NCBI GenBank assembly: GCA_016839765.1
Contig: JAEOTP010000016.1
Location: 68,027 to 132,026 of the forward strand
Length of the DNA: 64,000 nucleotides
Origin: Promethearchaeota archaeon
GTDB lineage: Archaea; Asgardarchaeota; Lokiarchaeia; Sigyniarchaeales; SOKP01
Direction of reading: 5' to 3'
Notes under the pieces: generated by a model
What the model saw: only the letters and a program-made list of their open reading frames with translations
What the model was told of the DNA's origin: nothing
Database searches by the model: none
Made by a program: the position numbers and the translations under genes
Shown here: piece after piece, positions 1 through 64,000 of the stretch
Layout of the letters: the number at the start of each line of letters is the position of its first letter
How positions within the stretch are numbered: position 1 is the stretch's first letter

Positions 1-186
1 TATCCCACGTCCTACTAGTTTTCTCACAATTGTGGGACTTTGTTGACCAAATGTCTTCTCGAAAAATTCTTTTCTAAAACGATATCCCATTTCATTAGCA
101 ATTTTTACCCAGCTATCAAAATGAATTGGGCTAGTGTCTGCTAACACACCATCCATATCAAATATAACACTGTATTGATCAAACAT
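1..186 (-). CDS. HAD-superfamily phosphatase, beta-phosphoglucomutase-like (partial)
   Basis: The first 62 codons of a gene whose 3' part lies beyond the window start. The N-terminus carries HAD motif I (FDMDGVLADT): the first Asp would be the nucleophile and the second the general acid. It is followed by the start of a helical cap (HFDSWVKIANEMG), the arrangement of beta-phosphoglucomutase/phosphoglycolate phosphatase proteins. The ATG at 186 is the only reasonable start. The substrate cannot be told from this fragment. It reads away from the tRNA gene, so the two are divergent. Confidence 0.8.
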   Translation of the reverse strand, partial: MFDQYSVIFDMDGVLADTSPIHFDSWVKIANEMGYRFRKEFFEKTFGQQSPTIVRKLVGRGI

Positions 187-288
187 AATTTTAATTACTT
201 ATAATGATTAGAAAAGTATTATAGTTACTCAATAATTATTAAAAATTACAAATAAATCATTTCAAAAGGTCTGGTAGTCTAGCTTGGA

Positions 289-320
289 TTGCTATTTTAG
301 TTTCAATAACATAGCATAAA
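289..320 (+). other. Putative tRNA intron 1 (D-loop)
   Basis: Extra sequence between GGA (286-288) and TAGGGC (321-326) of the tRNA-Arg D-arm. It contains a perfect 6-bp inverted repeat, TGCTAT (290-295) with ATAGCA (311-316), so it can fold into its own hairpin as archaeal introns often do. Boundaries may shift by a base or two because flanking bases repeat. Confidence 0.65.
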
Positions 321-344
321 TAGGGCGCTGGCTTGCGGAGCCAG

Positions 345-370
345 ATATCTTGTATTAAATACTAGACTGG
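345..370 (+). other. Putative tRNA intron 2 (anticodon stem / variable loop junction)
   Basis: Extra sequence between the 3' anticodon strand GCCAG (340-344) and the variable loop AAATC (371-375). It holds a short palindrome around GTATTAAATAC. It ends in CTGG (367-370), which could pair with CCAG (341-344) in the precursor and help form the bulge-helix-bulge read by the splicing endonuclease. Exact ends are uncertain. Confidence 0.6.
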
Positions 371-426
371 AAATCGAGGGTTCAAATCCCCCCCAGACCA
401 TTAAATTTTAAATCCCTCTGAATTAA

Positions 427-1650
427 TTAGGTATCTTCTATTGTAATGAATTTATCGCATCTTGGGACTAAAAATCGACAACCATCCTTAGTAACAACGA
501 TATCTTCTTCCAATGAAACCATTCCATAATTTTTCGTTTTGACATAGAGTTCTAGAGTAAATATATTACCTTCTTCAACAATTCCTTTAGGAATATCGCC
601 ATATCGTTCCCAGAGTGGACCAAGTAAGAGACCTCCATCATGAGCATTAGTACCTAGTTGATGTCCCAAAGCATGGGCATATTCTTCATATCCTTGAGAT
701 TTCACATAATCACGAGCTACTTTATCTACAGAAAATCCGGTAACACCCGGTTTGATACATTCTGCAGCTTTAGTAATTGCTCCATGGACGGTTTTAAAAG
801 CGTGTGTTAATTCTTCTGGTATTTCATCTTCAGATCCGAAAAACCATATTCTCTGCAAATCCGAACAATACCCGCTAAATTTTACTCCAAAATCATTATG
901 TAAAATATGCCCCTTTTTTGTTTTGGAATTAGGAAGGGGACCAACATGTCCATATTCTTTATCAGGCCCAGCATCTATGGCAGGACATGATACGCGCTGC
1001 CAAGCCTCAACTACGTTGCGCTTATCCATTTCATCATGAAATAAATTCTGAATTTCCGTTTCATTCATTCCAGTTTTTATCAATTTGGTCATTTTATGAT
1101 TAATTTCTTCAGTAAGCTCACAAGCTTTTGTGACAAGCTCAAGTTCTGTCTTTGTTTTTCGCCCTCGAATAGCTTGAATTAGTGGTGCAGCGCTTATAAA
1201 AAGATCCTTTTTATCGGATAAAATTGAAATGAGTTTAAGAAACATTCCATGAGAGAGACCATCTGAAACTACATCATCCTCAGAATAATTGAGAGCAATC
1301 TTCGATGGTTTAATCCTCTGAAAAAGTTCTTTCATAGGAGCACTAATTCCTTCTTTATAAGGAATGACTACATCCCAAATACCTTTTCTTTCTTCAGCTA
1401 AAGCATCAAAATCGCCAACTATAGCAGATTTGGTAAATTTTTCCCCTTCAAATGCAAAAACAAAAGAAGATTTCCAAACCACATCACCACCAATTACTTG
1501 ATTCATAATGGGATCAGGGTTAACAGAAGTTTCACGAGCAAAGATTAACCAGCAGTCAATACCTTTTTCTTTCATAATTTTAGGGATGAGTTCATGTTTT
1601 TCTTTAACAATTTTTATCAATAGATCATGAGGTATTTTTGCTTGACTCAT
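427..1650 (-). CDS. M24-family metallopeptidase (Xaa-Pro aminopeptidase-like)
   Basis: A creatinase-type N-terminal domain is followed by a pita-bread M24 domain. The expected dimetal ligands are present in order: Asp in HNDFGVKFSGYCSD (both Asp), His in HALGHQLG, Glu in FTLELYV and Glu in SLEED. This fits cleavage of N-terminal X-Pro bonds in the cytoplasm, though prolidase-like or non-peptidase members exist. I place the start at 1650 (MSQAK) because a GGAGG ribosome-binding site lies at the right distance before it. An ATG five codons upstream (1665) overlaps that site. About 407 aa, normal for the family. Confidence 0.85.
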   Translation of the reverse strand: MSQAKIPHDLLIKIVKEKHELIPKIMKEKGIDCWLIFARETSVNPDPIMNQVIGGDVVWKSSFVFAFEGEKFTKSAIVGDFDALAEERKGIWDVVIPYKEGISAPMKELFQRIKPSKIALNYSEDDVVSDGLSHGMFLKLISILSDKKDLFISAAPLIQAIRGRKTKTELELVTKACELTEEINHKMTKLIKTGMNETEIQNLFHDEMDKRNVVEAWQRVSCPAIDAGPDKEYGHVGPLPNSKTKKGHILHNDFGVKFSGYCSDLQRIWFFGSEDEIPEELTHAFKTVHGAITKAAECIKPGVTGFSVDKVARDYVKSQGYEEYAHALGHQLGTNAHDGGLLLGPLWERYGDIPKGIVEEGNIFTLELYVKTKNYGMVSLEEDIVVTKDGCRFLVPRCDKFITIEDT

Positions 1651-1680
1651 TATCTTCCCCTCCATAAGTTCTTTTTTAAT

Positions 1681-2430
1681 TTAATGAATATGGTTTAATA
1701 TCTCTGAAATATCATTTACTTTTATATAATTTGGGACATTAATTTCTCTTTCAAAAGGAAATCTAAGCATTCTCTTACACAAGATTGTTTGTAATCCAGC
1801 TCTATCTCCACCAACAATATCAGCATGCTCATCCCCACATACCATGCATGTTTCAGGTTTTTCTAAACCCATTTTTTTTAATGTATACAAAAAAATATCG
1901 GGATCAGGTTTTCTTTTTCCAAACTCAGCAGATGTAACCACAACATTAAAAAATTCCATTAAATCATACTTTTTAAGTAAATTAATTATTGTCATATGAT
2001 GTGGATGATTAGATAAAACCGCCATTTTAAGATTTTTAAAATTTGATAACTTTTCTAAAGTATCTTTTGTATTTTTAAAAGGAACCCATTCTTTCTCTTC
2101 ATATGAATGATATAAATCTGCTAATTCGAAATAAATTTCTCTATTAACCTTCTCCAGATTCAATTCATCTAAAACCAATTCAAATACATTCGAAGTGGGA
2201 AATTCTTTTTTTGTCTTAAGGCTTTGTTTAAAATATTGAGTTCTTTTTTTTTTGAACAATTTGGAAAATTGTTTTATGATTTCCTCGTTATTTAAAATAT
2301 TAGTCTCCTTTAATTTTTCTATTGACTTTCTAAGCCCTTTTCTAAAACATTCAAAATATGTCTCTATAGAAGCATTCCTGAATTCAAATAACGTAAAACC
2401 GAAATCAAATATTAAACCATCTATTTTCAT
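1681..2430 (-). CDS. HAD-superfamily hydrolase
   Basis: A 249-aa HAD protein with an alpha-helical C1 cap. Motif I is FDFGFTLF, so the usual second Asp is Gly, as in some HAD-IA subfamilies. Motif II is the Ser in VLSNHP, motif III the Lys in FGKRKPDPD and motif IV the acidic pair in CGDEHADIVG. It is likely a small-molecule phosphatase; the substrate cannot be inferred. It sits 30 bp upstream of the M24 peptidase on the same strand, so the two may be cotranscribed. Confidence 0.85.
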   Translation of the reverse strand: MKIDGLIFDFGFTLFEFRNASIETYFECFRKGLRKSIEKLKETNILNNEEIIKQFSKLFKKKRTQYFKQSLKTKKEFPTSNVFELVLDELNLEKVNREIYFELADLYHSYEEKEWVPFKNTKDTLEKLSNFKNLKMAVLSNHPHHMTIINLLKKYDLMEFFNVVVTSAEFGKRKPDPDIFLYTLKKMGLEKPETCMVCGDEHADIVGGDRAGLQTILCKRMLRFPFEREINVPNYIKVNDISEILNHIH

Positions 2431-2565
2431 ATTCTAATTTATTAAAAATCTTTTTAAATTTTAATCTATCTCTCTCCTTTTATAAATTTAATTTAATTTG
2501 GATTTGTTAAAGATTTAATAATAAACAAGTTTTTTAAGAAAAATTAATAACTTATTTGAAGTACC

Positions 2566-3096
2566 ATGTCAATTAAAAAATGGCTTACTGATGATACAAT
2601 TGGAGAGGATAGGAAAAAAAGAGAAGAGGAATATAATAAATTATCCAAGGAAGAAAAGACAGAATTAAAAAAGAAAAAGCTACAACAAATAATTCAAAAA
2701 GACAAGAAGCAAAAGCCAGTTATTACAAAATCAGAAAACTTTTTGAATGAAGTTATAAAATTTAAGGAATGGTTAGACGATAGAAATTATATAAAAGGAG
2801 ATTTAGTTAAAATTGAAATGTGGATAAAAAATTTATATAGGAGGCTTGAATCTAATCATATTCAAAACCAATTACAGAAAAAAAATATCTCTAAGTTAAA
2901 GGAAAAATATAGAGAAATTCCACTAGCATTTTTAGATGAAAAAACCAGAATTGCGTTAAACAAGAAATTAAGGAATGTTAATAGAACAGCATCAGATAAT
3001 TATTATCTAAGAAAATTGAAAGAGACCATAAAAGAAAGATTAAAAGAAGCGGAATATTATGAGACTTTAAGAAAAATTTTAGAAAATAGATCTTGA
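2566..3096 (+). CDS. Hypothetical charged helical protein
   Basis: I do not recognise this 176-aa protein. It is rich in Lys and Glu, predicted almost wholly helical, and has no membrane segment, signal peptide or cysteine pair. Residues 1-55 are a highly charged tail (KKREEEYNKLSKEEK); residues 55-176 look like a more ordered helical domain. The start codon is the ATG at 2566. It lies 22 bp before the sugar nucleotidyltransferase on the same strand, so the pair is probably one transcription unit. Confidence 0.75.
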   Translation: MSIKKWLTDDTIGEDRKKREEEYNKLSKEEKTELKKKKLQQIIQKDKKQKPVITKSENFLNEVIKFKEWLDDRNYIKGDLVKIEMWIKNLYRRLESNHIQNQLQKKNISKLKEKYREIPLAFLDEKTRIALNKKLRNVNRTASDNYYLRKLKETIKERLKEAEYYETLRKILENRS

Positions 3097-3118
3097 TAAA
3101 ACAGAAAAAACGAGTAGA

Positions 3119-4207
3119 ATGTGGTTAATTTGCCCTATTGCTGGAGTTGGGACACGTCTTCAACCTTTTACATATTCTAAGCCTAAAGCTTTTTTAAAAG
3201 TGGCAGGAAAAAGATTAATTGATCATATATTAATCAAATTACAAAAAACATTCCCCAAAAATACAAACGTATGCTTTATAGTAGGATACAAGAAAAGGCA
3301 AATTACCGATTATTTACAAAAAAATTACTCAGATTATTTTAACTTGGAATTTGTTGAACAAATTCCTTTGGGTTTCGAGGCAGATTCTCCTTTTTTTAGT
3401 GGTTTGGGTGATGCGATACTATTAGCGAAAGACTATGCTTATAATGATGACTGTTTTATTTTTCTTAGCGATCGTTTACCTTTAGAGGATTATTCATCTA
3501 TTCTTCTAACTTACCATCAAGGAAATTGTGAAGGAATTATTAATATAAAGAAAGTTGAAAATCCTCAATTTTATGGAGTAACTGTGCTAGATGAAAATGG
3601 ATATGTAGAAAAAATAGTGGAAAAACCAAGTGAGTTCATTTCTGATTATGCTGTGTCCGGAGCGTATTTATTTGGGAAAATTATAGCCCCAAGATTATTT
3701 CAACTATTAGAAGAGCAAAAGAAAGTTGAAATTAAAAATGGAAAAGAACACCAATTAACTCCAATTATTCAAATGTTAGTTGAGGAAGGTGTTAAACTTA
3801 AAGTTAATGAAATGCAGAACGAAATCTTAGATTTTGGTCGTCCTGATAGTTTATTAGATGGTAATCGTCATCTTCTCTCAGAAATAAAGTTAAAAGATCC
3901 TTTATATGAAAATCAATCCCGTTCTGGAAATATCGTAGATTCTAAGATTGTTCCTCCTGTATTTATTGGAAAAGATGTAAAAATAACTGATTCAGTAATT
4001 GGTCCTAATGTATCGATAGGAGATGATTTAGTTATTGATAAATGTATTCTTTCTGAATCTGTTATTGGAGATGGTGTAATTATGAAAAAAATAATATCAA
4101 CTAATAGTATTATTGGAGACTATTCAATTTTGGAAGATTTAATAAAAAATAATATTACTATTGGAGATTCTACTTATATCACTACGTCTAATATGAAATC
4201 CTTTTAG
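3119..4207 (+). CDS. NDP-sugar pyrophosphorylase with left-handed beta-helix tail
   Basis: The N-terminal 240 residues are a GT-A nucleotidyltransferase. The signature GVGTRLQPFTYSKPK at residues 9-23 binds the NTP, and LSDRLP is in the position of the metal-binding acidic motif. Residues 265-355 carry hexapeptide repeats (VIGPNVSIGDD, VIGDGVI), the left-handed beta-helix seen in RmlA-like glucose-1-phosphate thymidylyltransferases. It probably makes an NDP-hexose for glycans or S-layer glycosylation. The nucleotide and sugar are not certain from motifs. It starts directly at the family's conserved beta strand. Confidence 0.85.
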   Translation: MWLICPIAGVGTRLQPFTYSKPKAFLKVAGKRLIDHILIKLQKTFPKNTNVCFIVGYKKRQITDYLQKNYSDYFNLEFVEQIPLGFEADSPFFSGLGDAILLAKDYAYNDDCFIFLSDRLPLEDYSSILLTYHQGNCEGIINIKKVENPQFYGVTVLDENGYVEKIVEKPSEFISDYAVSGAYLFGKIIAPRLFQLLEEQKKVEIKNGKEHQLTPIIQMLVEEGVKLKVNEMQNEILDFGRPDSLLDGNRHLLSEIKLKDPLYENQSRSGNIVDSKIVPPVFIGKDVKITDSVIGPNVSIGDDLVIDKCILSESVIGDGVIMKKIISTNSIIGDYSILEDLIKNNITIGDSTYITTSNMKSF

Positions 4208-4243
4208 ATTTTTAAAAAAAAGAGGATTTGTTAAATTTGTAAA

Positions 4244-5662
4244 TTAATTAAATACTGGTTTCTTATTCTGCCAAGGAGCAATTTCCTCAAAAGCTTTTGA
4301 AACTTGAAGTACAGTTTTTTCATCAAATCTTTTCCCAACTATCTGCATTCCTATAGGTAATTTTTCGCTAGACCAACCGCATGGTATTGATGCAGCAGGT
4401 AATGAAGTTAAGTTAAATGGATAAGTAAAGGGATACCATCCTGAATGCGAAACCGCTTTACCTTGGATTTTTGAAGGTCCGACACTTCCCAATTCAAAAG
4501 CAGGCACTGCTGTAGTTGGCGTAATTAAGATATCATAATTCTTAAAAAACTGATGCATTACCTCATCACAAGCCAATCTCTGAGATAAAGCAAGTTGAAG
4601 ATTCATAGCAGTCATTGGTAAAGCAACTTTAATTTGTTTGACCAGACCAGGTGTTATACGATCTCTCCATTCATCAAATTTTTTTTTTAAATCATAAGCG
4701 GTTCCAACAGTACTATAGGTATAAAATGCATTTTCTGCTTTTCTCATGTTTAAATTTACTTTTTCGGCTGTCCAATCGAACGTTTCTAGCTTATCAATTG
4801 AATTAAGTACCGATTTTTCAACATCAGAATCTAATGCTTTTGCTAAACCCAAATCAAAGGAATAACCAATTTTTAATTTTGAAGGCTTTTCATCAAGTAT
4901 TTCGACATATTTTATATTATTTTCTGGGAGTGACTGTCTGTCTCCCAGATGGGGTCCTTTCATAACATCCAACATAAGAGCGGCATCTTTTACATATCGA
5001 GTCATTGGTCCATAATGATCCATAGTATAGAATTCAAGTCCTATGCGTGGATATTTAGGGATTCTTCCATAAGTAGGTTTCAAACCAAATATCCCACATA
5101 AACAGCTGGGAACCCTTATAGATCCACCTCCATCTGAGCCTAGCGCTAAAGGGCTGATACCTGATGCTACTGCTGCACCAGCACCACCACTTGAACCTCC
5201 AGATGTTTTTTCTAAATTCCAAGGATTTTTAGTCTCTCCAAAAATTAAATTAAAAGTAACCGTAACATGTCCGAATTCTGGTGTATTTGTTTTTCCTAAA
5301 ATTACACAACCTGCATTTTTAAGCCTTTTAATAACTACTTCATCTTCTTCAGGTATAAAATCTTCATATAGTTTAGAACCAAATGTAGTCCTAATTCCTT
5401 TAATCATAATTAAATCTTTAATGCTAGTCGGAATCCCGTTAAGTAATGGTATATCTACTCCCGTTTTAACTACTTTATCTGCTTCTTTAGCCATTTCTCT
5501 AGCTAAATCAAACGTTGGAGTACAATATGCATTTAAAATTGGATTGATCTTTTCAATTCTTTCAATAATTATCTCTGTAATTTCTTGAGAAGTTATATCT
5601 CCTTTTTTTATTGAATCTACTATATCACAAGCAGACATATAACAAATTTCTTCATTTTTCAT
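4244..5662 (-). CDS. Amidase signature (AS) family hydrolase
   Basis: 472 aa, full length for the amidase signature family. The Ser-cisSer-Lys triad is visible: Lys82 in TSIKDLI, cis-Ser157 in SGGSSGGAGA and nucleophile Ser181 in GSDGGGSIR. GatA of the tRNA amidotransferase belongs to the same family, but no gatB or gatC is adjacent and the C-terminal third differs from GatA. A stand-alone amidase acting on carboxylic amides is more likely. It converges on the nucleotidyltransferase gene. Confidence 0.85.
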   Translation of the reverse strand: MKNEEICYMSACDIVDSIKKGDITSQEITEIIIERIEKINPILNAYCTPTFDLAREMAKEADKVVKTGVDIPLLNGIPTSIKDLIMIKGIRTTFGSKLYEDFIPEEDEVVIKRLKNAGCVILGKTNTPEFGHVTVTFNLIFGETKNPWNLEKTSGGSSGGAGAAVASGISPLALGSDGGGSIRVPSCLCGIFGLKPTYGRIPKYPRIGLEFYTMDHYGPMTRYVKDAALMLDVMKGPHLGDRQSLPENNIKYVEILDEKPSKLKIGYSFDLGLAKALDSDVEKSVLNSIDKLETFDWTAEKVNLNMRKAENAFYTYSTVGTAYDLKKKFDEWRDRITPGLVKQIKVALPMTAMNLQLALSQRLACDEVMHQFFKNYDILITPTTAVPAFELGSVGPSKIQGKAVSHSGWYPFTYPFNLTSLPAASIPCGWSSEKLPIGMQIVGKRFDEKTVLQVSKAFEEIAPWQNKKPVFN

Positions 5663-5891
5663 ATTTTAATACCCTAATCTTCCTAGATTATAAGATCTTT
5701 TATATTATCTTTTATATAATTATTGTGTTTTATTTAATTGTTATTAAGGGTTAGAATAGCATTAATAATAAGTTGTCATATTTTGAGAGAGAATAATATT
5801 GTGTTTAAATAAAGTATAAATTTCTCAATATACTATTATCGAATATAATTTAACATAAGATATGAAATTATAACAAAAATTAGATGCTAAA

Positions 5892-6575
5892 TTGAAGCGT
5901 AAAAATAAAGTTATATTAGCTTTAGTATTTCTAAATGTTGCCGTTTTTTGCTTATGTACCAATGAGTATGTTAAAGCACAGACTTATTCTTTAGGAGTAA
6001 AAGAAGATAAAGAGTATATTTGGGAAGTAACTTATTTGGATTCGAGTTTATTTGGTAGAATCTTGGGTTCTGAGCCAAATTATGATGTAGGTGATAGAAT
6101 AAGGGTAATTATTAGAGAAATTGTTGATGTTGAGACATATTGGAGAATAACTATAGATTGGTGGGATTATCAGGTTGATTGGGGTCAAAAAGGAACTTTT
6201 CAGAACATTCAACTATTTAAATTAGCCTTTCAATACCAACATTGCATATTTTTACCAACTCCGGTTGATGATTACCTTGAAAAGGTTGAAGGAGAGTTTC
6301 CAACAGACTATCAAGTAGAAGGATTTAAAATATCCCAAATCTTAAAATCAGAAATAGACGAAGAATATTTGCATGAAAGAACATATAATAATGACGGAAT
6401 TCTAGTAACAGAAGCAATTTATGAATATTCTAATACAAGATTAATCGTTAAGGTTGAAGCAACATTTGCAACGATTCCAATGGGTATATACTTTATTGGT
6501 TTCATTCTAGTTGCTGTTACAGCAATTATTTTCATTACCATGAGAAATAAAAAGTACACAATTAAAGTGTCTTGA
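5892..6575 (+). CDS. Hypothetical exported, membrane-anchored protein
   Basis: Residues 1-30 form a signal peptide or anchor (KRKNK then a hydrophobic run). Residues 30-195 look like an extracellular beta-rich domain with many aromatic residues. Residues 198-217 form a C-terminal transmembrane helix followed by a short basic tail. I do not recognise the ectodomain. The start is TTG at 5892; the ATG at 5884 is in another frame and stops at once. It stands alone between two minus-strand genes. Confidence 0.7.
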   Translation: MKRKNKVILALVFLNVAVFCLCTNEYVKAQTYSLGVKEDKEYIWEVTYLDSSLFGRILGSEPNYDVGDRIRVIIREIVDVETYWRITIDWWDYQVDWGQKGTFQNIQLFKLAFQYQHCIFLPTPVDDYLEKVEGEFPTDYQVEGFKISQILKSEIDEEYLHERTYNNDGILVTEAIYEYSNTRLIVKVEATFATIPMGIYFIGFILVAVTAIIFITMRNKKYTIKVS

Positions 6576-6599
6576 ATAATATAATAATTGATCTACTTC

Positions 6600-7007
6600 T
6601 TAAAACTTAAAATCTTCCTGCCACTTTTTATATCCAATCTGCCATAGTTTTAATCTAGGTTTGTTTATCTTATTATCAACTTGAAGTCCTGGTTGAGGAT
6701 TGTCCATAACTTTCCGATAACGATGATAATATTCTTCTGCACTTGGATTTTCTTTAATGAGATTTAAAATTGCTCTTTCAGTAAAATAGAGAATTAAATC
6801 GGGTTTAATATTCGGATTAATTTTCGTTAGTTCAAGTGTATTTTCATCTTTTTTAAATAAATAATAATGTAATTTGAAATTTTCATCATCCATAGAATTT
6901 TCAGTTATGAAATATTCCCAACATGCATTAACTCTAAGATGTCTCATTAAATCTAAATTATTCGGAAAATAATTGTTTAATTCATTAAATAATTCCTCTG
7001 AATTCAT
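6600..7007 (-). CDS. SCP2-like (sterol carrier) domain protein
   Basis: 135 aa. The pattern of a beta strand ending in PDLILYF, then a helix TERAILNLI, then a second helical part (EYYHRYRKVM) matches the core of SCP2 sterol/lipid-binding domains. The assignment is by pattern only. It is the last gene of a minus-strand operon (SDR, SCP2-like, ALDH, SCP2-like), 19 bp behind the aldehyde dehydrogenase, which suggests it carries a hydrophobic substrate or product for those oxidoreductases. Cytosolic, no membrane segment. Confidence 0.55.
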   Translation of the reverse strand: MNSEELFNELNNYFPNNLDLMRHLRVNACWEYFITENSMDDENFKLHYYLFKKDENTLELTKINPNIKPDLILYFTERAILNLIKENPSAEEYYHRYRKVMDNPQPGLQVDNKINKPRLKLWQIGYKKWQEDFKF

Positions 7008-7026
7008 AATAAACTCCCTTTCTAGA

Positions 7027-8520
7027 TCACTTAAGTTTTTCTAGATTAATTGGAGTTCCATCATAAATATATTTTCCATAAACTAATTCTTGGGGATAAT
7101 ATTTACATCCAGGAGGATAGGCGGAATCTTTAATTCCCCCCAGAGCAACTGTAATATCAGTGAGCATGGGTCTTGCATTAATATATATGTTTGCAGCTTC
7201 TAATTTATTTTTAAAAGTTTTTATTGTTTCTAAATTTGAGGTATAAGCTACTGCTCGCATGCCATAGTTGCTGGCATTAGCCAATTTTATTGCATCTTTT
7301 AAGTTTTCAGCCTTCGTGATAGATCTAACAGGTCCAAACGCCTCCTCTCGCCATAGAAATGGAGCTTCAGTTAAATCTTCACACAATTCAGGCTTTATTT
7401 CTACCAGAGTTGGTTTGTAAAATAATCCATAATCTTCTCCGGTATCGATTTTTTCGGCTCCAGTATATATTTTACAACCATATTTTTTTGCATCTGCAAC
7501 CATCACTTCCATCATCATCAAAATTTTACGACTCCCTAATGGGCCAATATCGGTATTTGGATCCGTAGGGTCTCCATATTTTAATTTCTCAATTTCCTTT
7601 ATTAAACATTCGATATATTCATCATAAATGTTACTATGAACAATTAGACGCTTCATTGAAAAGCATTGTTGACCAGAATTTGTGTAACTAGCCATAACGT
7701 TCCATTTCGCTACTTGTTCTAGATTTACATCATCCATCACAATCCCTGCATCATTTCCAGCACATTCAAAGAAAAAATTCTTAAATGGATGAGTATACAT
7801 TGCAACACCCATTGATTTATCAACGGTTTTTTTTAAGATATTGGCGTAACGAACTAAGATGTCTTTGGCAGTGTGAGAGGAGGTAATCGTCATTAAAGTT
7901 TTAATCAATGGAGATTTAAGGAATTCATCAACAGCCCAATTTCCAGGCGCAATTACCAAATTAAGAGCTTCAAGAGCAGGTAAATTCATTTCCTCCATCA
8001 TAGATTGTGCTTCTATCATAGTTAATGGACAAGCTGTGGAAGGTTTAACGATGGCTGCATTACCTACTAAATAATTTGCCCCCCATTGATAAAGAGGAAG
8101 ACTTATGGGGGTATTACGAGGAGAAATACATGCTGCTAATCCATGAGGGATATATCTTATTCTGACAAATTGCTCTCCTTCTATGCTTGTTAATGTTTTT
8201 TCTTCTATAAATTGATAATACCAGTCGCAAAATCTAAACCCCGTCATTACAATATTCAATTCCCATTCTGAATATTTGATGGGTAATCCCCCTTCTGCAA
8301 CAATTAAATCTTTTAGTTGTTTCTTTTTAAATCGCAATTTGCTTGCATAATTAGAAAGAAGTTGAGCTCTCTCAAAAAAATCCATTTCTTTTAAGAGATT
8401 TTGACTTGCATGTACTTCTTTTATTTTTTCTTGAACCGTCTCTGGAGTGTCTGCTGGTATAGTTCTTAAAACTTCACCTGTATATTTATTTTTTATTTCT
8501 AATTCTTTAATTTTTGACAT
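7027..8520 (-). CDS. Aldehyde dehydrogenase family protein
   Basis: 497 aa, standard ALDH length. The catalytic Cys286 lies in NSGQQCFSMKR, the general base Glu252 in FFFECAGND and the oxyanion Asn136 in SPRNTPIS. It oxidises an aldehyde to the acid with NAD(P)+. The subfamily and substrate are not clear from motifs. Its position between two SCP2-like genes and behind an SDR suggests a hydrophobic or lipid-type aldehyde. The ATG at 8520 fits the family N-terminus. Confidence 0.9.
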   Translation of the reverse strand: MSKIKELEIKNKYTGEVLRTIPADTPETVQEKIKEVHASQNLLKEMDFFERAQLLSNYASKLRFKKKQLKDLIVAEGGLPIKYSEWELNIVMTGFRFCDWYYQFIEEKTLTSIEGEQFVRIRYIPHGLAACISPRNTPISLPLYQWGANYLVGNAAIVKPSTACPLTMIEAQSMMEEMNLPALEALNLVIAPGNWAVDEFLKSPLIKTLMTITSSHTAKDILVRYANILKKTVDKSMGVAMYTHPFKNFFFECAGNDAGIVMDDVNLEQVAKWNVMASYTNSGQQCFSMKRLIVHSNIYDEYIECLIKEIEKLKYGDPTDPNTDIGPLGSRKILMMMEVMVADAKKYGCKIYTGAEKIDTGEDYGLFYKPTLVEIKPELCEDLTEAPFLWREEAFGPVRSITKAENLKDAIKLANASNYGMRAVAYTSNLETIKTFKNKLEAANIYINARPMLTDITVALGGIKDSAYPPGCKYYPQELVYGKYIYDGTPINLEKLK

Positions 8521-8579
8521 TTATCCTATTTACCTATATGTATTTCAATATAATTTCAAATTTAATTTAAAAAAGAGTT

Positions 8580-9059
8580 TTATATACTATAAACATTATC
8601 ATCCTCTTCGAGAATACCAGCGGTTCGAGCAAATCTTCCATAGCCCATATCAATTAAAATCTGAGTCCTTTTATGCAAGATAAAATCGATCCAGCCTTTT
8701 TCCTCGTCGGGATTATTAAAGAAATGGCCCAGAAGCTGTGCATATTCCACCTTGGTTTTTGTTTGGATTAACTTCTTAACAGCCTTTATTGAAAGTGCAA
8801 GCTCTAAATCAGAATCATCTGCTCGCCCTGGTCTAATTTCTATTCCATGATCATTACAATATACATTAAAAATATCGACGGGAGATCTATTATCATAAGC
8901 TTCAATTGAATCATAAAGTGCAAAATCAAAATCTGAACCAGAAATTAAATCAGAAAAGATTTCAGGATATTTTGAAAGAAATGTAGTATATTTCTTTGCT
9001 AGGTCTGTTTTATATTTCTGTGGATCTATAATTTGACTTGTTAACTCTTCTTCTAACAT
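8580..9059 (-). CDS. SCP2-like domain protein
   Basis: 159 aa. Residues 85-105 (DSDLELALSIKAVKKLI) have the strand-helix pattern of the SCP2 lipid-binding fold, followed by a conserved-looking C-terminal helix (GWIDFILHKRTQILIDMGYG). It is longer than, and only distantly similar to, the other SCP2-like gene in this operon. The stop of the upstream SDR gene is only 11 bp away, so translation is probably coupled. Not a membrane protein. Confidence 0.55.
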   Translation of the reverse strand: MLEEELTSQIIDPQKYKTDLAKKYTTFLSKYPEIFSDLISGSDFDFALYDSIEAYDNRSPVDIFNVYCNDHGIEIRPGRADDSDLELALSIKAVKKLIQTKTKVEYAQLLGHFFNNPDEEKGWIDFILHKRTQILIDMGYGRFARTAGILEEDDNVYSI

Positions 9060-9070
9060 TGTTTTAAGAT

Positions 9071-10075
9071 CTAATTATTACTTTTTTTTTTTTCATAAAA
9101 GTCCTTATACCATTCAATTGTTTTTTCTAATCCTTCTCTTAAGGGAGTAATTTTGTAACCTAATATTTCAATGGCTTTTTTTGAAGAATATGCTCTATGA
9201 TATTTAATTGCCCTAAGTGTAGGTCGTGTTAAATAAGGGACTTTTTTATTGAATTTTGCTTTAACTTCCAATAACCATGCATAAACTATCGTAACCCAAA
9301 ATGGAAGTTTTTTTGCTTTTTTATCTCTTCCAATTTCGGCGATTAAATTTAGATATTCTCTAAATTTGATGTTTTCTCCACCAAGAATAAAACCATCTCC
9401 AAAAACATCTTCTCTATTGATTATATCTACTAATATATCTGCTAAATCGTAAACATATGAAAGGCAAGTCATCGATTCTCCCTTTCCTGGACATACACCT
9501 AAGGGAAGAATTTTTCCCCGCATAACATCAAAAAGCATTCTTCCAAATATATTAAAATCTCCTGGACCATAAACAATTCCTGGATAAAATATTACTACTT
9601 TTAAGCCTTTGGGTATAAATTCTTTGACTAGTTTTTTTGCTTGAAATTTTGATTTCTCATATTCCATATTAAAATGTTCATTTTCATGAGTTTCATCAAC
9701 AGGGTCTGCAGGAGTAGGACCTAAAGCAGTAAAGGAACTTACATAAAATAATTTAAGATTTTTTTCAAGGGCAATATTAGCGACATTTTCAGTTCCCTTT
9801 ACATTAATGTCATAATAAGTTGATTTCTTTTTTGCCCATATTCCCGTGTAAGCCGCAAGATGATAAATAATTTCAACATTATCTACTGCTTTATATAAAC
9901 TATCGATATTTCGAACATCACCAATAACATATTCAATGTTAGTAAGGTTTTGAAAAGGAGAAGTATCACTAGTCTCTCTTATTAAAAGCTTTAATTCATG
10001 ACCTAACTCATGTAACTTCTCTACCAATGGAATACCAAGAAAACCAGTTCCACCAGTCACTAATATTTTAGCCAT
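9071..10075 (-). CDS. Extended SDR, NAD(P)-dependent epimerase/reductase
   Basis: 334 aa with the extended-SDR nucleotide-binding motif TGGTGFLG near residue 7 and the catalytic YEKSK (Tyr and Lys). The body resembles dihydroflavonol-4-reductase and 3-beta-hydroxysteroid dehydrogenase-type enzymes rather than UDP-sugar epimerases. It is the first gene of the SDR / SCP2-like / ALDH / SCP2-like operon, which suggests reduction or oxidation of a hydroxyl or keto group on a hydrophobic compound. A sugar substrate cannot be excluded. Confidence 0.85.
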   Translation of the reverse strand: MAKILVTGGTGFLGIPLVEKLHELGHELKLLIRETSDTSPFQNLTNIEYVIGDVRNIDSLYKAVDNVEIIYHLAAYTGIWAKKKSTYYDINVKGTENVANIALEKNLKLFYVSSFTALGPTPADPVDETHENEHFNMEYEKSKFQAKKLVKEFIPKGLKVVIFYPGIVYGPGDFNIFGRMLFDVMRGKILPLGVCPGKGESMTCLSYVYDLADILVDIINREDVFGDGFILGGENIKFREYLNLIAEIGRDKKAKKLPFWVTIVYAWLLEVKAKFNKKVPYLTRPTLRAIKYHRAYSSKKAIEILGYKITPLREGLEKTIEWYKDFYEKKKSNN

Positions 10076-10242
10076 TTTGTAAGAAGGAATTGAGAGGTTT
10101 TAAAATTTTAATATTAGAAATTTTTTGCCTTTTAAAAGGTTAATAATACTATTAACAATTGTAATGGTTAAAAATCTTAAAAATAGGAAAAGAGAAGAAA
10201 AAGTTTACATTATTGTGTAATATATTAAAATAGATACCTTCG

Positions 10243-10791
10243 ATGAAGAAATCTCGCTTTTTAGAAATTAGTTCACAATTAGATTTGCCATTTCTAGAAA
10301 CAAATGGAGAACTAATTCAGAAAATATTCGAAACTTTAAACCTTAGGTTTAGATTAATTAAAAATTCAAATCAGAAATTAGTTGATTTAGGCTCTGGAAA
10401 TGGACAAATTATTCTTTATTCAGCTTTAAATTACGGAGTTAAATCCATAGGAATTGAAATTAATCTAGATTTAATTAAAGAGGCAAAAATGTATATTAAG
10501 TTATTAAAAAAACAAAAATTGTACCAGCGTAAATTCTTTAGGAAAATTAAGTTTATTCATGGAGATTTTTATGAAATGGGCATGGGAGATTTTGATTTTA
10601 TTTACATATATTCATTACCAACAATGCAGAAGTATTTAAAACATGTATTTTTAACAGCTAAAAATAAATCTATTATAATATCTTATAAATATCCCTTAAA
10701 TGGGTTTGATAGCTTTTTAAAACTTGCATACGAGCTAAAATCTGAATTTAAAGATCAAATAATTTCAACATTCTATTATGAAAAAGTTTAA
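10243..10791 (+). CDS. Class I SAM-dependent methyltransferase (FAM173-like)
   Basis: 182 aa. SAM-binding motif I is LVDLGSGNGQII near residue 45, with the acidic ribose-binding residue in IGIEIN. Motif IV is FDFIYIYSLP. The short N-terminal segment and the G-I-E-x-N pattern resemble the ATP-synthase-c lysine methyltransferase (FAM173) family, so a protein lysine target is possible. The final codons overlap, in another frame, a GTPase remnant, which may mean the C-terminus was set by a rearrangement. Confidence 0.8.
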   Translation: MKKSRFLEISSQLDLPFLETNGELIQKIFETLNLRFRLIKNSNQKLVDLGSGNGQIILYSALNYGVKSIGIEINLDLIKEAKMYIKLLKKQKLYQRKFFRKIKFIHGDFYEMGMGDFDFIYIYSLPTMQKYLKHVFLTAKNKSIIISYKYPLNGFDSFLKLAYELKSEFKDQIISTFYYEKV

Positions 10792-10891
10792 TAAATCCTC
10801 ATTCATGGAGGTTTCTTTAAAAACAGGAGAAAATTTAGATGAATCGTGCGAAGAAATTATAAGATTGATGATGCTTAATTTAATATTTTAA
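10778..10891 (+). pseudogene. Remnant of a Ras-superfamily GTPase (C-terminal end)
   Basis: An open frame of 37 codons from ATG 10778, or 28 codons from ATG 10805. It contains FMEVSLKTGENLDESCEEI, which matches the G5 box and last helix of small GTPases, compare YLETSAKTGENVEQAF in the intact GTPase at 30512-31036. The P-loop, switch regions and NKxD box are missing; upstream sequence belongs to the methyltransferase in a different frame. It looks like the tail of a lost GTPase gene. It could still be expressed as a micropeptide. Confidence 0.6.
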
Positions 10892-10970
10892 GTATCTTAA
10901 AGCATTGTAGCCAATGTATATATAATATCATATCATATAATATTATGAATTTCTAAATAAGGGTGATAAT

Positions 10971-11402
10971 TTGCCAAAATTGGAAAGAAAAATAGAAATT
11001 GAATCTACTCCAGAAAAAATTTATAAAATTGTTATAGATGGTTTGAATACACCAAAATGGAATCCTATTGTAACTGCTATAATTACGATTGAAGATGAAA
11101 AAATCCAATTAGAAACTGATATTGGAGGTATCACAATCATTAATACCGAAACTGACGAAAACAAAAGTGTTACATGGCATATGGATAAAAGTGATATGAA
11201 TTCAATGGGGTATATTTTAACTCCTAAACAGGAATCAACAGAAGTAAAAATTTGGACCGAGTTTGATAACAAAAAACTCTTGAAATTATATAAAAAGGAA
11301 TCAGACTCAGTTTTAACAGGACTAAAAAATTATGTTGATTTTATTGAGAAGGGTGGAAATCCTGACCTGTATAAAAAATGGGAAGTTTTAACTACTCCCT
11401 AA
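10971..11402 (+). CDS. SRPBCC-fold (polyketide cyclase/START-like) protein
   Basis: 143 aa with the SRPBCC layout: N-terminal strand IEIESTPEKIYKIV, the conserved PKWNP turn, a beta sheet and a long C-terminal helix (SVLTGLKNYVDFIEK). Members bind hydrophobic ligands in a deep cavity, and this could be a lipid carrier or cyclase-like enzyme. The start is TTG at 10971, supported by GGGTGAT immediately upstream. It lies after the GTPase remnant and is followed by a poly-T tract. Confidence 0.75.
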   Translation: MPKLERKIEIESTPEKIYKIVIDGLNTPKWNPIVTAIITIEDEKIQLETDIGGITIINTETDENKSVTWHMDKSDMNSMGYILTPKQESTEVKIWTEFDNKKLLKLYKKESDSVLTGLKNYVDFIEKGGNPDLYKKWEVLTTP

Positions 11403-11406
11403 TTAT

Positions 11407-11432
11407 ATTTTTTCTTATTTTTTTTTTATTTT
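11407..11432 (+). terminator. Poly-T terminator
   Basis: Long T runs broken by single A and C bases directly after the SRPBCC stop codon, typical of archaeal intrinsic termination. It lies in the convergent space before the nitroreductase gene. Confidence 0.55.
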
Positions 11433-11536
11433 CATTAGTATTATTTTATTCAGTTAAAGGACGATAATTTAACTTTTTTATTTAGAATTTGATAAAGTAT
11501 ACGTGAAATGAGTGTTTCACGAATTGATTTGACAAT

Positions 11537-12400
11537 TTAAGTTGCGTTCCAAGAGATTACATATTTTAAGCTTTCAGGTTTGATAATATCTGGATTTATG
11601 AATTCCCATCTCCCTTTTAGTCCTAATTCATTAGCAGTAAGATCAAAATGACATACGGCAATTCCTATATCAACTCGCACAAATTTATTATAAATGGAAC
11701 CTCTTTTGGAATCTGAATACTTTACAAAAAAGTGAAACATATCTCGATTAACATCCTTTAATATCCTCCATGGTTGGTTATTACCAGCTGATGGACCAAT
11801 TCTGACCATTTCAAGAATCGTTTTATACTCTCCAATACTTTCTTGATTAATTGGGGTATTAAAATCTCCGCTGTAAAAGAGCTCATTCCATGATTTCCTT
11901 ACTTTAGCTTTAGCTATTGATCTAATGAATCTTTCTTTCAATCTTCTTGTTGCAGGATATCCAATGGGAGTTATAGCAGGAATTATCTCATTATCTTTAA
12001 GTTGAATCATTTTAGAAAATTGAGAACGCTTGAATGTACCACCCAGCCAGCAGGTTTTTAAGTTCATATCAGTTGCTGCTAATATCACAGCCTCAAATAT
12101 ATACCCATAATTCTCGAGATCGTATTTAGATTTCTCAGTGGCTCCAGCTATAAATTCCTGAGCACCCTTAATCATTCCATAGGTACCTATCTTAATATTC
12201 TCCTCGGGATCGAATTCTGGTACACTTATTAATTGAAATCGAGAACGCCCAGATAGATTTTTAAAAGGACTTTCAATATCTTCTAATTTTAAAAGCTTAT
12301 CAATTTGACTTCTTGGCTCATTTTCTATGAGTTTATTTAAATAAGTTCTCCAAGAAGTACGTTCTTTTATTATTTCAACTATTGATTTTGAAAATTGCAT
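11537..12400 (-). CDS. Nitroreductase-family protein (TM1586-like)
   Basis: 287 aa in two pseudo-repeats, each resembling half of an FMN-dependent nitroreductase. SWRTY near residue 17 matches the R(S/R)xRxY flavin-binding start, and GPSAGNNQPWRI is the conserved second signature. A single chain carrying both halves is typical of the TM1586-type putative nitroreductases. It likely binds FMN and uses NAD(P)H; the substrate is unknown. The ATG at 12400 fits. Confidence 0.75.
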   Translation of the reverse strand: MQFSKSIVEIIKERTSWRTYLNKLIENEPRSQIDKLLKLEDIESPFKNLSGRSRFQLISVPEFDPEENIKIGTYGMIKGAQEFIAGATEKSKYDLENYGYIFEAVILAATDMNLKTCWLGGTFKRSQFSKMIQLKDNEIIPAITPIGYPATRRLKERFIRSIAKAKVRKSWNELFYSGDFNTPINQESIGEYKTILEMVRIGPSAGNNQPWRILKDVNRDMFHFFVKYSDSKRGSIYNKFVRVDIGIAVCHFDLTANELGLKGRWEFINPDIIKPESLKYVISWNAT

Positions 12401-12476
12401 AATCTTATAATTAATACTAATGAAGTTAGTTTTGCTAAGGATTGGAATTTAATAACTTTATTTTTTATATTTTAAA

Positions 12477-12812
12477 TTAATCAGGAACACATTTATTAAC
12501 TTTTAATAAGGTGTATTTTAAATATTGTTTCATGTAATATCTTTCGCTATTACAATAATCTAATTTCTGATTATTGTTTAAATCATCGCATTTCTTTAGA
12601 AGTGTATGAATATCATTTGCCATAGTAAGATATTCTTTTTTTGCTAAATCACACTTCTGAACTAAATTTTCATCATTTAATAAGGAGGGAAAGTCTAAAT
12701 TTTCTATTTGAAATTCTCCATTTTTAACAAAAGAAGTACTTTCAAAGGATTCATCTCTTTTTAGTAGATTTTCTACTACAGAATTATTAACAAAACCTTT
12801 TGAAATGAATAT
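12477..12812 (-). pseudogene. Open frame without a standard start, possibly decayed gene or ATT-initiated
   Basis: A 111-codon frame that looks coding (Glu/Lys/Asp-rich) and ends at a TAA at 12477-12479. It is long for such AT-rich DNA. It has three Cys (KKCDDL, DYCNSE, NKCVPD) and no family I recognise. No ATG, GTG or TTG occurs in its first half; the first ATG is at 12623, which would give 48 aa. An ATT at 12806 is preceded at 6 nt by GAGATGA, which resembles a ribosome-binding site. Either it starts at ATT or the 5' part is lost by frameshift. Confidence 0.4.
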
Positions 12813-12951
12813 TCATCTCGGGGAATTTTCAAATTAATGAAAATAAGATAAAAGTGGTATTTAAAAAAGAAGAGCCGTAAAGTTTAGTAGAACTAATCAA
12901 ATTAAAATAAAGGAAAAAAAAGAAGATTTATTAATAAACTCTAATTTAGAT

Positions 12952-13524
12952 TTATAATTCTGAACCGCAGTTTTCACAATATCGAGCGTTTTCACGTAAT
13001 TTATGACCACAATATACACAATAATTCCCTTTTTTAGGAAGAGGAGCCTCTATTTTTTTGGGAGGTGGAACAAAAGCGTCTGATTGTTTATATACAATTC
13101 CTTGCCCTAATTCAATTTCTCCGGTTTCCGCATTAAATTTATATTTGACAAATCCTTGTTCTCTTAAATCAACTAAAACTCTTAAAACTTCTTTTGGTTT
13201 AATTCCAACTTCTAATGCTATATCTTCTAACTTGTGGTTTCCTTTGAAATCTCTATCCCTTATTGCAACTCTTATTGCTTTTTTAAATTTATTATTAGTA
13301 CGAATCTGTGTAAATCCACCAATAGAAATAAAGAAAGCAGGTATAAAAAGCCAATATCCCCAATATCTCAATCCAATAAAATCTATATTGAGGGAATTTA
13401 ATAGAAGAGAGATTATTCCAACAATAATAAAGGCAATAGCTACCCCGAAAGTTTCCATTGGAGCTTCATATTTTTCTTTTGAATAATATCGATTTTTTTT
13501 ATCTATAGACATATTTGATTGCAC
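12952..13524 (-). CDS. Membrane protein with winged helix and C-terminal zinc ribbon
   Basis: 190 aa. Two transmembrane helices (about residues 25-47 and 55-75) are followed by a wHTH-like domain (residues 83-140: LEDIALEVGIKPKEVLRVLVDL, with wing FVKYKFNAETG). A proline-rich linker then leads to a zinc ribbon with CVYCG and CENCG. Such membrane-tethered winged helix plus zinc-ribbon proteins are common in Asgard genomes, but their function is unknown. It could bind nucleic acid or protein at the inner face of the membrane. The start is the ATG at 13524; a second ATG at codon 5 (MSID) is possible. Confidence 0.75.
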   Translation of the reverse strand: MQSNMSIDKKNRYYSKEKYEAPMETFGVAIAFIIVGIISLLLNSLNIDFIGLRYWGYWLFIPAFFISIGGFTQIRTNNKFKKAIRVAIRDRDFKGNHKLEDIALEVGIKPKEVLRVLVDLREQGFVKYKFNAETGEIELGQGIVYKQSDAFVPPPKKIEAPLPKKGNYCVYCGHKLRENARYCENCGSEL

Positions 13525-13641
13525 GATTAATATTTTTTGATTTATTCAAATTTTTTAAGATAAGGTTATTAATTAATCAGATTATTTATTCTTTTAAAAA
13601 CTACTTTAGTCCAATAATTATTAATTTTAAAAATTCTAGTT

Positions 13642-13788
13642 TTAGAAAATAAAATGGTCTAAAATTGCCACTAAAATAGGCATTATGAAAAGTAAGAGTA
13701 TTTTAATGATTATTATTAAAATTTTTTTAGTTCGCCGATATTTCTTTAGAAAAATTACCTCTTGTTGTTCCTCTATTTCTTCTTCCAC
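13642..13788 (-). CDS. Mini membrane protein (48 aa)
   Basis: A GTG-started frame of 48 codons with an acidic N-terminus (EEEIEEQQE), a basic patch (LKKYRRTKK) and one long hydrophobic helix to the C-terminus. GGTG precedes the start. It follows the 80-aa membrane protein by 15 bp on the same strand and has the same plan: acidic, then basic KK-R-K, then a transmembrane segment. It may be a shortened paralogue. Function unknown. Confidence 0.6.
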   Translation of the reverse strand: MEEEIEEQQEVIFLKKYRRTKKILIIIIKILLLFIMPILVAILDHFIF

Positions 13789-13803
13789 TTTGTTGACACC
13801 ACT

Positions 13804-14046
13804 TTAAAAATTTAACATTCTAAGGACAAAAAACGCTATATGGGCAGCGATAATAAATAATTCAAGTCCTAATACGATGTATTTTTTTGCTTTAGCAGAG
13901 AGATGATCACTTATATTTATATTCTCAATTACTTCCCTCAATTTTCTTTTCTTCTTTAAAAGAATTATGTCATCTTCTTCTAAAATGTTGATTCCATAAA
14001 TCCTTTCTATTATTTTGGATTCACTTTCCAACATTATTTCAATCAC
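13804..14046 (-). CDS. Small membrane protein (80 aa)
   Basis: An 80-aa protein with a charged N-terminal part (EEDDIILLKKKRKLRE, residues 22-37) and one transmembrane helix at residues 58-78. I do not recognise a family. It is transcribed away from the bPH2-XRE gene across a region holding a 17-bp inverted repeat, so it is a candidate target of that regulator. The ATG at 14046 and another at codon 5 (MLES) are both possible starts. Confidence 0.65.
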   Translation of the reverse strand: MIEIMLESESKIIERIYGINILEEDDIILLKKKRKLREVIENINISDHLSAKAKKYIVLGLELFIIAAHIAFFVLRMLNF

Positions 14047-14081
14047 ATCCTATTTTTAAAGGGTTTTTATTTTTTTTTTTA

Positions 14082-14109
14082 GGTATGGCTAATGACTTTT
14101 TATCATACC
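14082..14109. repeat. Short inverted repeat in divergent promoter region
   Basis: GGTATG (14082-14087) and CATACC (14104-14109) form 6-bp arms around a 16-nt loop, close to the start of the minus-strand small membrane gene. It could be a leader hairpin or part of an operator. Weak evidence. Confidence 0.3.
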
Positions 14110-14113
14110 CATG

Positions 14114-14130
14114 TTAAATTTACTAGTCAT
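14114..14130. promoter_or_regulatory. Left arm of 17-bp inverted repeat (putative operator)
   Basis: This 17-nt word containing TACTAGTCAT is the exact reverse complement of 14294-14310. It lies upstream of the minus-strand small membrane genes, while the other arm lies upstream of the bPH2-XRE gene. Each arm contains the palindrome ACTAGT. Two identical sites in a divergent region next to two HTH genes suggest an operator pair. Confidence 0.5.
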
Positions 14131-14251
14131 CATATTTAAATCTTGCTATGATTTAAAAAAGAATTCATTTTTAGCTTTATAATTTTTTAACATTTTTTTT
14201 AAAAACACATAATTATTCTATAAATCTTGAATATATTAAATTAAAGATTTA

Positions 14252-14266
14252 GAAAAATATATATTT
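14252..14266 (+). promoter_or_regulatory. TATA-box-like element
   Basis: An A/T run with ATATATATTT about 30-40 bp before the right arm of the inverted repeat. If it is the TBP site, transcription would start near 14290-14300, so the right arm would cover the start site, the position expected for a repressor site. Confidence 0.35.
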
Positions 14267-14293
14267 CCATATTGATATTAGTAATATAATAAA

Positions 14294-14310
14294 ATGACTA
14301 GTAAATTTAA
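14294..14310. promoter_or_regulatory. Right arm of 17-bp inverted repeat (putative operator)
   Basis: ATGACTAGTAAATTTAA, the exact reverse complement of 14114-14130. It sits 26 bp before the ATG of the bPH2-XRE gene and just upstream of its GGGAGG ribosome-binding site. Confidence 0.5.
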
Positions 14311-14335
14311 ATATTAAAAAAAGGGAGGAATTATT

Positions 14336-15160
14336 ATGAACGAGGAAGAATTTATCTATATAGGCACAATATCTCGTGATTATATAAAGAAAGAAGTATT
14401 AAAAAATAATTTATTTCTTTTATTATATGCGGGGATTGTATCAATCATTAGCTTCTACGTTTATTTTTTAGATTCAGGATTCGATTTAGACCTATTTCTT
14501 ATTTTAATTCTTACGTGCGCAGTAGCTCCATATGTAGTTGTAGCTTTGATATCCGCCTTGTATTTTTCAGCTTACGTTCGAAATTTTACTTATAAAGTGC
14601 AAAAAGACAGTATCGTGATTAATCATGGGGTATTTACAAAAACAAGAGCTACTATACCTTATAAAAGAATCCAAAATATTAATATAACTACAGGAATATT
14701 TGATAGGATGTTTAAAACTTATACAATAAAAATTGAAACCGCTGGTCATAGTGCTGTCAGCTCAGGTACGACACGCCGAGGTATAGGTCCTGAAGGATAT
14801 ATTCCAGGTTTAAAGGATCCCCATATCATTGAAAATAAGATTAAAGAAATTATTGCTAAAATTTCTACAACCCCAAGTGGTTTAGAAGAGAATATTTTCA
14901 AACCTGAGCAATTAGCATTTGATAATTTTATTAGCTATGTTCTTTCTAAAATGCGAGAGGGAGAAAAACTAAAGACTTCAATTAAGCAACTGAGAGAAAA
15001 AGCAAAATTGTCTGCTGCGAAATTAGCAGAGAAGGTAGGAGTTCCAATTGAGACAATTCACTATTTGGAAGAAGGGAAGTATAATCCAAGTTTATTATTA
15101 GCTTCTAAAATCGCTGAAATTTTAAATTGTAAAATAGAAGATTTGTTTGAGTTAGCATGA
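14336..15160 (+). CDS. Membrane bPH2-domain protein fused to XRE helix-turn-helix
   Basis: 274 aa. Two transmembrane helices (about residues 24-47 and 53-80) lead into a bPH_2 (DUF304/YdbS-like) domain (residues 85-170; VINHGVFTKTRATIPYKRI and IETAGHSA are typical). After a linker, residues 215-272 form an XRE/Cro HTH (LREKAKLSAAKLAEKVGVP, then LEEGKYNPS). The HTH is clearly related to the next gene. Start ATG with GGGAGG 9 bp upstream. It is probably a membrane-tethered DNA-binding sensor. It heads a run of genes ending in an ABC exporter and has inverted-repeat sites upstream. Confidence 0.8.
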   Translation: MNEEEFIYIGTISRDYIKKEVLKNNLFLLLYAGIVSIISFYVYFLDSGFDLDLFLILILTCAVAPYVVVALISALYFSAYVRNFTYKVQKDSIVINHGVFTKTRATIPYKRIQNINITTGIFDRMFKTYTIKIETAGHSAVSSGTTRRGIGPEGYIPGLKDPHIIENKIKEIIAKISTTPSGLEENIFKPEQLAFDNFISYVLSKMREGEKLKTSIKQLREKAKLSAAKLAEKVGVPIETIHYLEEGKYNPSLLLASKIAEILNCKIEDLFELA

Positions 15161-15216
15161 AAACAAATTAGTTTTTTTAAAATTTAAACGTTATTTGATA
15201 GATTGGTGAGAAATCT

Positions 15217-15645
15217 GTGAAATTTAAAACTAAGATAAAGACAAATATAAAACTTATTAGAGAAGAATTGAAACTTACTCAGCAAGACTTAGCTGACCGT
15301 ATCGGAGTTTCTCGCCAAACAATCTACTTCTTAGAAAAAGGAAAATACAATCCATCACTCACAATTTCTTTTAAGATTGCTGAAGTTCTAGATAGACCTT
15401 TAAATGAAATCTTTTATCAAGAACCTGTCATTAAAGATGAACTAAAAGAAATGAAACTCAAGAAACCTTATAAGGAAGTAGAGGATTTTATTAATACTCA
15501 GGATATTGATCATAACATCTTATTTCAAATAGGGGATATAGATGAGAAAGAATTATCAAGAACTTTTAGTAAAGAATTTTTAGAAAAAGTAGCTATATTT
15601 TTGGGATATAAATTTGAGGATCTTTTTATTGATGCTGATATTTAA
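15217..15645 (+). CDS. XRE-family transcriptional regulator
   Basis: 142 aa. Residues 8-65 are a Cro/CI-type HTH (IREELKLTQQDLADRIGVSRQ, followed by LEKGKYNPSLTISFKIAEVL). The C-terminal half (residues 80-142) ends in EKVAIFLGYKFEDLFID, which echoes the end of the HTH domain and may be a degenerate second copy. The start is GTG at 15217 with GGTGA upstream. It lies between the bPH2-XRE gene and the ABC exporter genes and is likely their regulator. Confidence 0.85.
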   Translation: MKFKTKIKTNIKLIREELKLTQQDLADRIGVSRQTIYFLEKGKYNPSLTISFKIAEVLDRPLNEIFYQEPVIKDELKEMKLKKPYKEVEDFINTQDIDHNILFQIGDIDEKELSRTFSKEFLEKVAIFLGYKFEDLFIDADI

Positions 15646-15710
15646 CCACAATTTAACAGTATTTATGAAACATTAAAAAGCATCTTTTCTTTTTATTCTT
15701 GAATGATTAA

Positions 15711-16544
15711 ATGGGTGAATTAACGATAGATAATATCGCTATTAGTACAAAGGGTTTGACTAAACATTTTGGTAAAATAATCGCGGTAAATAATTTAAAT
15801 ATTGAAATTGATTACGGTAAAACATATGCTCTCTTAGGACCTAATGGAGCTGGAAAAACTACAACTGTCCGCATGTTAAATTCGATTATTTCCCCTACTT
15901 CTGGCACAGCCTTAGTGGGAGGTTATGATATCATTTCCCAGAGTATAGAAGTAAAAAAAATTTGTGGATTTCTCCCTGAATCTCCTGGTTTATATCAAAA
16001 ATTAACTCCTCGAGAGTTTTTAGAGTTTATTGGTGAATTATATTCTTTACCTAAAGAATTGATAATTACTCGTATAGATGAATTATTAGAGATTTTTGAC
16101 TTAGAGGGGAGAGAAAACGATCTATTAGAAGGTTTTTCAAGAGGCATGAAACAAAAAGTTTGTTTATGTGCTGCCTTGATACAAGATCCGAAAATAATTT
16201 TCTTAGATGAACCAACTTCAAATTTAGATCCTGCTGCTACTAGAATGGTAAAAGATCTAATTTCTGAGTTAACAAGGAAGGCAGATAAGACTATATTTAT
16301 TTGTACTCATCTCTTAGATACGGCCGAAGAATTATGTGATCGAATTGGTATTATTGATAAAGGAACATTGAAAGTAGAGGGGACACCACGAAAAATAATT
16401 GATTCTGTTAATGCTCAAGATTTAGAGGATGCTTATTTAAAAATAATGGGAGTTACGAAAATTGAGGATTTATTAGCTTGGAGAGAAGAACTACCCGAAA
16501 AAGCTAAAGAGAAAAAAAAAAGGAAAGGAAGAAAAAAGAAGTAA
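15711..16544 (+). CDS. ABC transporter ATP-binding protein (ABC-2 type)
   Basis: 277 aa. Walker A GPNGAGKTT at residues 43-51, signature FSRGMKQK near 143, Walker B IIFLDEPTSNLDP near 165 and the switch His in CTHLLDTAEE. The extra C-terminus ends in a Lys/Arg-rich tail (KEKKKRKGRKKK). The short ABC domain with DrrA/CcmA-type features and the permease gene one base downstream indicate an exporter. A TATA-like ATTAAAAAG lies about 40 bp upstream, so it may also have its own promoter. Confidence 0.92.
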   Translation: MGELTIDNIAISTKGLTKHFGKIIAVNNLNIEIDYGKTYALLGPNGAGKTTTVRMLNSIISPTSGTALVGGYDIISQSIEVKKICGFLPESPGLYQKLTPREFLEFIGELYSLPKELIITRIDELLEIFDLEGRENDLLEGFSRGMKQKVCLCAALIQDPKIIFLDEPTSNLDPAATRMVKDLISELTRKADKTIFICTHLLDTAEELCDRIGIIDKGTLKVEGTPRKIIDSVNAQDLEDAYLKIMGVTKIEDLLAWREELPEKAKEKKKRKGRKKK

Positions 16545-16545
16545 T

Positions 16546-18159
16546 ATGGCGGCTTGGAAGGCGATTGCCAAAACGGAATTAAGAAGAAAAACAAGTAGTT
16601 TTCGTAATCATAGATTTTTGTTGTTTCTAGTAATTTATACAATACTCTGTGTATGGGCATTTCTATTTGCACCTTTAATTTTTGACTTATTCATGCCTAA
16701 TTTAGTCACATATTTCCCAGGAAATGTTTTTTCAGTTGTTGGATACCTTATAGAATTTATACTGATGATGCTATTCCTGATGATTATAATGTATCCAATG
16801 CAAAATATTTATCGAAAGACGGAGGTTGGCTATAAAGAAATGGTATTAGCATCACCAGCTAGACCAGGTGATATTTTTTTTGGAGAGTTTATAGGAAAGG
16901 TACCAATATATCTAATATTTATTTTAGCATTAGCACCAGTTATAACTGGTTTAATAAATCCAATTATAAATTTAAACATTATTCAATATATCATTATTTA
17001 TTTATGTGTAACTGGACATGTTATTTTTGCTGCTTTATTAGGGTCCATTTTAGTTTCTTGGCTCGAACATAAAATAGCAAGAAGTGAAAAAGCACGTGAT
17101 TTAGGTAAAGTACTACTATTTCTTTTAGCCATTGCAATGGTTGCAATATTGTATACATTTACCTATTTATTTAATTATATAAAATCTAATCCCCATATTA
17201 AAAACTATTTAAGTTTTTACCCTTCATTATGGTTTTCAAATATTATTTTATACACGATTCAACCTGTATTAATAAGCTCGTATATTCTTAATATCTGGGT
17301 AAGTATTTTTCTTGCTGTCTTTATTCCATTTACAATTCTATATATAACTTTCAAAAAAGCGTATGCGTTTTTCTCTTTAGAAACTAGCATTGAAAAAACT
17401 AGTACGATTATTGAAAAAGAAAACAAGTTCTATAGATTCATACGAAAAATTACAAGAATAAAATGGGAAGGTTTAATTATAACTCAATTAAAAGAATTTT
17501 TCAGAAAAAGGGAAAATATAATGAAAATTGTATATACCATAGGATTAACTTTATTTGAAGGCGTTATTTTTGCATTTTTAGGAGGAGATTATCCGAATTT
17601 AGATACACAAGACATAAGTTTGTATATGATGATGAGTGTTATGATTGCTGGTATGTTATTCAGTTTATTTTTAGGGAATTTTATTTTTGTTGGGTCGAAA
17701 GAGCTAATATGGGTATACAAGAAATCCCCCAGAAATATTAAAGTATTAATCTTTTCATATCTGCGAATGATTGTTATTATTATCTTCTTTATTGGAATTG
17801 GTTTGACTATCTTTTTTAGTTTATTTTTTCAATATGATATATTTACTGCGATTTTCTTTTTTCTATTTCTTATTATATATAGTTTAATATCTGTTTCTCA
17901 AGCTATAGGACTTCAATGTATAAATCCAGCATTTGAAGAAAAAGGAGGTGATATGCAACTTACCATAGGGATTTTGGTTATTATTAACATGGCAACAATC
18001 TTTGGAAGCCTTTTTTTAGGATTTCAATTATTAGGGAATTTTAATCCCCCGCCAGAATTAATAAAAGTGTTTTTCAGCCTTCCTTTAATAATTTTTGGCA
18101 CTTTATTTGCTATTCCACTACTATTTTTTGGTCTTAAAAAATTAAATAAAATAGAATAA
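16546..18159 (+). CDS. ABC-2 type permease
   Basis: 537 aa with about 12 hydrophobic segments in two groups separated by a charged loop (residues 275-325). The cytoplasmic turn YKEMVLASPARPGDI near residue 100 is the conserved coupling loop of ABC-2/Nat-type permeases. It starts one base after the ATPase stop, so translation is coupled. Substrate unknown; lipids, peptides and drugs are all possible. Confidence 0.88.
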   Translation: MAAWKAIAKTELRRKTSSFRNHRFLLFLVIYTILCVWAFLFAPLIFDLFMPNLVTYFPGNVFSVVGYLIEFILMMLFLMIIMYPMQNIYRKTEVGYKEMVLASPARPGDIFFGEFIGKVPIYLIFILALAPVITGLINPIINLNIIQYIIIYLCVTGHVIFAALLGSILVSWLEHKIARSEKARDLGKVLLFLLAIAMVAILYTFTYLFNYIKSNPHIKNYLSFYPSLWFSNIILYTIQPVLISSYILNIWVSIFLAVFIPFTILYITFKKAYAFFSLETSIEKTSTIIEKENKFYRFIRKITRIKWEGLIITQLKEFFRKRENIMKIVYTIGLTLFEGVIFAFLGGDYPNLDTQDISLYMMMSVMIAGMLFSLFLGNFIFVGSKELIWVYKKSPRNIKVLIFSYLRMIVIIIFFIGIGLTIFFSLFFQYDIFTAIFFFLFLIIYSLISVSQAIGLQCINPAFEEKGGDMQLTIGILVIINMATIFGSLFLGFQLLGNFNPPPELIKVFFSLPLIIFGTLFAIPLLFFGLKKLNKIE

Positions 18160-18250
18160 AAGCACGACCCATCCAATAAACAATAAGAAAAGAATTTTTT
18201 ACTATTTAAAATTTTAAAAAATAAGAAATTAAAAATTCTTTTCGGATTAA

Positions 18251-20182
18251 TCACATGGGATTAATTAAATAATCTATTAAGTTGTCAATATTATCTAGGA
18301 TTTTCTGTAGTGATGCCAATATAAGGTCTCTATCTTCAATACTTAAACATCCAATATCATAAATACCGTCTATTAAATCCATGCCAACTAAAATTTTGGA
18401 TCTTGCCTCTCTTAAATAATCTAGAGATTTAAGTATATTATCAGCCATAAAGTTGTCATAAGCTTCATTTAAGTCTTCTTGAATAGCGTTAAAGAAACAC
18501 GCAACAAAACTACAAATACAAGGTTGCACTAAATTGCAAATATAACTCTTGATCTCATCAAACTGTTTATTTATATATTTAAAAGAATCGTCTGGAGTTA
18601 TGATAATAACTTTTTCAATAGTTGAGGTTTCTTCATCACCTTCCCATTCTCGATCATTATTTGTCGCATTAATGATTAATGTATGAGTCCCTATACCTCC
18701 TGAATAAAAGATATTTTTGCAAAGTCGAAATTTAATTTTTTCTTCGTCTAATATGCCTGTTGCTATTACTTCTTCATATTGGTTGATAATTATGTAAGTT
18801 CCGGTTGCTTCACTATCAGTAATCCCATCATTATCAATAATTACTAAATCCAAATAATCTTCATTTTCATCAATCACTATTTCAGGAGCAGTAATATCAT
18901 CATCAAAGATCTCAAAAGAGGAAGTTATAGTAGTGTTTAATTGATCTTGGCCATATTCTGAATCATTATCAATGGCAACGGCATAAAACTCATATATTCC
19001 AGGAACTCTCGGATTTGGAATCCGTATTTGAATACTTTCATCGTTATAATAATATCTGGTATCTATAAAATCAATAAATAACTCTGCAATACCAGATTCA
19101 TCCTCAGCCATAATTTCGAAAATTATGTAATCATAACAGTCATATATTGGCGCATTTAGTATACATACTTCTGAAAAAATGGGACAATTAACATCATCAT
19201 CAAAAATTTTGAAACTTGAATACAAGTTAGATTTTAATTGATCCCCTTCTCGATCATTATCTGCATCAAAAGCAATAACATCTAAACTATACTCTCCGGG
19301 AATAGCAGGATTGGGTATAGATATATGATTGTCTTTATCTTCATCAACATACTGATCTCCTAAAAAGTCAATATATAATTCTCCAATACCAGTATCATCC
19401 TCAACTACTATTTCAAAATCAATGGTTTCATTATTATCGTAGATTGGTGGATTTTCAATGTCAATACTAATAAAAGTTGGAGGAGAGGTATCATCATCAT
19501 AAATATTTAATGTTTTATACTTAAAATTAGATGTCCAATAATTAGAGATGTAGAATGTTCGATAGTAATAATAATCATCCCCTTCAAAATCTATTTTGTA
19601 TAGAACTTTTACGTGAAAAAATAATTCATCGCTAATCAAATCAACATTCTCTTTTTTTGCGGTATAATCTTTTTCTGAGGTTGTCCATTGTACATGATCT
19701 TCTAAAATCTTGCTATATCTAACTCCCATAAAACTCTCATCAGGATTAAGTTCGTTCAACACAGGGGGAGTACCCGTTTGATACTGCTTAAAATCACTTC
19801 CATCTTCAAATTTTTCGCTATCCCCTAAAGAAGTATCCTGAATATTATAATCAAGATAAGCATAAACTCTGATTACCCATTCTTCAGGTGTATTATCATC
19901 TAATCTAAAATCAATCTCGAATAGTTCGTCGTTATGACTTTTAAGATCTAATCCTTCTATTGGCAGGTTGTCAGGTCCAATATATCTAATAAGGGGAGTA
20001 TTTATTTGCTCGTTTAAGGAAGAAATTGATCCCGTATTCCCATTATTTAAATAATATAGTTCATCAAGAACATCAAAAGCATTAACTCCCTTTGGAGGCG
20101 TTTCTTGTATTGTTCCAATAAGAGTAGTATTTATTAAGATTAAGAAAATTACTAATATTAACCTATAAGTTTTTCTCCCCAT
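18251..20182 (-). CDS. Secreted repeat protein with helical Cys-containing C-terminus
   Basis: About 643 aa. Residues 1-25 are a signal peptide (MGRKTYRLILVIFLILI). Two repeats of about 100 aa follow, each with PPIYD or APIYD, an EDDTGI or EDESGI motif, a PNPxxPGxY motif and FDDD at the end. These resemble Ig/cadherin-like beta sandwich modules rich in Asp and may bind calcium. The last 110 residues are helical with clustered Cys (YICNLVQPCICSFVAC). The start is the ATG at 20182, preceded by AAGGTGA; a GTG at 20194 lies inside that site. Probably an adhesin or S-layer-associated surface protein. Confidence 0.75.
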   Translation of the reverse strand: MGRKTYRLILVIFLILINTTLIGTIQETPPKGVNAFDVLDELYYLNNGNTGSISSLNEQINTPLIRYIGPDNLPIEGLDLKSHNDELFEIDFRLDDNTPEEWVIRVYAYLDYNIQDTSLGDSEKFEDGSDFKQYQTGTPPVLNELNPDESFMGVRYSKILEDHVQWTTSEKDYTAKKENVDLISDELFFHVKVLYKIDFEGDDYYYYRTFYISNYWTSNFKYKTLNIYDDDTSPPTFISIDIENPPIYDNNETIDFEIVVEDDTGIGELYIDFLGDQYVDEDKDNHISIPNPAIPGEYSLDVIAFDADNDREGDQLKSNLYSSFKIFDDDVNCPIFSEVCILNAPIYDCYDYIIFEIMAEDESGIAELFIDFIDTRYYYNDESIQIRIPNPRVPGIYEFYAVAIDNDSEYGQDQLNTTITSSFEIFDDDITAPEIVIDENEDYLDLVIIDNDGITDSEATGTYIIINQYEEVIATGILDEEKIKFRLCKNIFYSGGIGTHTLIINATNNDREWEGDEETSTIEKVIIITPDDSFKYINKQFDEIKSYICNLVQPCICSFVACFFNAIQEDLNEAYDNFMADNILKSLDYLREARSKILVGMDLIDGIYDIGCLSIEDRDLILASLQKILDNIDNLIDYLINPM

Positions 20183-20352
20183 AAAGAATTTCACCTTATA
20201 CCTATAAATATATTAAATTTCGTTTTATGATCTTTTATATTTGTTTTTTTTCTATAAATGATTTATTATTTTTACCTTATTAGCCAAAAATTTTTTTAAT
20301 AAGTTCGTGATTATTATCAGTTGATTAAAAAAATTTTGTTGAATTCCAAAAA

Positions 20353-21396
20353 ATGAAGAAGATAAGAGCAATAAAATATTTATGGATTTTGATATTATTT
20401 TTAGTCTTTGTAAATTCGATTTTTTATATAAAATACACCAGTTTTACTAAGGTAAATCTAATAGAAAACGAAAAAGGTAAAATTAAACCAAATGTAGATC
20501 ATAGTCCTATCATTATAAACGGAAATGGTAATTTTAATCTTACTAATGGAGTTAGTCCTGGGGGAAATGGTACTTATGGGAACCCTTATGTAATAGAAGA
20601 TTATACTATAGATATAGATGGACCTATTGATTGTATCTTTATAAATAATACTAACGCTTACTTTAAGATTCAAAATTGTACTTTAAAAAATCCAAACACA
20701 GGTGGTTCAACTATTAGATTAAATAATGTTACCAATGGATGGGTATTCGACAATGATATTAGCTTAAGGAGAATTTTTTTGATTAATTCACATAACATTA
20801 CTATTTCAAACAATTATATTCATGAAAGATCAAGCATTTCTGTAGAATTTTCGAATAATAATACTATTTTCAATAATGATTTAATAAATTGTAGATTAGA
20901 AGCAATACATCTGCTACATTCTGATAATAATGAGATTTTAAATAATTATATTAAAAATAGCACTATTGGAATAAAATTTGAATACTCATCTAATAACACG
21001 ATCAAAGCAAATGAGATATATGACTGTGAAAGTTATGCCATAGGAATAGGGCACGCAAGTAATAATAATCGAATATTAGACAATTATATCTACAATAACG
21101 GGGGGTTTATTGATGAGGCGCAAATTTATATTGATACTGATTGTTATGGTACAATTATTAAAGGTAATATTTTCAATTATCGCGAAATAATTCCACCAGA
21201 AATCCCATGGCTTTATATTATCTTAGCTGTAGTATTGGTAAGTGGTGTTATCATTGGAGTAGTTTTATATCGTAGATATCGAAGAACAAAAGAATATAAA
21301 CATCCTGAACCTCCTAAATTTCCTGAATCTGATGAGCCTCCAGCAACTACGGAACAAGTTGATCTCCCTGAACCTCCTGAACTTGACGAGGATTGA
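20353..21396 (+). CDS. Surface right-handed beta-helix (NosD/pectate-lyase-like) protein with membrane anchor
   Basis: 347 aa. Residues 8-27 are an N-terminal hydrophobic segment. Residues 60-275 carry parallel beta-helix repeats with Asn ladders (NNTIFNNDL, NNEILNNYI, NNTIKANEIY), as in NosD-type periplasmic repeats. Residues 284-305 form a transmembrane helix, followed by basic RRYRRTK and an acidic, proline-rich cytoplasmic tail (EPPKFPESDEPP, LPEPPELDED). It is divergent from the other secreted repeat protein. Ligand unknown; it may bind or modify cell-surface glycans. Confidence 0.75.
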   Translation: MKKIRAIKYLWILILFLVFVNSIFYIKYTSFTKVNLIENEKGKIKPNVDHSPIIINGNGNFNLTNGVSPGGNGTYGNPYVIEDYTIDIDGPIDCIFINNTNAYFKIQNCTLKNPNTGGSTIRLNNVTNGWVFDNDISLRRIFLINSHNITISNNYIHERSSISVEFSNNNTIFNNDLINCRLEAIHLLHSDNNEILNNYIKNSTIGIKFEYSSNNTIKANEIYDCESYAIGIGHASNNNRILDNYIYNNGGFIDEAQIYIDTDCYGTIIKGNIFNYREIIPPEIPWLYIILAVVLVSGVIIGVVLYRRYRRTKEYKHPEPPKFPESDEPPATTEQVDLPEPPELDED

Positions 21397-21414
21397 AGTA
21401 ATATCTTTTTAATA

Positions 21415-22152
21415 TTAAATTTTATTAAGCCAGCTTGAATCGGATTTTAGCTGCTTATAAATATTTTTATCACCAAAATCCCCTCTAAATTGCTTTTTTT
21501 CCATTTTGACTACTCGGACTTTCCAATTTCTTTCATTTATTCCAATCTTTATTGCTTGAGGTAGCTCTATTTCACCTCTTTTAGAGGGAATTAGAGATTT
21601 AAGTACTTCGAATATATCTATTGATAAAACAAAAATACCACAATTATTATAATTTGATTTTGATTTACCCTTTTTTGGTTTTTCAATTATATTTACACAA
21701 TAGAGGCCATCATAATAAACAGCAGCTCCTTTATGGGCATCTTTCGTGTAATTCGCAACTAATATGAAATCAAGATTCTCTTTTTTATATAATTCGTAAG
21801 TTTCTCTATAAATTTGATAAGGAACTAAAATATCTCCCCAAATTAGAAAAAAATGTTGGTTTTGGATTAAATTCTCGCACAATAATATAGCTCCACCTGT
21901 CCCATTTAAATCTTTTTGAATAACATATTCAATATTTAATCCCCACTTTTTTCCATCTTGAAAATGATGAATAATTTGTTCTTTTCTAAATCCTACTACA
22001 ATTATTAGATCTCTGAAACCAGCATGGATTAAACCTTCTACTACATATTCTAATAGTGGTCTACCATGAACTGGTAACATCGTTTTTTGATAGATATTAG
22101 TATATGGTCGCAATCGCTTTCCATAACCTGCACATAAGATCACTGCTTTCAG
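21415..22152 (-). CDS. Nucleotidyltransferase (NDP-sugar pyrophosphorylase family)
   Basis: About 245 aa, a GT-A nucleotidyltransferase without a beta-helix tail. The signature CAGYGKRLRPYT is followed by the conserved KTMLPVHGRPLLE, and the metal-binding site is WGDIL. The family nearly always begins MKAVIL; here the codons are CTG AAA GCA GTG ATC TTA. The start is therefore probably CTG at 22152, with GTG at 22143 as alternative; an in-frame stop lies two codons before the CTG. It likely activates a sugar-1-phosphate for surface glycans. Confidence 0.8.
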   Translation of the reverse strand: MKAVILCAGYGKRLRPYTNIYQKTMLPVHGRPLLEYVVEGLIHAGFRDLIIVVGFRKEQIIHHFQDGKKWGLNIEYVIQKDLNGTGGAILLCENLIQNQHFFLIWGDILVPYQIYRETYELYKKENLDFILVANYTKDAHKGAAVYYDGLYCVNIIEKPKKGKSKSNYNNCGIFVLSIDIFEVLKSLIPSKRGEIELPQAIKIGINERNWKVRVVKMEKKQFRGDFGDKNIYKQLKSDSSWLNKI

Positions 22153-22349
22153 TAGGTTTCAACTCTATTACTAAATTTTATTATATTTATGTAAGTGATG
22201 AATTTTCTAATCATTTTTTGATATTATTTTGATATCATTTAGATATTACATTTTTTTTTCTTTTTAGGCACTTAGATTTTATTGATATATTCGTTGAATA
22301 TAAAAGTTTAGTTTTTATAATTTTCTATATATTAATTATTGAGATTCAA

Positions 22350-23117
22350 ATGATCAGAGATATTATCATCATTAAAGATGGTTTACCACTATTAAATAGA
22401 AGTTTTTTTAATTCAGCTGAATTTTCTAAATCAGGAAAGCTTTTTGCACACGAAGATAACTTAATTATGGTTTCTGGTTTTTTTACTGCATTAAATTCAT
22501 TTTCTGATTCATTTGAGGATCTTGGAACTATTAGTGAATTAAAACTTTCTAATAATGAACTCAAATTATCATTTCTTAAAGAATCTAGCATTCCTAACTT
22601 AATATATCTAGCTACATATGACGATGATTCTAAAGCTGTAGATGTTCAAAGAGTTTTAAGAAAGATTTCTTTTGCTTTTTTAAATAAATATAATATTAAT
22701 CAAATTTTAAATTGGAATGGAAAAATTGATGCATTTAAATCATTTGAACACATCTTAAATATCTATGTCACTGAAGAGCATGAAGAAAAAGAAGAACAAT
22801 TCAAAGAAAAGGTTACTGAACTTTTTAAAAGTGTTGAGGAAAAAATCAATGAGGAGTCTTGTTTATTAGCATTAAAAACAGAAAATGAAACCATAGAAGA
22901 CTTACCAGAATACTGCAGACAAATTCCAAAGTTTATAAGTTCTAAAAAAATAAATCCTAAATATTATCTAACAGGTAATACAGCTTGTAACGTTTATTAT
23001 GAAATAGATGGGAAAAAATCAATTAAACTGATTACAAACAAATTAAATTTGGGGCATGAACAAGTTTATAATATATGTAAGAACTTAATTAAATTGGGTT
23101 TTATTAGTTTATCTTAA
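22350..23117 (+). CDS. Longin-like domain protein with C-terminal winged helix
   Basis: 255 aa. Residues 1-135 have the longin/adaptin-small-chain layout: first strand IIIIKDGLPLL, a helix after MVSGFFTALNSF, strands ELKLSF and LIYLAT, and a helix with RVLRKISFAFLNKY. The middle (137-190) is a charged helical linker. The end (205-255) looks like a winged helix (IKLITNKLNLGHEQVYNICKNLIKLGF). Longin-like domains are a recurring feature of Asgard genomes and are related to eukaryotic trafficking proteins. The wHTH suggests a regulatory role. The same type of domain ends the membrane protein at 60302-62542. Confidence 0.65.
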   Translation: MIRDIIIIKDGLPLLNRSFFNSAEFSKSGKLFAHEDNLIMVSGFFTALNSFSDSFEDLGTISELKLSNNELKLSFLKESSIPNLIYLATYDDDSKAVDVQRVLRKISFAFLNKYNINQILNWNGKIDAFKSFEHILNIYVTEEHEEKEEQFKEKVTELFKSVEEKINEESCLLALKTENETIEDLPEYCRQIPKFISSKKINPKYYLTGNTACNVYYEIDGKKSIKLITNKLNLGHEQVYNICKNLIKLGFISLS

Positions 23118-23129
23118 AGAGTAAGATAT

Positions 23130-23435
23130 TTATTTTTGTGAACGTTTTTGATGTTGTTTTTTACGTTTACGTTGTTCTTCTTGGATTTCCTCATTCATTT
23201 GGTTTAAAGCTAATATATCTTTCCCTTGGAATTTAAAAACTCCAGCAATCTTACTTTCTTCTCTATCTCCTGATTTACTTACTTTTTCAAAAGATAAGGT
23301 GATTGGTAAATCTTGATTTAAAGCCAAATTAATAAAATTAATAAAACCAATATGCTTTGTTGGAGCAACATTAAATTTTATAGATACATCTTTGTTTTTT
23401 TTCGTTTTTACTTTTAGTATCAATCGCAATTTCAA
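23130..23435 (-). CDS. Hypothetical small basic protein
   Basis: 101 aa. The first 75 residues look like a small beta-rich domain (KLRLILKVKTK, ITLSFEKVSKSGD), and the tail is strongly basic (EEQRKRKKQHQKRSQK), which may contact nucleic acid. I do not recognise the family. TTG at 23435 is the only start codon near the 5' end, so the N-terminus is uncertain. It converges on the longin-wHTH gene. Confidence 0.55.
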   Translation of the reverse strand: MKLRLILKVKTKKNKDVSIKFNVAPTKHIGFINFINLALNQDLPITLSFEKVSKSGDREESKIAGVFKFQGKDILALNQMNEEIQEEQRKRKKQHQKRSQK

Positions 23436-23613
23436 TAGTATTCACATTCTCTTGTGTTTTATTCGAATTTAATATTTAATTTAAACTATGAAATTAAAAA
23501 AATTATATTATTGTGATAATTAAATATTATATAAAAATGAACTTACCGTAGAATTGGTTAATTTCAAAAGGATAAGCTCATAATCATTCATAAAATTCTT
23601 TAACTTGATAATT

Positions 23614-24234
23614 ATGCCCTCCAAATTTCGATTACGCAGAATTTTCCGTCCTTTGATAAAAATTCTAGCCAAGGCTTTAATTAAGATTGGGGTTACTCCA
23701 AATATTGCTACTTGTTTTATGTTGGCGTTCTCCTTTCTAAGTTTTTTTTTCTTGGTGTTTTTATCTAATCTCTTACTTTCTTCAATCTTTGTTTTTATTA
23801 CTGGGATTTTTGATGGAGTAGATGGAGCAATTGCAAGATTAAAAAATAAGGCTTCTTCTTTTGGTCGTTTTTTTGATTCATTAATGGATAGGATTAGTGA
23901 ATTTATAATTTTTTTAGCCCTCTTAATTTATTGTTGGGACAATATTCTCTGGAATTTTGTGGATATAAAAATAGTTATACTAATCTCTTTTATAGCCTCT
24001 CTTATGATTAGTTATTTACGAGCTAAAGCAGAGGTAATATATAAGGGAGATTTTGATATTGGATTAATGGCAAGATCGGAGAGATTATTTTATATATTCA
24101 TATCTATGTTATTATCGTCTTTTTTAGGATATATCAATGAATTTCTTTTTATTTTTATGATTTTGGTCTTAGCTACGGGTTTTTACAGGTTTTTCAAAAT
24201 TAATAAATTAATAATCAAATATCTAAATGAATAA
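23614..24234 (+). CDS. CDP-alcohol phosphatidyltransferase
   Basis: About 206 aa with five or six transmembrane helices. The family signature D-G-x2-A-R-x8-G-x3-D-x3-D is complete in the stretch starting FDGVDGAIAR and ending FFDSLMD. It joins CDP-archaeol to an alcohol, or a related reaction, to make a membrane phospholipid head group. The N-terminal RRIFRPLIKI resembles archaetidylinositol-phosphate synthases, but the alcohol is not certain. I prefer the ATG at 23614 over a TTG at 23605. Confidence 0.85.
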   Translation: MPSKFRLRRIFRPLIKILAKALIKIGVTPNIATCFMLAFSFLSFFFLVFLSNLLLSSIFVFITGIFDGVDGAIARLKNKASSFGRFFDSLMDRISEFIIFLALLIYCWDNILWNFVDIKIVILISFIASLMISYLRAKAEVIYKGDFDIGLMARSERLFYIFISMLLSSFLGYINEFLFIFMILVLATGFYRFFKINKLIIKYLNE

Positions 24235-24251
24235 AATTGATGAGTGAGCTT

Positions 24252-24962
24252 TTATTCTTTTGTTTTATTTACTTCAATAATAAGCTTGTCTCCATCTTTC
24301 AAGTTGAAGTAATCTCTCAAATAAGGTTTAGCTAAAATTTCTACCACATTTTTTTTATGATGGGTTCGTTTTATATCGAGTATTGCTGCTTTACGACGAT
24401 TATTCTTGTTATCAAATCTGTAAATGTACACATCATAACATTTTACAGGGCCATATTCTCTTTCTTGATTTTTAAATCCATTAATAATTACAGGTCTAAT
24501 ATGATGCAGTTTTTCTCTTAAAATTGAATTATCTGTATCACTCAACTTCAAATTGAGTGTCCCCTTATAAGGTTCAAATCCCAATCTTTTTTTAAATTGA
24601 TCAAAATAACCTTTAATAGCCACATAATAACCTCCCTCATGTATTCCTTCAATTACTTCCCCTACAATCAATATAGATTCGAGAAGTTCCTTCAGATTTT
24701 TATATATATTAAGCATTACGCTTGCTCCCACTTTTGTAATCGAGATTTTCTGTGTTTTACCTTCACTTCTTCTTTTAATCCAGCCTAAATCTTCTAAATC
24801 TTTAATTCTTCGACTTCCAGTTTGTTGGCTTAAGCCTAATAATTCTCCAAATTCTACGCTACTGATATTAATAGACCTTCTATCTTTTGTTAGTCGACAA
24901 AGTTCAAAAAGAGCAAACCAATTTGCATAATTTTCAGGGGTGATCTCTTCATTTTTTTTCAT
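24252..24962 (-). CDS. ribK: CTP-dependent riboflavin kinase with N-terminal HTH (RbkR/RibK type)
   Basis: 236 aa. Residues 1-95 are a MarR-like winged helix (SSVEFGELLGLSQQTGSRRI). Residues 97-236 are the archaeal riboflavin kinase barrel with GEVIEGIHEGGYYVAI, PYKGTLNLKL and a C-terminal DGDKLIIEV strand. It makes FMN using CTP instead of ATP. The HTH-kinase fusion is known in archaea, where it also represses riboflavin genes. It is the last gene of the translin / sepS / ribL / ribK run, 11 bp after ribL. Confidence 0.9.
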   Translation of the reverse strand: MKKNEEITPENYANWFALFELCRLTKDRRSINISSVEFGELLGLSQQTGSRRIKDLEDLGWIKRRSEGKTQKISITKVGASVMLNIYKNLKELLESILIVGEVIEGIHEGGYYVAIKGYFDQFKKRLGFEPYKGTLNLKLSDTDNSILREKLHHIRPVIINGFKNQEREYGPVKCYDVYIYRFDNKNNRRKAAILDIKRTHHKKNVVEILAKPYLRDYFNLKDGDKLIIEVNKTKE

Positions 24963-24973
24963 TAAATATGCAA

Positions 24974-25417
24974 CTATTTATTTTCTTTGTAAGTTTTAAT
25001 AATTTTTCTTTTTATTAAACTAGAAGAATGCAACGCATATTTATCATAATATGATTTCATTCTTTTTACTTCTATATGGTTTAATCCTTTTTTTTTCAAT
25101 CCCTCTTTTAAAGTATTAAGATCATACTTTTGATCTGGACCCAATAAAATAATGTCAGGATTAATCTCTTCAACTGTTTTAAGAGTATCATTATCACTTC
25201 TTCCTAATCTAGCTTCTTTTACATTTTTAATATTTTTTACAACTTCTAATCTCTGTTGTTCTGGAATTACAGGACGTTCACCTGAATATAATTCCCGATT
25301 ATTATCTGTAGCAACAATTACATATACATCTCCGATTTTTGCTGCCTCATTAAATAAGAATATATGACCTGGATGGATTATATCAAAAGTTCCAGCAACT
25401 AATACTTTCTTTTTCAT
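24974..25417 (-). CDS. ribL: FAD synthetase, archaeal (RibL)
   Basis: 147 aa cytidylyltransferase-fold protein. HPGH in TFDIIHPGHIFLF is the HxGH nucleotide-binding motif, and SSSLIKRKI resembles the ISSTxxR-type second motif. Size and sequence match archaeal RibL, which adenylylates FMN to FAD. It sits 11 bp upstream of the riboflavin kinase, so two successive flavin cofactor steps are encoded together. A glycerol-3-phosphate cytidylyltransferase would look similar, but the context favours RibL. Confidence 0.88.
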   Translation of the reverse strand: MKKKVLVAGTFDIIHPGHIFLFNEAAKIGDVYVIVATDNNRELYSGERPVIPEQQRLEVVKNIKNVKEARLGRSDNDTLKTVEEINPDIILLGPDQKYDLNTLKEGLKKKGLNHIEVKRMKSYYDKYALHSSSLIKRKIIKTYKENK

Positions 25418-25439
25418 TTTAAAACCTATTTTCTAATAT

Positions 25440-26999
25440 TCATTTAATTACATTAAACGAAAGACCGATAAAAACAGGTCCTCTAATATCAATTTTTTTT
25501 TGTTTAGAGTGAATATACTCTAGTACAACATCATCTACCTCTAAATTCACTTCAGAAGCACGATAACACATTTTTATTCTATGTTCATAAGAAGTTTTAT
25601 TTTGATCTAATAGAATTTCTATATTATAAGCCATTTCTGAAGCGATAGCTTCAAGGTAATTTTTATTTGTGTTGATTGCATTTTCAGGAATTTCATTTGG
25701 AGGTAATCCTATAATATTTCCATCTTGTACCCATATCTTATTAAGGGAGGCAGGGCCTAACAATTTTACATTTTTATCTTTTTCCCATATAAATACAGCA
25801 ATCCTCTTATTTTTTATGATTCCTTCCCAAACCTTTATTTCTATGGGAGATTTTTCATCCTTGCTATTCAAAGCGGTTTGTAAAATTGCATTTTTGATTT
25901 CAATTCCTTTTTCAGTTAAAGGAATATATTTATAGTTAATTGATCTACTGATTTCTTCATCTGAAAATGCAATATCTTCATAAAAGTAAGGATATACTAA
26001 TTTTCTAATGTCTTCAATTTCAGTTTTTATCATACAAATTCTTTCAACACCAAAACCAATATTAAAAACAGGATACTGAATGTTATATTGTGCTAAACTT
26101 ACAGGAGAATAAAATCCTCCATCTCCAATTTCGATCCATTCTTTAGTTTTAGGATGTTCTACAAATATTTCAAACTCAGTTTGAGGAGCATAATACTTTG
26201 ATGTGGCTTTCTTAATATCTGATTTATTATTTTTAAACCCCATTTCTTCACATATATCAGATGCAATATTCTGACAATCTTCCAGGGAAATTTCTTCTGC
26301 CATGATAACTAAAGATAATGTATTAGAACAATATAGATGAGTGGCATCAATTTTTTGTTCTCGGCGAAATTTAGGGCAAATTGAAAAATATTGAAGTGGA
26401 AGGGACTTTTTTTTCTGCAATTCATTTAATACTAAAAACCATAAAGCCGTAGTATGGCTTCTGAGTGTAGTTTTTGTAGGTATTGGTTTTAAATTTTTCA
26501 ATTCTGGAAAAACTTTATCAATAATTTCGGTGGCTTCAGACTCTTCAACTTCTAACCTTTCAATAAAGGTTTCAATTAAATCATCAGCTTCAATTTCTCC
26601 TTTTTTATATGCTCTAAAGATATTTTTTAATACATCAATTTTATTAAAATTTGGAATTATTTTCTTTAAAAAATTGATTTTTTCATTTGAAATTCCAATA
26701 TCTGGGCGAGGTAAACCCGCTAAAAAAAATAATCTATCAAGAATTAAAGCAGCTTCAGGGCCATATTGCTTATAAATTTCACTTTCCTCGACAAACATTG
26801 GTAAAATTAGTTCTTCAAACCCTAGAGAGATCATCTTTTTCCTTGCATTAAAGATAAAGTCGTTTACAATGTGGCTTTTACCCTTTTTCACTAAATTAAA
26901 ATAGTTGCCTTTTAGCTTCAAAAGGTTTTTCGTCTCAAGCCATGCTTTCTCATAGTTTATCTTGCTTTCATGTTTTATTTTTTCAGTTTCAAAAGGCAT
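25440..26999 (-). CDS. sepS: O-phosphoserine-tRNA(Cys) ligase (SepRS)
   Basis: 519 aa, close to the length of archaeal SepRS. Conserved regions include FEELILPMFVEESEIYKQYG, FFLAGLPRPDIG, the class II motif 2 CPKFRREQKIDATHLY, TEWIEIGDGGFYSPV-like strand TKEWIEIG with GFYSPVSLAQY, and motif 3 NIGFGVERI. The enzyme charges tRNA-Cys with O-phosphoserine, which SepCysS then converts to Cys. It is related to PheRS alpha but lacks PheRS hallmarks. It lies between translin and ribL in one operon. No cysS or pscS gene is in the window. Confidence 0.9.
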   Translation of the reverse strand: MPFETEKIKHESKINYEKAWLETKNLLKLKGNYFNLVKKGKSHIVNDFIFNARKKMISLGFEELILPMFVEESEIYKQYGPEAALILDRLFFLAGLPRPDIGISNEKINFLKKIIPNFNKIDVLKNIFRAYKKGEIEADDLIETFIERLEVEESEATEIIDKVFPELKNLKPIPTKTTLRSHTTALWFLVLNELQKKKSLPLQYFSICPKFRREQKIDATHLYCSNTLSLVIMAEEISLEDCQNIASDICEEMGFKNNKSDIKKATSKYYAPQTEFEIFVEHPKTKEWIEIGDGGFYSPVSLAQYNIQYPVFNIGFGVERICMIKTEIEDIRKLVYPYFYEDIAFSDEEISRSINYKYIPLTEKGIEIKNAILQTALNSKDEKSPIEIKVWEGIIKNKRIAVFIWEKDKNVKLLGPASLNKIWVQDGNIIGLPPNEIPENAINTNKNYLEAIASEMAYNIEILLDQNKTSYEHRIKMCYRASEVNLEVDDVVLEYIHSKQKKIDIRGPVFIGLSFNVIK

Positions 27000-27026
27000 T
27001 GGTATCGTTATAGAGATTTTTCTATT

Positions 27027-27650
27027 TTATTTATTAAATTTGACATTGTTTTCTATGCATGTTTTTAATTCATTCATTTGTAGAGAAATTGAAATATCTC
27101 CTCGTGTTTTTTCGATTATACCTCTTGCTCTATCTGTTTTTTGTCTTAGATCCTGAGTTAATCCAGGAGGATAATCAATTGCAAATAAATAAGAATAAAT
27201 TTCGTCCATAGTTTCTAAAATTTTATTTAAATCTTGAATCTGTGAATTTCTAATATTATCTAATGCATATCTTCTTAATTCTCCAATAACATCGGCTAAA
27301 CCGAATGCATAATTCAATGGATTAATATTCAATTCGCTAGGTTTTGGTAATTCTTTATTGGCTACAATTGAATAGAAGGTTACTGCTTCAGCATATTCTT
27401 GCTCAGGAGTTTTTAAATACTTAAAAAATGCTCCAGGATTACTTTTTACAATTGAAACGAGTTTTTCATGAACACGTTTAATATTTATTAATTTCTCATG
27501 ATATTGATCATATTCTTTTCTATGAATATTTTTAATTGCAATACTACAATCGCGAATAATTGTTCGAGAAATTTTTAATATTTCTTCACGGTCTAGATCT
27601 AATTTATCTAATGCTAGTATGAGTTCTGAAAAAATGTTTTTAAGATTCAT
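27027..27650 (-). CDS. Translin-family protein
   Basis: 207 aa, all helical. Typical translin/TRAX stretches are NPLNYAFGLADVIGELRRYALD (residues 108-129), MDEIYSYLFAIDYPPG and the C-terminal RQKTDRARGIIEKTRGDI. Eukaryotic translin binds single-stranded nucleic acid and, with TRAX, cleaves RNA; archaeal homologues are also octameric shells with RNase-like sites. The residues needed for catalysis cannot be judged here. It is first in the operon, 27 bp before sepS, which suggests a link to tRNA or RNA processing. Confidence 0.85.
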   Translation of the reverse strand: MNLKNIFSELILALDKLDLDREEILKISRTIIRDCSIAIKNIHRKEYDQYHEKLINIKRVHEKLVSIVKSNPGAFFKYLKTPEQEYAEAVTFYSIVANKELPKPSELNINPLNYAFGLADVIGELRRYALDNIRNSQIQDLNKILETMDEIYSYLFAIDYPPGLTQDLRQKTDRARGIIEKTRGDISISLQMNELKTCIENNVKFNK

Positions 27651-27776
27651 TCTAATAGATAACTATTTTAGTAATAATTAATTTGAATTTTAAATATAAT
27701 AAATTATCAAAAGCTAGAAAAATATTTAGAATTTTTTGTTAGAGATTTCATAATTAAATAACCAATCAAGATAACA

Positions 27777-29837
27777 ATGAAAATTTTATTAATTCATTCA
27801 GATGGTGTAAAAGTTGTTAAGAATAAACCTGCCACAAGTGAGCCACAAGAATTTCCAGAAGATATAATCGAGATGAAGGGTTTAATCCTTGTTGCTTATG
27901 TTTCAGTTGAAGATCAGGATACTTATGATACAGATTTGATTTCAAAGCAGGGAGCTGATGTAATTGAAGAAGCTATACTCCAAATAACAAATTTTCCAGA
28001 GAGGGTTAGAGAAAGGAATGAGGAAATACGAGATTACAATAAAGGGATCGAGGAAGGTAAGACCAAAGGAAAGCAAAGAAAATTCATCGAACTAATTAAG
28101 GATAGAAGTATATACCGAGTTGATAAGGTACTAGTTTATCCTTGGGCTCATTTAAGCAAATTTCTTAGTAATGAAGCAGTTGCTATGGAAGTATGTCCAA
28201 AAATAGCTGAATTTTTAAGTGAAAAAGGAATTAAAGCAAAATTTTCACCTTTTGGGTGGTATAAATCTTTTGAAATTTCCTGCATTGGACATGAAGTAGC
28301 TGAAATGTATAGAGATGTAAAATTGGCGATTACACCTGAAGAAAAAATAAAGAATTCCGTCTTCAAAGTAATCACGCCTACAGGCAATGAATTAGATATA
28401 AAATTCGATGATGAGCATAATGTTCTTCCGTTTAAGGAAGTTAAAGATCAAGATTTCAATATGTTTCTAAAATCTGAACTTGGATCTAGACGGGTGGATA
28501 AATCAATTGAACCTGCTCATATCAAAGTGATGAAAGAATTTGAATTAGTTGATTTTGATCCAAATACCGATGCTGGAAATTTAAGATGGTATACGAAAGG
28601 AGTTATAATGAAAAATTTGATAAAGAATTACGTTGAGGATAGGCTAATCGATTATGGAGCAATACTTATTGATACTCCAATAATGTATACAGTTAAGAAT
28701 AAAAAATTAACTGCTCAAACAGCAAGATTTCCAGCTAGAAGTTATTGGCTTGAGTCTGGAAGTGATAGATATTTACTGCGATATGCATCAGATTTTCTTT
28801 TATTTGATTTATTCTCATCTATGAATTTAAAACCTCAGTATTTTCCTCTAAGAGTCTATGAATGGGAACAATATGCATTTAGACGGGAACTAGAAGGAGA
28901 ACTTACTGGATTGCGGAGGTTGCGTGCTTTTATAATGCCGGATATGCATAGTTTATGTAAAGATTTAGATTCGGCGATAGAGGAATTCAAAAAACAATAT
29001 TTCTTAATAAAGAATCTTGAAAAAGACTTAGGAGTGAAAACTTTTGTAATATTTAGAGCTACTAGAGATTTCTATAGAGAGAATAAAGACTGGATAATAA
29101 ATTTAATAAAAACAGAAGATGCTCCAGCTTTATTAGAGTTATGGGACGAAAGGTATTATTATTATGTATTAAAACTTGAGAGAAATGTTCTTTCTGCTGA
29201 AAATAAAGATGCAACATTAGCAACAAATCAGATAGATGTAGAAAGTTGCTTAGACTATATGATAGATACAGATGGAAAAAAGAGACAAAAATATAATATC
29301 TCGTTTATAGATACAGATGGGAAAGTTAAGCATCCTATGATATTACATAATTCTCCAACGGGAGGTATAGAAAGAGTTCTATGGGGGCTTATTGAATCTG
29401 CTGTTCGAAATAAAGATAAATTAGTTCCAGGTTTTAAAACATGGTTATCTCCTATTCAAATAAGAATTATCACTATAAGCAATGAACAAAACAAATATGC
29501 TGAAAAGCTTTTAAATCTTATAAGTGAAAAATCATATCGCGTAGATTTTGATGATCGCGAAGAAACTGTTGGAAAAAAGATAAGACAAGCAGAAATAGAA
29601 TGGATTCCTTATATAATTATAGTAGGGAAAACGGAACAAGCAAATGAAACAATTTCAATAAGAAAACGATTAATAGGTAAGCCTTTTGGACCAAAAAAAG
29701 CAACTTCAGAGCAAATAAATAATATAAAGGTAAGTAAATTATTAGAAATTCTTGAAGAGGAAACGAAAGGTGCTCCAAAATACAAACTTCCTAGACCATT
29801 TCGCAGATTTTCAACAAAAGTATCTTTTAGAAAATAA
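27777..29837 (+). CDS. thrS: Threonyl-tRNA synthetase, archaeal type
   Basis: 686 aa. Residues 1-140 are the archaeal D-aminoacyl deacylase-like editing domain (MKILLIHSDG start, FPERV) that removes mischarged serine. Residues 230-560 hold the class II core, including RFPARSYWLESGSD, motif 2 YEWEQYAFRRELEGELTGLRRLR and motif 3 PTGGIERVLWGL. The C-terminal 110 residues are the anticodon-binding domain. Zinc-site His in MPDMHSLC is present. Divergent from the translin operon. Confidence 0.93.
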   Translation: MKILLIHSDGVKVVKNKPATSEPQEFPEDIIEMKGLILVAYVSVEDQDTYDTDLISKQGADVIEEAILQITNFPERVRERNEEIRDYNKGIEEGKTKGKQRKFIELIKDRSIYRVDKVLVYPWAHLSKFLSNEAVAMEVCPKIAEFLSEKGIKAKFSPFGWYKSFEISCIGHEVAEMYRDVKLAITPEEKIKNSVFKVITPTGNELDIKFDDEHNVLPFKEVKDQDFNMFLKSELGSRRVDKSIEPAHIKVMKEFELVDFDPNTDAGNLRWYTKGVIMKNLIKNYVEDRLIDYGAILIDTPIMYTVKNKKLTAQTARFPARSYWLESGSDRYLLRYASDFLLFDLFSSMNLKPQYFPLRVYEWEQYAFRRELEGELTGLRRLRAFIMPDMHSLCKDLDSAIEEFKKQYFLIKNLEKDLGVKTFVIFRATRDFYRENKDWIINLIKTEDAPALLELWDERYYYYVLKLERNVLSAENKDATLATNQIDVESCLDYMIDTDGKKRQKYNISFIDTDGKVKHPMILHNSPTGGIERVLWGLIESAVRNKDKLVPGFKTWLSPIQIRIITISNEQNKYAEKLLNLISEKSYRVDFDDREETVGKKIRQAEIEWIPYIIIVGKTEQANETISIRKRLIGKPFGPKKATSEQINNIKVSKLLEILEEETKGAPKYKLPRPFRRFSTKVSFRK

Positions 29838-29860
29838 TTTTTATCAAAATTGAGAATATT

Positions 29861-30484
29861 ATGGCGATTAAATGTATAATTTTTGATCTAGGAGGAGTCA
29901 TTGTAGAACTTGATTTCAGTCGTTTTTTTAATGAAGTGATTACTCCATCTCCATTAAATAAACCAAGTACTTACATAATGATGGAATTTTTCCGTCAATC
30001 CGATACATACCATCAAGGTAAAGTTACCAATGAGGAATTTTATCAATTAGCCTGTGAGTTACTTCAAGTATGTTCATTAGATCAAAAAGCCTTCTATAAT
30101 GCTTTTAACAGTATTATAGCAGACATAAATTTGGAAATTTTGGATTTAATAAAAACTGTTAAGAAAGTTAATCAAGTAAAATTAATGTGTATGTCAAATA
30201 TTAATGCTAGTCATTGGAAACATTTAAAAAAACAAAATTGGGATATATGGAATTTATTTGATGATTTTATCCTATCGCATGAAATTCAAATGACTAAACC
30301 AGATCCTGCTATATATCAATTAGCCATTAAAAAAGCAAACTGTAAACCAAAACAAATTCTATTCATTGATGATGGTTTAAATAACGTCAAAGCTGCTGAG
30401 GAAGCTGGAATAAAAGCACTCCGATTTAGCAATATTGAAAAATTAAAAAAAGATCTTCAAATTTATAGCATTAAATTGAAATAA
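29861..30484 (+). CDS. HAD-superfamily hydrolase (YihX-like)
   Basis: 207 aa. Motif I FDLGGVIVELD has Gly at the +2 position, as in YihX and epoxide-hydrolase N-domain type HADs. Motif II is MSNINASHW, motif III Lys in MTKPDPAIY and motif IV FIDDGLNNVKAA. Likely a sugar- or nucleotide-phosphate phosphatase. It is 23 bp downstream of thrS and probably cotranscribed, with no clear functional link. Confidence 0.85.
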   Translation: MAIKCIIFDLGGVIVELDFSRFFNEVITPSPLNKPSTYIMMEFFRQSDTYHQGKVTNEEFYQLACELLQVCSLDQKAFYNAFNSIIADINLEILDLIKTVKKVNQVKLMCMSNINASHWKHLKKQNWDIWNLFDDFILSHEIQMTKPDPAIYQLAIKKANCKPKQILFIDDGLNNVKAAEEAGIKALRFSNIEKLKKDLQIYSIKLK

Positions 30485-30511
30485 GCATCATTAATAACTA
30501 CTCTGTAGTTA

Positions 30512-31036
30512 TCACGCTTCTTTCACACTTTCTAAACATGCTTTAGCAATTTTTTTAAAAGCTTGTTCTACATTTTCTCCTGTTTTAGCAGAAGTTTCTA
30601 AATAATCACAGCAATTAAGTCTTTTTACTAAATCTTCTGCTTCTGATCTCTCTACTTGGCGTTTTAAATCCGTCTTATTTCCAACTATTATCATTGGAAT
30701 TGACTTTTTTACTGACTTTTTAATACTACTTATCCAACCAGGAAGTTTTAACAAGGATGGTTGACTTGTAACGTCATATACGCCGAAAGCCCCATTACTG
30801 CCCTTGAAATAGATTTGGCGAAGCTTACTAAATTGTTCCTGACCACCAATATCCCAAAGGAGTAATCTAACATTTGTATTTTCAACTTCTACATCTTTTA
30901 TTAAAAAATTTGAGCCGATTGTTTGTTTTAATTCTGGATTAAAATAATCCTTTATGTATCTAATCAAGAGGGAGGTTTTACCAACTCCACCCGCCCCAAA
31001 AAGAGTAATCTTAAATTTAAATGTGTTCTTCTGCAT
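30512..31036 (-). CDS. Small GTPase, Ras/Rab/Arf superfamily
   Basis: 174 aa from the ATG at 31036. All G boxes are present: P-loop GAGGVGKTS (14-22), Thr39 in switch I (KQTIGSN), WDIGGQE (61-67, with catalytic Gln66), NKTD (120-123) and TSAK (148-151). WDIGGQE mixes the Arf-type GGQ with a Rab-like remainder. There is no C-terminal Cys motif for prenylation and no N-terminal Gly for myristoylation. Probably a cytosolic switch; Asgard genomes carry many such genes. A TTG at 31045 is a less likely start. Confidence 0.93.
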   Translation of the reverse strand: MQKNTFKFKITLFGAGGVGKTSLLIRYIKDYFNPELKQTIGSNFLIKDVEVENTNVRLLLWDIGGQEQFSKLRQIYFKGSNGAFGVYDVTSQPSLLKLPGWISSIKKSVKKSIPMIIVGNKTDLKRQVERSEAEDLVKRLNCCDYLETSAKTGENVEQAFKKIAKACLESVKEA

Positions 31037-31274
31037 TTTAATCAATATTTTTGAAGTTAAGTTATAAAAAATGATTATTTCTAAGCGTTACATTTTTATT
31101 AAATACAAAAATGCTTTTGTATATTTGATATATTATATTATAGGTATTTATATGTTTAGCATTAAATATGATTAGAAGGCATTTAATCCGATATCGAATA
31201 TTAGTTGTATGTATTTTGTTTAAGATTTTTATTTATTACTCCTCTTACTCATAAGAAAAAAGAGTTATGGCTAA

Positions 31275-32615
31275 TTAGGATTTGTCTGCATGGTCTTTCT
31301 TAATTTTCTCTACAATGAGATGTGTTTCCTTTTTTACTGCGTGTGTTGTTTTTTGCCCTATTCTACCGATTTGTACCATTATCCATTCAGGACTACCAAC
31401 CCCATTTGCAAATTCTATCCACACATACATCAAAAAGCCCATTAAACCCGTGAAACCAAGCCATATAAATACAAAGTATAAGATATTAAAATAGCGTACG
31501 AAAAGACTAATAAATGCCCAATGTACAAGAAATAGACTTAGAGAAACTTTACCATAATATACTAGCATCCTAATAAAACTATTATCTTTTTCTTTAATAT
31601 CGATATAGTAAAAAAAGATTGCAATTATAAGTAAAGCCCATCCTAAATTATAGCACATGTTTGAGGATCTGCCTCTAATTAAGAAATCAGGCATTCCTGG
31701 AATGGGTGTTGGTTTTATTATAAAATCTGTAAAAACTTGACCGTTTGCTATTCTTAGCAAATCTAAGAAAGGATAATCTTCATATATATATGGAGTATAA
31801 ATTTGTAAGGGGGTTCCTAGAATAAAAGGATAGATCATGCCCAAACCAATAAGACAAATACCCCAAAAAAGAAATATTCTAAAAAGAACTGTATAGGCTT
31901 GTTTAGTTCCGTCAATCATTGCAGCATAGAGATATTCACCAAAAATAGTTGAAATAAAGCATATGGATAAGAACGGAATTAATGGCGTCATTGGAGCTGG
32001 TGAAACTACAATATAATGAACAATTGAAAGGAATAGATTTCCAGCTTCTTTTCCATCATAAAGATATTGCCTTATTGTATCCGATGTAAAAATAATGAAA
32101 GTCCCTATAATTCCTCTTGTCGCTTTACCTAATTTTAAAGCGTAAAGTGAGATAATCTGTGAAAACCCAATGAATACCAAGATATTCCAGTTCCAAATCC
32201 AGTCTGGTTTGTTAAAAAGGAAAACCGTAGGAAGATTAAACAAAATTCCTATCACCATTATGACTATACCGCGGGTAATAATCCCATTTCTAATAACTTT
32301 ATCTGGTACAACCCCTTGTTTTCTTTTGACACTAAAGATTACACTAAGAGCAGAAAGAAATACAAATAGGGAGGGGCCGAGAAAATCAAGTAGAGCATAC
32401 ATAAGCCCATAAAGATATATCCATTGGCTATCTAACCAGGCACTGCTCGTGTGAGCCATGAGGATCATGACGATTGCGAGCCCCTTTACGAAATCTATGC
32501 TCCGAATTCGCCTTGGGGAAGCATAATTCTTCAGATCATCGACTGGGATTTCCTGCTTTAAGTAATCGAACAGTGCGACTGAATCCATATCTACTTGTTC
32601 TTCTTGAACAGACAT
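31275..32615 (-). CDS. HGSNAT/DUF1624-like acyltransferase, polytopic membrane protein
   Basis: 446 aa with about ten transmembrane helices. The N-terminal motif RSIDFVKGLAIVMILMAHTS near residue 40 matches heparan-alpha-glucosaminide N-acetyltransferase-like and acyltransferase-3-like proteins, where the D and the H take part in moving an acyl group across the membrane. The C-terminal 40 residues are cytoplasmic and charged. Likely acetylates surface sugars or lipids; the acceptor is unknown. Confidence 0.75.
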   Translation of the reverse strand: MSVQEEQVDMDSVALFDYLKQEIPVDDLKNYASPRRIRSIDFVKGLAIVMILMAHTSSAWLDSQWIYLYGLMYALLDFLGPSLFVFLSALSVIFSVKRKQGVVPDKVIRNGIITRGIVIMVIGILFNLPTVFLFNKPDWIWNWNILVFIGFSQIISLYALKLGKATRGIIGTFIIFTSDTIRQYLYDGKEAGNLFLSIVHYIVVSPAPMTPLIPFLSICFISTIFGEYLYAAMIDGTKQAYTVLFRIFLFWGICLIGLGMIYPFILGTPLQIYTPYIYEDYPFLDLLRIANGQVFTDFIIKPTPIPGMPDFLIRGRSSNMCYNLGWALLIIAIFFYYIDIKEKDNSFIRMLVYYGKVSLSLFLVHWAFISLFVRYFNILYFVFIWLGFTGLMGFLMYVWIEFANGVGSPEWIMVQIGRIGQKTTHAVKKETHLIVEKIKKDHADKS

Positions 32616-32735
32616 GATTTTTCAAAAAATAGCAATTAATTTTGAGTTGAGAATTAAAAAATAAATTAATATTAATATTTATTTTTATACTATTTGAATG
32701 TTTATGTATGAAAAATCAAATATCGAGAATGTTAT

Positions 32736-33158
32736 ATGAACATTAAATCTATTTTTGATTATAGGTTGTTAGGGCTAACAGGGTCAATTTTGTTAATTAT
32801 ATCTCAGTTTTTTTCGTGGTTTTCTGGTTACTCATTAATGGAGAGATATATAATAGCTACATCTGTGGATATTTCAAATGCATTTTTATATCTTTTTCCT
32901 TTAATCAGTGGAAGTATATGTTTAATAGCTACTTTATTAATATATTTTAAATTAGAATATCGAATAAATTCGGTAATCATTAATTTTGTGGGATTTGGTT
33001 TCTTTTTGATTTTTATTTTTGAATTAATTCCTCAAGAAATAGATTATATTACGAGTGCAGGTATTGGTTTTTATATGTCTATAGCAGGTGCTATTCTAAT
33101 CTTTTTTCATAATTTAAATATCCTTTTAACAAGAGAAAAATCCAAAGAAGGGAGTTAA
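32736..33158 (+). CDS. Hypothetical four-helix membrane protein
   Basis: 140 aa with four predicted transmembrane helices (about residues 10-29, 45-67, 79-101 and 108-128). No catalytic motif or known family recognised. Its stop codon overlaps the region that would serve as ribosome-binding site for the next gene (GGGAG at 33150-33154), so the two are probably cotranscribed. Confidence 0.7.
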   Translation: MNIKSIFDYRLLGLTGSILLIISQFFSWFSGYSLMERYIIATSVDISNAFLYLFPLISGSICLIATLLIYFKLEYRINSVIINFVGFGFFLIFIFELIPQEIDYITSAGIGFYMSIAGAILIFFHNLNILLTREKSKEGS

Positions 33159-33208
33159 AAATTAAAGAAAGCGAAAAAGATAATTTAGATAAGAATGATT
33201 CTGGAAAT

Positions 33209-34054
33209 TTGGAATCGAACTTTTACTATGCATTAGGACATGATCTTAGAAGAAGGATTATAAAAATTATAGGGGACAATGAATTTTCTTCTTTTACCGC
33301 TCTTAAAAAAGAATTAAAAGTTAGCACTGGCACAATTTATCATCATTTAGATGCATTGTCTCAATTAATTGAACAAGGAAAAGATAAAAAGTATTATTTA
33401 ACAGAATTAGGGCAGCATGCTTATGATTCATTACAAGATAATATTGAAAACATAATTTCTGATTTCTCAAAAAAAGAATTCAATTCTCCTATTTTAAAAA
33501 GTTTAATGTTTTTAACTCCAAAAAAAATTATTAACTATGAGAAAGGTTATAAAATCTATACGGTTATTTTTTCGATAGGTCTTTTAATTTTGGGCTTGAT
33601 TTTTTGTAACTTAAATGCCTTATTTCCAATTTTATTATTTTTTACCAATCTATTCCAATCTTTGCAAACCGCTAATCTAAGTTTACAGATATTTTTTAAT
33701 GTATTTTTTATTATAAACTTTCTACTATATTATTTTATTAATGAAATAATCTGCCGTCTCGTTTATAAGAAAAATGAGAATTCTATTAAATTTTTATTGT
33801 CTTTTAGTCTTATTTTTTATCCAACCATAATATATTTAGCAATACATTACTTATTTAAGGAATTAGATCTATTAGATTATTCGGTAATAAGTATTTTGGA
33901 TAATATTTTAATGATTATATTTCAAGTATGGGCATTATGGCTTCTAACTTATAATTTAATCGTTAATAAGCATTTAAAAGTTGAAAATGCACTGATTATC
34001 TCTTTACTGATTCATTACGGCGGATTTTCAATTATATTGGCTTTATCTATTTAA
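33209..34054 (+). CDS. Membrane protein with N-terminal winged helix and Yip1-like C-terminus
   Basis: 281 aa from TTG 33209. Residues 1-80 are an ArsR-type wHTH (LGHDLRRRIIKIIGDN, then VSTGTIYHHLDAL). Residues 110-281 have five transmembrane helices in a Yip1-like spacing, with FINEIICRLVY at the second. It may be a membrane-bound transcription factor. The frame stays open upstream: an ATT at 33161 lies 6 nt after GGGAG and would add 16 residues. It converges with the ATP-grasp gene, overlapping 8 bp. Confidence 0.7.
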   Translation: MESNFYYALGHDLRRRIIKIIGDNEFSSFTALKKELKVSTGTIYHHLDALSQLIEQGKDKKYYLTELGQHAYDSLQDNIENIISDFSKKEFNSPILKSLMFLTPKKIINYEKGYKIYTVIFSIGLLILGLIFCNLNALFPILLFFTNLFQSLQTANLSLQIFFNVFFIINFLLYYFINEIICRLVYKKNENSIKFLLSFSLIFYPTIIYLAIHYLFKELDLLDYSVISILDNILMIIFQVWALWLLTYNLIVNKHLKVENALIISLLIHYGGFSIILALSI

Positions 34055-35366
34055 TAATATTGAATTCTTTCTTTTCCAATACTTTAATAATCTTATTAAT
34101 TCTCCTTTCAGATGAGGGAAGATCTTTAGTTTTTGTAGCAATAAAACAAGAATAGTAATCAATTTGAGTTTTATCATCACCGCTAAGCTTTATTGGGGGG
34201 GTAACTATTTCAGGAATATCATTTATTATTTTAGGAATGATAATTTTACTCACATTTTCAAAAGAAGCTGTTCCAGTATATTCTAGATTTAAAGGACCAA
34301 ATTTTGAAAATTTATGGAATTGATTTTTGTATAAATCAAAATTATTTTCGTTAAAATTTAAGATAATACCCATTAAGTTTTGTTTAACAATATTTCTAAT
34401 TCCTATATATGAAGTGGTTAATCTTGGATTAATCTCGATGAAACTTAATGACTTCTCCTGTTTTTGGATAAAGTCTATACCAAAATATCCATTAAAGTAT
34501 GAAAAATTCAGCTTTTCGAAATTCTTTTTTAAAGAGATCGCTATATCTTCCCAATTCTCTACGGGTGTATAACCTCCAAAATATTTTGACTCATGATGGG
34601 AGTTCCTTATGACAATATGTTGATGATTAATACCAATTATAATCGGAGGGCTTTTAGATGATGTATTTAGAATATTATTTCCTATTAATGAAACACTCAT
34701 GTCCCTACCTTCAATGAATTCTTGTAGGATATAACTTCTGGAATGGTCAAGAGTATCTGTAGATTGATTGAAAAAATTTATAATTTGATTTTCAGTTTCA
34801 AAATAATAGATTGATTCTGCTCCAACTCCATCTTCGGGCTTTATTATGATTGGGGCATCAAACTCATTCAGTTTTCTAATTATGAACTCAATATCAAATC
34901 TATCTTGTTTATAAGGTACTAAAAAAGTCATTGGAGTGCAAATTTTCTTCTCTTTTAAAAAATTATAGGTTTTTAATTTTGAAGAGCCCAGTATAATCCC
35001 TTTTAAACCAACACTTAAAACAATCGCATCGTTATCTAATGCGATTTTTGTAAGATTAAAAAGAATATTTAAGAATTCTGGAGCGATAATAAAGCAAAAT
35101 TTACTTTTTTTAACACATTCCTTAAATTTAGTAACGAAATTATCTGAATTTTGGACGATGTTAATAAAATCAGCTTTTAAACACCTTGATAAAAATTGAA
35201 TTCGAAAATCTAAAAGAGTTTCAATTTCATAATCTAAATTTTGAAAATCAGCAATAATAGATCTTAGCATGCCAAATCCTTCAGCAAAGAGTAAGGCAGG
35301 AATCTTAACTTGATTGAATCCCCCTCCAGAAACAAATTCAAGGATAAAAATTGTGTTTTTATTCAT
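34047..35366 (-). CDS. ATP-grasp ligase, MfnD-like
   Basis: 439 aa. ATP-grasp features in order: IIIKPEDGVGAESI (Lys and P-loop-like segment), ILQEFIEGRDMSVSLIG, and the metal site FIEINPRLTTSY. The start IFILEFVSGGG and the order of these blocks resemble tyramine-glutamate ligase (MfnD) of methanofuran biosynthesis. If correct, it joins glutamate to an amine during cofactor synthesis; other carboxylate-amine ligase roles are possible. No other methanofuran gene is in the window. Confidence 0.7.
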   Translation of the reverse strand: MNKNTIFILEFVSGGGFNQVKIPALLFAEGFGMLRSIIADFQNLDYEIETLLDFRIQFLSRCLKADFINIVQNSDNFVTKFKECVKKSKFCFIIAPEFLNILFNLTKIALDNDAIVLSVGLKGIILGSSKLKTYNFLKEKKICTPMTFLVPYKQDRFDIEFIIRKLNEFDAPIIIKPEDGVGAESIYYFETENQIINFFNQSTDTLDHSRSYILQEFIEGRDMSVSLIGNNILNTSSKSPPIIIGINHQHIVIRNSHHESKYFGGYTPVENWEDIAISLKKNFEKLNFSYFNGYFGIDFIQKQEKSLSFIEINPRLTTSYIGIRNIVKQNLMGIILNFNENNFDLYKNQFHKFSKFGPLNLEYTGTASFENVSKIIIPKIINDIPEIVTPPIKLSGDDKTQIDYYSCFIATKTKDLPSSERRINKIIKVLEKKEFNIIK

Positions 35367-35502
35367 AATTTTTTTATAAAATTTTTACTCAGAATTTTAT
35401 AAATTTAGTTGTAATTAAAAAGTTTTTATAGATTAGTTTTAAAATGATGATTTAATAATCTTAATTAACTTAAATTTAACAAAAAAACTATAGAAAAAGA
35501 TT

Positions 35503-36744
35503 ATGTCTACTTTTTTTACAGAAGAGTCGTTGCAGAGAATACGCTATCTGCATTTTAAAATTAAAAAATTAGAAGAGGCCTTAGAAAAAGAGGAAGAACA
35601 CTTCAGTTTGGATGATTTGAATCTTATATTAGAATATACTAAAATATTAAATATTAATTATCAAAATCACAATCAAGCTGAAATTATAAAAAAATTAGAT
35701 ATTACTCCTAATTATTTAGATCCTCTTGAAAATAATCGCGAAATTGAGATTAAGGATTTAATGTTTGAATGTGCTCGTGTCTTATCGGTTTTAGCCAAAG
35801 CCTACTCTCAATTATCTGAGAAATTTGAAGATGAGGAAGATTGGGAAAATTCAGTTGTTGCTATGTCTGAAAGTAGTAAGATTTATAAAACAGCAGCTTA
35901 TTTCAGCACAGCAGTAGTCCTACAGAACGATCTCGGTAAAACACTAAACCCCGAACATCTTGAATTAAATTCGGAAGAGACTCGCGTATTGGCGCAAAGT
36001 GTCGCTGCTTTACGAGAAGAAAACAAAAATAATGTTTACTTTGCCTCAAAACTTTATGCAGGTTTAAGTAGCTTATCAAAAAGAATCTTTTATTTAAAGA
36101 AACATGATGAAAAGAAAAGGCATCAGTTAAGAGCCCAATTTCATTTTGATATGGGAAAAGCCTGCCATTTAAAGGCTATTGCTTCATTAGAATCATCAAT
36201 CACCACAATAAATAAAGAAAAAGTACAAAAATTACAGCAAAAAGCTAATTTTTATTATAAGAAGGCTGAAGAAATCTGGGAGGATATGTATAAGGATTTA
36301 CCTAATTTATCGGAAGAAGAGCAGGATAGTATCCAACTAAATTTATCCATTGTCAAGGATTTATTGAAAAATAATGATGTGGAACCTTTAGATTATGAAG
36401 AGATTAAAAGAATACAGGATCCAGAACCTATAGTAATTATCCCTGAAAATTTAGCTCCATTTGTTCCCAAAAATATTGTATATTTGACCAAATTTGTGCC
36501 TAAAGATTTAAACATTAAAAGATTTAGAACATTCCAAAAGAAGAAATTAGAACAGAAAATTCCTTATAGTAAACGAGAAAAATTAAATGATAAAAAAGCA
36601 GGAATAGTAAGAACGATTAATGAATTAAAATCTTTAAGAGAAAATAACGAAATTGATATTGAAAAATTTGCAGAACTTATGGAGAAATATTCTACTAAAC
36701 TTAAAATGATTGATACAGCAATTGAAAAATTAGCAAAACAATAA
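35503..36744 (+). CDS. Probable BRO1-domain (ALIX/Bro1-like) protein
   Basis: 413 aa, almost wholly helical. Blocks follow the BRO1 order: FECARVLSVLAKAYSQLSEK (about 89-109; compare the E-K/A-x-V-L-F-N-I-A-ALYSQ core), NSVVAMSESSKIYKTAAYF, a long helix with LYAGLSSLSKRIFYL, LRAQFHFDMGKACHLKAIA, KANFYYKKAEEIW, and NNDVEPLDYEEIKRIQDPEP at the end, like the END-x-I-Y-x-x-x-V-P segment. The final 90 residues form a basic coiled coil. Eukaryotic BRO1 proteins bind ESCRT-III (CHMP4). No ESCRT gene is adjacent. Assignment rests on pattern reading only. Confidence 0.6.
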   Translation: MSTFFTEESLQRIRYLHFKIKKLEEALEKEEEHFSLDDLNLILEYTKILNINYQNHNQAEIIKKLDITPNYLDPLENNREIEIKDLMFECARVLSVLAKAYSQLSEKFEDEEDWENSVVAMSESSKIYKTAAYFSTAVVLQNDLGKTLNPEHLELNSEETRVLAQSVAALREENKNNVYFASKLYAGLSSLSKRIFYLKKHDEKKRHQLRAQFHFDMGKACHLKAIASLESSITTINKEKVQKLQQKANFYYKKAEEIWEDMYKDLPNLSEEEQDSIQLNLSIVKDLLKNNDVEPLDYEEIKRIQDPEPIVIIPENLAPFVPKNIVYLTKFVPKDLNIKRFRTFQKKKLEQKIPYSKREKLNDKKAGIVRTINELKSLRENNEIDIEKFAELMEKYSTKLKMIDTAIEKLAKQ

Positions 36745-36754
36745 GGAAATTTTT

Positions 36755-37228
36755 TTATCTCTCAAAATATAATTTGCGATTTTTTTTTAATTCAAATTGT
36801 CTCTCAGCTTCCTCTTTAAAAATGAGGTCGTATACTTCTTTAAAAACCACTCCTAATAGTAAGACTTCTATAAAAATGATAAGGCTTGTCATCATAATTT
36901 GTAAATTATGTAAATTTCTGAGGAGTAAGGAACTTACTAGAAAAATCTGTGGCACGTAAATCAAAGAAACTATTCCAATTCTTTTTCCAAATTTAATAAT
37001 GTATTTATTATCTAATTTGAAGGTTTTATTTAACCTCAAAGCTTCTATCATGTAATAGATGCTAAATAATATATTCACAATACTGATAATTATTATAAAA
37101 TCCCTATCGGATGGCTCTAATGCAATGAAAGGCTTTAAAACAATTGAACCAATTAGAAATGTAATTGAAAAAATTAATAATACTAAAGATAATGACAATA
37201 GTCCATCATGAAAATCTTTATAATCCAT
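36755..37228 (-). CDS. Hypothetical four-helix membrane protein
   Basis: 157 aa with four predicted transmembrane helices (about residues 10-32, 43-62, 85-105 and 112-135) and a charged, basic cytoplasmic tail (KEEAERQFELKKNRK). No family recognised. It converges on the BRO1-like gene with a 10-bp gap. Confidence 0.7.
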   Translation of the reverse strand: MDYKDFHDGLLSLSLVLLIFSITFLIGSIVLKPFIALEPSDRDFIIIISIVNILFSIYYMIEALRLNKTFKLDNKYIIKFGKRIGIVSLIYVPQIFLVSSLLLRNLHNLQIMMTSLIIFIEVLLLGVVFKEVYDLIFKEEAERQFELKKNRKLYFER

Positions 37229-37344
37229 CTCCTTTCAAAAATTTAAGGTTATTCTCTCATATTTAAATAGTGTAAAAATTAAAGCTTTATTAAATGTAAA
37301 GGTAAAAATTATATTAATCATTATTGTTTGAGATTTAATACAAT

Positions 37345-38010
37345 ATGGCTCATTTAACCGAAGAAGAAATCGAAGATTTAAAGAAAATTCATCCTCAAAA
37401 GCGCATTTTACGGTTTATTTATCTAGTTTGTGGCAATTTTATCATATTATTGGGATTATTGTTATTATTTACAGGTTTTGATTTTGGCATCAAATTCGAA
37501 GATATTAATATTTCTTTTATCATTGATTTATTATTTATTGTATTTGGTATGATAATCGCGTCAAAATATTTTATTGCCCCTTATTATCTTCGTGAAAATT
37601 CTCTAAAATTTGTAAATTTACGAAGTTTAAGGGAACCTGTTGATAAAACGGTTAAATTCTATTCTCTTACGATTTCAAGACTTGTAGCAACAATTTTTAT
37701 GATTATGGCAGGAGTAATTTCTTTTTTAATTTTTGGTTTAGATGTCGGTCATGAAGTAAAGTATGGTAGTGCTGTTGTACTTGGAGGACCCTCCTTTTTT
37801 TATGTGACTGGACTTCCTGCTTTAGGGTTTGGATTTTGTTTATTATTATATTTTTTATTGAGCTTGTTTAAAGGAAGATTCTCGAAGTCAAAGAATTTTC
37901 TTTTCTTTTATGAAATTAGACCAGGATTTCCATGGTTAACTGAGGTACCAAAGAAGGATATAGAAGCAGTTAGGTATCAGAATAATCATCTGGGTCCTAA
38001 ATTAGGATGA
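37345..38010 (+). CDS. N-terminal part of a membrane protein split by an in-frame TGA
   Basis: 221 aa with four transmembrane helices (about residues 28-48, 58-78, 110-132 and 150-175), then a soluble stretch YEIRPGFPWLTEVPKKDIEAV that looks like the start of a bPH-type domain. The frame is closed by TGA at 38008-38010 and continues in the same frame through ATT into the ATG of the next gene. The pair is likely one protein of about 575 aa interrupted by a nonsense codon (for example TGG to TGA), or two coupled subunits. Confidence 0.65.
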   Translation: MAHLTEEEIEDLKKIHPQKRILRFIYLVCGNFIILLGLLLLFTGFDFGIKFEDINISFIIDLLFIVFGMIIASKYFIAPYYLRENSLKFVNLRSLREPVDKTVKFYSLTISRLVATIFMIMAGVISFLIFGLDVGHEVKYGSAVVLGGPSFFYVTGLPALGFGFCLLLYFLLSLFKGRFSKSKNFLFFYEIRPGFPWLTEVPKKDIEAVRYQNNHLGPKLG

Positions 38011-38013
38011 ATT

Positions 38014-39072
38014 ATGCTTTTATTCCCTTTTATTACCTTACAATTAATGACCGCAATTCCCCTATTTGCTATTGAAAAAGCAGGACCAGAATATGTATTA
38101 TCATGGATTTTCATGATTATATCGATATTAGAAATTATTTCCTTAATTCTATTAATTATTTTTCCCCAAAATTATTTCGAAATAGCCACAAAAGATAGAC
38201 TTTATGAGATGTGGTTTTCTCCAATTAAATCTAAACACCAAAAGTATTTTAAAGATGAATTTAGCGATTTTTTAGACTGTAAGATAAAAGTATCACCTAA
38301 GAAAAGTGAGATTAATCAATCGAGTAATTCAAAAGCACCTTCTCTCTCAGAAAGCATTTTTTCTAATTTAGATCCTAAACAATTTCAACTATTTAGGTTA
38401 ATTTTTGGTACATTTTTAATAGTTGGAGCAATAGTTATGCTTAGCCAAATGGTTTTATTCGGTCCATGGGTGTGGTGGATTTCATTGATGTATGGATTTA
38501 TCCTACTTATTAAAGCTTTTTGTTATGATTTCAGTAATAAAAATGGAGATATGTTTCAGCTTGATGAACAAAATAATATTTTCAGATTTAAGCGATTATT
38601 TAAATTCAAATTTCATTACATTACTGCATTTAAAGTTAAAGAAATAAAAATTATAAAGTGGTTTAGAAAATTAGATTTTTTTGATATCATAGGATTAGGA
38701 GGATTGTTAATATTTTTAACCCTACAACAAGCTGAAGGATGGTTTTTAGCAGATACTCCTCAGTTAATTTCTGATAACATTTTTAGTACATTTTATATGA
38801 TTATCGTATTCCTGTTCGTTTTTTTCTATTTGTGTGTCCCTATTGATGTAATCGAGTTTATAACTCCTACAGTCACGTATAGAATTAATGTAACTACTAA
38901 AATCAAGAAAAAGAACTTATTCTTCAAATATCTATACAATTTAAAAAACTTTCCGAAAGGAATTATTACAAAAGATACAAAAAGAACATTTTCAATTAGA
39001 ATAGGACTTATTGGAGCCTTGATTATAGGTACCTTATTCTATTTTATTATTTTTATTATTTTTATTTTCTGA
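38014..39072 (+). CDS. C-terminal part of the split membrane protein
   Basis: 352 aa, in the same frame as the previous gene and separated from it only by TGA-ATT. It begins with a transmembrane helix, continues with a soluble stretch (NYFEIATKDRLYEMWF), and then has about five further helices around a second soluble segment (FRFKRLFKFKFHYITAFKV). The halves look like repeats of the same unit. AGGATGA just before the ATG could allow separate initiation. Function unknown. Confidence 0.65.
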   Translation: MLLFPFITLQLMTAIPLFAIEKAGPEYVLSWIFMIISILEIISLILLIIFPQNYFEIATKDRLYEMWFSPIKSKHQKYFKDEFSDFLDCKIKVSPKKSEINQSSNSKAPSLSESIFSNLDPKQFQLFRLIFGTFLIVGAIVMLSQMVLFGPWVWWISLMYGFILLIKAFCYDFSNKNGDMFQLDEQNNIFRFKRLFKFKFHYITAFKVKEIKIIKWFRKLDFFDIIGLGGLLIFLTLQQAEGWFLADTPQLISDNIFSTFYMIIVFLFVFFYLCVPIDVIEFITPTVTYRINVTTKIKKKNLFFKYLYNLKNFPKGIITKDTKRTFSIRIGLIGALIIGTLFYFIIFIIFIF

Positions 39073-39145
39073 AATTTTTGTTAAATCTAGTATTTATATA
39101 TAGATTTTTAAAAAAAGATTAAAGAAAAATTATATTTTAGTTATT

Positions 39146-39430
39146 ATGTCTGACCAGATTAAATTATTATTGTATATAAAGAATATGTTATCAGATCTTA
39201 TTTATTTAAACTGTGTTATCGCGACAGAACTGATTAGAGTAACTGAAAATACTGCTGCTCAAAGACAAGGAGAAGATTTTTTGAAACAATCTAACTGTAA
39301 ATCCGAGCATAATGCTATAAATGAAAATATCCTTAATGTTTTAAATAAATATTATAAAACACCAGAAGATAGTGAAAAAATGGAAAAATTAAAAAGCCAC
39401 GTTTTAGATCATCTTAAAGAGAAACAATAA
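39146..39430 (+). CDS. Hypothetical small helical protein next to IscU-like gene
   Basis: 94 aa, helical, with two Cys (LNCVIA, SNCKSE) and a charged C-terminus. No family recognised. The stop codon and the next ATG are separated by one base, so it is translationally coupled to the NifU/IscU-like gene and may work with it. Confidence 0.65.
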   Translation: MSDQIKLLLYIKNMLSDLIYLNCVIATELIRVTENTAAQRQGEDFLKQSNCKSEHNAINENILNVLNKYYKTPEDSEKMEKLKSHVLDHLKEKQ

Positions 39431-39431
39431 A

Positions 39432-39878
39432 ATGACCGATAAGAAAGATGAATTTGATGTTTTTGTGAATAAACTTCAACAAGAGATAATCGAAAAGGAA
39501 CTTGAAGATTTTAATCTGTATATTGTCAAATTATTTCATAATCCTCCTAATTGGGGTAAACCTTCAGACGAGAAAATTACCATATCAAATTCTTTTCAAG
39601 GACCTTGTGGTGATTTAATGCAATTCTTTTTAAAAATTGAAAATGATAAAATAGTGAAAGCAAATTTCATTACTGATGGATGTGGAGCGTCTGTGGCTGC
39701 TGGTAGTCAAACCACTTTAATAATAGAGGGAAATACATTAAAGTTCGCCGAAGATTTAACTCCTGAAGATATAGATAAAGCTTTAAATGGATTACCTAAG
39801 GATCATAAGCATTGTGCTGAATTAGCTGTAAGAACTTTGAAAGGGTTAATAAAAAAATATAGAGAAAAGGAGGGGTAG
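39432..39878 (+). CDS. IscU/NifU N-terminal domain iron-sulfur scaffold
   Basis: 148 aa. The three scaffold cysteines are in place: Cys59 in GPCGD, Cys84 in DGCGASVAA and Cys128 in HKHCAELAV. The sequence between them follows the IscU fold, so it likely assembles Fe-S clusters for transfer. No cysteine desulfurase or SufBC gene is adjacent. The N-terminal 30 residues are an extra charged helix. Confidence 0.85.
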   Translation: MTDKKDEFDVFVNKLQQEIIEKELEDFNLYIVKLFHNPPNWGKPSDEKITISNSFQGPCGDLMQFFLKIENDKIVKANFITDGCGASVAAGSQTTLIIEGNTLKFAEDLTPEDIDKALNGLPKDHKHCAELAVRTLKGLIKKYREKEG

Positions 39879-39888
39879 GATAAGTATT

Positions 39889-40611
39889 ATGGTTGCATTA
39901 AAGATTGAAAATATTGACATCCCGATAATATCCGATAATATTAATTTAAAAGCATCTATATATTATACTGGAAAAACTCCACAAAAAGCTCCTTTTATCA
40001 TTAATCTTGCTGGTTTATTAGATCATAGGGAGAGTTATTTTGTACGATTTTATTCTGAAAAGTTTGCAAAAGCAGGATATTATGTTTTATCATATGATTA
40101 TAGAGCTCACGGTGAGACCAAAAAACAAACAGGACATAGATCATGGTACCGAATGGTAATTGATATTTTTAAAGATATACAAATCGTGTTAGATTGGCTC
40201 ATTCAAAGTCAATCCAAAAGACTATCCGATCAAAATATCATCCTTTTTGGAAGAAGTATAGGTGGGGCAATAATTTTAACTTATGGGTTTATTGATGTAC
40301 GTGTTAAGAAATTAATAGCTCTATGTACACGTTATGATTATCAAACTACTAATGTCAAATTTTCAGAAGAAATTATAAAAAAAATCAGTCCAAGATATTT
40401 TTTAAAGAAAGATGACAAGAATATTGATAGAATTATAATTGCTCATTGTAAAGATGATAAAAGAATTCCATTTGAAAATATTTATTATATTAAAAATCAT
40501 TTGAATTTGAATGAAAAAAATGTCCTTATCTATGAAAATGGAGGCCATTCTTTTAAAGGACATAGAGAAGAACTTTTTGAATCATGTATTGAATTTATAA
40601 AAAAGTTATAA
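39889..40611 (+). CDS. Alpha/beta hydrolase (serine hydrolase)
   Basis: 240 aa. Nucleophile Ser lies in FGRSIGGAI, the acid in HCKDDKRIPF and the His in NGGHSF. The oxyanion region is NLAGLLDHRESY. It resembles acyl esterase or S33-type peptidase families; the substrate is unknown. AGGAGGGG precedes the ATG, overlapping the end of the IscU-like gene, so the genes are likely in one operon. Confidence 0.85.
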   Translation: MVALKIENIDIPIISDNINLKASIYYTGKTPQKAPFIINLAGLLDHRESYFVRFYSEKFAKAGYYVLSYDYRAHGETKKQTGHRSWYRMVIDIFKDIQIVLDWLIQSQSKRLSDQNIILFGRSIGGAIILTYGFIDVRVKKLIALCTRYDYQTTNVKFSEEIIKKISPRYFLKKDDKNIDRIIIAHCKDDKRIPFENIYYIKNHLNLNEKNVLIYENGGHSFKGHREELFESCIEFIKKL

Positions 40612-40664
40612 GCAAAATTGGTAATTAATTAAATTAGAGAGTTAAAATTAAATGTGAAATTTAT

Positions 40665-41573
40665 ATGGAAAAAATCTTAATAGTGGGACCAGGAAGTCAA
40701 ATTCTTGGGGTAAAAATAGCTGAAGAATTAGGAATTGAGACTGTAGATACTGAGTCTAAAAGCTTTCCCGATGGAGAGAATTATTTACGCTTAAATATTG
40801 AAGATGAGACAATTATTCAAGGAAAAGAAGTAATAATTGTACAATCTACTGGACCAAGTTCAAATGCTGATCAAAATAAGAGATTATTTGAGCTTGCAAT
40901 GATGATTGATTCAGTTAAAAGGATAGGTTCTAAAAAAATCATAGTTGTGGTTCCTTATCTCGCTTATGCACGTCAAGATAAGATATTTAGACCAGGTGAG
41001 TGCCCATTTGCTACTACAATTATTAGAATGATAAATTCCTTCAATATTGATGAATTTTACACGGTAGACCTCCATGAACCTAAGATTTTAGTTGACTTTT
41101 CTTGTAAGGCAATTAACGTTGATTCTATGAAACTTTTAGCGGATTATATTAAAAAATTAGGAGCTAAGGATATTGTAGTTGTTTCTCCTGACAAAGGAGC
41201 TGTTGAAAGATCTAAGGCTTTTGCCAAATATTTTGGAGATGATGTACTCGTCGAATATTTTGAGAAAGTAAGAGACGTTAAAACAGGAGATATCGCGATG
41301 TCAGGCAAGTTAAGTTTAAAAAATAAAGATGTAGTAATTGCTGATGATATCATATCAACAGGTGGTACAATGGCTACGGCAATTAAGTTATCAAAAGAAA
41401 GTGGGGCAAATAGAGTATATGCTGTAGCTACACATGCCTTAATGCTTCAACAAGCAAAATATAGAATTCTAAAAGCAGGAGCTGATGAAATAATTGGCAC
41501 AGATTCTATCGATAATCAATTAGCTAAAGTTTCATTGGCTAAAACAATAGCAGATTATTTAAAATTTGATTAA
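40665..41573 (+). CDS. prs: Ribose-phosphate pyrophosphokinase (PRPP synthetase)
   Basis: 302 aa. The PRPP loop is VIADDIISTGGTMATAI, and upstream conserved parts are SFPDGENYLRL, IIVVVPYLAYARQDK and YTVDLHEP. It makes PRPP from ribose 5-phosphate and ATP for nucleotide, His and cofactor synthesis. Length and motifs match the archaeal class. The start ATG at 40665 gives the family's short N-terminus. Confidence 0.93.
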   Translation: MEKILIVGPGSQILGVKIAEELGIETVDTESKSFPDGENYLRLNIEDETIIQGKEVIIVQSTGPSSNADQNKRLFELAMMIDSVKRIGSKKIIVVVPYLAYARQDKIFRPGECPFATTIIRMINSFNIDEFYTVDLHEPKILVDFSCKAINVDSMKLLADYIKKLGAKDIVVVSPDKGAVERSKAFAKYFGDDVLVEYFEKVRDVKTGDIAMSGKLSLKNKDVVIADDIISTGGTMATAIKLSKESGANRVYAVATHALMLQQAKYRILKAGADEIIGTDSIDNQLAKVSLAKTIADYLKFD

Positions 41574-41579
41574 AAGGAA

Positions 41580-42122
41580 TTAATAGCTATTAATTATCGT
41601 CTTGACGATTTCTCTAGTTTTTTTTTCCAATCTTTTTATTGTTGAATTATTTGTTATCTTAAAATTAGCTTCATTCAATACATTAATAATACCAAATCCA
41701 ATTTCTCTTTTATCTCTTTCAAATATTTCAATAAAATCTTTTGAATCATCGCTTCTATCCCGTTGAGCAATTCTTTTATATCTTAATTTATCCTTAGCTG
41801 CAATTTCGATTAAGGGGAATTTCCAATGTTTCCTAAATATATCAACTTCAGTTATAGATCTAATACCATCAATAAAAATAATATCCGCTTCTAAATTTTT
41901 AATTAATTCAACACATTTTTGAGCGATAATCCCTTCACCTTCCTTTTCTCTTAAATCTTTGGCAATTTTTCCTAAAATCTCATCAGTTGGTTCAAGGTTT
42001 CTAATCTTAGCTTCAATTCTTACAACGTCTCCCATATTTATGATTTTTCCTAAATCTTTAATAGCGTTTATTGCTGTTGATTTACCTGAGCCAGGAAGCC
42101 CACACAATCCAATAACCTTCAT
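41580..42122 (-). CDS. UPF0200-type P-loop nucleotide kinase
   Basis: 180 aa. Walker A GLPGSGKST at residues 8-16, MGDVVRIEAK near 35, and FIDGIRSITEVD near 87 are hallmarks of the archaeal UPF0200 family, related to dephospho-CoA and adenylate kinases. The phosphate acceptor of this family is not established. It converges with prs (7-bp gap). Confidence 0.85.
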   Translation of the reverse strand: MKVIGLCGLPGSGKSTAINAIKDLGKIINMGDVVRIEAKIRNLEPTDEILGKIAKDLREKEGEGIIAQKCVELIKNLEADIIFIDGIRSITEVDIFRKHWKFPLIEIAAKDKLRYKRIAQRDRSDDSKDFIEIFERDKREIGFGIINVLNEANFKITNNSTIKRLEKKTREIVKTIINSY

Positions 42123-42228
42123 TGCTCAAATTAAAGTATAATTCAAAATAAAATTAAATCATTATAAAAGAATAAAAATCTTTAAACTATAATTAATTTG
42201 TTAAAAAATTTATTTCACTGATTAAACG

Positions 42229-43479
42229 ATGAATGATAGAAGCAACAAGGATCAAGATTCAAAAAAAAAATCACTCAATCAAGACAAATTTGAAGATTCA
42301 GGAGAAGATAATAACAATTTAAAATCTATAAGGTTGACGGAATTATCTCCAACTGATAAACTAATACAAAAATATGGAATTAATCCTGCGAAAACACCCG
42401 TTTTATTGAAGCTTAATGCCTATCGAAGAATGGTTGGATATGCAATGAGATATGCTAATAATGAATTATCGGCAAAAAATTGGCGCGAAGTTTATGGAAT
42501 CCTAATTGGATCTATAGATAACAATAAAGAAGTGATTATAAAAGATGCTATTCCAATGATTGTAGGAGACCGCGCAGGTGTAAGATATGAAAACAAACAA
42601 TATGTTGATATGGCTCAAATTGATGAATCCGTATATCAAAAGTCCATTCAAGATAAAAAGAACGATTTTATAATAGGATGGTGGCATACTCATCCTGGAT
42701 TTAAGTTTTTTTTTAGTTCTGTAGATTGCTTAACTCAATTAGGGTATCAAATTCCAAATCCATTTGCGGTAGGTTTAATTTTTGATCATTGTGAATTAAA
42801 ATCTACAGATTATTATCTAGGAGTTGCTGCACTACGCATGTTAAATCCAGAACAAGAAATGCTTTCTACATACGATTTTACAGATTTGAAATTTGAATAC
42901 CCTAAAAAAGATATGGTGAAAAAAGTTACTCCAATTTTAAAAGATTTAGATAAAAGTATTACAAAAGTCTTAAAGGAAGTAAAATATATTGACCAAACTT
43001 TACGTAAGAGGTATTTAGCTCAATTACAGAGAAATTATGGATTAATTTTAGTACCTAAAAGTGATATTATAGTAACTGCTGATGAAGAGGAAGCTGAAGA
43101 GGATGAGAGATATTTATATGAATGGGATCCTGATTTCTTTAAAAAAAGTTTTAGGATTCCTAAGTTCAGAGAAAAAGTGGAAGAGGATATTAAAAAGTAT
43201 GAAGAATCTTTATTAGAAATCAAGAAAAGTGATGGTGAAGCAAAATTTAAAGAAAAGAGAGAAAAATTTAAGAAAAAAATTCATGCACTTTTAGCAAAAC
43301 CAAATGATTGGTATAATAGATGTATTGAAGATTTCACTAAACGTATTGAAATTATTTTTCCTTATTATGATTATTTAGATACCAATGAACGTAAGATAAT
43401 TGAACATTTTGAGTCTAGAAGCTCTGAGTATTATAAAATTTTAGACTATTTAAATTCACGTTCAGAATTTAATCTATAA
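42229..43479 (+). CDS. JAMM/MPN metalloprotease, Rpn11/CSN5-like
   Basis: 416 aa. A disordered charged N-terminus (1-55) is followed by an MPN+ domain. The zinc ligands and acid are complete: Glu87 in WREVYGILIG, His153 and His155 in WWHTHPGF, and Asp166 in FSSVDCLTQ, giving E-x(n)-H-x-H-x(10)-D. The spacing and the D-x-x-T-Q ending resemble eukaryotic Rpn11/CSN5. Residues 230-416 are a long helical extension with a charged coiled coil. Probably a deubiquitinase-like isopeptidase. No ubiquitin, E1 or E2 gene is nearby. Confidence 0.85.
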   Translation: MNDRSNKDQDSKKKSLNQDKFEDSGEDNNNLKSIRLTELSPTDKLIQKYGINPAKTPVLLKLNAYRRMVGYAMRYANNELSAKNWREVYGILIGSIDNNKEVIIKDAIPMIVGDRAGVRYENKQYVDMAQIDESVYQKSIQDKKNDFIIGWWHTHPGFKFFFSSVDCLTQLGYQIPNPFAVGLIFDHCELKSTDYYLGVAALRMLNPEQEMLSTYDFTDLKFEYPKKDMVKKVTPILKDLDKSITKVLKEVKYIDQTLRKRYLAQLQRNYGLILVPKSDIIVTADEEEAEEDERYLYEWDPDFFKKSFRIPKFREKVEEDIKKYEESLLEIKKSDGEAKFKEKREKFKKKIHALLAKPNDWYNRCIEDFTKRIEIIFPYYDYLDTNERKIIEHFESRSSEYYKILDYLNSRSEFNL

Positions 43480-43653
43480 TTAAATTTTGAACCTTTTTAG
43501 TTATTTCAATTGAAAGGGTGCATTAATATTTAAAAAAATAATTCTTATATATATAATTTAAAAAAATTTTATATTCATTGAAGTATACTTACTATTTACT
43601 ACTAAACTTTTTTTGATTCAATCATAGTAAGTTTTTATTAACGAGGTTCTTTC

Positions 43654-43971
43654 ATGGTTAATGATACCACACTAATAATAAAAAACCGTTCTGATAAAGA
43701 TAGAACTATTAAAGATGCTATTTTTGCATTTTCTGGAGGGACCAAATCACTAATGATAAAAGGTGAAGGTGATGAAATTTCAACTGCAGTGGAAGTTGCT
43801 GAAATTTTAAAACATCGGATGTACCCAGGTGTAGAAATAGCGAATATTTCACTGGGAAGCCGTCCATATTATTATGATAATCGACAAGCTTATAGAGTTA
43901 AAAAGAAGGATAAGCAAAAAAAAGATTTAATCTCAAAGATAGAAATAACACTTTCAAAATCGATTCAATAG
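43654..43971 (+). CDS. Alba-family chromatin/RNA-binding protein
   Basis: 105 aa. IKGEGDEISTAVEVAEILKHR is the conserved Alba helix region, followed by VEIANISLGSRPYYYD, the expected beta hairpin area. It binds DNA or RNA as a dimer. The usual N-terminal Lys-rich motif is weak and the C-terminus carries an extra basic tail (KKKDKQKKD). Followed after 8 bp by a small zinc-knuckle gene. Confidence 0.78.
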   Translation: MVNDTTLIIKNRSDKDRTIKDAIFAFSGGTKSLMIKGEGDEISTAVEVAEILKHRMYPGVEIANISLGSRPYYYDNRQAYRVKKKDKQKKDLISKIEITLSKSIQ

Positions 43972-43979
43972 TTGTTTAA

Positions 43980-44144
43980 ATGTCATTTGAAAAATTAGGC
44001 CCATTATTGGGGGAAAATAGAACTTCTGCTATATGTGAAATTTGTAAGAATTTCATTTATAAAAGAGTTTATTATGATGAGAGTTCAGAAAAAAAACAAA
44101 AAGTAATTTTTGTCTGTAAAAATTGTTTGAATAATAATAAATAA
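43980..44144 (+). CDS. Small zinc-finger protein (54 aa)
   Basis: 54 aa with two Cys pairs, CEIC at residues 19-22 and CKNC at 46-49, spaced as a treble-clef or zinc-ribbon site, and a basic middle (KNFIYKRVYY). Its ATG lies 8 bp after the alba stop codon, so they are probably cotranscribed, which suggests a nucleic-acid-binding partner. Family unknown. Confidence 0.65.
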   Translation: MSFEKLGPLLGENRTSAICEICKNFIYKRVYYDESSEKKQKVIFVCKNCLNNNK

Positions 44145-44972
44145 TTAATTCGAATTTAATTGCTTTTCTGCTTTTCTTTTTTGTCTTTTTTCAATAAGTT
44201 TATTCCAGTTAAACGTCATAATAAAGAACATAAGAGTTATTGTAACCAATAACATTATTGCTTCAGTTATTACACTTACTTTATCTTCTAAGATAGGAAT
44301 AAGTGCTAAGATAGGAAGAAATGCATAGAAAAGAGTTGTTATATTTTTTCCTAACCACGCCCAAATAAGACATTTACGAAAGTTTATGGGCTTTTCTGAC
44401 ATGCCTAAAGCAATCCATAGAGGATCATCGGGAATAGGTAATGCAGCAGCAATAAATATGTACAAATACATACTTTTTGGATGTTCTACCACTATTTTGC
44501 CAAAACCTTGAACATTTTCAAGAGTCTTATTTGCTGCAACTTTTTTTGCACCTTTTCCAATTAAGAAACTGACTAATTCTCCTAAAGCGCTACCTAATCC
44601 ACCAGCAAGAGTAATTCCTAAAATTTGCAACCAGAAATATCCATTTAGTAAAATCTCTCCCATTGTTAACCCTTGATATATATAATTTGAATAAATTGAA
44701 TTTGAGAATGAAAAGAGTATAAAAGGATACGGTATAGGAAAACCTACACTAGCATTTCCAATCAAGCAAATGAAAAACGAAATTATAATAGCTAAAAAAT
44801 AGCTAGTTCCTTCTGTTAAATTAGCAATATTCCTTCTTGCTTGATAAACAAGATTTTCTATTGCTGGGATTGTTAGAAATAAGACAAGATAGAGGATTAT
44901 AGCTAAATAAAAAAAAATAAACACAATTGATAACTTTTTTGGTACTTTCATAATTTTTGTTCCCGTTTTCAT
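44145..44972 (-). CDS. VTT/DedA-like membrane protein
   Basis: 275 aa with six or seven hydrophobic segments. The motif GSALGELVSFLIGKGAKK followed later by ALPIPDDPLWIALGM is like the VTT (DedA/TMEM41-VMP1) fold, whose members move lipids between leaflets. The assignment is tentative. Its start overlaps the end of the next upstream gene by 4 bp, so the two are translationally coupled. Confidence 0.6.
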   Translation of the reverse strand: MKTGTKIMKVPKKLSIVFIFFYLAIILYLVLFLTIPAIENLVYQARRNIANLTEGTSYFLAIIISFFICLIGNASVGFPIPYPFILFSFSNSIYSNYIYQGLTMGEILLNGYFWLQILGITLAGGLGSALGELVSFLIGKGAKKVAANKTLENVQGFGKIVVEHPKSMYLYIFIAAALPIPDDPLWIALGMSEKPINFRKCLIWAWLGKNITTLFYAFLPILALIPILEDKVSVITEAIMLLVTITLMFFIMTFNWNKLIEKRQKRKAEKQLNSN

Positions 44973-45361
44973 CCAGAAGATTTCGAGATTTTTGTATTTA
45001 ATCCATTTCTTGCTTTTAGTAATAATTCAAGATTACCTTCTATCTTCCCAATCTTGTTTACTTTATTAGGCATTAGCATATTTTCAATAACTAAAATTAG
45101 TTCATCTGTTTTTGGATTATATATGATGTCGCCTTTCGCTACTTCTTTTTTGGATTTTGGATTAGTGCCTTTAAAAATTTCAACTCCTGGAAGGGTCCAA
45201 TACTTTTTCCCCCCAAAATTATATCTCCCTCTTAAAACAAGAGGTAATTTATCTAAAATTGCATCTGCAGATAAAGGGGCAAAATGTCGAATTATATTTC
45301 CTTTTAATTCACAGATTCCAAAAAGATTGATATTTATAGGAATGTCTCCACTATCAGGCAT
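44969..45361 (-). CDS. Cyclophilin-like fold protein
   Basis: 130 aa, beta-rich. Residues 75-83 (AKGDIIYNP) and the strand ELILVIENM follow the pattern of the bacterial/archaeal cyclophilin-like family, in which GDI-x-Y precedes a strand. It lacks the known catalytic Arg environment as far as I can see. Function unknown. Coupled to the VTT-like gene. Confidence 0.5.
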   Translation of the reverse strand: MPDSGDIPININLFGICELKGNIIRHFAPLSADAILDKLPLVLRGRYNFGGKKYWTLPGVEIFKGTNPKSKKEVAKGDIIYNPKTDELILVIENMLMPNKVNKIGKIEGNLELLLKARNGLNTKISKSSG

Positions 45362-45947
45362 GATTTATTTATAGAATCAATTTTGCTATTTATATTATTT
45401 CAAATTTATTTTTAAAAAATTTTGTCCCATAATTGTTGGATTTAATAATAAGATTTAAATATTCATTTCACCATCTTATTTATTGGACAATAGTATTGCA
45501 TTGGAATTGAATACAATTATTACAGTCCACAGTAGAGTAAATTGCGACTATTTAATAAGTTGAAATAACTCAAAGATTTTTTATTTTTGGTGACTAAGGA
45601 TTTAATGATTACATTGAATCCAATTGTTTTTTATTATTGATTTACATTTGTTCCTATAGTACTCTATAGAAAATTTCATAAGTTTTAATATTTACATCAA
45701 TTCAGCAAATAATTATATTATACAAATAATTGCTATAAAAGGAAAAGTAGGTTATACTTAGGAGCGATAATAATATGAATTCTTGTCGTATTGAGTAAAT
45801 TTTTTGATACTCGAGACAATAAATCAAAAATGGCTCTTTAGAAAAATTTCCTAATTTCCCAATAGAGGCTTTGATTCAGGAGATCATTCATAGGAAGAAA
45901 TAGTGCAATTTTCCTTTGATACAATTCTTCTGAGGTTATTGGAGCTA
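45362..45947. other. Gene-poor spacer of about 590 bp
   Basis: No protein-coding gene of reasonable length. It holds a promoter-like TATAAAA (45734-45740), a ribosome-binding-like GGAGCGAT (45761-45768), a seven-codon ORF and a hairpin (next entry). From about 45824 to 45903 a short frame (ending IEALIQEIIHRKK) is open but has no start codon and may be a remnant of an unidentified gene. Confidence 0.6.
45734..45819 (+). ncRNA. Candidate small transcript with hairpin and mini-ORF
   Basis: TATAAAA (45734-45740) is placed to start transcription near 45762. GGAGCGAT then precedes ATG at 45775, which opens only seven codons (MNSCRIE) before TAA. The stop overlaps a stem-loop formed by TTGTC (45783-45787) with GACAA (45815-45819) and GAGTA (45793-45797) with TACTC (45808-45812). 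It may be a small RNA, a leader or the start of a decayed gene. Confidence 0.3.
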
Positions 45948-46814
45948 CTATTGTCCACCTTTTTTTTCTCTTTTAAGCTGATTGAAATAATTTAAATCTT
46001 CAATAGTATCAATATCGTAAAAATTTTTTCTTGAATCTATTTTAAATGGAAATATATTTTGATGTTGCTTTAAATATATATTTAATATTTCTCTAATTTC
46101 CTCTACTGGATTACTTTTAGAAAGTTTATTTAAAATTTCTAAAAAAGAGTAGTTTAAGACTAATATTGGAATAATACGTTTAAGATATATTTCTTTGGGA
46201 ACTGAATTTATATCGATCTTTTTAATTTCTTTAATTTTAATTTTTGGTTTAGTTTCATCAGATTCTAAAATTGATATAAAATTAATTCTCCCTTTACCAG
46301 ATTTATATAAATGTTTGGCTTGAATTTCTTGGTAAAAAATATAAGGGCTAGTTAGAAGTAATTCAAATTTTTCGTAAATAAAACTAAAAATTTCTTTTAA
46401 TAACTCAATATTGAAAATTGTATCCCCAGGAAAAACAATAAATACATTACCCTTCTTGTAAATAATCTTGTTCTTCATTATGGAAAGTAAAGAAAACATT
46501 GGTCCCTTCTTATAATCTTGGCCTGAATTAACTATAAATAATTTATTTTTTAAATTCCGATGCTCTTTTATTAATTTATCCAAAAAAGCTTCAATTTTTT
46601 CACTTAGATATCCAGTAACAACAGCAATTTTAGATACTCTTAATATACTAAGATCTCTAATTAAATAATTAAGTATGGTAATGTTATTAAGAGCATTTAT
46701 TTTAATTAGTGGTTTAGGAATTTTTTGATTAATTTTACTATATCTAGTTCCTTTACCAGCACATAAAATTATAGGTATTATACTTTTTTCTTTATTCTTC
46801 TTTTGTGGTAACAA
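45948..46814 (-). CDS. Nucleotidyltransferase, GT-A fold
   Basis: 288 aa. The N-terminal signature ILCAGKGTRYSK followed by IPKPLIKI is the NTP-transferase motif, and FPGDT is in the metal-binding position. The C-terminal half differs from sugar pyrophosphorylases, so CTP-alcohol-phosphate or MobA-like activities are possible. Its first 23 bp overlap the end of the methionine aminopeptidase gene. It shares the family with genes at 3119 and 21415 but is not closely similar to either. Confidence 0.75.
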   Translation of the reverse strand: MLPQKKNKEKSIIPIILCAGKGTRYSKINQKIPKPLIKINALNNITILNYLIRDLSILRVSKIAVVTGYLSEKIEAFLDKLIKEHRNLKNKLFIVNSGQDYKKGPMFSLLSIMKNKIIYKKGNVFIVFPGDTIFNIELLKEIFSFIYEKFELLLTSPYIFYQEIQAKHLYKSGKGRINFISILESDETKPKIKIKEIKKIDINSVPKEIYLKRIIPILVLNYSFLEILNKLSKSNPVEEIREILNIYLKQHQNIFPFKIDSRKNFYDIDTIEDLNYFNQLKREKKGGQ

Positions 46815-47709
46815 TTGGATTTCCTTCCATATCTATTATAATTGTATGTTCTTGCTGGGCTACAGGGGCACCAGTCCTTTCAAGTAATATTGGATAATGA
46901 TCAAGAATCTTCTTACGTAAAAATCTATCAATTATTCCTTTAATATCCTTTTTTAAAATGCCGTTTTTCTCCAGTAATCGAGGTGAAAATGGAAGGCGAT
47001 TAGTTATTTTTTCTACTTTATTCATTAAATCTAGATCTTTATAGGAGAGCCCTTTTTTAATCTTTTTAACAAAACGATAAATGTAAGACTGTGCTCCATT
47101 TACAACTTTACCAACTCCTGATGTGGTAAAGGGTTCACACGCATAAGCATCACCCGGTTTTAAAACTTGATTATGACTGGTATCTTTAAAATTTGGTATA
47201 AATGGACCAGCATGCAGATTATATCTTTTTAATTCATGACCTCCGAGATTAGTAATTGGTCTTAAACCATAATTAATAATTTTTTCAGCAATAGCTTCTC
47301 CTAACTCATATAATTTAGTTCCTGGTTTGAAAATAGCAATAGCGGCTTCAAGACCATCATTTGCTGCATCAATATAATTTTGAAGGGTTTTATCATTATT
47401 AATATTGAATGTAATGGCAGAATCAGCGATATATCCTTTATAATGAGCCCCCAAATCAATTTTTAATAATCCCCTATCCGGTACAATTGTTTCATCATCA
47501 ATAGAAGGGCTATAATGAGCAGCAATCTTGTCCAAGGAGATATTTATTGGAAAAGCTAATTCGCATCCTTGGTTAAATATTTCATCTTCACATTTATTTG
47601 CAATTTCTAAAAATAATACTCCCGGTTTAATAATCTTTTTAGCCAATTTTTTTGCATATATTACAGCTTTACCGGCTTTTTTATATGATTCTATCCATTC
47701 TTCAGTCAT
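46792..47709 (-). CDS. map: Methionine aminopeptidase, type II
   Basis: About 305 aa. The five metal ligands can be seen: Asp in KIDLGAHYKGY and IADSA, His in GHELKRYNLH, Glu in CEPFTTSG and Glu in QQEHTI. The insert before the last Glu marks the type II (eukaryote/archaeal) class. It removes the initiator Met from nascent proteins. I choose the ATG at 47709 (MTEEWIES), the usual archaeal start, over 47730. It lies 31 bp downstream of aspS. Confidence 0.92.
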   Translation of the reverse strand: MTEEWIESYKKAGKAVIYAKKLAKKIIKPGVLFLEIANKCEDEIFNQGCELAFPINISLDKIAAHYSPSIDDETIVPDRGLLKIDLGAHYKGYIADSAITFNINNDKTLQNYIDAANDGLEAAIAIFKPGTKLYELGEAIAEKIINYGLRPITNLGGHELKRYNLHAGPFIPNFKDTSHNQVLKPGDAYACEPFTTSGVGKVVNGAQSYIYRFVKKIKKGLSYKDLDLMNKVEKITNRLPFSPRLLEKNGILKKDIKGIIDRFLRKKILDHYPILLERTGAPVAQQEHTIIIDMEGNPIVTTKEE

Positions 47710-47740
47710 AATTAATAAAGAGTTTATCATTAAAATCTTA

Positions 47741-49063
47741 TTAGGGTGTTAATCTATCAGGTGTTCTAGGATACATAACGGATTCTCTAATATCGTCCAA
47801 GCCACATAAAAATGTAATCCAGCGTGCTATACCTAAACCAAATCCTGCATGAGGAGGCATACCAAAACCAAAAGCATTAAGATGAGATTCAAATGAAATT
47901 GGATTTAATCCTTTTTCTTCAAGTGCTTCAATAAGTTTTTCTTTGTTATGTACTCGGGTTCCACCTGAAGTTAATTCAAGCCACCCCATTTGTAAATCGA
48001 ATGATTCGCTATATTTTGGATCTTTTGATGGCTGAATGTAAAATGGTTTTATAAGCATTGGCCAATGGGTAATGTAGTAATAACCTGTGATCTCTTCTCC
48101 TAATTTACGATAAGCCTCTGTAGAAATATCTTCACCCCATTCTACGTTAATTTTAAATTCTTTAGTTATTAAATCGAGGATTTCATCATAAGTATATCTT
48201 GGAAGCGGTATTTCTGGAACGATAGTCTTATTATCCATTTTTAAAATTTTTAAAGCTGGCATTTTATTTTTTCTTATATCCTTAATGACATTGTGGACCA
48301 TTTCTTCTAAGATCTTGAGGACATCATTCATATCTGCAAAAGCCATTTCTAGATCTAATGTAAAAATCTCACATAAGTGTCTTTTAGTGCGGCTTTTTTC
48401 AGCTCTAAAGCAAGGACTTATTTCGAATACTCTTTCATATACACCACTAAGTTGTTCTTTATATAGCTGAGCTGATTGTGTTAGAAATGCCTCTTTATCA
48501 AAGTACATAATAGGGAATAATTCTGTACCACCTTCAGTAGCCGATCCAATAATTTTTGGGGTTGTAATCTCGGTAAAATCTCTTTCTAATAAAAAATTTC
48601 TAATAGATTTTAAAACTTCTGCTCTAATTTCAAAGATCGCTTGACTTCTTAAAGATCTTAAATCTAAAGCCCTATTATTTAACCTTAGATCTAATTCAGA
48701 ATTAGTTTCTCCAGTCATATCAATGGGAAGCTTTTCAGGAGTTTTGTTTAATATTTTTAATTTCGATGGAATAATCTCAATTCCTCCAGGAGCTTTATCA
48801 AATCTCTTTACTTTACCTTTTACCATTATACAATATTGATAACCCAACTTAGCTTTATCGAAAATTTCATCCGAAACTACACCTTTTTTTAAAGTTATTT
48901 GCCGTTCTCCATACTTATCTTGAAGATTAATAAATTTTAAGCCACCAAGATCTCTAAAATTTCTCACCCAACCTCCGAGGATTACCTCTTTATCTATAAA
49001 CTCTTGAGTTATATCTTTAGTGTAATGGGATTTTCTCCAATCTGCTAATTCATCAAGTGCCAT
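47741..49063 (-). CDS. aspS: Aspartyl-tRNA synthetase, archaeal type
   Basis: 440 aa. Residues 18-105 are the OB-fold anticodon-binding domain ([18 protein letters not shown]). Class II motif 2 is [20 protein letters not shown] and motif 3 is [14 protein letters not shown], followed by the C-terminal [11 protein letters not shown] typical of AspRS. It lacks the bacterial GAD insertion. Whether it also charges tRNA-Asn cannot be told from these motifs. First gene of the aspS / map / nucleotidyltransferase group. Confidence 0.93.
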
Positions 49064-49152
49064 ATTTTTAATTTTTATGATTATTATTACCTAAATTAAA
49101 ATTTGAAAAGGAAATTAACAATAAATTTTTTGCTATCTTATAATGATTGATC

Positions 49153-50658
49153 ATGCCAAATCTAATTTGGAGTGGAAAAAAAGATCAATATAATTTCTCA
49201 AAATTAAATTTCAAAAATAAAGAACTTTTACAAAAAAGCAAGCAGGATCTAGGAATTTTGTTTGAAAGATACCAACACAAAACATTAGATAATAATCTTG
49301 AGAAAGATTGGCAAAATCTTCTTATTTGGGGAGAAAATAACAAAATTATGCATTTATTATTAAAGGATTTTTCGGGCAAAATCAATCTTATTTATATTGA
49401 CCCCCCATTCGCAACTGGCGGAAATTTTAATTATAAAATCCATATTGGAGAAAAGAATTTTAGTGAGTCTGCAAAAGCATATTCAGATATTTGGAAAGAA
49501 GGTTTAGAGGCATATTTATCATTTTTGCATGAACGCTTGATGTTAATGAAACATTTACTTTCTGAAAATGGAAGTATTTATGTTCATTTAGATTGGCATG
49601 TTAGCCATTACATAAAGATTATTTTAGATGAAATATTTGGAATTGAAAATTTTAGAAATGAAATAATATGGTCATATCCAGCAGCTTCAGTTCAGACAAG
49701 AAGATTTTTCATCAGATCTTATGATGTAATCTTATTTTATACAAAATCTGATGATTATATTTTTAATGATAATCCAAATATCTATATGGAGTACTCAAAT
49801 CGAGTAAAAAATGCTTTAAAGAAAGATGAGCATGGAATATTTTATTATCGAGGAGGAAGTCATAATGGAAAAAAGTTATCTCGTAAAGTTTATGTTAAAG
49901 AAGGCGGAATTTTTCCCAGAGATGTTTGGAATGATATTCCTTATATTAGAGCTAATACAATGGAATATCAAGGTTTTTCAACTCAGAAACCAGAAAGATT
50001 ATTAAAACGTATTATTTTAGCCTCTTCAAATGAAAAGGATCTTATAGCAGATTTCTTTTGTGGAAGTGGTACCAGCCTTATTGTTGCTGAGAAACTTAAT
50101 AGACGTTGGATAGGGTGTGATTTAGCAAAACATGCAATTCATATTACTAGGAAAAGAATTCTGGATATTTCTAATAGTAATAATCTTTTTAATTGGAAGG
50201 AAACTTATGATCATTATTTTCAACCATTTGAAGTTATCAACCTGAATACAGAATTTAATACTGTTAATATTCCTGAAAACTTTCTAAAGAAAGAAGATGC
50301 AAATATCAATATGACCGGACACCCTAAATTTGAGGTAAAGATTTGTAAAGATGGAAAAAAAGTGTGGATTGAATTAAAAAATTATAAATTACCTTATATA
50401 AATTTAATAAATGATAAGATTAAACCCAAGATCGTCTCATTTCATGACTTGATTGATTATTGGGCTGTAGATTTTAATCATAAAGATAATTGCTTTAATA
50501 ATGTATGGTTCTCATATAAAACAGGTAAAAATCGGAAATTACAATTAACTTCTACTCCATATTATTATAAAGAATCAAATCAATACCACATTCAAGTAAA
50601 AGTTATTAATGTTTTTGGACAAGAGAATATTCAGAAATACTCTGTTAAAATTAGTTAA
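49153..50658 (+). CDS. DNA methyltransferase, N4/N6 beta-type (Mod-like)
   Basis: About 501 aa. Catalytic motif IV is YIDPPFATGG near residue 80, and the SAM-binding motif I is FFCGSGTSLIVAEKL near residue 300, so the order is IV then I with the target-recognition domain between, as in beta-class adenine/cytosine-N4 methyltransferases such as type III Mod. WSYPAASVQTRRF and STQKPERLLKRII are typical flanks. The start is the ATG at 49153. No restriction endonuclease gene is adjacent, so it looks like an orphan. Confidence 0.88.
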   Translation: MPNLIWSGKKDQYNFSKLNFKNKELLQKSKQDLGILFERYQHKTLDNNLEKDWQNLLIWGENNKIMHLLLKDFSGKINLIYIDPPFATGGNFNYKIHIGEKNFSESAKAYSDIWKEGLEAYLSFLHERLMLMKHLLSENGSIYVHLDWHVSHYIKIILDEIFGIENFRNEIIWSYPAASVQTRRFFIRSYDVILFYTKSDDYIFNDNPNIYMEYSNRVKNALKKDEHGIFYYRGGSHNGKKLSRKVYVKEGGIFPRDVWNDIPYIRANTMEYQGFSTQKPERLLKRIILASSNEKDLIADFFCGSGTSLIVAEKLNRRWIGCDLAKHAIHITRKRILDISNSNNLFNWKETYDHYFQPFEVINLNTEFNTVNIPENFLKKEDANINMTGHPKFEVKICKDGKKVWIELKNYKLPYINLINDKIKPKIVSFHDLIDYWAVDFNHKDNCFNNVWFSYKTGKNRKLQLTSTPYYYKESNQYHIQVKVINVFGQENIQKYSVKIS

Positions 50659-52044
50659 TTATTTTATAAGTTCTCTTAATAACATCGTAGCATAGGAACC
50701 CTTCTGGAGCGAAAATTCTAGTTTTAATTTAAATTTTTCTCGAAATAAATCATCTTCTGTAAATTCTAATAAATTTAGACCAATTGGTTTAATAGTTATA
50801 GATCTAAAAGCTCCTTTAAATTCATGATCTCTCAACAGATCACTATTAAAAATATCTTCATCAATGTGTTCCTCTAAAAATATTTCTTCGATTAGATCTT
50901 TCACTAATGGAAATTCATCTAATTCCGTATCATAACCAATTAGAGGGAATATAATAGATGCACGCTTTAATTTTAAAGCTTCCTTTAAATATTTATCATA
51001 ATTTCCTCCATACTTATAAATTATCTGAGTAGATTGCCCATCGAAATCATCTAAAATACTAATTACATCACCATTTATTGGTTTAAATAATGGGAAACCC
51101 TTCATAATCCTCATAGTTAACATCCTGTTAAATAAGTAAGATTGAAAAGAGCTAAGTAATAATTTTTTTAGATAATTAGGTAAATTATATACAGCCCCTT
51201 TGTAATCACTAGGATTTTCAATTAGGTACTTAATCATAATCTTTTCATAATTCAAACTATTGGGAAATTGATTGTAGGCTTTTTCAAGATCACCGCTTTT
51301 TCTTAATTCATTACGAATTTTTTGAGATCGTATCGATTCTGTGGTATATGAATTGACAACATATTCATCAAAAGCTTCCTTAAATTTGCCTTCTAAGATA
51401 AACCTTCCAATAAGATGCGAATTTGGTCTAAATGTACCAAATCTTTGAAGTCCAAAATAATTTGGAAATCCTTGATTTTTAAGAATTTTAAAAATTTTGT
51501 TAATTTTTGTTAAGATGTTTTTGAATTTTTCAATATTTCTAATTGTAATTATAAAGTGATTACCCCAATTACTTCCCAACTTTACAGGCTTTCTTGAAGG
51601 GTAAATATTTCTTATGAAAATATCTTTAAGTTTTAATTTTCTCAGTTTTTCAATAAAATTTCCCCTGATAGATACTTTTTGCACGCTAATTGAACATTTA
51701 TCTTTTAAACCTGAATAATAAATCGAATCTAAAGGAATTTTTAGAGCTTTACTTATGAGATTAATTGCTTCAAATGTTTCTTTATTTATTTTAATCAAGC
51801 TAAAGCTTGTGAATCGGTCTTTTGAGTCTTTAGAGAAAGATGAGCTAAGATTATCTTCCTTAATTTCAAGCGTATACCGCCCTTTAATAATTTCCTTTAC
51901 TATAAAATCTTTGAAATCATATTTATAAAGTCCTCCTATTCCTTTTACATTCGAAGAAGAATAAATTTCTATATTTACAAATCTCTCAAGTCTTTTTTCC
52001 CCGTTGGCAATATGAATTAGTTTATTTTTACCACTTTCATCCAA
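50659..52044 (-). CDS. truD: tRNA pseudouridine synthase TruD
   Basis: 461 aa. The catalytic motif is SGLKDKCSISVQ near residue 110, with Asp as nucleophile; the usual form is G-x-K-D-x-x-A-x-T-x-Q, so Cys replaces Ala and Ser replaces Thr. NYFGLQRFGTFRPNSHLIG and FQSYLFNRML are also conserved. It makes pseudouridine at position 13 of tRNAs. Last gene of the eL38 / KH-Zn / pth2 / truD operon (22 bp after pth2). Confidence 0.9.
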   Translation of the reverse strand: MDESGKNKLIHIANGEKRLERFVNIEIYSSSNVKGIGGLYKYDFKDFIVKEIIKGRYTLEIKEDNLSSSFSKDSKDRFTSFSLIKINKETFEAINLISKALKIPLDSIYYSGLKDKCSISVQKVSIRGNFIEKLRKLKLKDIFIRNIYPSRKPVKLGSNWGNHFIITIRNIEKFKNILTKINKIFKILKNQGFPNYFGLQRFGTFRPNSHLIGRFILEGKFKEAFDEYVVNSYTTESIRSQKIRNELRKSGDLEKAYNQFPNSLNYEKIMIKYLIENPSDYKGAVYNLPNYLKKLLLSSFQSYLFNRMLTMRIMKGFPLFKPINGDVISILDDFDGQSTQIIYKYGGNYDKYLKEALKLKRASIIFPLIGYDTELDEFPLVKDLIEEIFLEEHIDEDIFNSDLLRDHEFKGAFRSITIKPIGLNLLEFTEDDLFREKFKLKLEFSLQKGSYATMLLRELIK

Positions 52045-52066
52045 AGTATGTAACCTTCATATTTTT

Positions 52067-52441
52067 TTATAACAATTTTAGATTTCCAGTGATAACATCA
52101 ATATCTTTTGACCTTGCTGGACCAATACCCAAAGCTGTTGTAGTACCTGAAGGTAATTGAGTTAATCCCGCATCCTTGACTAAAAAATATGGGATTTCTT
52201 TTTTATCAAGTTTATCTAAAATTTCGTTTAAATAAATCAAATTATCAATCTTAAGAACTACTTTTTTTTGTCCTGAATTAATCCAATGCTTCCAAACAGA
52301 CTTATTTGTTCTCCTAACTAAATCTGCTGCTGAAACTGAGGCATGACAGGATTGAGCACATTTTTTACCAGTACCCATTTTTAAATCTGTTCTTATTAAA
52401 ATAACTTGCTTATATTCTTCCACGGTTACTAAACCTATCAA
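52067..52441 (-). CDS. pth2: Peptidyl-tRNA hydrolase, Pth2 family
   Basis: About 124 aa. Conserved Pth2 stretches are [25 protein letters not shown], and [19 protein letters not shown]. It releases tRNA from stalled peptidyl-tRNA. The start is uncertain: TTG at 52441 gives 124 aa, while GTG at 52423 ([10 protein letters not shown]) would match the family N-terminus better and has AGGT upstream. Third gene of the translation operon. Confidence 0.92.
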
Positions 52442-52461
52442 TTGTTAAGAAACTAGATGAA

Positions 52462-52971
52462 TTACTCAAATTCTATCCGAGTTACTTTCCCAATTAATTC
52501 TAATACTAATTCTTCTAATTCTTCTTTAGTAAATAAGATTTCTTCTTTATCTTGAGATCTAATAACAGCCTTAAATTCAATATCTCCAGTAGCTAAGAAG
52601 ATCTCGTTTAAGGAAATTAATTTACTTGGAGCAATTAAAGCTTCTATTACTGGTCTTGGTTTATTCGTTTTTTCAATAAAAATCAATTCATCTATTTCAT
52701 ATGTTTCTTTTATCCAATTAATTAAATCTTGAGTGATTCTGAGCTTATCTTTTCTTCCTAGAACCAGTATTACTACATCTTCAAAATCTATAGCTTTATG
52801 AAAAGAAATATCTTTCAAAAAATTAAACTTTTCTTGCTCTTCCAGTGTTAACAAGCCTTTTGCTAAATCTAACTCAAACTCAGTCAGTTCACCAGTATCT
52901 AGCTTTTGTTCACAACTATTGCATAAAAAGCCTGAATTTACACATGTTTGACACGCTGGAAGATTTTTCAT
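52462..52971 (-). CDS. Archaeal zinc-ribbon and KH-like protein
   Basis: 169 aa. The N-terminus has CQTC and CNSC, a zinc site, then a helical linker and two alpha/beta segments (residues 60-105 and 115-169) similar to the conserved archaeal NusA/KH-like proteins that start with the same Cys pattern. Likely binds RNA. It lies between eL38 and pth2, consistent with a role in translation or RNA biology. The exact family function is unknown. Confidence 0.65.
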   Translation of the reverse strand: MKNLPACQTCVNSGFLCNSCEQKLDTGELTEFELDLAKGLLTLEEQEKFNFLKDISFHKAIDFEDVVILVLGRKDKLRITQDLINWIKETYEIDELIFIEKTNKPRPVIEALIAPSKLISLNEIFLATGDIEFKAVIRSQDKEEILFTKEELEELVLELIGKVTRIEFE

Positions 52972-53013
52972 TATTTAAACTTAATTTTATATTATTTAAA
53001 CAATAAATTTCTC

Positions 53014-53208
53014 TTATAATTCAATAACGTCGCACTTTATAGTATTTAGCAGTCTATTTGCTGTATTAGGATCAGTTTGGTATGTGTATAGGTATTTCTT
53101 TGTTCTGAGCTTTAGTTTTACAACATCCTTAATCCTTTTTACTCTACAATGAATCGCGAATTCGGCCAATTCTAAAAATTTATTTTCATCGAAAATTTCC
53201 TTAGGCAT
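53014..53208 (-). CDS. rpl38e: Ribosomal protein eL38
   Basis: 64 aa. MPKEIFDENKFLELAE, then VVKLKLRTKKYLYTYQT and a C-terminal VIEL follow the eukaryotic L38 layout (MPRKI, VKFKVR, YLYTL, VKEL). eL38 occurs in eukaryotes and some archaea, including Asgards. It is a large-subunit protein. First gene of the operon that continues with the KH-Zn protein, Pth2 and TruD, and divergent from eL40. Confidence 0.88.
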   Translation of the reverse strand: MPKEIFDENKFLELAEFAIHCRVKRIKDVVKLKLRTKKYLYTYQTDPNTANRLLNTIKCDVIEL

Positions 53209-53411
53209 GATATATCATCCGATATTTAAATGCTTAGAATTCAACTATTTGAATTCTAATTAATTATAAAATTTGAATTTTTTCATTCAGATACAAAAAT
53301 TTTAATTCTTTTTACTATTCTTCCATACATCTTTATCTTGTAAATTAAAGATTATTGAATTAAAGCATTTATTTTTCTAAGCAAATAAAAAAGAAAACGG
53401 AGGAAATCGCA

Positions 53412-53576
53412 TTGGCACCTATTGATGACCCTTTCAAAAGAAGAATAGCTAGATATCATTTATTAGAAAAAAGTGTATGCAGACGATGTGGTGCACTCAA
53501 TCCAATTAGAGCCAGGAAATGTCGTCGTTGTAGAGGAAAAGATCTTAGGCTAAAAAAAAGAGAATTAACAAAATAG
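53412..53576 (+). CDS. rpl40e: Ribosomal protein eL40
   Basis: 54 aa from TTG 53412, with GGAGG 8 bp upstream. Four Cys form the zinc site: CRRCG and CRRC (VCRRCGALNPIRARKCRRC), with the RRIARYHLLEKSVC start typical of L40. In eukaryotes this protein is made as a ubiquitin fusion; here it stands alone. Divergent from eL38 across about 200 bp. Confidence 0.93.
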   Translation: MAPIDDPFKRRIARYHLLEKSVCRRCGALNPIRARKCRRCRGKDLRLKKRELTK

Positions 53577-53745
53577 AGCCTTTTACTAATTTTAACAAAA
53601 TAAGATTTAATTTTTTATACCTTCAGCTTCTTTTTCTCTTATAATAAATTTTCGTAAACTTTTTTAATTTTATGACTTAGAGATCATTATATAACAATTA
53701 ATTATTGATACAATCAAAACTTAAATTTAGTGAAAGTGAAAAAAT

Positions 53746-55434
53746 ATGGCACAATTAGGAGGTCAACCTATCATCCTGTTAAAGGAAGGTACTGAAAGGC
53801 AACGCGGGAGAGATGCAATGGAAAATAACATCGCTGCCGCTAAAGCAATTGCTGATGCAGTTAGAACTTCTCTTGGACCACGCGGTATGGATAAAATGCT
53901 CGTTGATCAGTTTGGTGATGTTGTAATTACGAATGATGGAGCTACGATATTAAAGGAAATTGATGTACAGCATCCTGCGGCAAAAATGATGGTAGAAGTC
54001 GCCAAAACTCAAGATTCAGAAGTGGGTGATGGTACAACTACGAGTGTTATTCTTGCCGGTGAACTATTAAAACGAGCAGAAAAACTTTTACAACAAAAAA
54101 TTCACCCTACAGTAATTACTGAAGGTTTTCGAAGGGCTGCTGAAAAAGCAATTGAAATCTTAGAAGGAATGTCAATTAAGAGTGGAATTGATGACTATGA
54201 TGGTCTTAAAAATGCCGCAATGACTTGTATGTCAAGTAAAATCGTATCTGAATCAAGAGAAATGCTTGCAGGATTATGTATTGACGCTATTAAAGCTATT
54301 GCTGAAAAAGATGAAAATGGTAAATGGATAGCGGATATTGAGAAAGTACAAATTCAGAAAAAAGAAGGAGAAAGCATTGATGATACTACATTGATTAAGG
54401 GGATTATATTAGATAAGGAAGTTGTAAGCCCAGGTATGCCAAGAAGCGTGAAAGATGCTAAAATCTTATTATTACAAAGCGCTGTGGAAATTGAAAAGAC
54501 TGAGTTTGAGACTAAACTTCAGATTACAAGCCCAGAACAAATCCAACAATTCTTAGATGAAGAAGAACACATGCTAAGAAAAATGGTGCAAAAAATCGAA
54601 AATTCAGGCGCTAACGTTTTAATCTGTCAAAAAGGAATCGATGATATGGCTCAACACTTCTTAACAAAAGCAGGGATTCTAACTGTAAGAAGAGTTAAGA
54701 AATCTGATATTGAAAAGCTCTCAAAAGCCACTGGAGGTATGATTTTTAATAACTTAGACGACATTACACCAGAAAAACTAGGTTTTGCTGGTTTAGTAGA
54801 AGAACGCAAAGTCATGAACGATAGCTGGATTTTTATCGAAGAATGCAAAGATCCAAAATCAGTTGTAATTTTAATTAGAGGAGGAACAGAATTAATCGTT
54901 GATGAAGTAGATAGAGCAATCCATGATGCTTTATGTGTAACTAGAGACATTATAGAAGACGAAAAAGTTGTTGGAGGCGGTGGAGCACCAGAGTTGGAAA
55001 CCGCAATTCAATTACGTAAATTTGCTCAAACTTTAGGAGGGCGTGAGCAACTAGCAGTAGAAGTTTTTGCCGATAGTTTAGATATTGTACCAAAAACTTT
55101 AGCGGAAAACGCAGGTTTAGATCAGATTGAAGTCCTCATGAAATTAAGAGCCTCACATCAAGCAGGCAATAAATTTGCAGCTATTGATTTAGACACCGGA
55201 GATATCATCGATGACATGGTAAAAGTAGGAGTCATAGAACCTACCATTGTTAAAATTCAAGCTATTAAAAGTTCCACAGAAGCAGCTTCAATGCTACTAA
55301 GAATTGACGATGTTATTGCCAGTGCGAAAACTGCAGGACCCCCAGGAGGAATGCCTCCGCCAGGTATGGGCGGTATGCCACCAGGTATGGGTGGTATGGG
55401 CGGGATGCCTCCGGGTATGGGAGATATGTATTAA
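53746..55434 (+). CDS. thsA: Thermosome subunit (group II chaperonin)
   Basis: 562 aa. Typical features are [18 protein letters not shown] (residues 41-58), the ATPase motif EVGDGTTT near residue 90 and GGGAPELE near 407. The C-terminus is a Gly-Met-Pro tail of about 25 residues (repeats of GGMPPGMGG), the type seen inside the ring cavity. It folds cytosolic proteins. It is strongly expressed in archaea, in line with the long untranslated leader and TATA-like ATTATATAA near 53688. Only one subunit gene is in this window. Confidence 0.95.
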
Positions 55435-55444
55435 AGAATTTAAT

Positions 55445-55468
55445 TATTTTTTTTAATTTATTTTTTAT
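55445..55468 (+). terminator. Poly-T terminator after the thermosome gene
   Basis: T-rich stretch with two runs of six to eight T immediately downstream of the stop codon, fitting archaeal termination. Confidence 0.5.
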
Positions 55469-55650
55469 TATTAATTATTTAATTAATCGTAGTATTAATT
55501 AAGGAAATAAGGACTAACTAAATAATCGCTTCTTCTCATTTTTTTAAGTTTCGATTTCGGAGTCCATTTTTGGGAATTCATTTATACAAAAGTGTTAAAA
55601 GTCTAATTATAATCTAATAATATGGAAAAACCTTTTTAAGGTGAAATTTA

Positions 55651-57300
55651 ATGAAAAAAGGAAAAAAAATAATTGTTGTTTTAATTATCTTTGGGATTAT
55701 TTTTGCAATAATTCCTTATATTATGATATCGGAACAAAAGGCAGTACAAAAAGAAAATGATCAAAAAAGAGGAGATGTAAAAACCTCACAAATCTCGGAA
55801 TTATGGAGCTACACGACGGGAGAGGGTGGGGTATATTCTTCTCCAGCCCTGGGTGATGTGGATGGTGATGGCAAACTCGAAGCGATCGTGGGAAGCTATG
55901 ATAAAAACCTGTATGCATTAAATGGTGAGGATGGAACTCTGTTATGGAGTTACAAAACGGGAAGTCATGTACAAGCTTCCCCTACGTTAGGTGATGTAGA
56001 CAATGATGGTAAGCTTGAAGTAGTAATAGGAAGTTGGGATGAAAATGTGTATGCATTAAATGGCGAAGATGGGAGTGTGGTGTGGATTTACAAGACAGAG
56101 GGTCCAATATTTTCATGTGATGCGGTGTTAGGTGATATAGATAATGATTATAAGCTCGAAGTGATTGTGGGAAGCTGTGATAAAAAGGTGCATGCATTAA
56201 ATGGTGAGGATGGAAGCTTATTATGGAGTTTTAAAGCGGAAGATATATTCTATGGCTCTTCTGCGGCGTTAGGTGACGTAGATAATGATGGTAAGCTCGA
56301 AGTGATTGTGGGAAGCTATGATAAAAAGATTTATGCTCTAAACGGCGAAGATGGGAGCATTTTATGGAATTATATGACGGGACGTTCTGTGCACTCTTCT
56401 CCTGCTCTAGGTGATTTAGATGGTGACGATAAATTAGAAGTGATTGTGGGAAGCGATGATAAAAAGATTTATGCTCTAAACGGCGAAGATGGTAGTGATA
56501 TATGGAGTTTTACGACAGAAGAAGGTGTTCATCAGTCTTCTCCGGCTTTAGGTGATATAGACAATGATGGCAAGCTCGAAGCGGTCGTTGGAAGCACTGA
56601 TGGTAGGTTCCATGCGCTAAATGGCGAGGATGGGAGCATAGCATGGAGCTATAAGACTGCGAGGTTTGCGTTATCTTCTCCTGCATTAGGTGATGTAGAT
56701 GGAGATGGGAAACTCGAGGCAGTCGTGGGAACTTGGTATGAAGAACAGGTGCGTGCTTTAAACGGCGAGGATGGTAGTGAAACGTGGAGATATAATCCAG
56801 GCACAGGTCCTATATACTCTTCTGCTGCGTTAGGTGACATCGATAGTGATGGGCAGCTCGAAGTAGTCATAGGAAGTACTGGAAAGGCAGGAGTTCTTGG
56901 AAAAGTATATGCTTTAGATCCTCTTCCTTCGGGAGAAGAAATATGCTGGCAGGGTTTATCTGGAGATAGTTTCTTCTTTAGAAATAAAATAAAACCTATC
57001 GACCCGGTTTTACAAATTTTAAATGAAATCTCTGAAAAGATAAGTCAATTGGATGGGTTGATAAATAATAATTTAGAATCTTGGCGAAAATATATATGTA
57101 GAAAACTTATATGCGTTTCGCAATATCTAATTGATAAAATGATCGAAAAGCACGTAAATTTTGAACAAATTCGGTGTTATTATCTGGATGCTCTGCAACT
57201 AAATATATATTTGATAAAAAAGATTGCGAAAGATGAGGAAATTTCAAATATCTGTTCTGAGATTTTCATACTGAGCGACGAGGTAAAAGAATTAATTTAA
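55651..57300 (+). CDS. Secreted eight-repeat beta-propeller (FG-GAP/PQQ-like) protein
   Basis: 549 aa. Residues 1-25 are a signal peptide or anchor (KKIIVVLIIFGIIFAIIPY). Residues 50-425 carry eight units of about 46 aa, each with ALGDVDGDGKLE, IVGS, and ALNGEDGS then W-x-Y. The D-x-D-x-D-G-x-L-E loops should bind calcium. The last 110 residues are helical with Cys (YICRKLICVSQYL, IRCYYL). AAGGTGAAA precedes the ATG. Probably a surface adhesin or ligand-binding protein. Similar C-terminal tail to the protein at 18251-20182. Confidence 0.8.
   Translation: MKKGKKIIVVLIIFGIIFAIIPYIMISEQKAVQKENDQKRGDVKTSQISELWSYTTGEGGVYSSPALGDVDGDGKLEAIVGSYDKNLYALNGEDGTLLWSYKTGSHVQASPTLGDVDNDGKLEVVIGSWDENVYALNGEDGSVVWIYKTEGPIFSCDAVLGDIDNDYKLEVIVGSCDKKVHALNGEDGSLLWSFKAEDIFYGSSAALGDVDNDGKLEVIVGSYDKKIYALNGEDGSILWNYMTGRSVHSSPALGDLDGDDKLEVIVGSDDKKIYALNGEDGSDIWSFTTEEGVHQSSPALGDIDNDGKLEAVVGSTDGRFHALNGEDGSIAWSYKTARFALSSPALGDVDGDGKLEAVVGTWYEEQVRALNGEDGSETWRYNPGTGPIYSSAALGDIDSDGQLEVVIGSTGKAGVLGKVYALDPLPSGEEICWQGLSGDSFFFRNKIKPIDPVLQILNEISEKISQLDGLINNNLESWRKYICRKLICVSQYLIDKMIEKHVNFEQIRCYYLDALQLNIYLIKKIAKDEEISNICSEIFILSDEVKELI
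55800..56930 (+). repeat. Tandem coding repeats, about 138 bp each
   Basis: Eight related units encode the propeller blades of the secreted protein. Near-identical stretches such as GCATTAAATGGTGAGGATGG recur, so the locus is open to unit gain, loss and gene conversion. Confidence 0.75.
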
Positions 57301-57308
57301 TAATAAAC

Positions 57309-57341
57309 TTTATCTTTTTTTTTCTTTTTTTCTTATTTTTA
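57309..57341 (+). terminator. Poly-T terminator
   Basis: Long T-rich tract with runs of seven to nine T just after the propeller gene stop codon. Confidence 0.55.
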
Positions 57342-57505
57342 TTTATTTATTTAATCAATTTTTAAGCTATTTTAAATCAAAAAGATGCTGAAATATTCTA
57401 CCTTTACTAAATAATACTTATAATATATTTTTTCTATTAGTTTTTGAATCATTCTTTTTATTAATTGAGATTAAATGTGGATTTTTTGTTTCTCATGAAA
57501 TTAGA

Positions 57506-57550
57506 GTAATACTTAAATAACGATTTGTGTTCTCTTTACATTATAGTATA
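57506..57550 (+). promoter_or_regulatory. Promoter element of the WD40 gene, shared with 59147-59191
   Basis: This 45-bp block is identical at 37 positions to 59147-59191. It contains a TATA-like CTTAAATAA and the block GATTTGTGTTCT. It ends 14 bp before the ATG, with AGGAGG between. The second copy lies upstream of the 33-aa membrane peptide gene. Copying of a promoter with its gene is the simplest reading. Confidence 0.5.
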
Positions 57551-57564
57551 AGGAGGTTAATAAT

Positions 57565-59001
57565 ATGTCTAAAAAGAAGGATACAGGAGAAAAGCAAGAT
57601 TATATGAATTTAGACTGGTTAAAGCATCAGTATTATGTTTTAGGGAGAACAATTCAAGATATTGCCGATGATCAAAAAGTAAGTATGATAAGAATCAGAA
57701 AATGGCTCGACAAACTAGAGCCAATCAAGAAAAAAGTTTTACCAAAGGAAGAAGTGGTTATCGAAGAACCAATAGATATGATTTATTCTCCTTATTGTCC
57801 TTACTGTGGCAAGCATGTTAAATCTCATTGGAAAGTATGTGCCTATTGTGGTCAAAGAATTAGAGGAATGGAATTGTATCCAATCAAGGAAGAAGCTTTA
57901 CCGACGGAAGAAGAAGTTATCGAAGAACCAATCAAGGAAGAAGCTATACCAACGGAAGAAATATTTATCGAGGAGCCAATCAAGGAAGAAGCTTTACCAA
58001 CGGAAGAAGAAGTTATCGAAGAACCAATCAAGGAAGAAGCCATACTAACGGAAGAAGTAGTTATCGAAGAACCAATCAAGGAAGAAATTTTACCAGAAGC
58101 AGTAATTAAGGAAGAGCAAATTATTAGTATTCAACCTTTTAAAGGACATAAAAAGGGCGTGGCTTCGGTGGCATTCTCTCCTAATGGTGAATATATTGTA
58201 AGTGGTTCGAAGGATAGAAACATAAAAATATGGGAGTTCTCCACGGGTAAACTCGTAAGAACGCTTGAAGGACATGAAAAAGATATAAACTCTGTTGCCC
58301 TCTCTTTTGATGGACAGTATATAGTAAGTGGTTCGAACGATAATACTGTCAAAATATGGAATTTTTCCACAGGTGAGCTAATTCAAAATCTTAAAGGGCA
58401 TACATGGTATGTTTCATCAGTAGCTATTTCTCCTGATGGCAAATATGTTATCAGTGGTTCATTTGATAAAAACATTAGAATATGGGATTTAAAAACTGGT
58501 GATCTCGTGAATACACTTAAGGGGCATAGAAAGGAAGTGAGTTCAGTTACCATTTCTCCCAATGGTAAATATTTGATAAGCGGATCGAATGACAAAACTA
58601 TAATAATCTGGGAATTTAATAGTGGTGAGATAATTAGGACAATAGATGGTCATAAAAAACACATTACTTCAGTCGTGGTGTCTTCTGACGGAGAATATAT
58701 TGTTAGTGGTTCAAATGATAAATCCGTAAAGGTGTGGGAAATTACTACCGGAAGATACGTTAGATTGCTCGAAGGGAATACTTGGTGGGTTTTATCTGTA
58801 GCCGTTTCTCCTGATTGTAATCATGTCATCAGTAGTTCATTAGATGGAAAAGTTAAAATATGGGATTTAAAAACTGGTGAACTCGTCAGAACAATCGAAG
58901 GGCATAGAAAAGAAGTAAATTCAATTACCATCTCTCCCGATTGTAAATATATTGCTAGTGGATCCAATGATAAGACGATAAAAATTTGGAGCTTTAATTA
59001 G
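57565..59001 (+). CDS. Seven-bladed WD40 protein with N-terminal HTH-like segment and zinc ribbon
   Basis: 478 aa. Residues 10-52 look like an HTH (DWLKHQYYVLGRTIQDIADD). Residues 74-94 form a zinc ribbon with CPYCG and CAYCG. Residues 105-185 are acidic 16-aa repeats (PIKEEALPTEEEVIEE). Residues 190-478 hold seven WD40 blades with GH and IWD/IWE ends (for example SVAISPDGKYVISGSFDKNIRIWDL), enough for a closed propeller. It probably scaffolds protein complexes in the cytoplasm. AGGAGG lies 9 bp before the ATG. Confidence 0.88.
   Translation: MSKKKDTGEKQDYMNLDWLKHQYYVLGRTIQDIADDQKVSMIRIRKWLDKLEPIKKKVLPKEEVVIEEPIDMIYSPYCPYCGKHVKSHWKVCAYCGQRIRGMELYPIKEEALPTEEEVIEEPIKEEAIPTEEIFIEEPIKEEALPTEEEVIEEPIKEEAILTEEVVIEEPIKEEILPEAVIKEEQIISIQPFKGHKKGVASVAFSPNGEYIVSGSKDRNIKIWEFSTGKLVRTLEGHEKDINSVALSFDGQYIVSGSNDNTVKIWNFSTGELIQNLKGHTWYVSSVAISPDGKYVISGSFDKNIRIWDLKTGDLVNTLKGHRKEVSSVTISPNGKYLISGSNDKTIIIWEFNSGEIIRTIDGHKKHITSVVVSSDGEYIVSGSNDKSVKVWEITTGRYVRLLEGNTWWVLSVAVSPDCNHVISSSLDGKVKIWDLKTGELVRTIEGHRKEVNSITISPDCKYIASGSNDKTIKIWSFN
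57721..58116 (+). repeat. 48-bp tandem repeats in the WD40 gene
   Basis: One unit at 57721-57768, then, after the zinc-ribbon coding part, four units at 57880-57927, 57928-57975, 57976-58023 and 58024-58071, and a partial fifth to about 58116. Each begins CCAATCAAGGAAGAAG and encodes an acidic 16-aa linker. Unit number may vary between strains. Confidence 0.85.
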
Positions 59002-59146
59002 AAGCAGAATAACGAACTCAAAAAGATACTGATGTCTTGAAATTCACTTTTTCTTTTTGATTATCTATATTAGAAAGATTAAAAACAAAACTCTTTCTGA
59101 GCGTTAGAATTTAGTATGAGCAGATTAGTTTAGTCATAACATTATA

Positions 59147-59191
59147 GTAATCTTTAAATAAGGATTTGCGTTCTATTTAAATTATAATCTA
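59147..59191 (+). promoter_or_regulatory. Second copy of the WD40-gene promoter element
   Basis: 45-bp block matching 57506-57550 at 37 positions, with TATA-like TTTAAATAA. It lies 21 bp upstream of the ATG of a 33-aa membrane peptide and near GGTGAAA. Confidence 0.45.
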
Positions 59192-59212
59192 TAGATTTTT
59201 GGTGAAACTTAA

Positions 59213-59314
59213 ATGAATAGAATATATAGAATAATAGGGATTGTCTTAGTATTAATTGTAATTGTTGTGCTTATATTTGGGATTATAGCGTTTAATTTTC
59301 CCGCATCTAATTAG
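59213..59314 (+). CDS. Single-helix membrane micropeptide (33 aa)
   Basis: 33 aa: a short basic start (MNRIYR) then one hydrophobic helix (IVLVLIVIVVLIFGIIAF). GGTGA precedes the ATG by 7 bp, and a promoter-like block lies upstream. It resembles the signal segment of the secreted propeller protein, so it may be the stump of a lost exported protein or a genuine small membrane peptide. Confidence 0.45.
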   Translation: MNRIYRIIGIVLVLIVIVVLIFGIIAFNFPASN

Positions 59315-59468
59315 ATGTCAAAAAAGAGAGATTAAAAGAATTAGGTATATAAGTAATTCCGTGATATTCTCAAATTTTCAACAAATTTTCTTTGATTCTA
59401 TTTTAATTAGAGAAATTAAATTTGATTATCATAAACTTTAATGGTATCATATCATTTTTTAAAAAAAG

Positions 59469-60272
59469 ATGAGATTTATAGATTTATCAATTCCAATCAT
59501 CGATTATGATGAAGCAATATATGATCCTGCTCCTTATGCTCCACATATTACGTATAAAGATCATAAAAGAGGGGGTTTAGAAATGGGAATATTATATCCC
59601 AGACTAAAACCAGAAAAATATCTTCCTGAGGGTGGAGCTTGGGCTGCTGAAGATATCACTTTATCCACTCATAGTGGAACACATATGGATGCACCTTGGC
59701 ATTATGCGCCGACTCAGGATAAGGAAATTAGAGAAAAAAAAGCAATGACAATTGATGAATTTCCATTAGAGTGGGGTATGGGTGCCTTGATAGTTTTAGA
59801 TGTTACTGATTTAGAAGAAGGTTATATAATGAAACCCGATGACATTGACAAGAAGTTAGAAGAAATTAGCCATAAATTAAAGGAAGGTGATATTTTATGC
59901 ATTCACACTACAGCGCCTAAATTTGCGGGCACTAATGAGTATTATCAGCATGGTGTTGGAGTAGGAAGAGAGGCAACACTTCATATTATTAGGCAGGGTG
60001 TTCATGTGGTTGGGACAGATGCTTGGACTTGGGATGCTCCTTTCATTTATACTGCTAAAAGATGGAAGGCTTCACTGAAAGCGAAAGATCCAAATCCATC
60101 AATTATATGGGAAGGACATTTTGCTGGAAGGGAATTAGGATATTTTCAAATGGAAAAATTATGGAATTTGGATAAAGTTCCTGCGGTGGGTGCGACGATT
60201 TATTGCTTTCCAGTAAAAATTGCCAGGGCAAGTGCTGCTTGGGTACGAGCGGTGGCAACAATACCAGAATAA
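59469..60272 (+). CDS. Cyclase-family metal-dependent hydrolase (kynurenine formamidase-like)
   Basis: 267 aa. The signature HSGTHMDAPWHY near residue 75 is the H-x-G-T-H-x-D-x-P-x-H metal-binding motif of the cyclase superfamily, which includes kynurenine formamidase and isatin hydrolase. A second conserved part is VVGTDAWTWDAP. It likely hydrolyses an amide or cyclic compound with a divalent metal. The substrate is unknown. It stands alone and converges on the large membrane protein gene. Confidence 0.85.
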   Translation: MRFIDLSIPIIDYDEAIYDPAPYAPHITYKDHKRGGLEMGILYPRLKPEKYLPEGGAWAAEDITLSTHSGTHMDAPWHYAPTQDKEIREKKAMTIDEFPLEWGMGALIVLDVTDLEEGYIMKPDDIDKKLEEISHKLKEGDILCIHTTAPKFAGTNEYYQHGVGVGREATLHIIRQGVHVVGTDAWTWDAPFIYTAKRWKASLKAKDPNPSIIWEGHFAGRELGYFQMEKLWNLDKVPAVGATIYCFPVKIARASAAWVRAVATIPE

Positions 60273-60301
60273 AATAAGAAAAATAAAAATTTATTTTTTG
60301 A

Positions 60302-62542
60302 TTATTCTTGAAAGATTTCCTCAACCATAGAATGGTCCTCTTTGAAATGGACTAAAGCTCCACTCCAATCTTCTAGAACAGTCTTATATTTTAATTCAAA
60401 TCTTTCAACAAATTCTCTCAATTTTGCTCTTATTTCGGAAGTTTGTTTCCCTTTTATGAATAATGCCCCAAATATTCGTTTGCCATACTCAAGTACTATT
60501 GTAATATCTCCGTGATCAATAGTCTTCAGTAAATCTTGGGATTTAGTTGTCTCTTTTATGAAAGAGGTTATAGCTGAAACCATACCTGAAACCAATCCAG
60601 CATCATGAACAACTTCTCTTACAAAACTATAATCGAAAACTCCTCTTCCATCATCGTAAATAATATAGAGTCCTTGTTTTTCAACTCTTTCAAATACATA
60701 ACTAAATTCGGGTTTTAAAATATCGATAAAATCATTGCTAAAAAGATATTTAAGAGTAAAATAAAACCTCTGTTTTTCTTTTTCTTCAAATGGAATAAGC
60801 TCCTTAAGAAGCTTATCCTGTTCAAGAGAATTGAGTAAAGACTGTACTTCCTCCCTTTCTGATCTAACAGCATCCTGAGTTATATTTTCACTTTTGCTTA
60901 TTAAATATTGAATGTCTCCTTTTTTATAGTCATCTATTGTGATGAAATCAGTAATTGAAGAGAAAATGAGTTTCTCTAAATGTTTATCATCAACTTTTAA
61001 GTTTTTGGTCTTGAACTCTTTCCGTAGATAATGTATAATTAGGCCCCAAATGATTATATTAAAAATATATCGCGTATATGTATATGGAACCGCTAAGATA
61101 AAGAAAAAAACTCCACGTAAATCTGCCTCTAAACCTGCTGTTCTTAAGGTATAAAAATTAAAGCCAAATATTGTTGTATAACTAGTTTGTCCAGTTATCC
61201 AATACGTGTCTGGACTCAAATAAATTAAAGCATATAATTCTAAACTAACAAATAAAGCTGAAAGAAATATTAGGACGGGAAGATAAGAGACAATTGCTGT
61301 TAATATACTTCTCATATACTTAAAACACAAAACTAAAAAGAAGGCCGCTAGAGCAAGAGAAGCAATGACTAAAGTAATGAATGAAAAAATATTCATGACA
61401 TCAAATCCAAGAGAGTTTCCCAGAGTTACACTTGGTGCAATAAATTTAGCTGAATCTTGTATAATCTGGTAATTTGGGAAGATAAAACGATAAACTGGAT
61501 AAAATAATACATAATTTAGGACAAAGTATATGAAAAAAGCTAAACAGGCAAAAACGATTCCATAATAGAAATTTTTTGTATCAAATGCTTTTTTTTTCTG
61601 TTTCCTATGTTTCCACCAATCAATTATTTTTATAAATATAAGTATGGATATCGGCTCAAAAATCTTCAAAAACAGAACGAAAATGACAGACGCCATAATA
61701 AAATATGCGAAGAAGTAAATGATTATTGTTATAGACTCTGTTGTTCCTTTTTGAATCGCATCAACTATGAATAAAATGATTGATAAAACTGAAATTGGAG
61801 CACCTACAGTATATAAGCTTTTATATGTTTGAGTTCTTATAGATTCTCCGAAGTATCTTCCTTTTAATGCGATTTGTGAGCTAAATAGCAGTTCAATACT
61901 AAATATAAAAGTAGCAAGATATACAAATAAGATTTCAAGAAACCAGCCTAGAGCGGTTTCACCACCAGTTAACGAAACGGTCTCCAGATTTGTAATACTA
62001 AGTATTAATTGTAGAAGAAATAATGATATTGGTAATAAAACAATGAGTAACTTTAAAATTTCTTTTTCTCTGCTCCAATCACTTTTCTTTAGCTCATCTC
62101 TAATTCGGTTATAAGGGCTCTCCGTTAATTGATAAGTTAATGCTTCCAGAGATTCCTTTGTGGGTGATTTCTCTTTTCTTAAACGATTCCAAACCAGTAT
62201 TATAGAAATAAAGGGAGCTACAAGAAATATAAAAGGCAATGTAACCAGAGGGTACGAGCCAAACAATGAGATCAATGATAAAAAGTGAGAAACTATATAC
62301 CCTACTCCCAAAGCCGTGTTTCCTTCTTCTCCGGATTGGAGTTCAAGTTCTATTGGTGCCGTTTCTAGTTGAAAGACTATAGGTAAAACCCAGTAGACAA
62401 TATAGAACACAATTATTCCAAGTAAAATTCGACCATACAATTTCCCTATTATCTTCTTTTTTATAAAGAAATAAGGGATAGATATTACAAGGATAGGGAT
62501 GATATTCAATAAAATTGTAAATACAATTTCAATGGCACTCAT
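60302..62542 (-). CDS. Polytopic membrane protein with C-terminal longin-like domain
   Basis: 746 aa. Residues 1-520 have about 14 transmembrane helices with two charged loops (120-150 and 305-330). The last 220 residues are cytosolic: a helical segment, then a longin/roadblock-like domain (about 600-730) with GLYIIYDDGRGVFDYS, LVSGMVSAITSFIKETT, ITIVLEYG and FVERFELKY, matching the order in the longin-wHTH protein at 22350-23117. I do not recognise the membrane part. It may be a membrane receptor that binds GTPases or adaptors. Convergent with the cyclase gene. Confidence 0.75.
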   Translation of the reverse strand: MSAIEIVFTILLNIIPILVISIPYFFIKKKIIGKLYGRILLGIIVFYIVYWVLPIVFQLETAPIELELQSGEEGNTALGVGYIVSHFLSLISLFGSYPLVTLPFIFLVAPFISIILVWNRLRKEKSPTKESLEALTYQLTESPYNRIRDELKKSDWSREKEILKLLIVLLPISLFLLQLILSITNLETVSLTGGETALGWFLEILFVYLATFIFSIELLFSSQIALKGRYFGESIRTQTYKSLYTVGAPISVLSIILFIVDAIQKGTTESITIIIYFFAYFIMASVIFVLFLKIFEPISILIFIKIIDWWKHRKQKKKAFDTKNFYYGIVFACLAFFIYFVLNYVLFYPVYRFIFPNYQIIQDSAKFIAPSVTLGNSLGFDVMNIFSFITLVIASLALAAFFLVLCFKYMRSILTAIVSYLPVLIFLSALFVSLELYALIYLSPDTYWITGQTSYTTIFGFNFYTLRTAGLEADLRGVFFFILAVPYTYTRYIFNIIIWGLIIHYLRKEFKTKNLKVDDKHLEKLIFSSITDFITIDDYKKGDIQYLISKSENITQDAVRSEREEVQSLLNSLEQDKLLKELIPFEEKEKQRFYFTLKYLFSNDFIDILKPEFSYVFERVEKQGLYIIYDDGRGVFDYSFVREVVHDAGLVSGMVSAITSFIKETTKSQDLLKTIDHGDITIVLEYGKRIFGALFIKGKQTSEIRAKLREFVERFELKYKTVLEDWSGALVHFKEDHSMVEEIFQE

Positions 62543-62649
62543 CTTAAATACTCTAGTTTTTTTAATTAAAATTAAGTTATTTTTAAATTAATTTAAGCAA
62601 TTTTTCATATATTATTTTAGGTATTTTTTAAAATCTAAGATTGAATATT

Positions 62650-63750
62650 ATGAAGATGAATAAAAAATTAGGGATTGTTGTTCATGAGGATTTCGCGTTA
62701 AAGCATATATCACCTTATCCAAAACCTGCATTTATATCCTTTGAAAGTCCATTAAGAATTAAATCTGTAATTGAATATTTAAATAAAAAGAAATTTTTTG
62801 ATGATAATCGTATCATTAAGATAGTACCAGAATCTATTGATGACAATGTCCTTCTTTTAGCTCACTCACAATACCATATTGATTCAATAAAAAAAATTTC
62901 AAATATGGGTGGTGGTTTATTAGACGAGGATGTTTTTGTCTGTGATGATACCTTTGAATTAGCCAAAAAAGCGGTAGGTGGAGCTATCCAAGCACTTAAG
63001 AGTATTATTAATAAACAAGTCAATTATTCCTTTGCTTTCATAAGACCGCCAGGACATCACGCTTTCAGAGAAAAAGCATCTGGGCTATGCATTTTCAATA
63101 ACATTGCAGCTTCAATTCTATATTTAAGAAAAAGATTGAATTATGAAAGAAAAATAGCTATAATTGACATTGATAACCATTTTGGGGACGGATTGGCCCA
63201 ATATTTTTATGATGATCCAACAGTACTTTATTTTTCAGTCCATGAATTTGATTTTTCTCAAGCAGATTTAGGATTTTTAGATGAACTTGGTACTGGAAAA
63301 GGATTAGGTAAAAATATTAACTTTCCTATTCCTGAAAATTTGAGTGATGATCAATTTTTGGAGATTTTAGGCTTTCTTATTCCTATTTTGAAAGAATATG
63401 ATCCAGATTTAATTATAGTTGCTGCTGGATTTGATATGTATTTTGCTGACCCTATAGGTAATTGTTGCTTAACTACTACGGGATATTATAATTTCACAAA
63501 GGATCTTATGAATGTAGCAGAAGAAATTTGTGATGGAAAAATATCTTTCATATTGGAAGGAGGTTATAGTATAATAGGTTTACAATTTTGTGCCGATGCG
63601 ATATTATCAGCACTTCTGGATAAAGAATTTGAAGCACCTGAATTTGAACAAGATTTTTTTTCAATTGGAATAAACATTGAAGAATTTAATAAGATTAGGG
63701 AAACACTAAAATCACAATTGAGTCCATTTTGGAATTGCTTAAAAATATAA
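62650..63750 (+). CDS. Histone deacetylase-family (AcuC/class II-like) protein
   Basis: About 366 aa. The catalytic His pair is in RPPGHHA (about 136-137), and the zinc ligands are Asp and His in IDIDNHFGDG (about 175, 177) and Asp in AAGFDMYFADP (about 262). The active-site Tyr region is EGGYSI. It removes acyl groups from lysine or from small amines. Prokaryotic members act on acetyl-CoA synthetase, polyamines or Alba-type proteins, so the substrate here is open. The start is the ATG at 62650 rather than a TTG at 62641. Confidence 0.9.
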   Translation: MKMNKKLGIVVHEDFALKHISPYPKPAFISFESPLRIKSVIEYLNKKKFFDDNRIIKIVPESIDDNVLLLAHSQYHIDSIKKISNMGGGLLDEDVFVCDDTFELAKKAVGGAIQALKSIINKQVNYSFAFIRPPGHHAFREKASGLCIFNNIAASILYLRKRLNYERKIAIIDIDNHFGDGLAQYFYDDPTVLYFSVHEFDFSQADLGFLDELGTGKGLGKNINFPIPENLSDDQFLEILGFLIPILKEYDPDLIIVAAGFDMYFADPIGNCCLTTTGYYNFTKDLMNVAEEICDGKISFILEGGYSIIGLQFCADAILSALLDKEFEAPEFEQDFFSIGINIEEFNKIRETLKSQLSPFWNCLKI

Positions 63751-63783
63751 AATTTTTTCTTATTAGAAAAAAGTTTAAAAAAA

Positions 63784-64000
63784 TTAAACTAAATCTTGAA
63801 GTTTTTGAGCAAAGCTCTGAATAGAGAATAGAGCATCTCTAGGTGTAATTTGGGGATTTATATAACAAATTAATGCTCCTGTGCCACCTATAGGAATAGG
63901 TGCTATAATTATATGCCCTTGACCTTTGATATTAGTACCTATTTTACGTTCTTCAGTATTTTCGACAATCATATATTTAATACCTTGTATTGAGATACTT
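63784..64000 (-). CDS. Roadblock/LC7-like protein (partial)
   Basis: The C-terminal 71 codons of a gene that runs off the window end; the frame is open to position 64000. The text KYMIVENTEER, then QGHIIIAPIPIGGTGALICYI and PRDALFSIQSFAQKLQDL, matches the second half of roadblock/LC7 domains (strand, strand, long helix). Such proteins are often GTPase regulators. The internal ATG at 63972 is probably not the start. Confidence 0.6.
   Translation of the reverse strand, partial: SISIQGIKYMIVENTEERKIGTNIKGQGHIIIAPIPIGGTGALICYINPQITPRDALFSIQSFAQKLQDLV

Follow-up and report, generated by a model that had tools for sequence, protein, structure and literature searches.

A conserved Lokiarchaeal gene predicted to encode a very divergent BRO1-domain protein, with JAMM-fused relatives in other Asgard archaea

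The window analyzed here, the whole stretch of 64,000 nucleotides from a Lokiarchaeal genome, harbors a gene whose product had been described in a preliminary description as an ALIX-like BRO1-domain protein with a basic tail of its own (Table 1). The open reading frame is a real and conserved gene, with 15 orthologues in Lokiarchaeal genomes (67-98% identity) and a single copy in its own genome. Comparison with one of the orthologues revealed 79, 47 and 196 differences at the first, second and third codon positions, respectively, and the gene is therefore under purifying selection. Synteny of the locus extends across Lokiarchaeal genera. Neighbouring genes comprise metabolic and tRNA-synthetase genes as well as those for a Ras-family GTPase and a JAB protein, and no ESCRT genes were found among these neighbours. 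The gene of the Ras-family small GTPase (30512-31045, minus strand, Pfam E 5e-49) is kept in synteny with the BRO1 gene. The JAB gene lies 5.5 kb downstream of the BRO1 gene and occupies the same place in 11 of 14 Lokiarchaeal loci; its product is a possible functional partner of the BRO1-like protein.

Table 1. Positions in the window of the BRO1-like gene, of segments of its predicted product and of the downstream JAB gene.
Feature	Position	Strand	Basis
Gene of the probable BRO1-domain protein	35503..36744	+	ATG start, 413 aa
BRO1-like domain (aa ~4-336)	35512..36510	+	Foldseek to PDB Bro1 domains; profile alignment with ALIX, Bro1, BROX and HD-PTP
Beta hairpin (aa 70-82), where ALIX has the TFTWKDAF segment	35710..35748	+	AF2 secondary structure, profile alignment
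Helix LMFECARVLSVLAKAYSQLSEK (aa 86-110), aligned with ALIX LGYEKSCVLFNCAALASQIA	35758..35832	+	AF2 model, profile alignment
Helix NVYFASKLYAGLSSLSKRIF (aa ~178-198), aligned with the I212/L216 helix of ALIX (CHMP4 site)	36034..36096	+	
C-terminal return segment (aa 295-336), family signature [DE]P[EQ]P	36385..36510	+	Alignment of Asgard members
Basic C-terminal helical hairpin (aa 337-413)	36511..36741	+	AF2 model, composition, Asgard alignment
JAB1/MPN protein, intact JAMM (HTHPGFKFFFSSVD)	42229..43479	+	Pfam JAB E 1.4e-11, sequence

The AF2 model of the 413-aa protein, built with 14 similar sequences (pLDDT 78.6, pTM 0.68), displays an elongated helical domain with the beta hairpin and places the basic tail in a short helical hairpin; the remaining four of the five models were of low confidence. 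In line with the domain assignment of the preliminary description, the model matched PDB Bro1 domains in Foldseek. All 21 matches at E<=1e-3 were of this type, representing yeast Bro1, ALIX, BROX and HD-PTP, with identities of 11-16% and, for single-domain entries, alignments spanning 326-374 columns and TM scores of about 0.42-0.57. The first match of another kind was a designed repeat protein (E 4.8e-3). TPR-like proteins appeared in the same ranking only at E 0.03 or worse, and thus the search did not return TPR or other helical repeats in place of BRO1. The Bro1 fold, an elongated helical domain with a TPR-like core and a beta hairpin, was recovered in a second AF2 model, calculated with 21 sequences for a protein of the sister family f6 in which a JAMM domain and a BRO1-like domain are fused. 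Its five models were alike in confidence. In the structure search the C-terminal domain of this fusion (pLDDT mostly >85, 66-83 in a few stretches) resembled the Bro1 domain of HD-PTP with E about 1e-6 over 313-319 columns, and its N-terminal part matched Rpn11 and CSN5.

In detail, the two motifs quoted earlier, FECARVLSVLAKAYSQL (aa 88-104) and NDVEPLDYEE (aa 291-300), are present in the protein. The helices follow the BRO1 order, but the proposed number of six helical blocks is only approximate, as about nine core helices are found in the AF2 model. In the helix NVYFASKLYAGLSSLSKRIF, G187 is invariant across all aligned Asgard members, and the [DE]P[EQ]P signature near the domain end is common to nearly all Asgard BRO1-like members. 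The additional tail is real, with a pI of 9.9 and a net charge of +9. Among the aligned Asgard BRO1-like proteins it occurs only in Lokiarchaeal forms, and no other clear copy of it was found in its own genome. The term "ALIX-like" is appropriate for the Bro1 domain but not beyond it, where a V domain and a proline-rich tail are missing.

Searches with the sequence of the 413-aa protein alone, in Pfam, in NCBIfam and by phmmer in the PDB, did not find BRO1, and Pfam likewise gave no TPR family. The profile of the Lokiarchaeal family detected distant relatives in the Asgard family f26 (E 1e-9 to 1e-12), for which BRO1 is the top Pfam family, with E 4.9e-4 and 1.8e-3 in the central part of the profile. 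The scores of these homologues against PF03097 (17.7-19.5 bits) lie below the gathering cut-off of 35.1, which is a detection threshold and not a structural feature. This cut-off was exceeded in none of 228 Asgard genomes, where only sub-threshold matches occurred; the best of these (family f12, locus L059) was TPR-like in appearance. With an f26 protein as bridge query, relatives were found in f1 (Lokiarchaea), in f5, f6 and f7 (sister families in the same class) and in f17. Including f26, the BRO1-like family is present in about 70 of the 228 genomes, a count from which a few weak, apparently spurious matches were set aside.

Profile alignments by hhalign between the Asgard family and the four eukaryotic Bro1 domains, taken from human ALIX, BROX and HD-PTP and from yeast Bro1 (the sequences used matched PDB entries essentially exactly), reached probabilities of 68-83% over 250-335 columns. 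The register was correct, with ALIX LGYEKSCVLFNCAALASQIA opposite MFECARVLSVLAKAYSQLS. The score was 48, whereas none of 120 shuffled controls scored above 24. In one run, however, a TPR-like Asgard family came to 46, and BRO1 and TPR-like repeats can therefore not be told apart from sequence profiles alone. When the PDB was searched with an HMM of the family (the A2 profile), Sel1/TPR-like proteins were matched and Bro1 was not. The original assignment to BRO1 is upheld by the 21 PDB matches, by BRO1 as top Pfam family of f26 and by the second, more confident model. Predicted structures together with the intermediate f26 sequence thus support the view that the gene encodes what is probably a true but very divergent Lokiarchaeal BRO1-domain protein.

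The relatives show diverse domain architectures. In f5, f6 and f7, a JAB/MPN domain (Pfam JAB E about 1e-15) with an intact JAMM motif of the type HxHx10D (HSHPG...D) is fused to the BRO1-like domain. One of these fusions (L117) lies near homologues of the window genes at 24255-26999 and another (L119) near a homologue of the adenylate kinase-like gene at 41583, which points to a shared ancestral neighbourhood. The possibility that the JAB protein of the window is the split-off counterpart of the JAB domain in the fusions was considered but is not favoured: two other JAB proteins of its own genome match the fused JAB better, and a JAB tree sets it apart from the fusions with weak support, the nearest in this tree being, again weakly, the C87 JAB.

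In those long Lokiarchaeal paralogues that were scanned, one or more HhH domains precede the BRO1-like domain, with HhH_5 at the N-terminus (E 1e-9 to 1e-12). Long paralogues of about 570-790 aa were observed in Lokiarchaea at L048:2044-7537, L049, L047, L055 and L058, three of them being those scanned for HhH; they often form tandem gene pairs and adjoin dnaJ/dnaK in several loci. In members of f26, an additional C-terminal region follows the BRO1-like domain. In the genome of the window, a small protein with a Zn ribbon (C6, L150:8248-8874), whose gene adjoins three clustered JAB genes, resembles by eye this region in its N-terminal part. Members of f17 have a Cys-rich, Zn-ribbon-like C-terminal tail, for which Pfam gave sub-threshold matches only. 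The f17 genomes (L112:660-6501, L113, L114, L115 and L116) share a conserved cluster around the BRO1-like gene that includes genes of an archaeal actin homologue (ALP_N E 5e-15), an Arf/Ras-like GTPase and a DEAD-box protein. No account of Asgard proteins with a JAMM-BRO1 or HhH-BRO1 architecture was found in the literature covered, to which most subscription journals and preprints do not belong.

The genome of the window contains two ESCRT-III genes. A cluster of this genome (C17, L152:946-6313) was read by eye as comprising ubiquitin-like, E1-like, E2-like and JAMM genes. Among the 228 Asgard genomes, ESCRT-III is present in 213 as compared with about 70 for the BRO1-like family, and with a gene so nearly universal in the phylum, co-occurrence gives no informative signal.

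In eukaryotes, ALIX recruits ESCRT-III, and we take its residues K147, K151, K215 and L216 to belong to the CHMP4 site. In the alignment, the register of which is uncertain at these positions, F180, L184 and K183 of the 413-aa protein stand opposite I212, L216 and K215 of ALIX, and E115 and V119 opposite K147 and K151, where the basic positions are lost. I212 is part of the CHMP4-binding site of ALIX (PMC3230590). With the hydrophobic positions kept and two of the basic ones changed, this surface may be conserved only in part; an ESCRT-adaptor role of the protein, as put forward in the preliminary description, is a reasonable but still putative reading.

The explanation that we prefer, and regard as moderately probable, is that of a scaffold. 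The Bro1-type domain, rigid and curved, would dock with its concave face on an ESCRT-III subunit, at the C-terminal helix of the latter, and would carry a second function to this site. In the sister lineages this function would be the fused JAMM deubiquitinase, and in Lokiarchaea it may lie with a separate partner, or with membrane or nucleic acid to which the basic hairpin would bind. The fused JAMM of the sister lineages supports the ubiquitin connection more firmly than the ESCRT one. Accepting the Bro1 fold and common ancestry, the domain might be a scaffold for substrates or complexes of a ubiquitin/JAMM system without contact to ESCRT-III, the ESCRT role being a eukaryotic gain. The JAMM fusions in f5, f6 and f7, the conserved neighbourhood shared with a JAB gene, the absence of ESCRT neighbours and the changed basic residues of the CHMP4 site agree with such a role, as do the HhH domains, Zn-ribbon-like tails or adjoining actin-like gene of some relatives. 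The retained hydrophobic positions of the CHMP4 site and the presence of both ESCRT and ubiquitin systems in the genome speak against it, and we consider it unlikely, if still a serious contender.

CdvA links DNA and ESCRT-III in Sulfolobus, and an adaptor of BRO1 type that handles nucleic acid or positions chromosomes could be imagined likewise, with HhH paralogues and the basic tail binding DNA and the Bro1 domain binding a division polymer. The N-terminal HhH_5 domains (E 1e-9 to 1e-12) in long paralogues and the pI of 9.9 of the tail are consistent with this, but the protein of the window is devoid of HhH, its tail has no known nucleic-acid-binding motif and the comparison with CdvA draws on general knowledge. 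This role is improbable. A generic TPR-like helical repeat protein, a curved helical solenoid that came to resemble Bro1 by convergence, would account for the missing Pfam BRO1 match of the Lokiarchaeal protein itself, for the nearly equal score of a TPR-like family in one profile comparison and for the Sel1/TPR-like matches of the A2 profile in the PDB without any Bro1, but is improbable given that 21 Bro1 chains rank above every TPR-like protein in the structure search, that the beta hairpin and the C-terminal return segment are located as in Bro1, that Pfam ranks BRO1 first for the f26 homologues and that the independent model of the JAMM fusion also matches Bro1.

Homologues of Bro1-type ESCRT-III regulators have been claimed in Asgard archaea by Eme et al. 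2023 (PMC10307638); the text consulted names neither lineage nor protein, and the present family may or may not be the same one. According to a survey of ESCRT systems in 2024, Asgard orthologues of Bro1/Alix are not identifiable (PMC10936438). A family that is invisible to the Pfam model and includes a JAMM-BRO1 architecture could resolve this disagreement. The JAMM-BRO1 fusions represent a physical link of deubiquitination to a Bro1 scaffold outside eukaryotes, and the connection between ubiquitin removal and ESCRT may predate eukaryotes. That Bro1 adaptors arose in Asgard archaea coupled to JAMM, and that the eukaryotic partnerships of Bro1, ALIX and HD-PTP with deubiquitinases descend from JAMM-BRO1 proteins, appears rather doubtful at present. 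The BRO1-like proteins have an ordinary size.

In comparison with known systems, the Lokiarchaeal protein shares with the BRO1 family (PF03097; yeast Bro1, ALIX, BROX and HD-PTP) the fold over the full domain, the helix order, the beta hairpin and the C-terminal return segment. It differs in its low identity of 11-16%, in the lack of a Pfam match, in the changed CHMP4-site lysines corresponding to K147 and K151 and in its own basic helical hairpin. Compared with ALIX (PDCD6IP), it has neither V domain nor proline-rich region and only 77 residues after the domain. The proposed scaffold resembles yeast Bro1, which attaches to Snf7 and brings in the deubiquitinase Doa4, a cysteine protease. The coupling of a Bro1 domain or of ESCRT-III to a deubiquitinase, known from Bro1-Doa4 and from AMSH/STAMBP, is mirrored in the Asgard fusions. 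Unlike Bro1-Doa4, the proteins of f5, f6 and f7 carry JAMM and BRO1 on one polypeptide, and their JAB domain resembles Rpn11 and CSN5.
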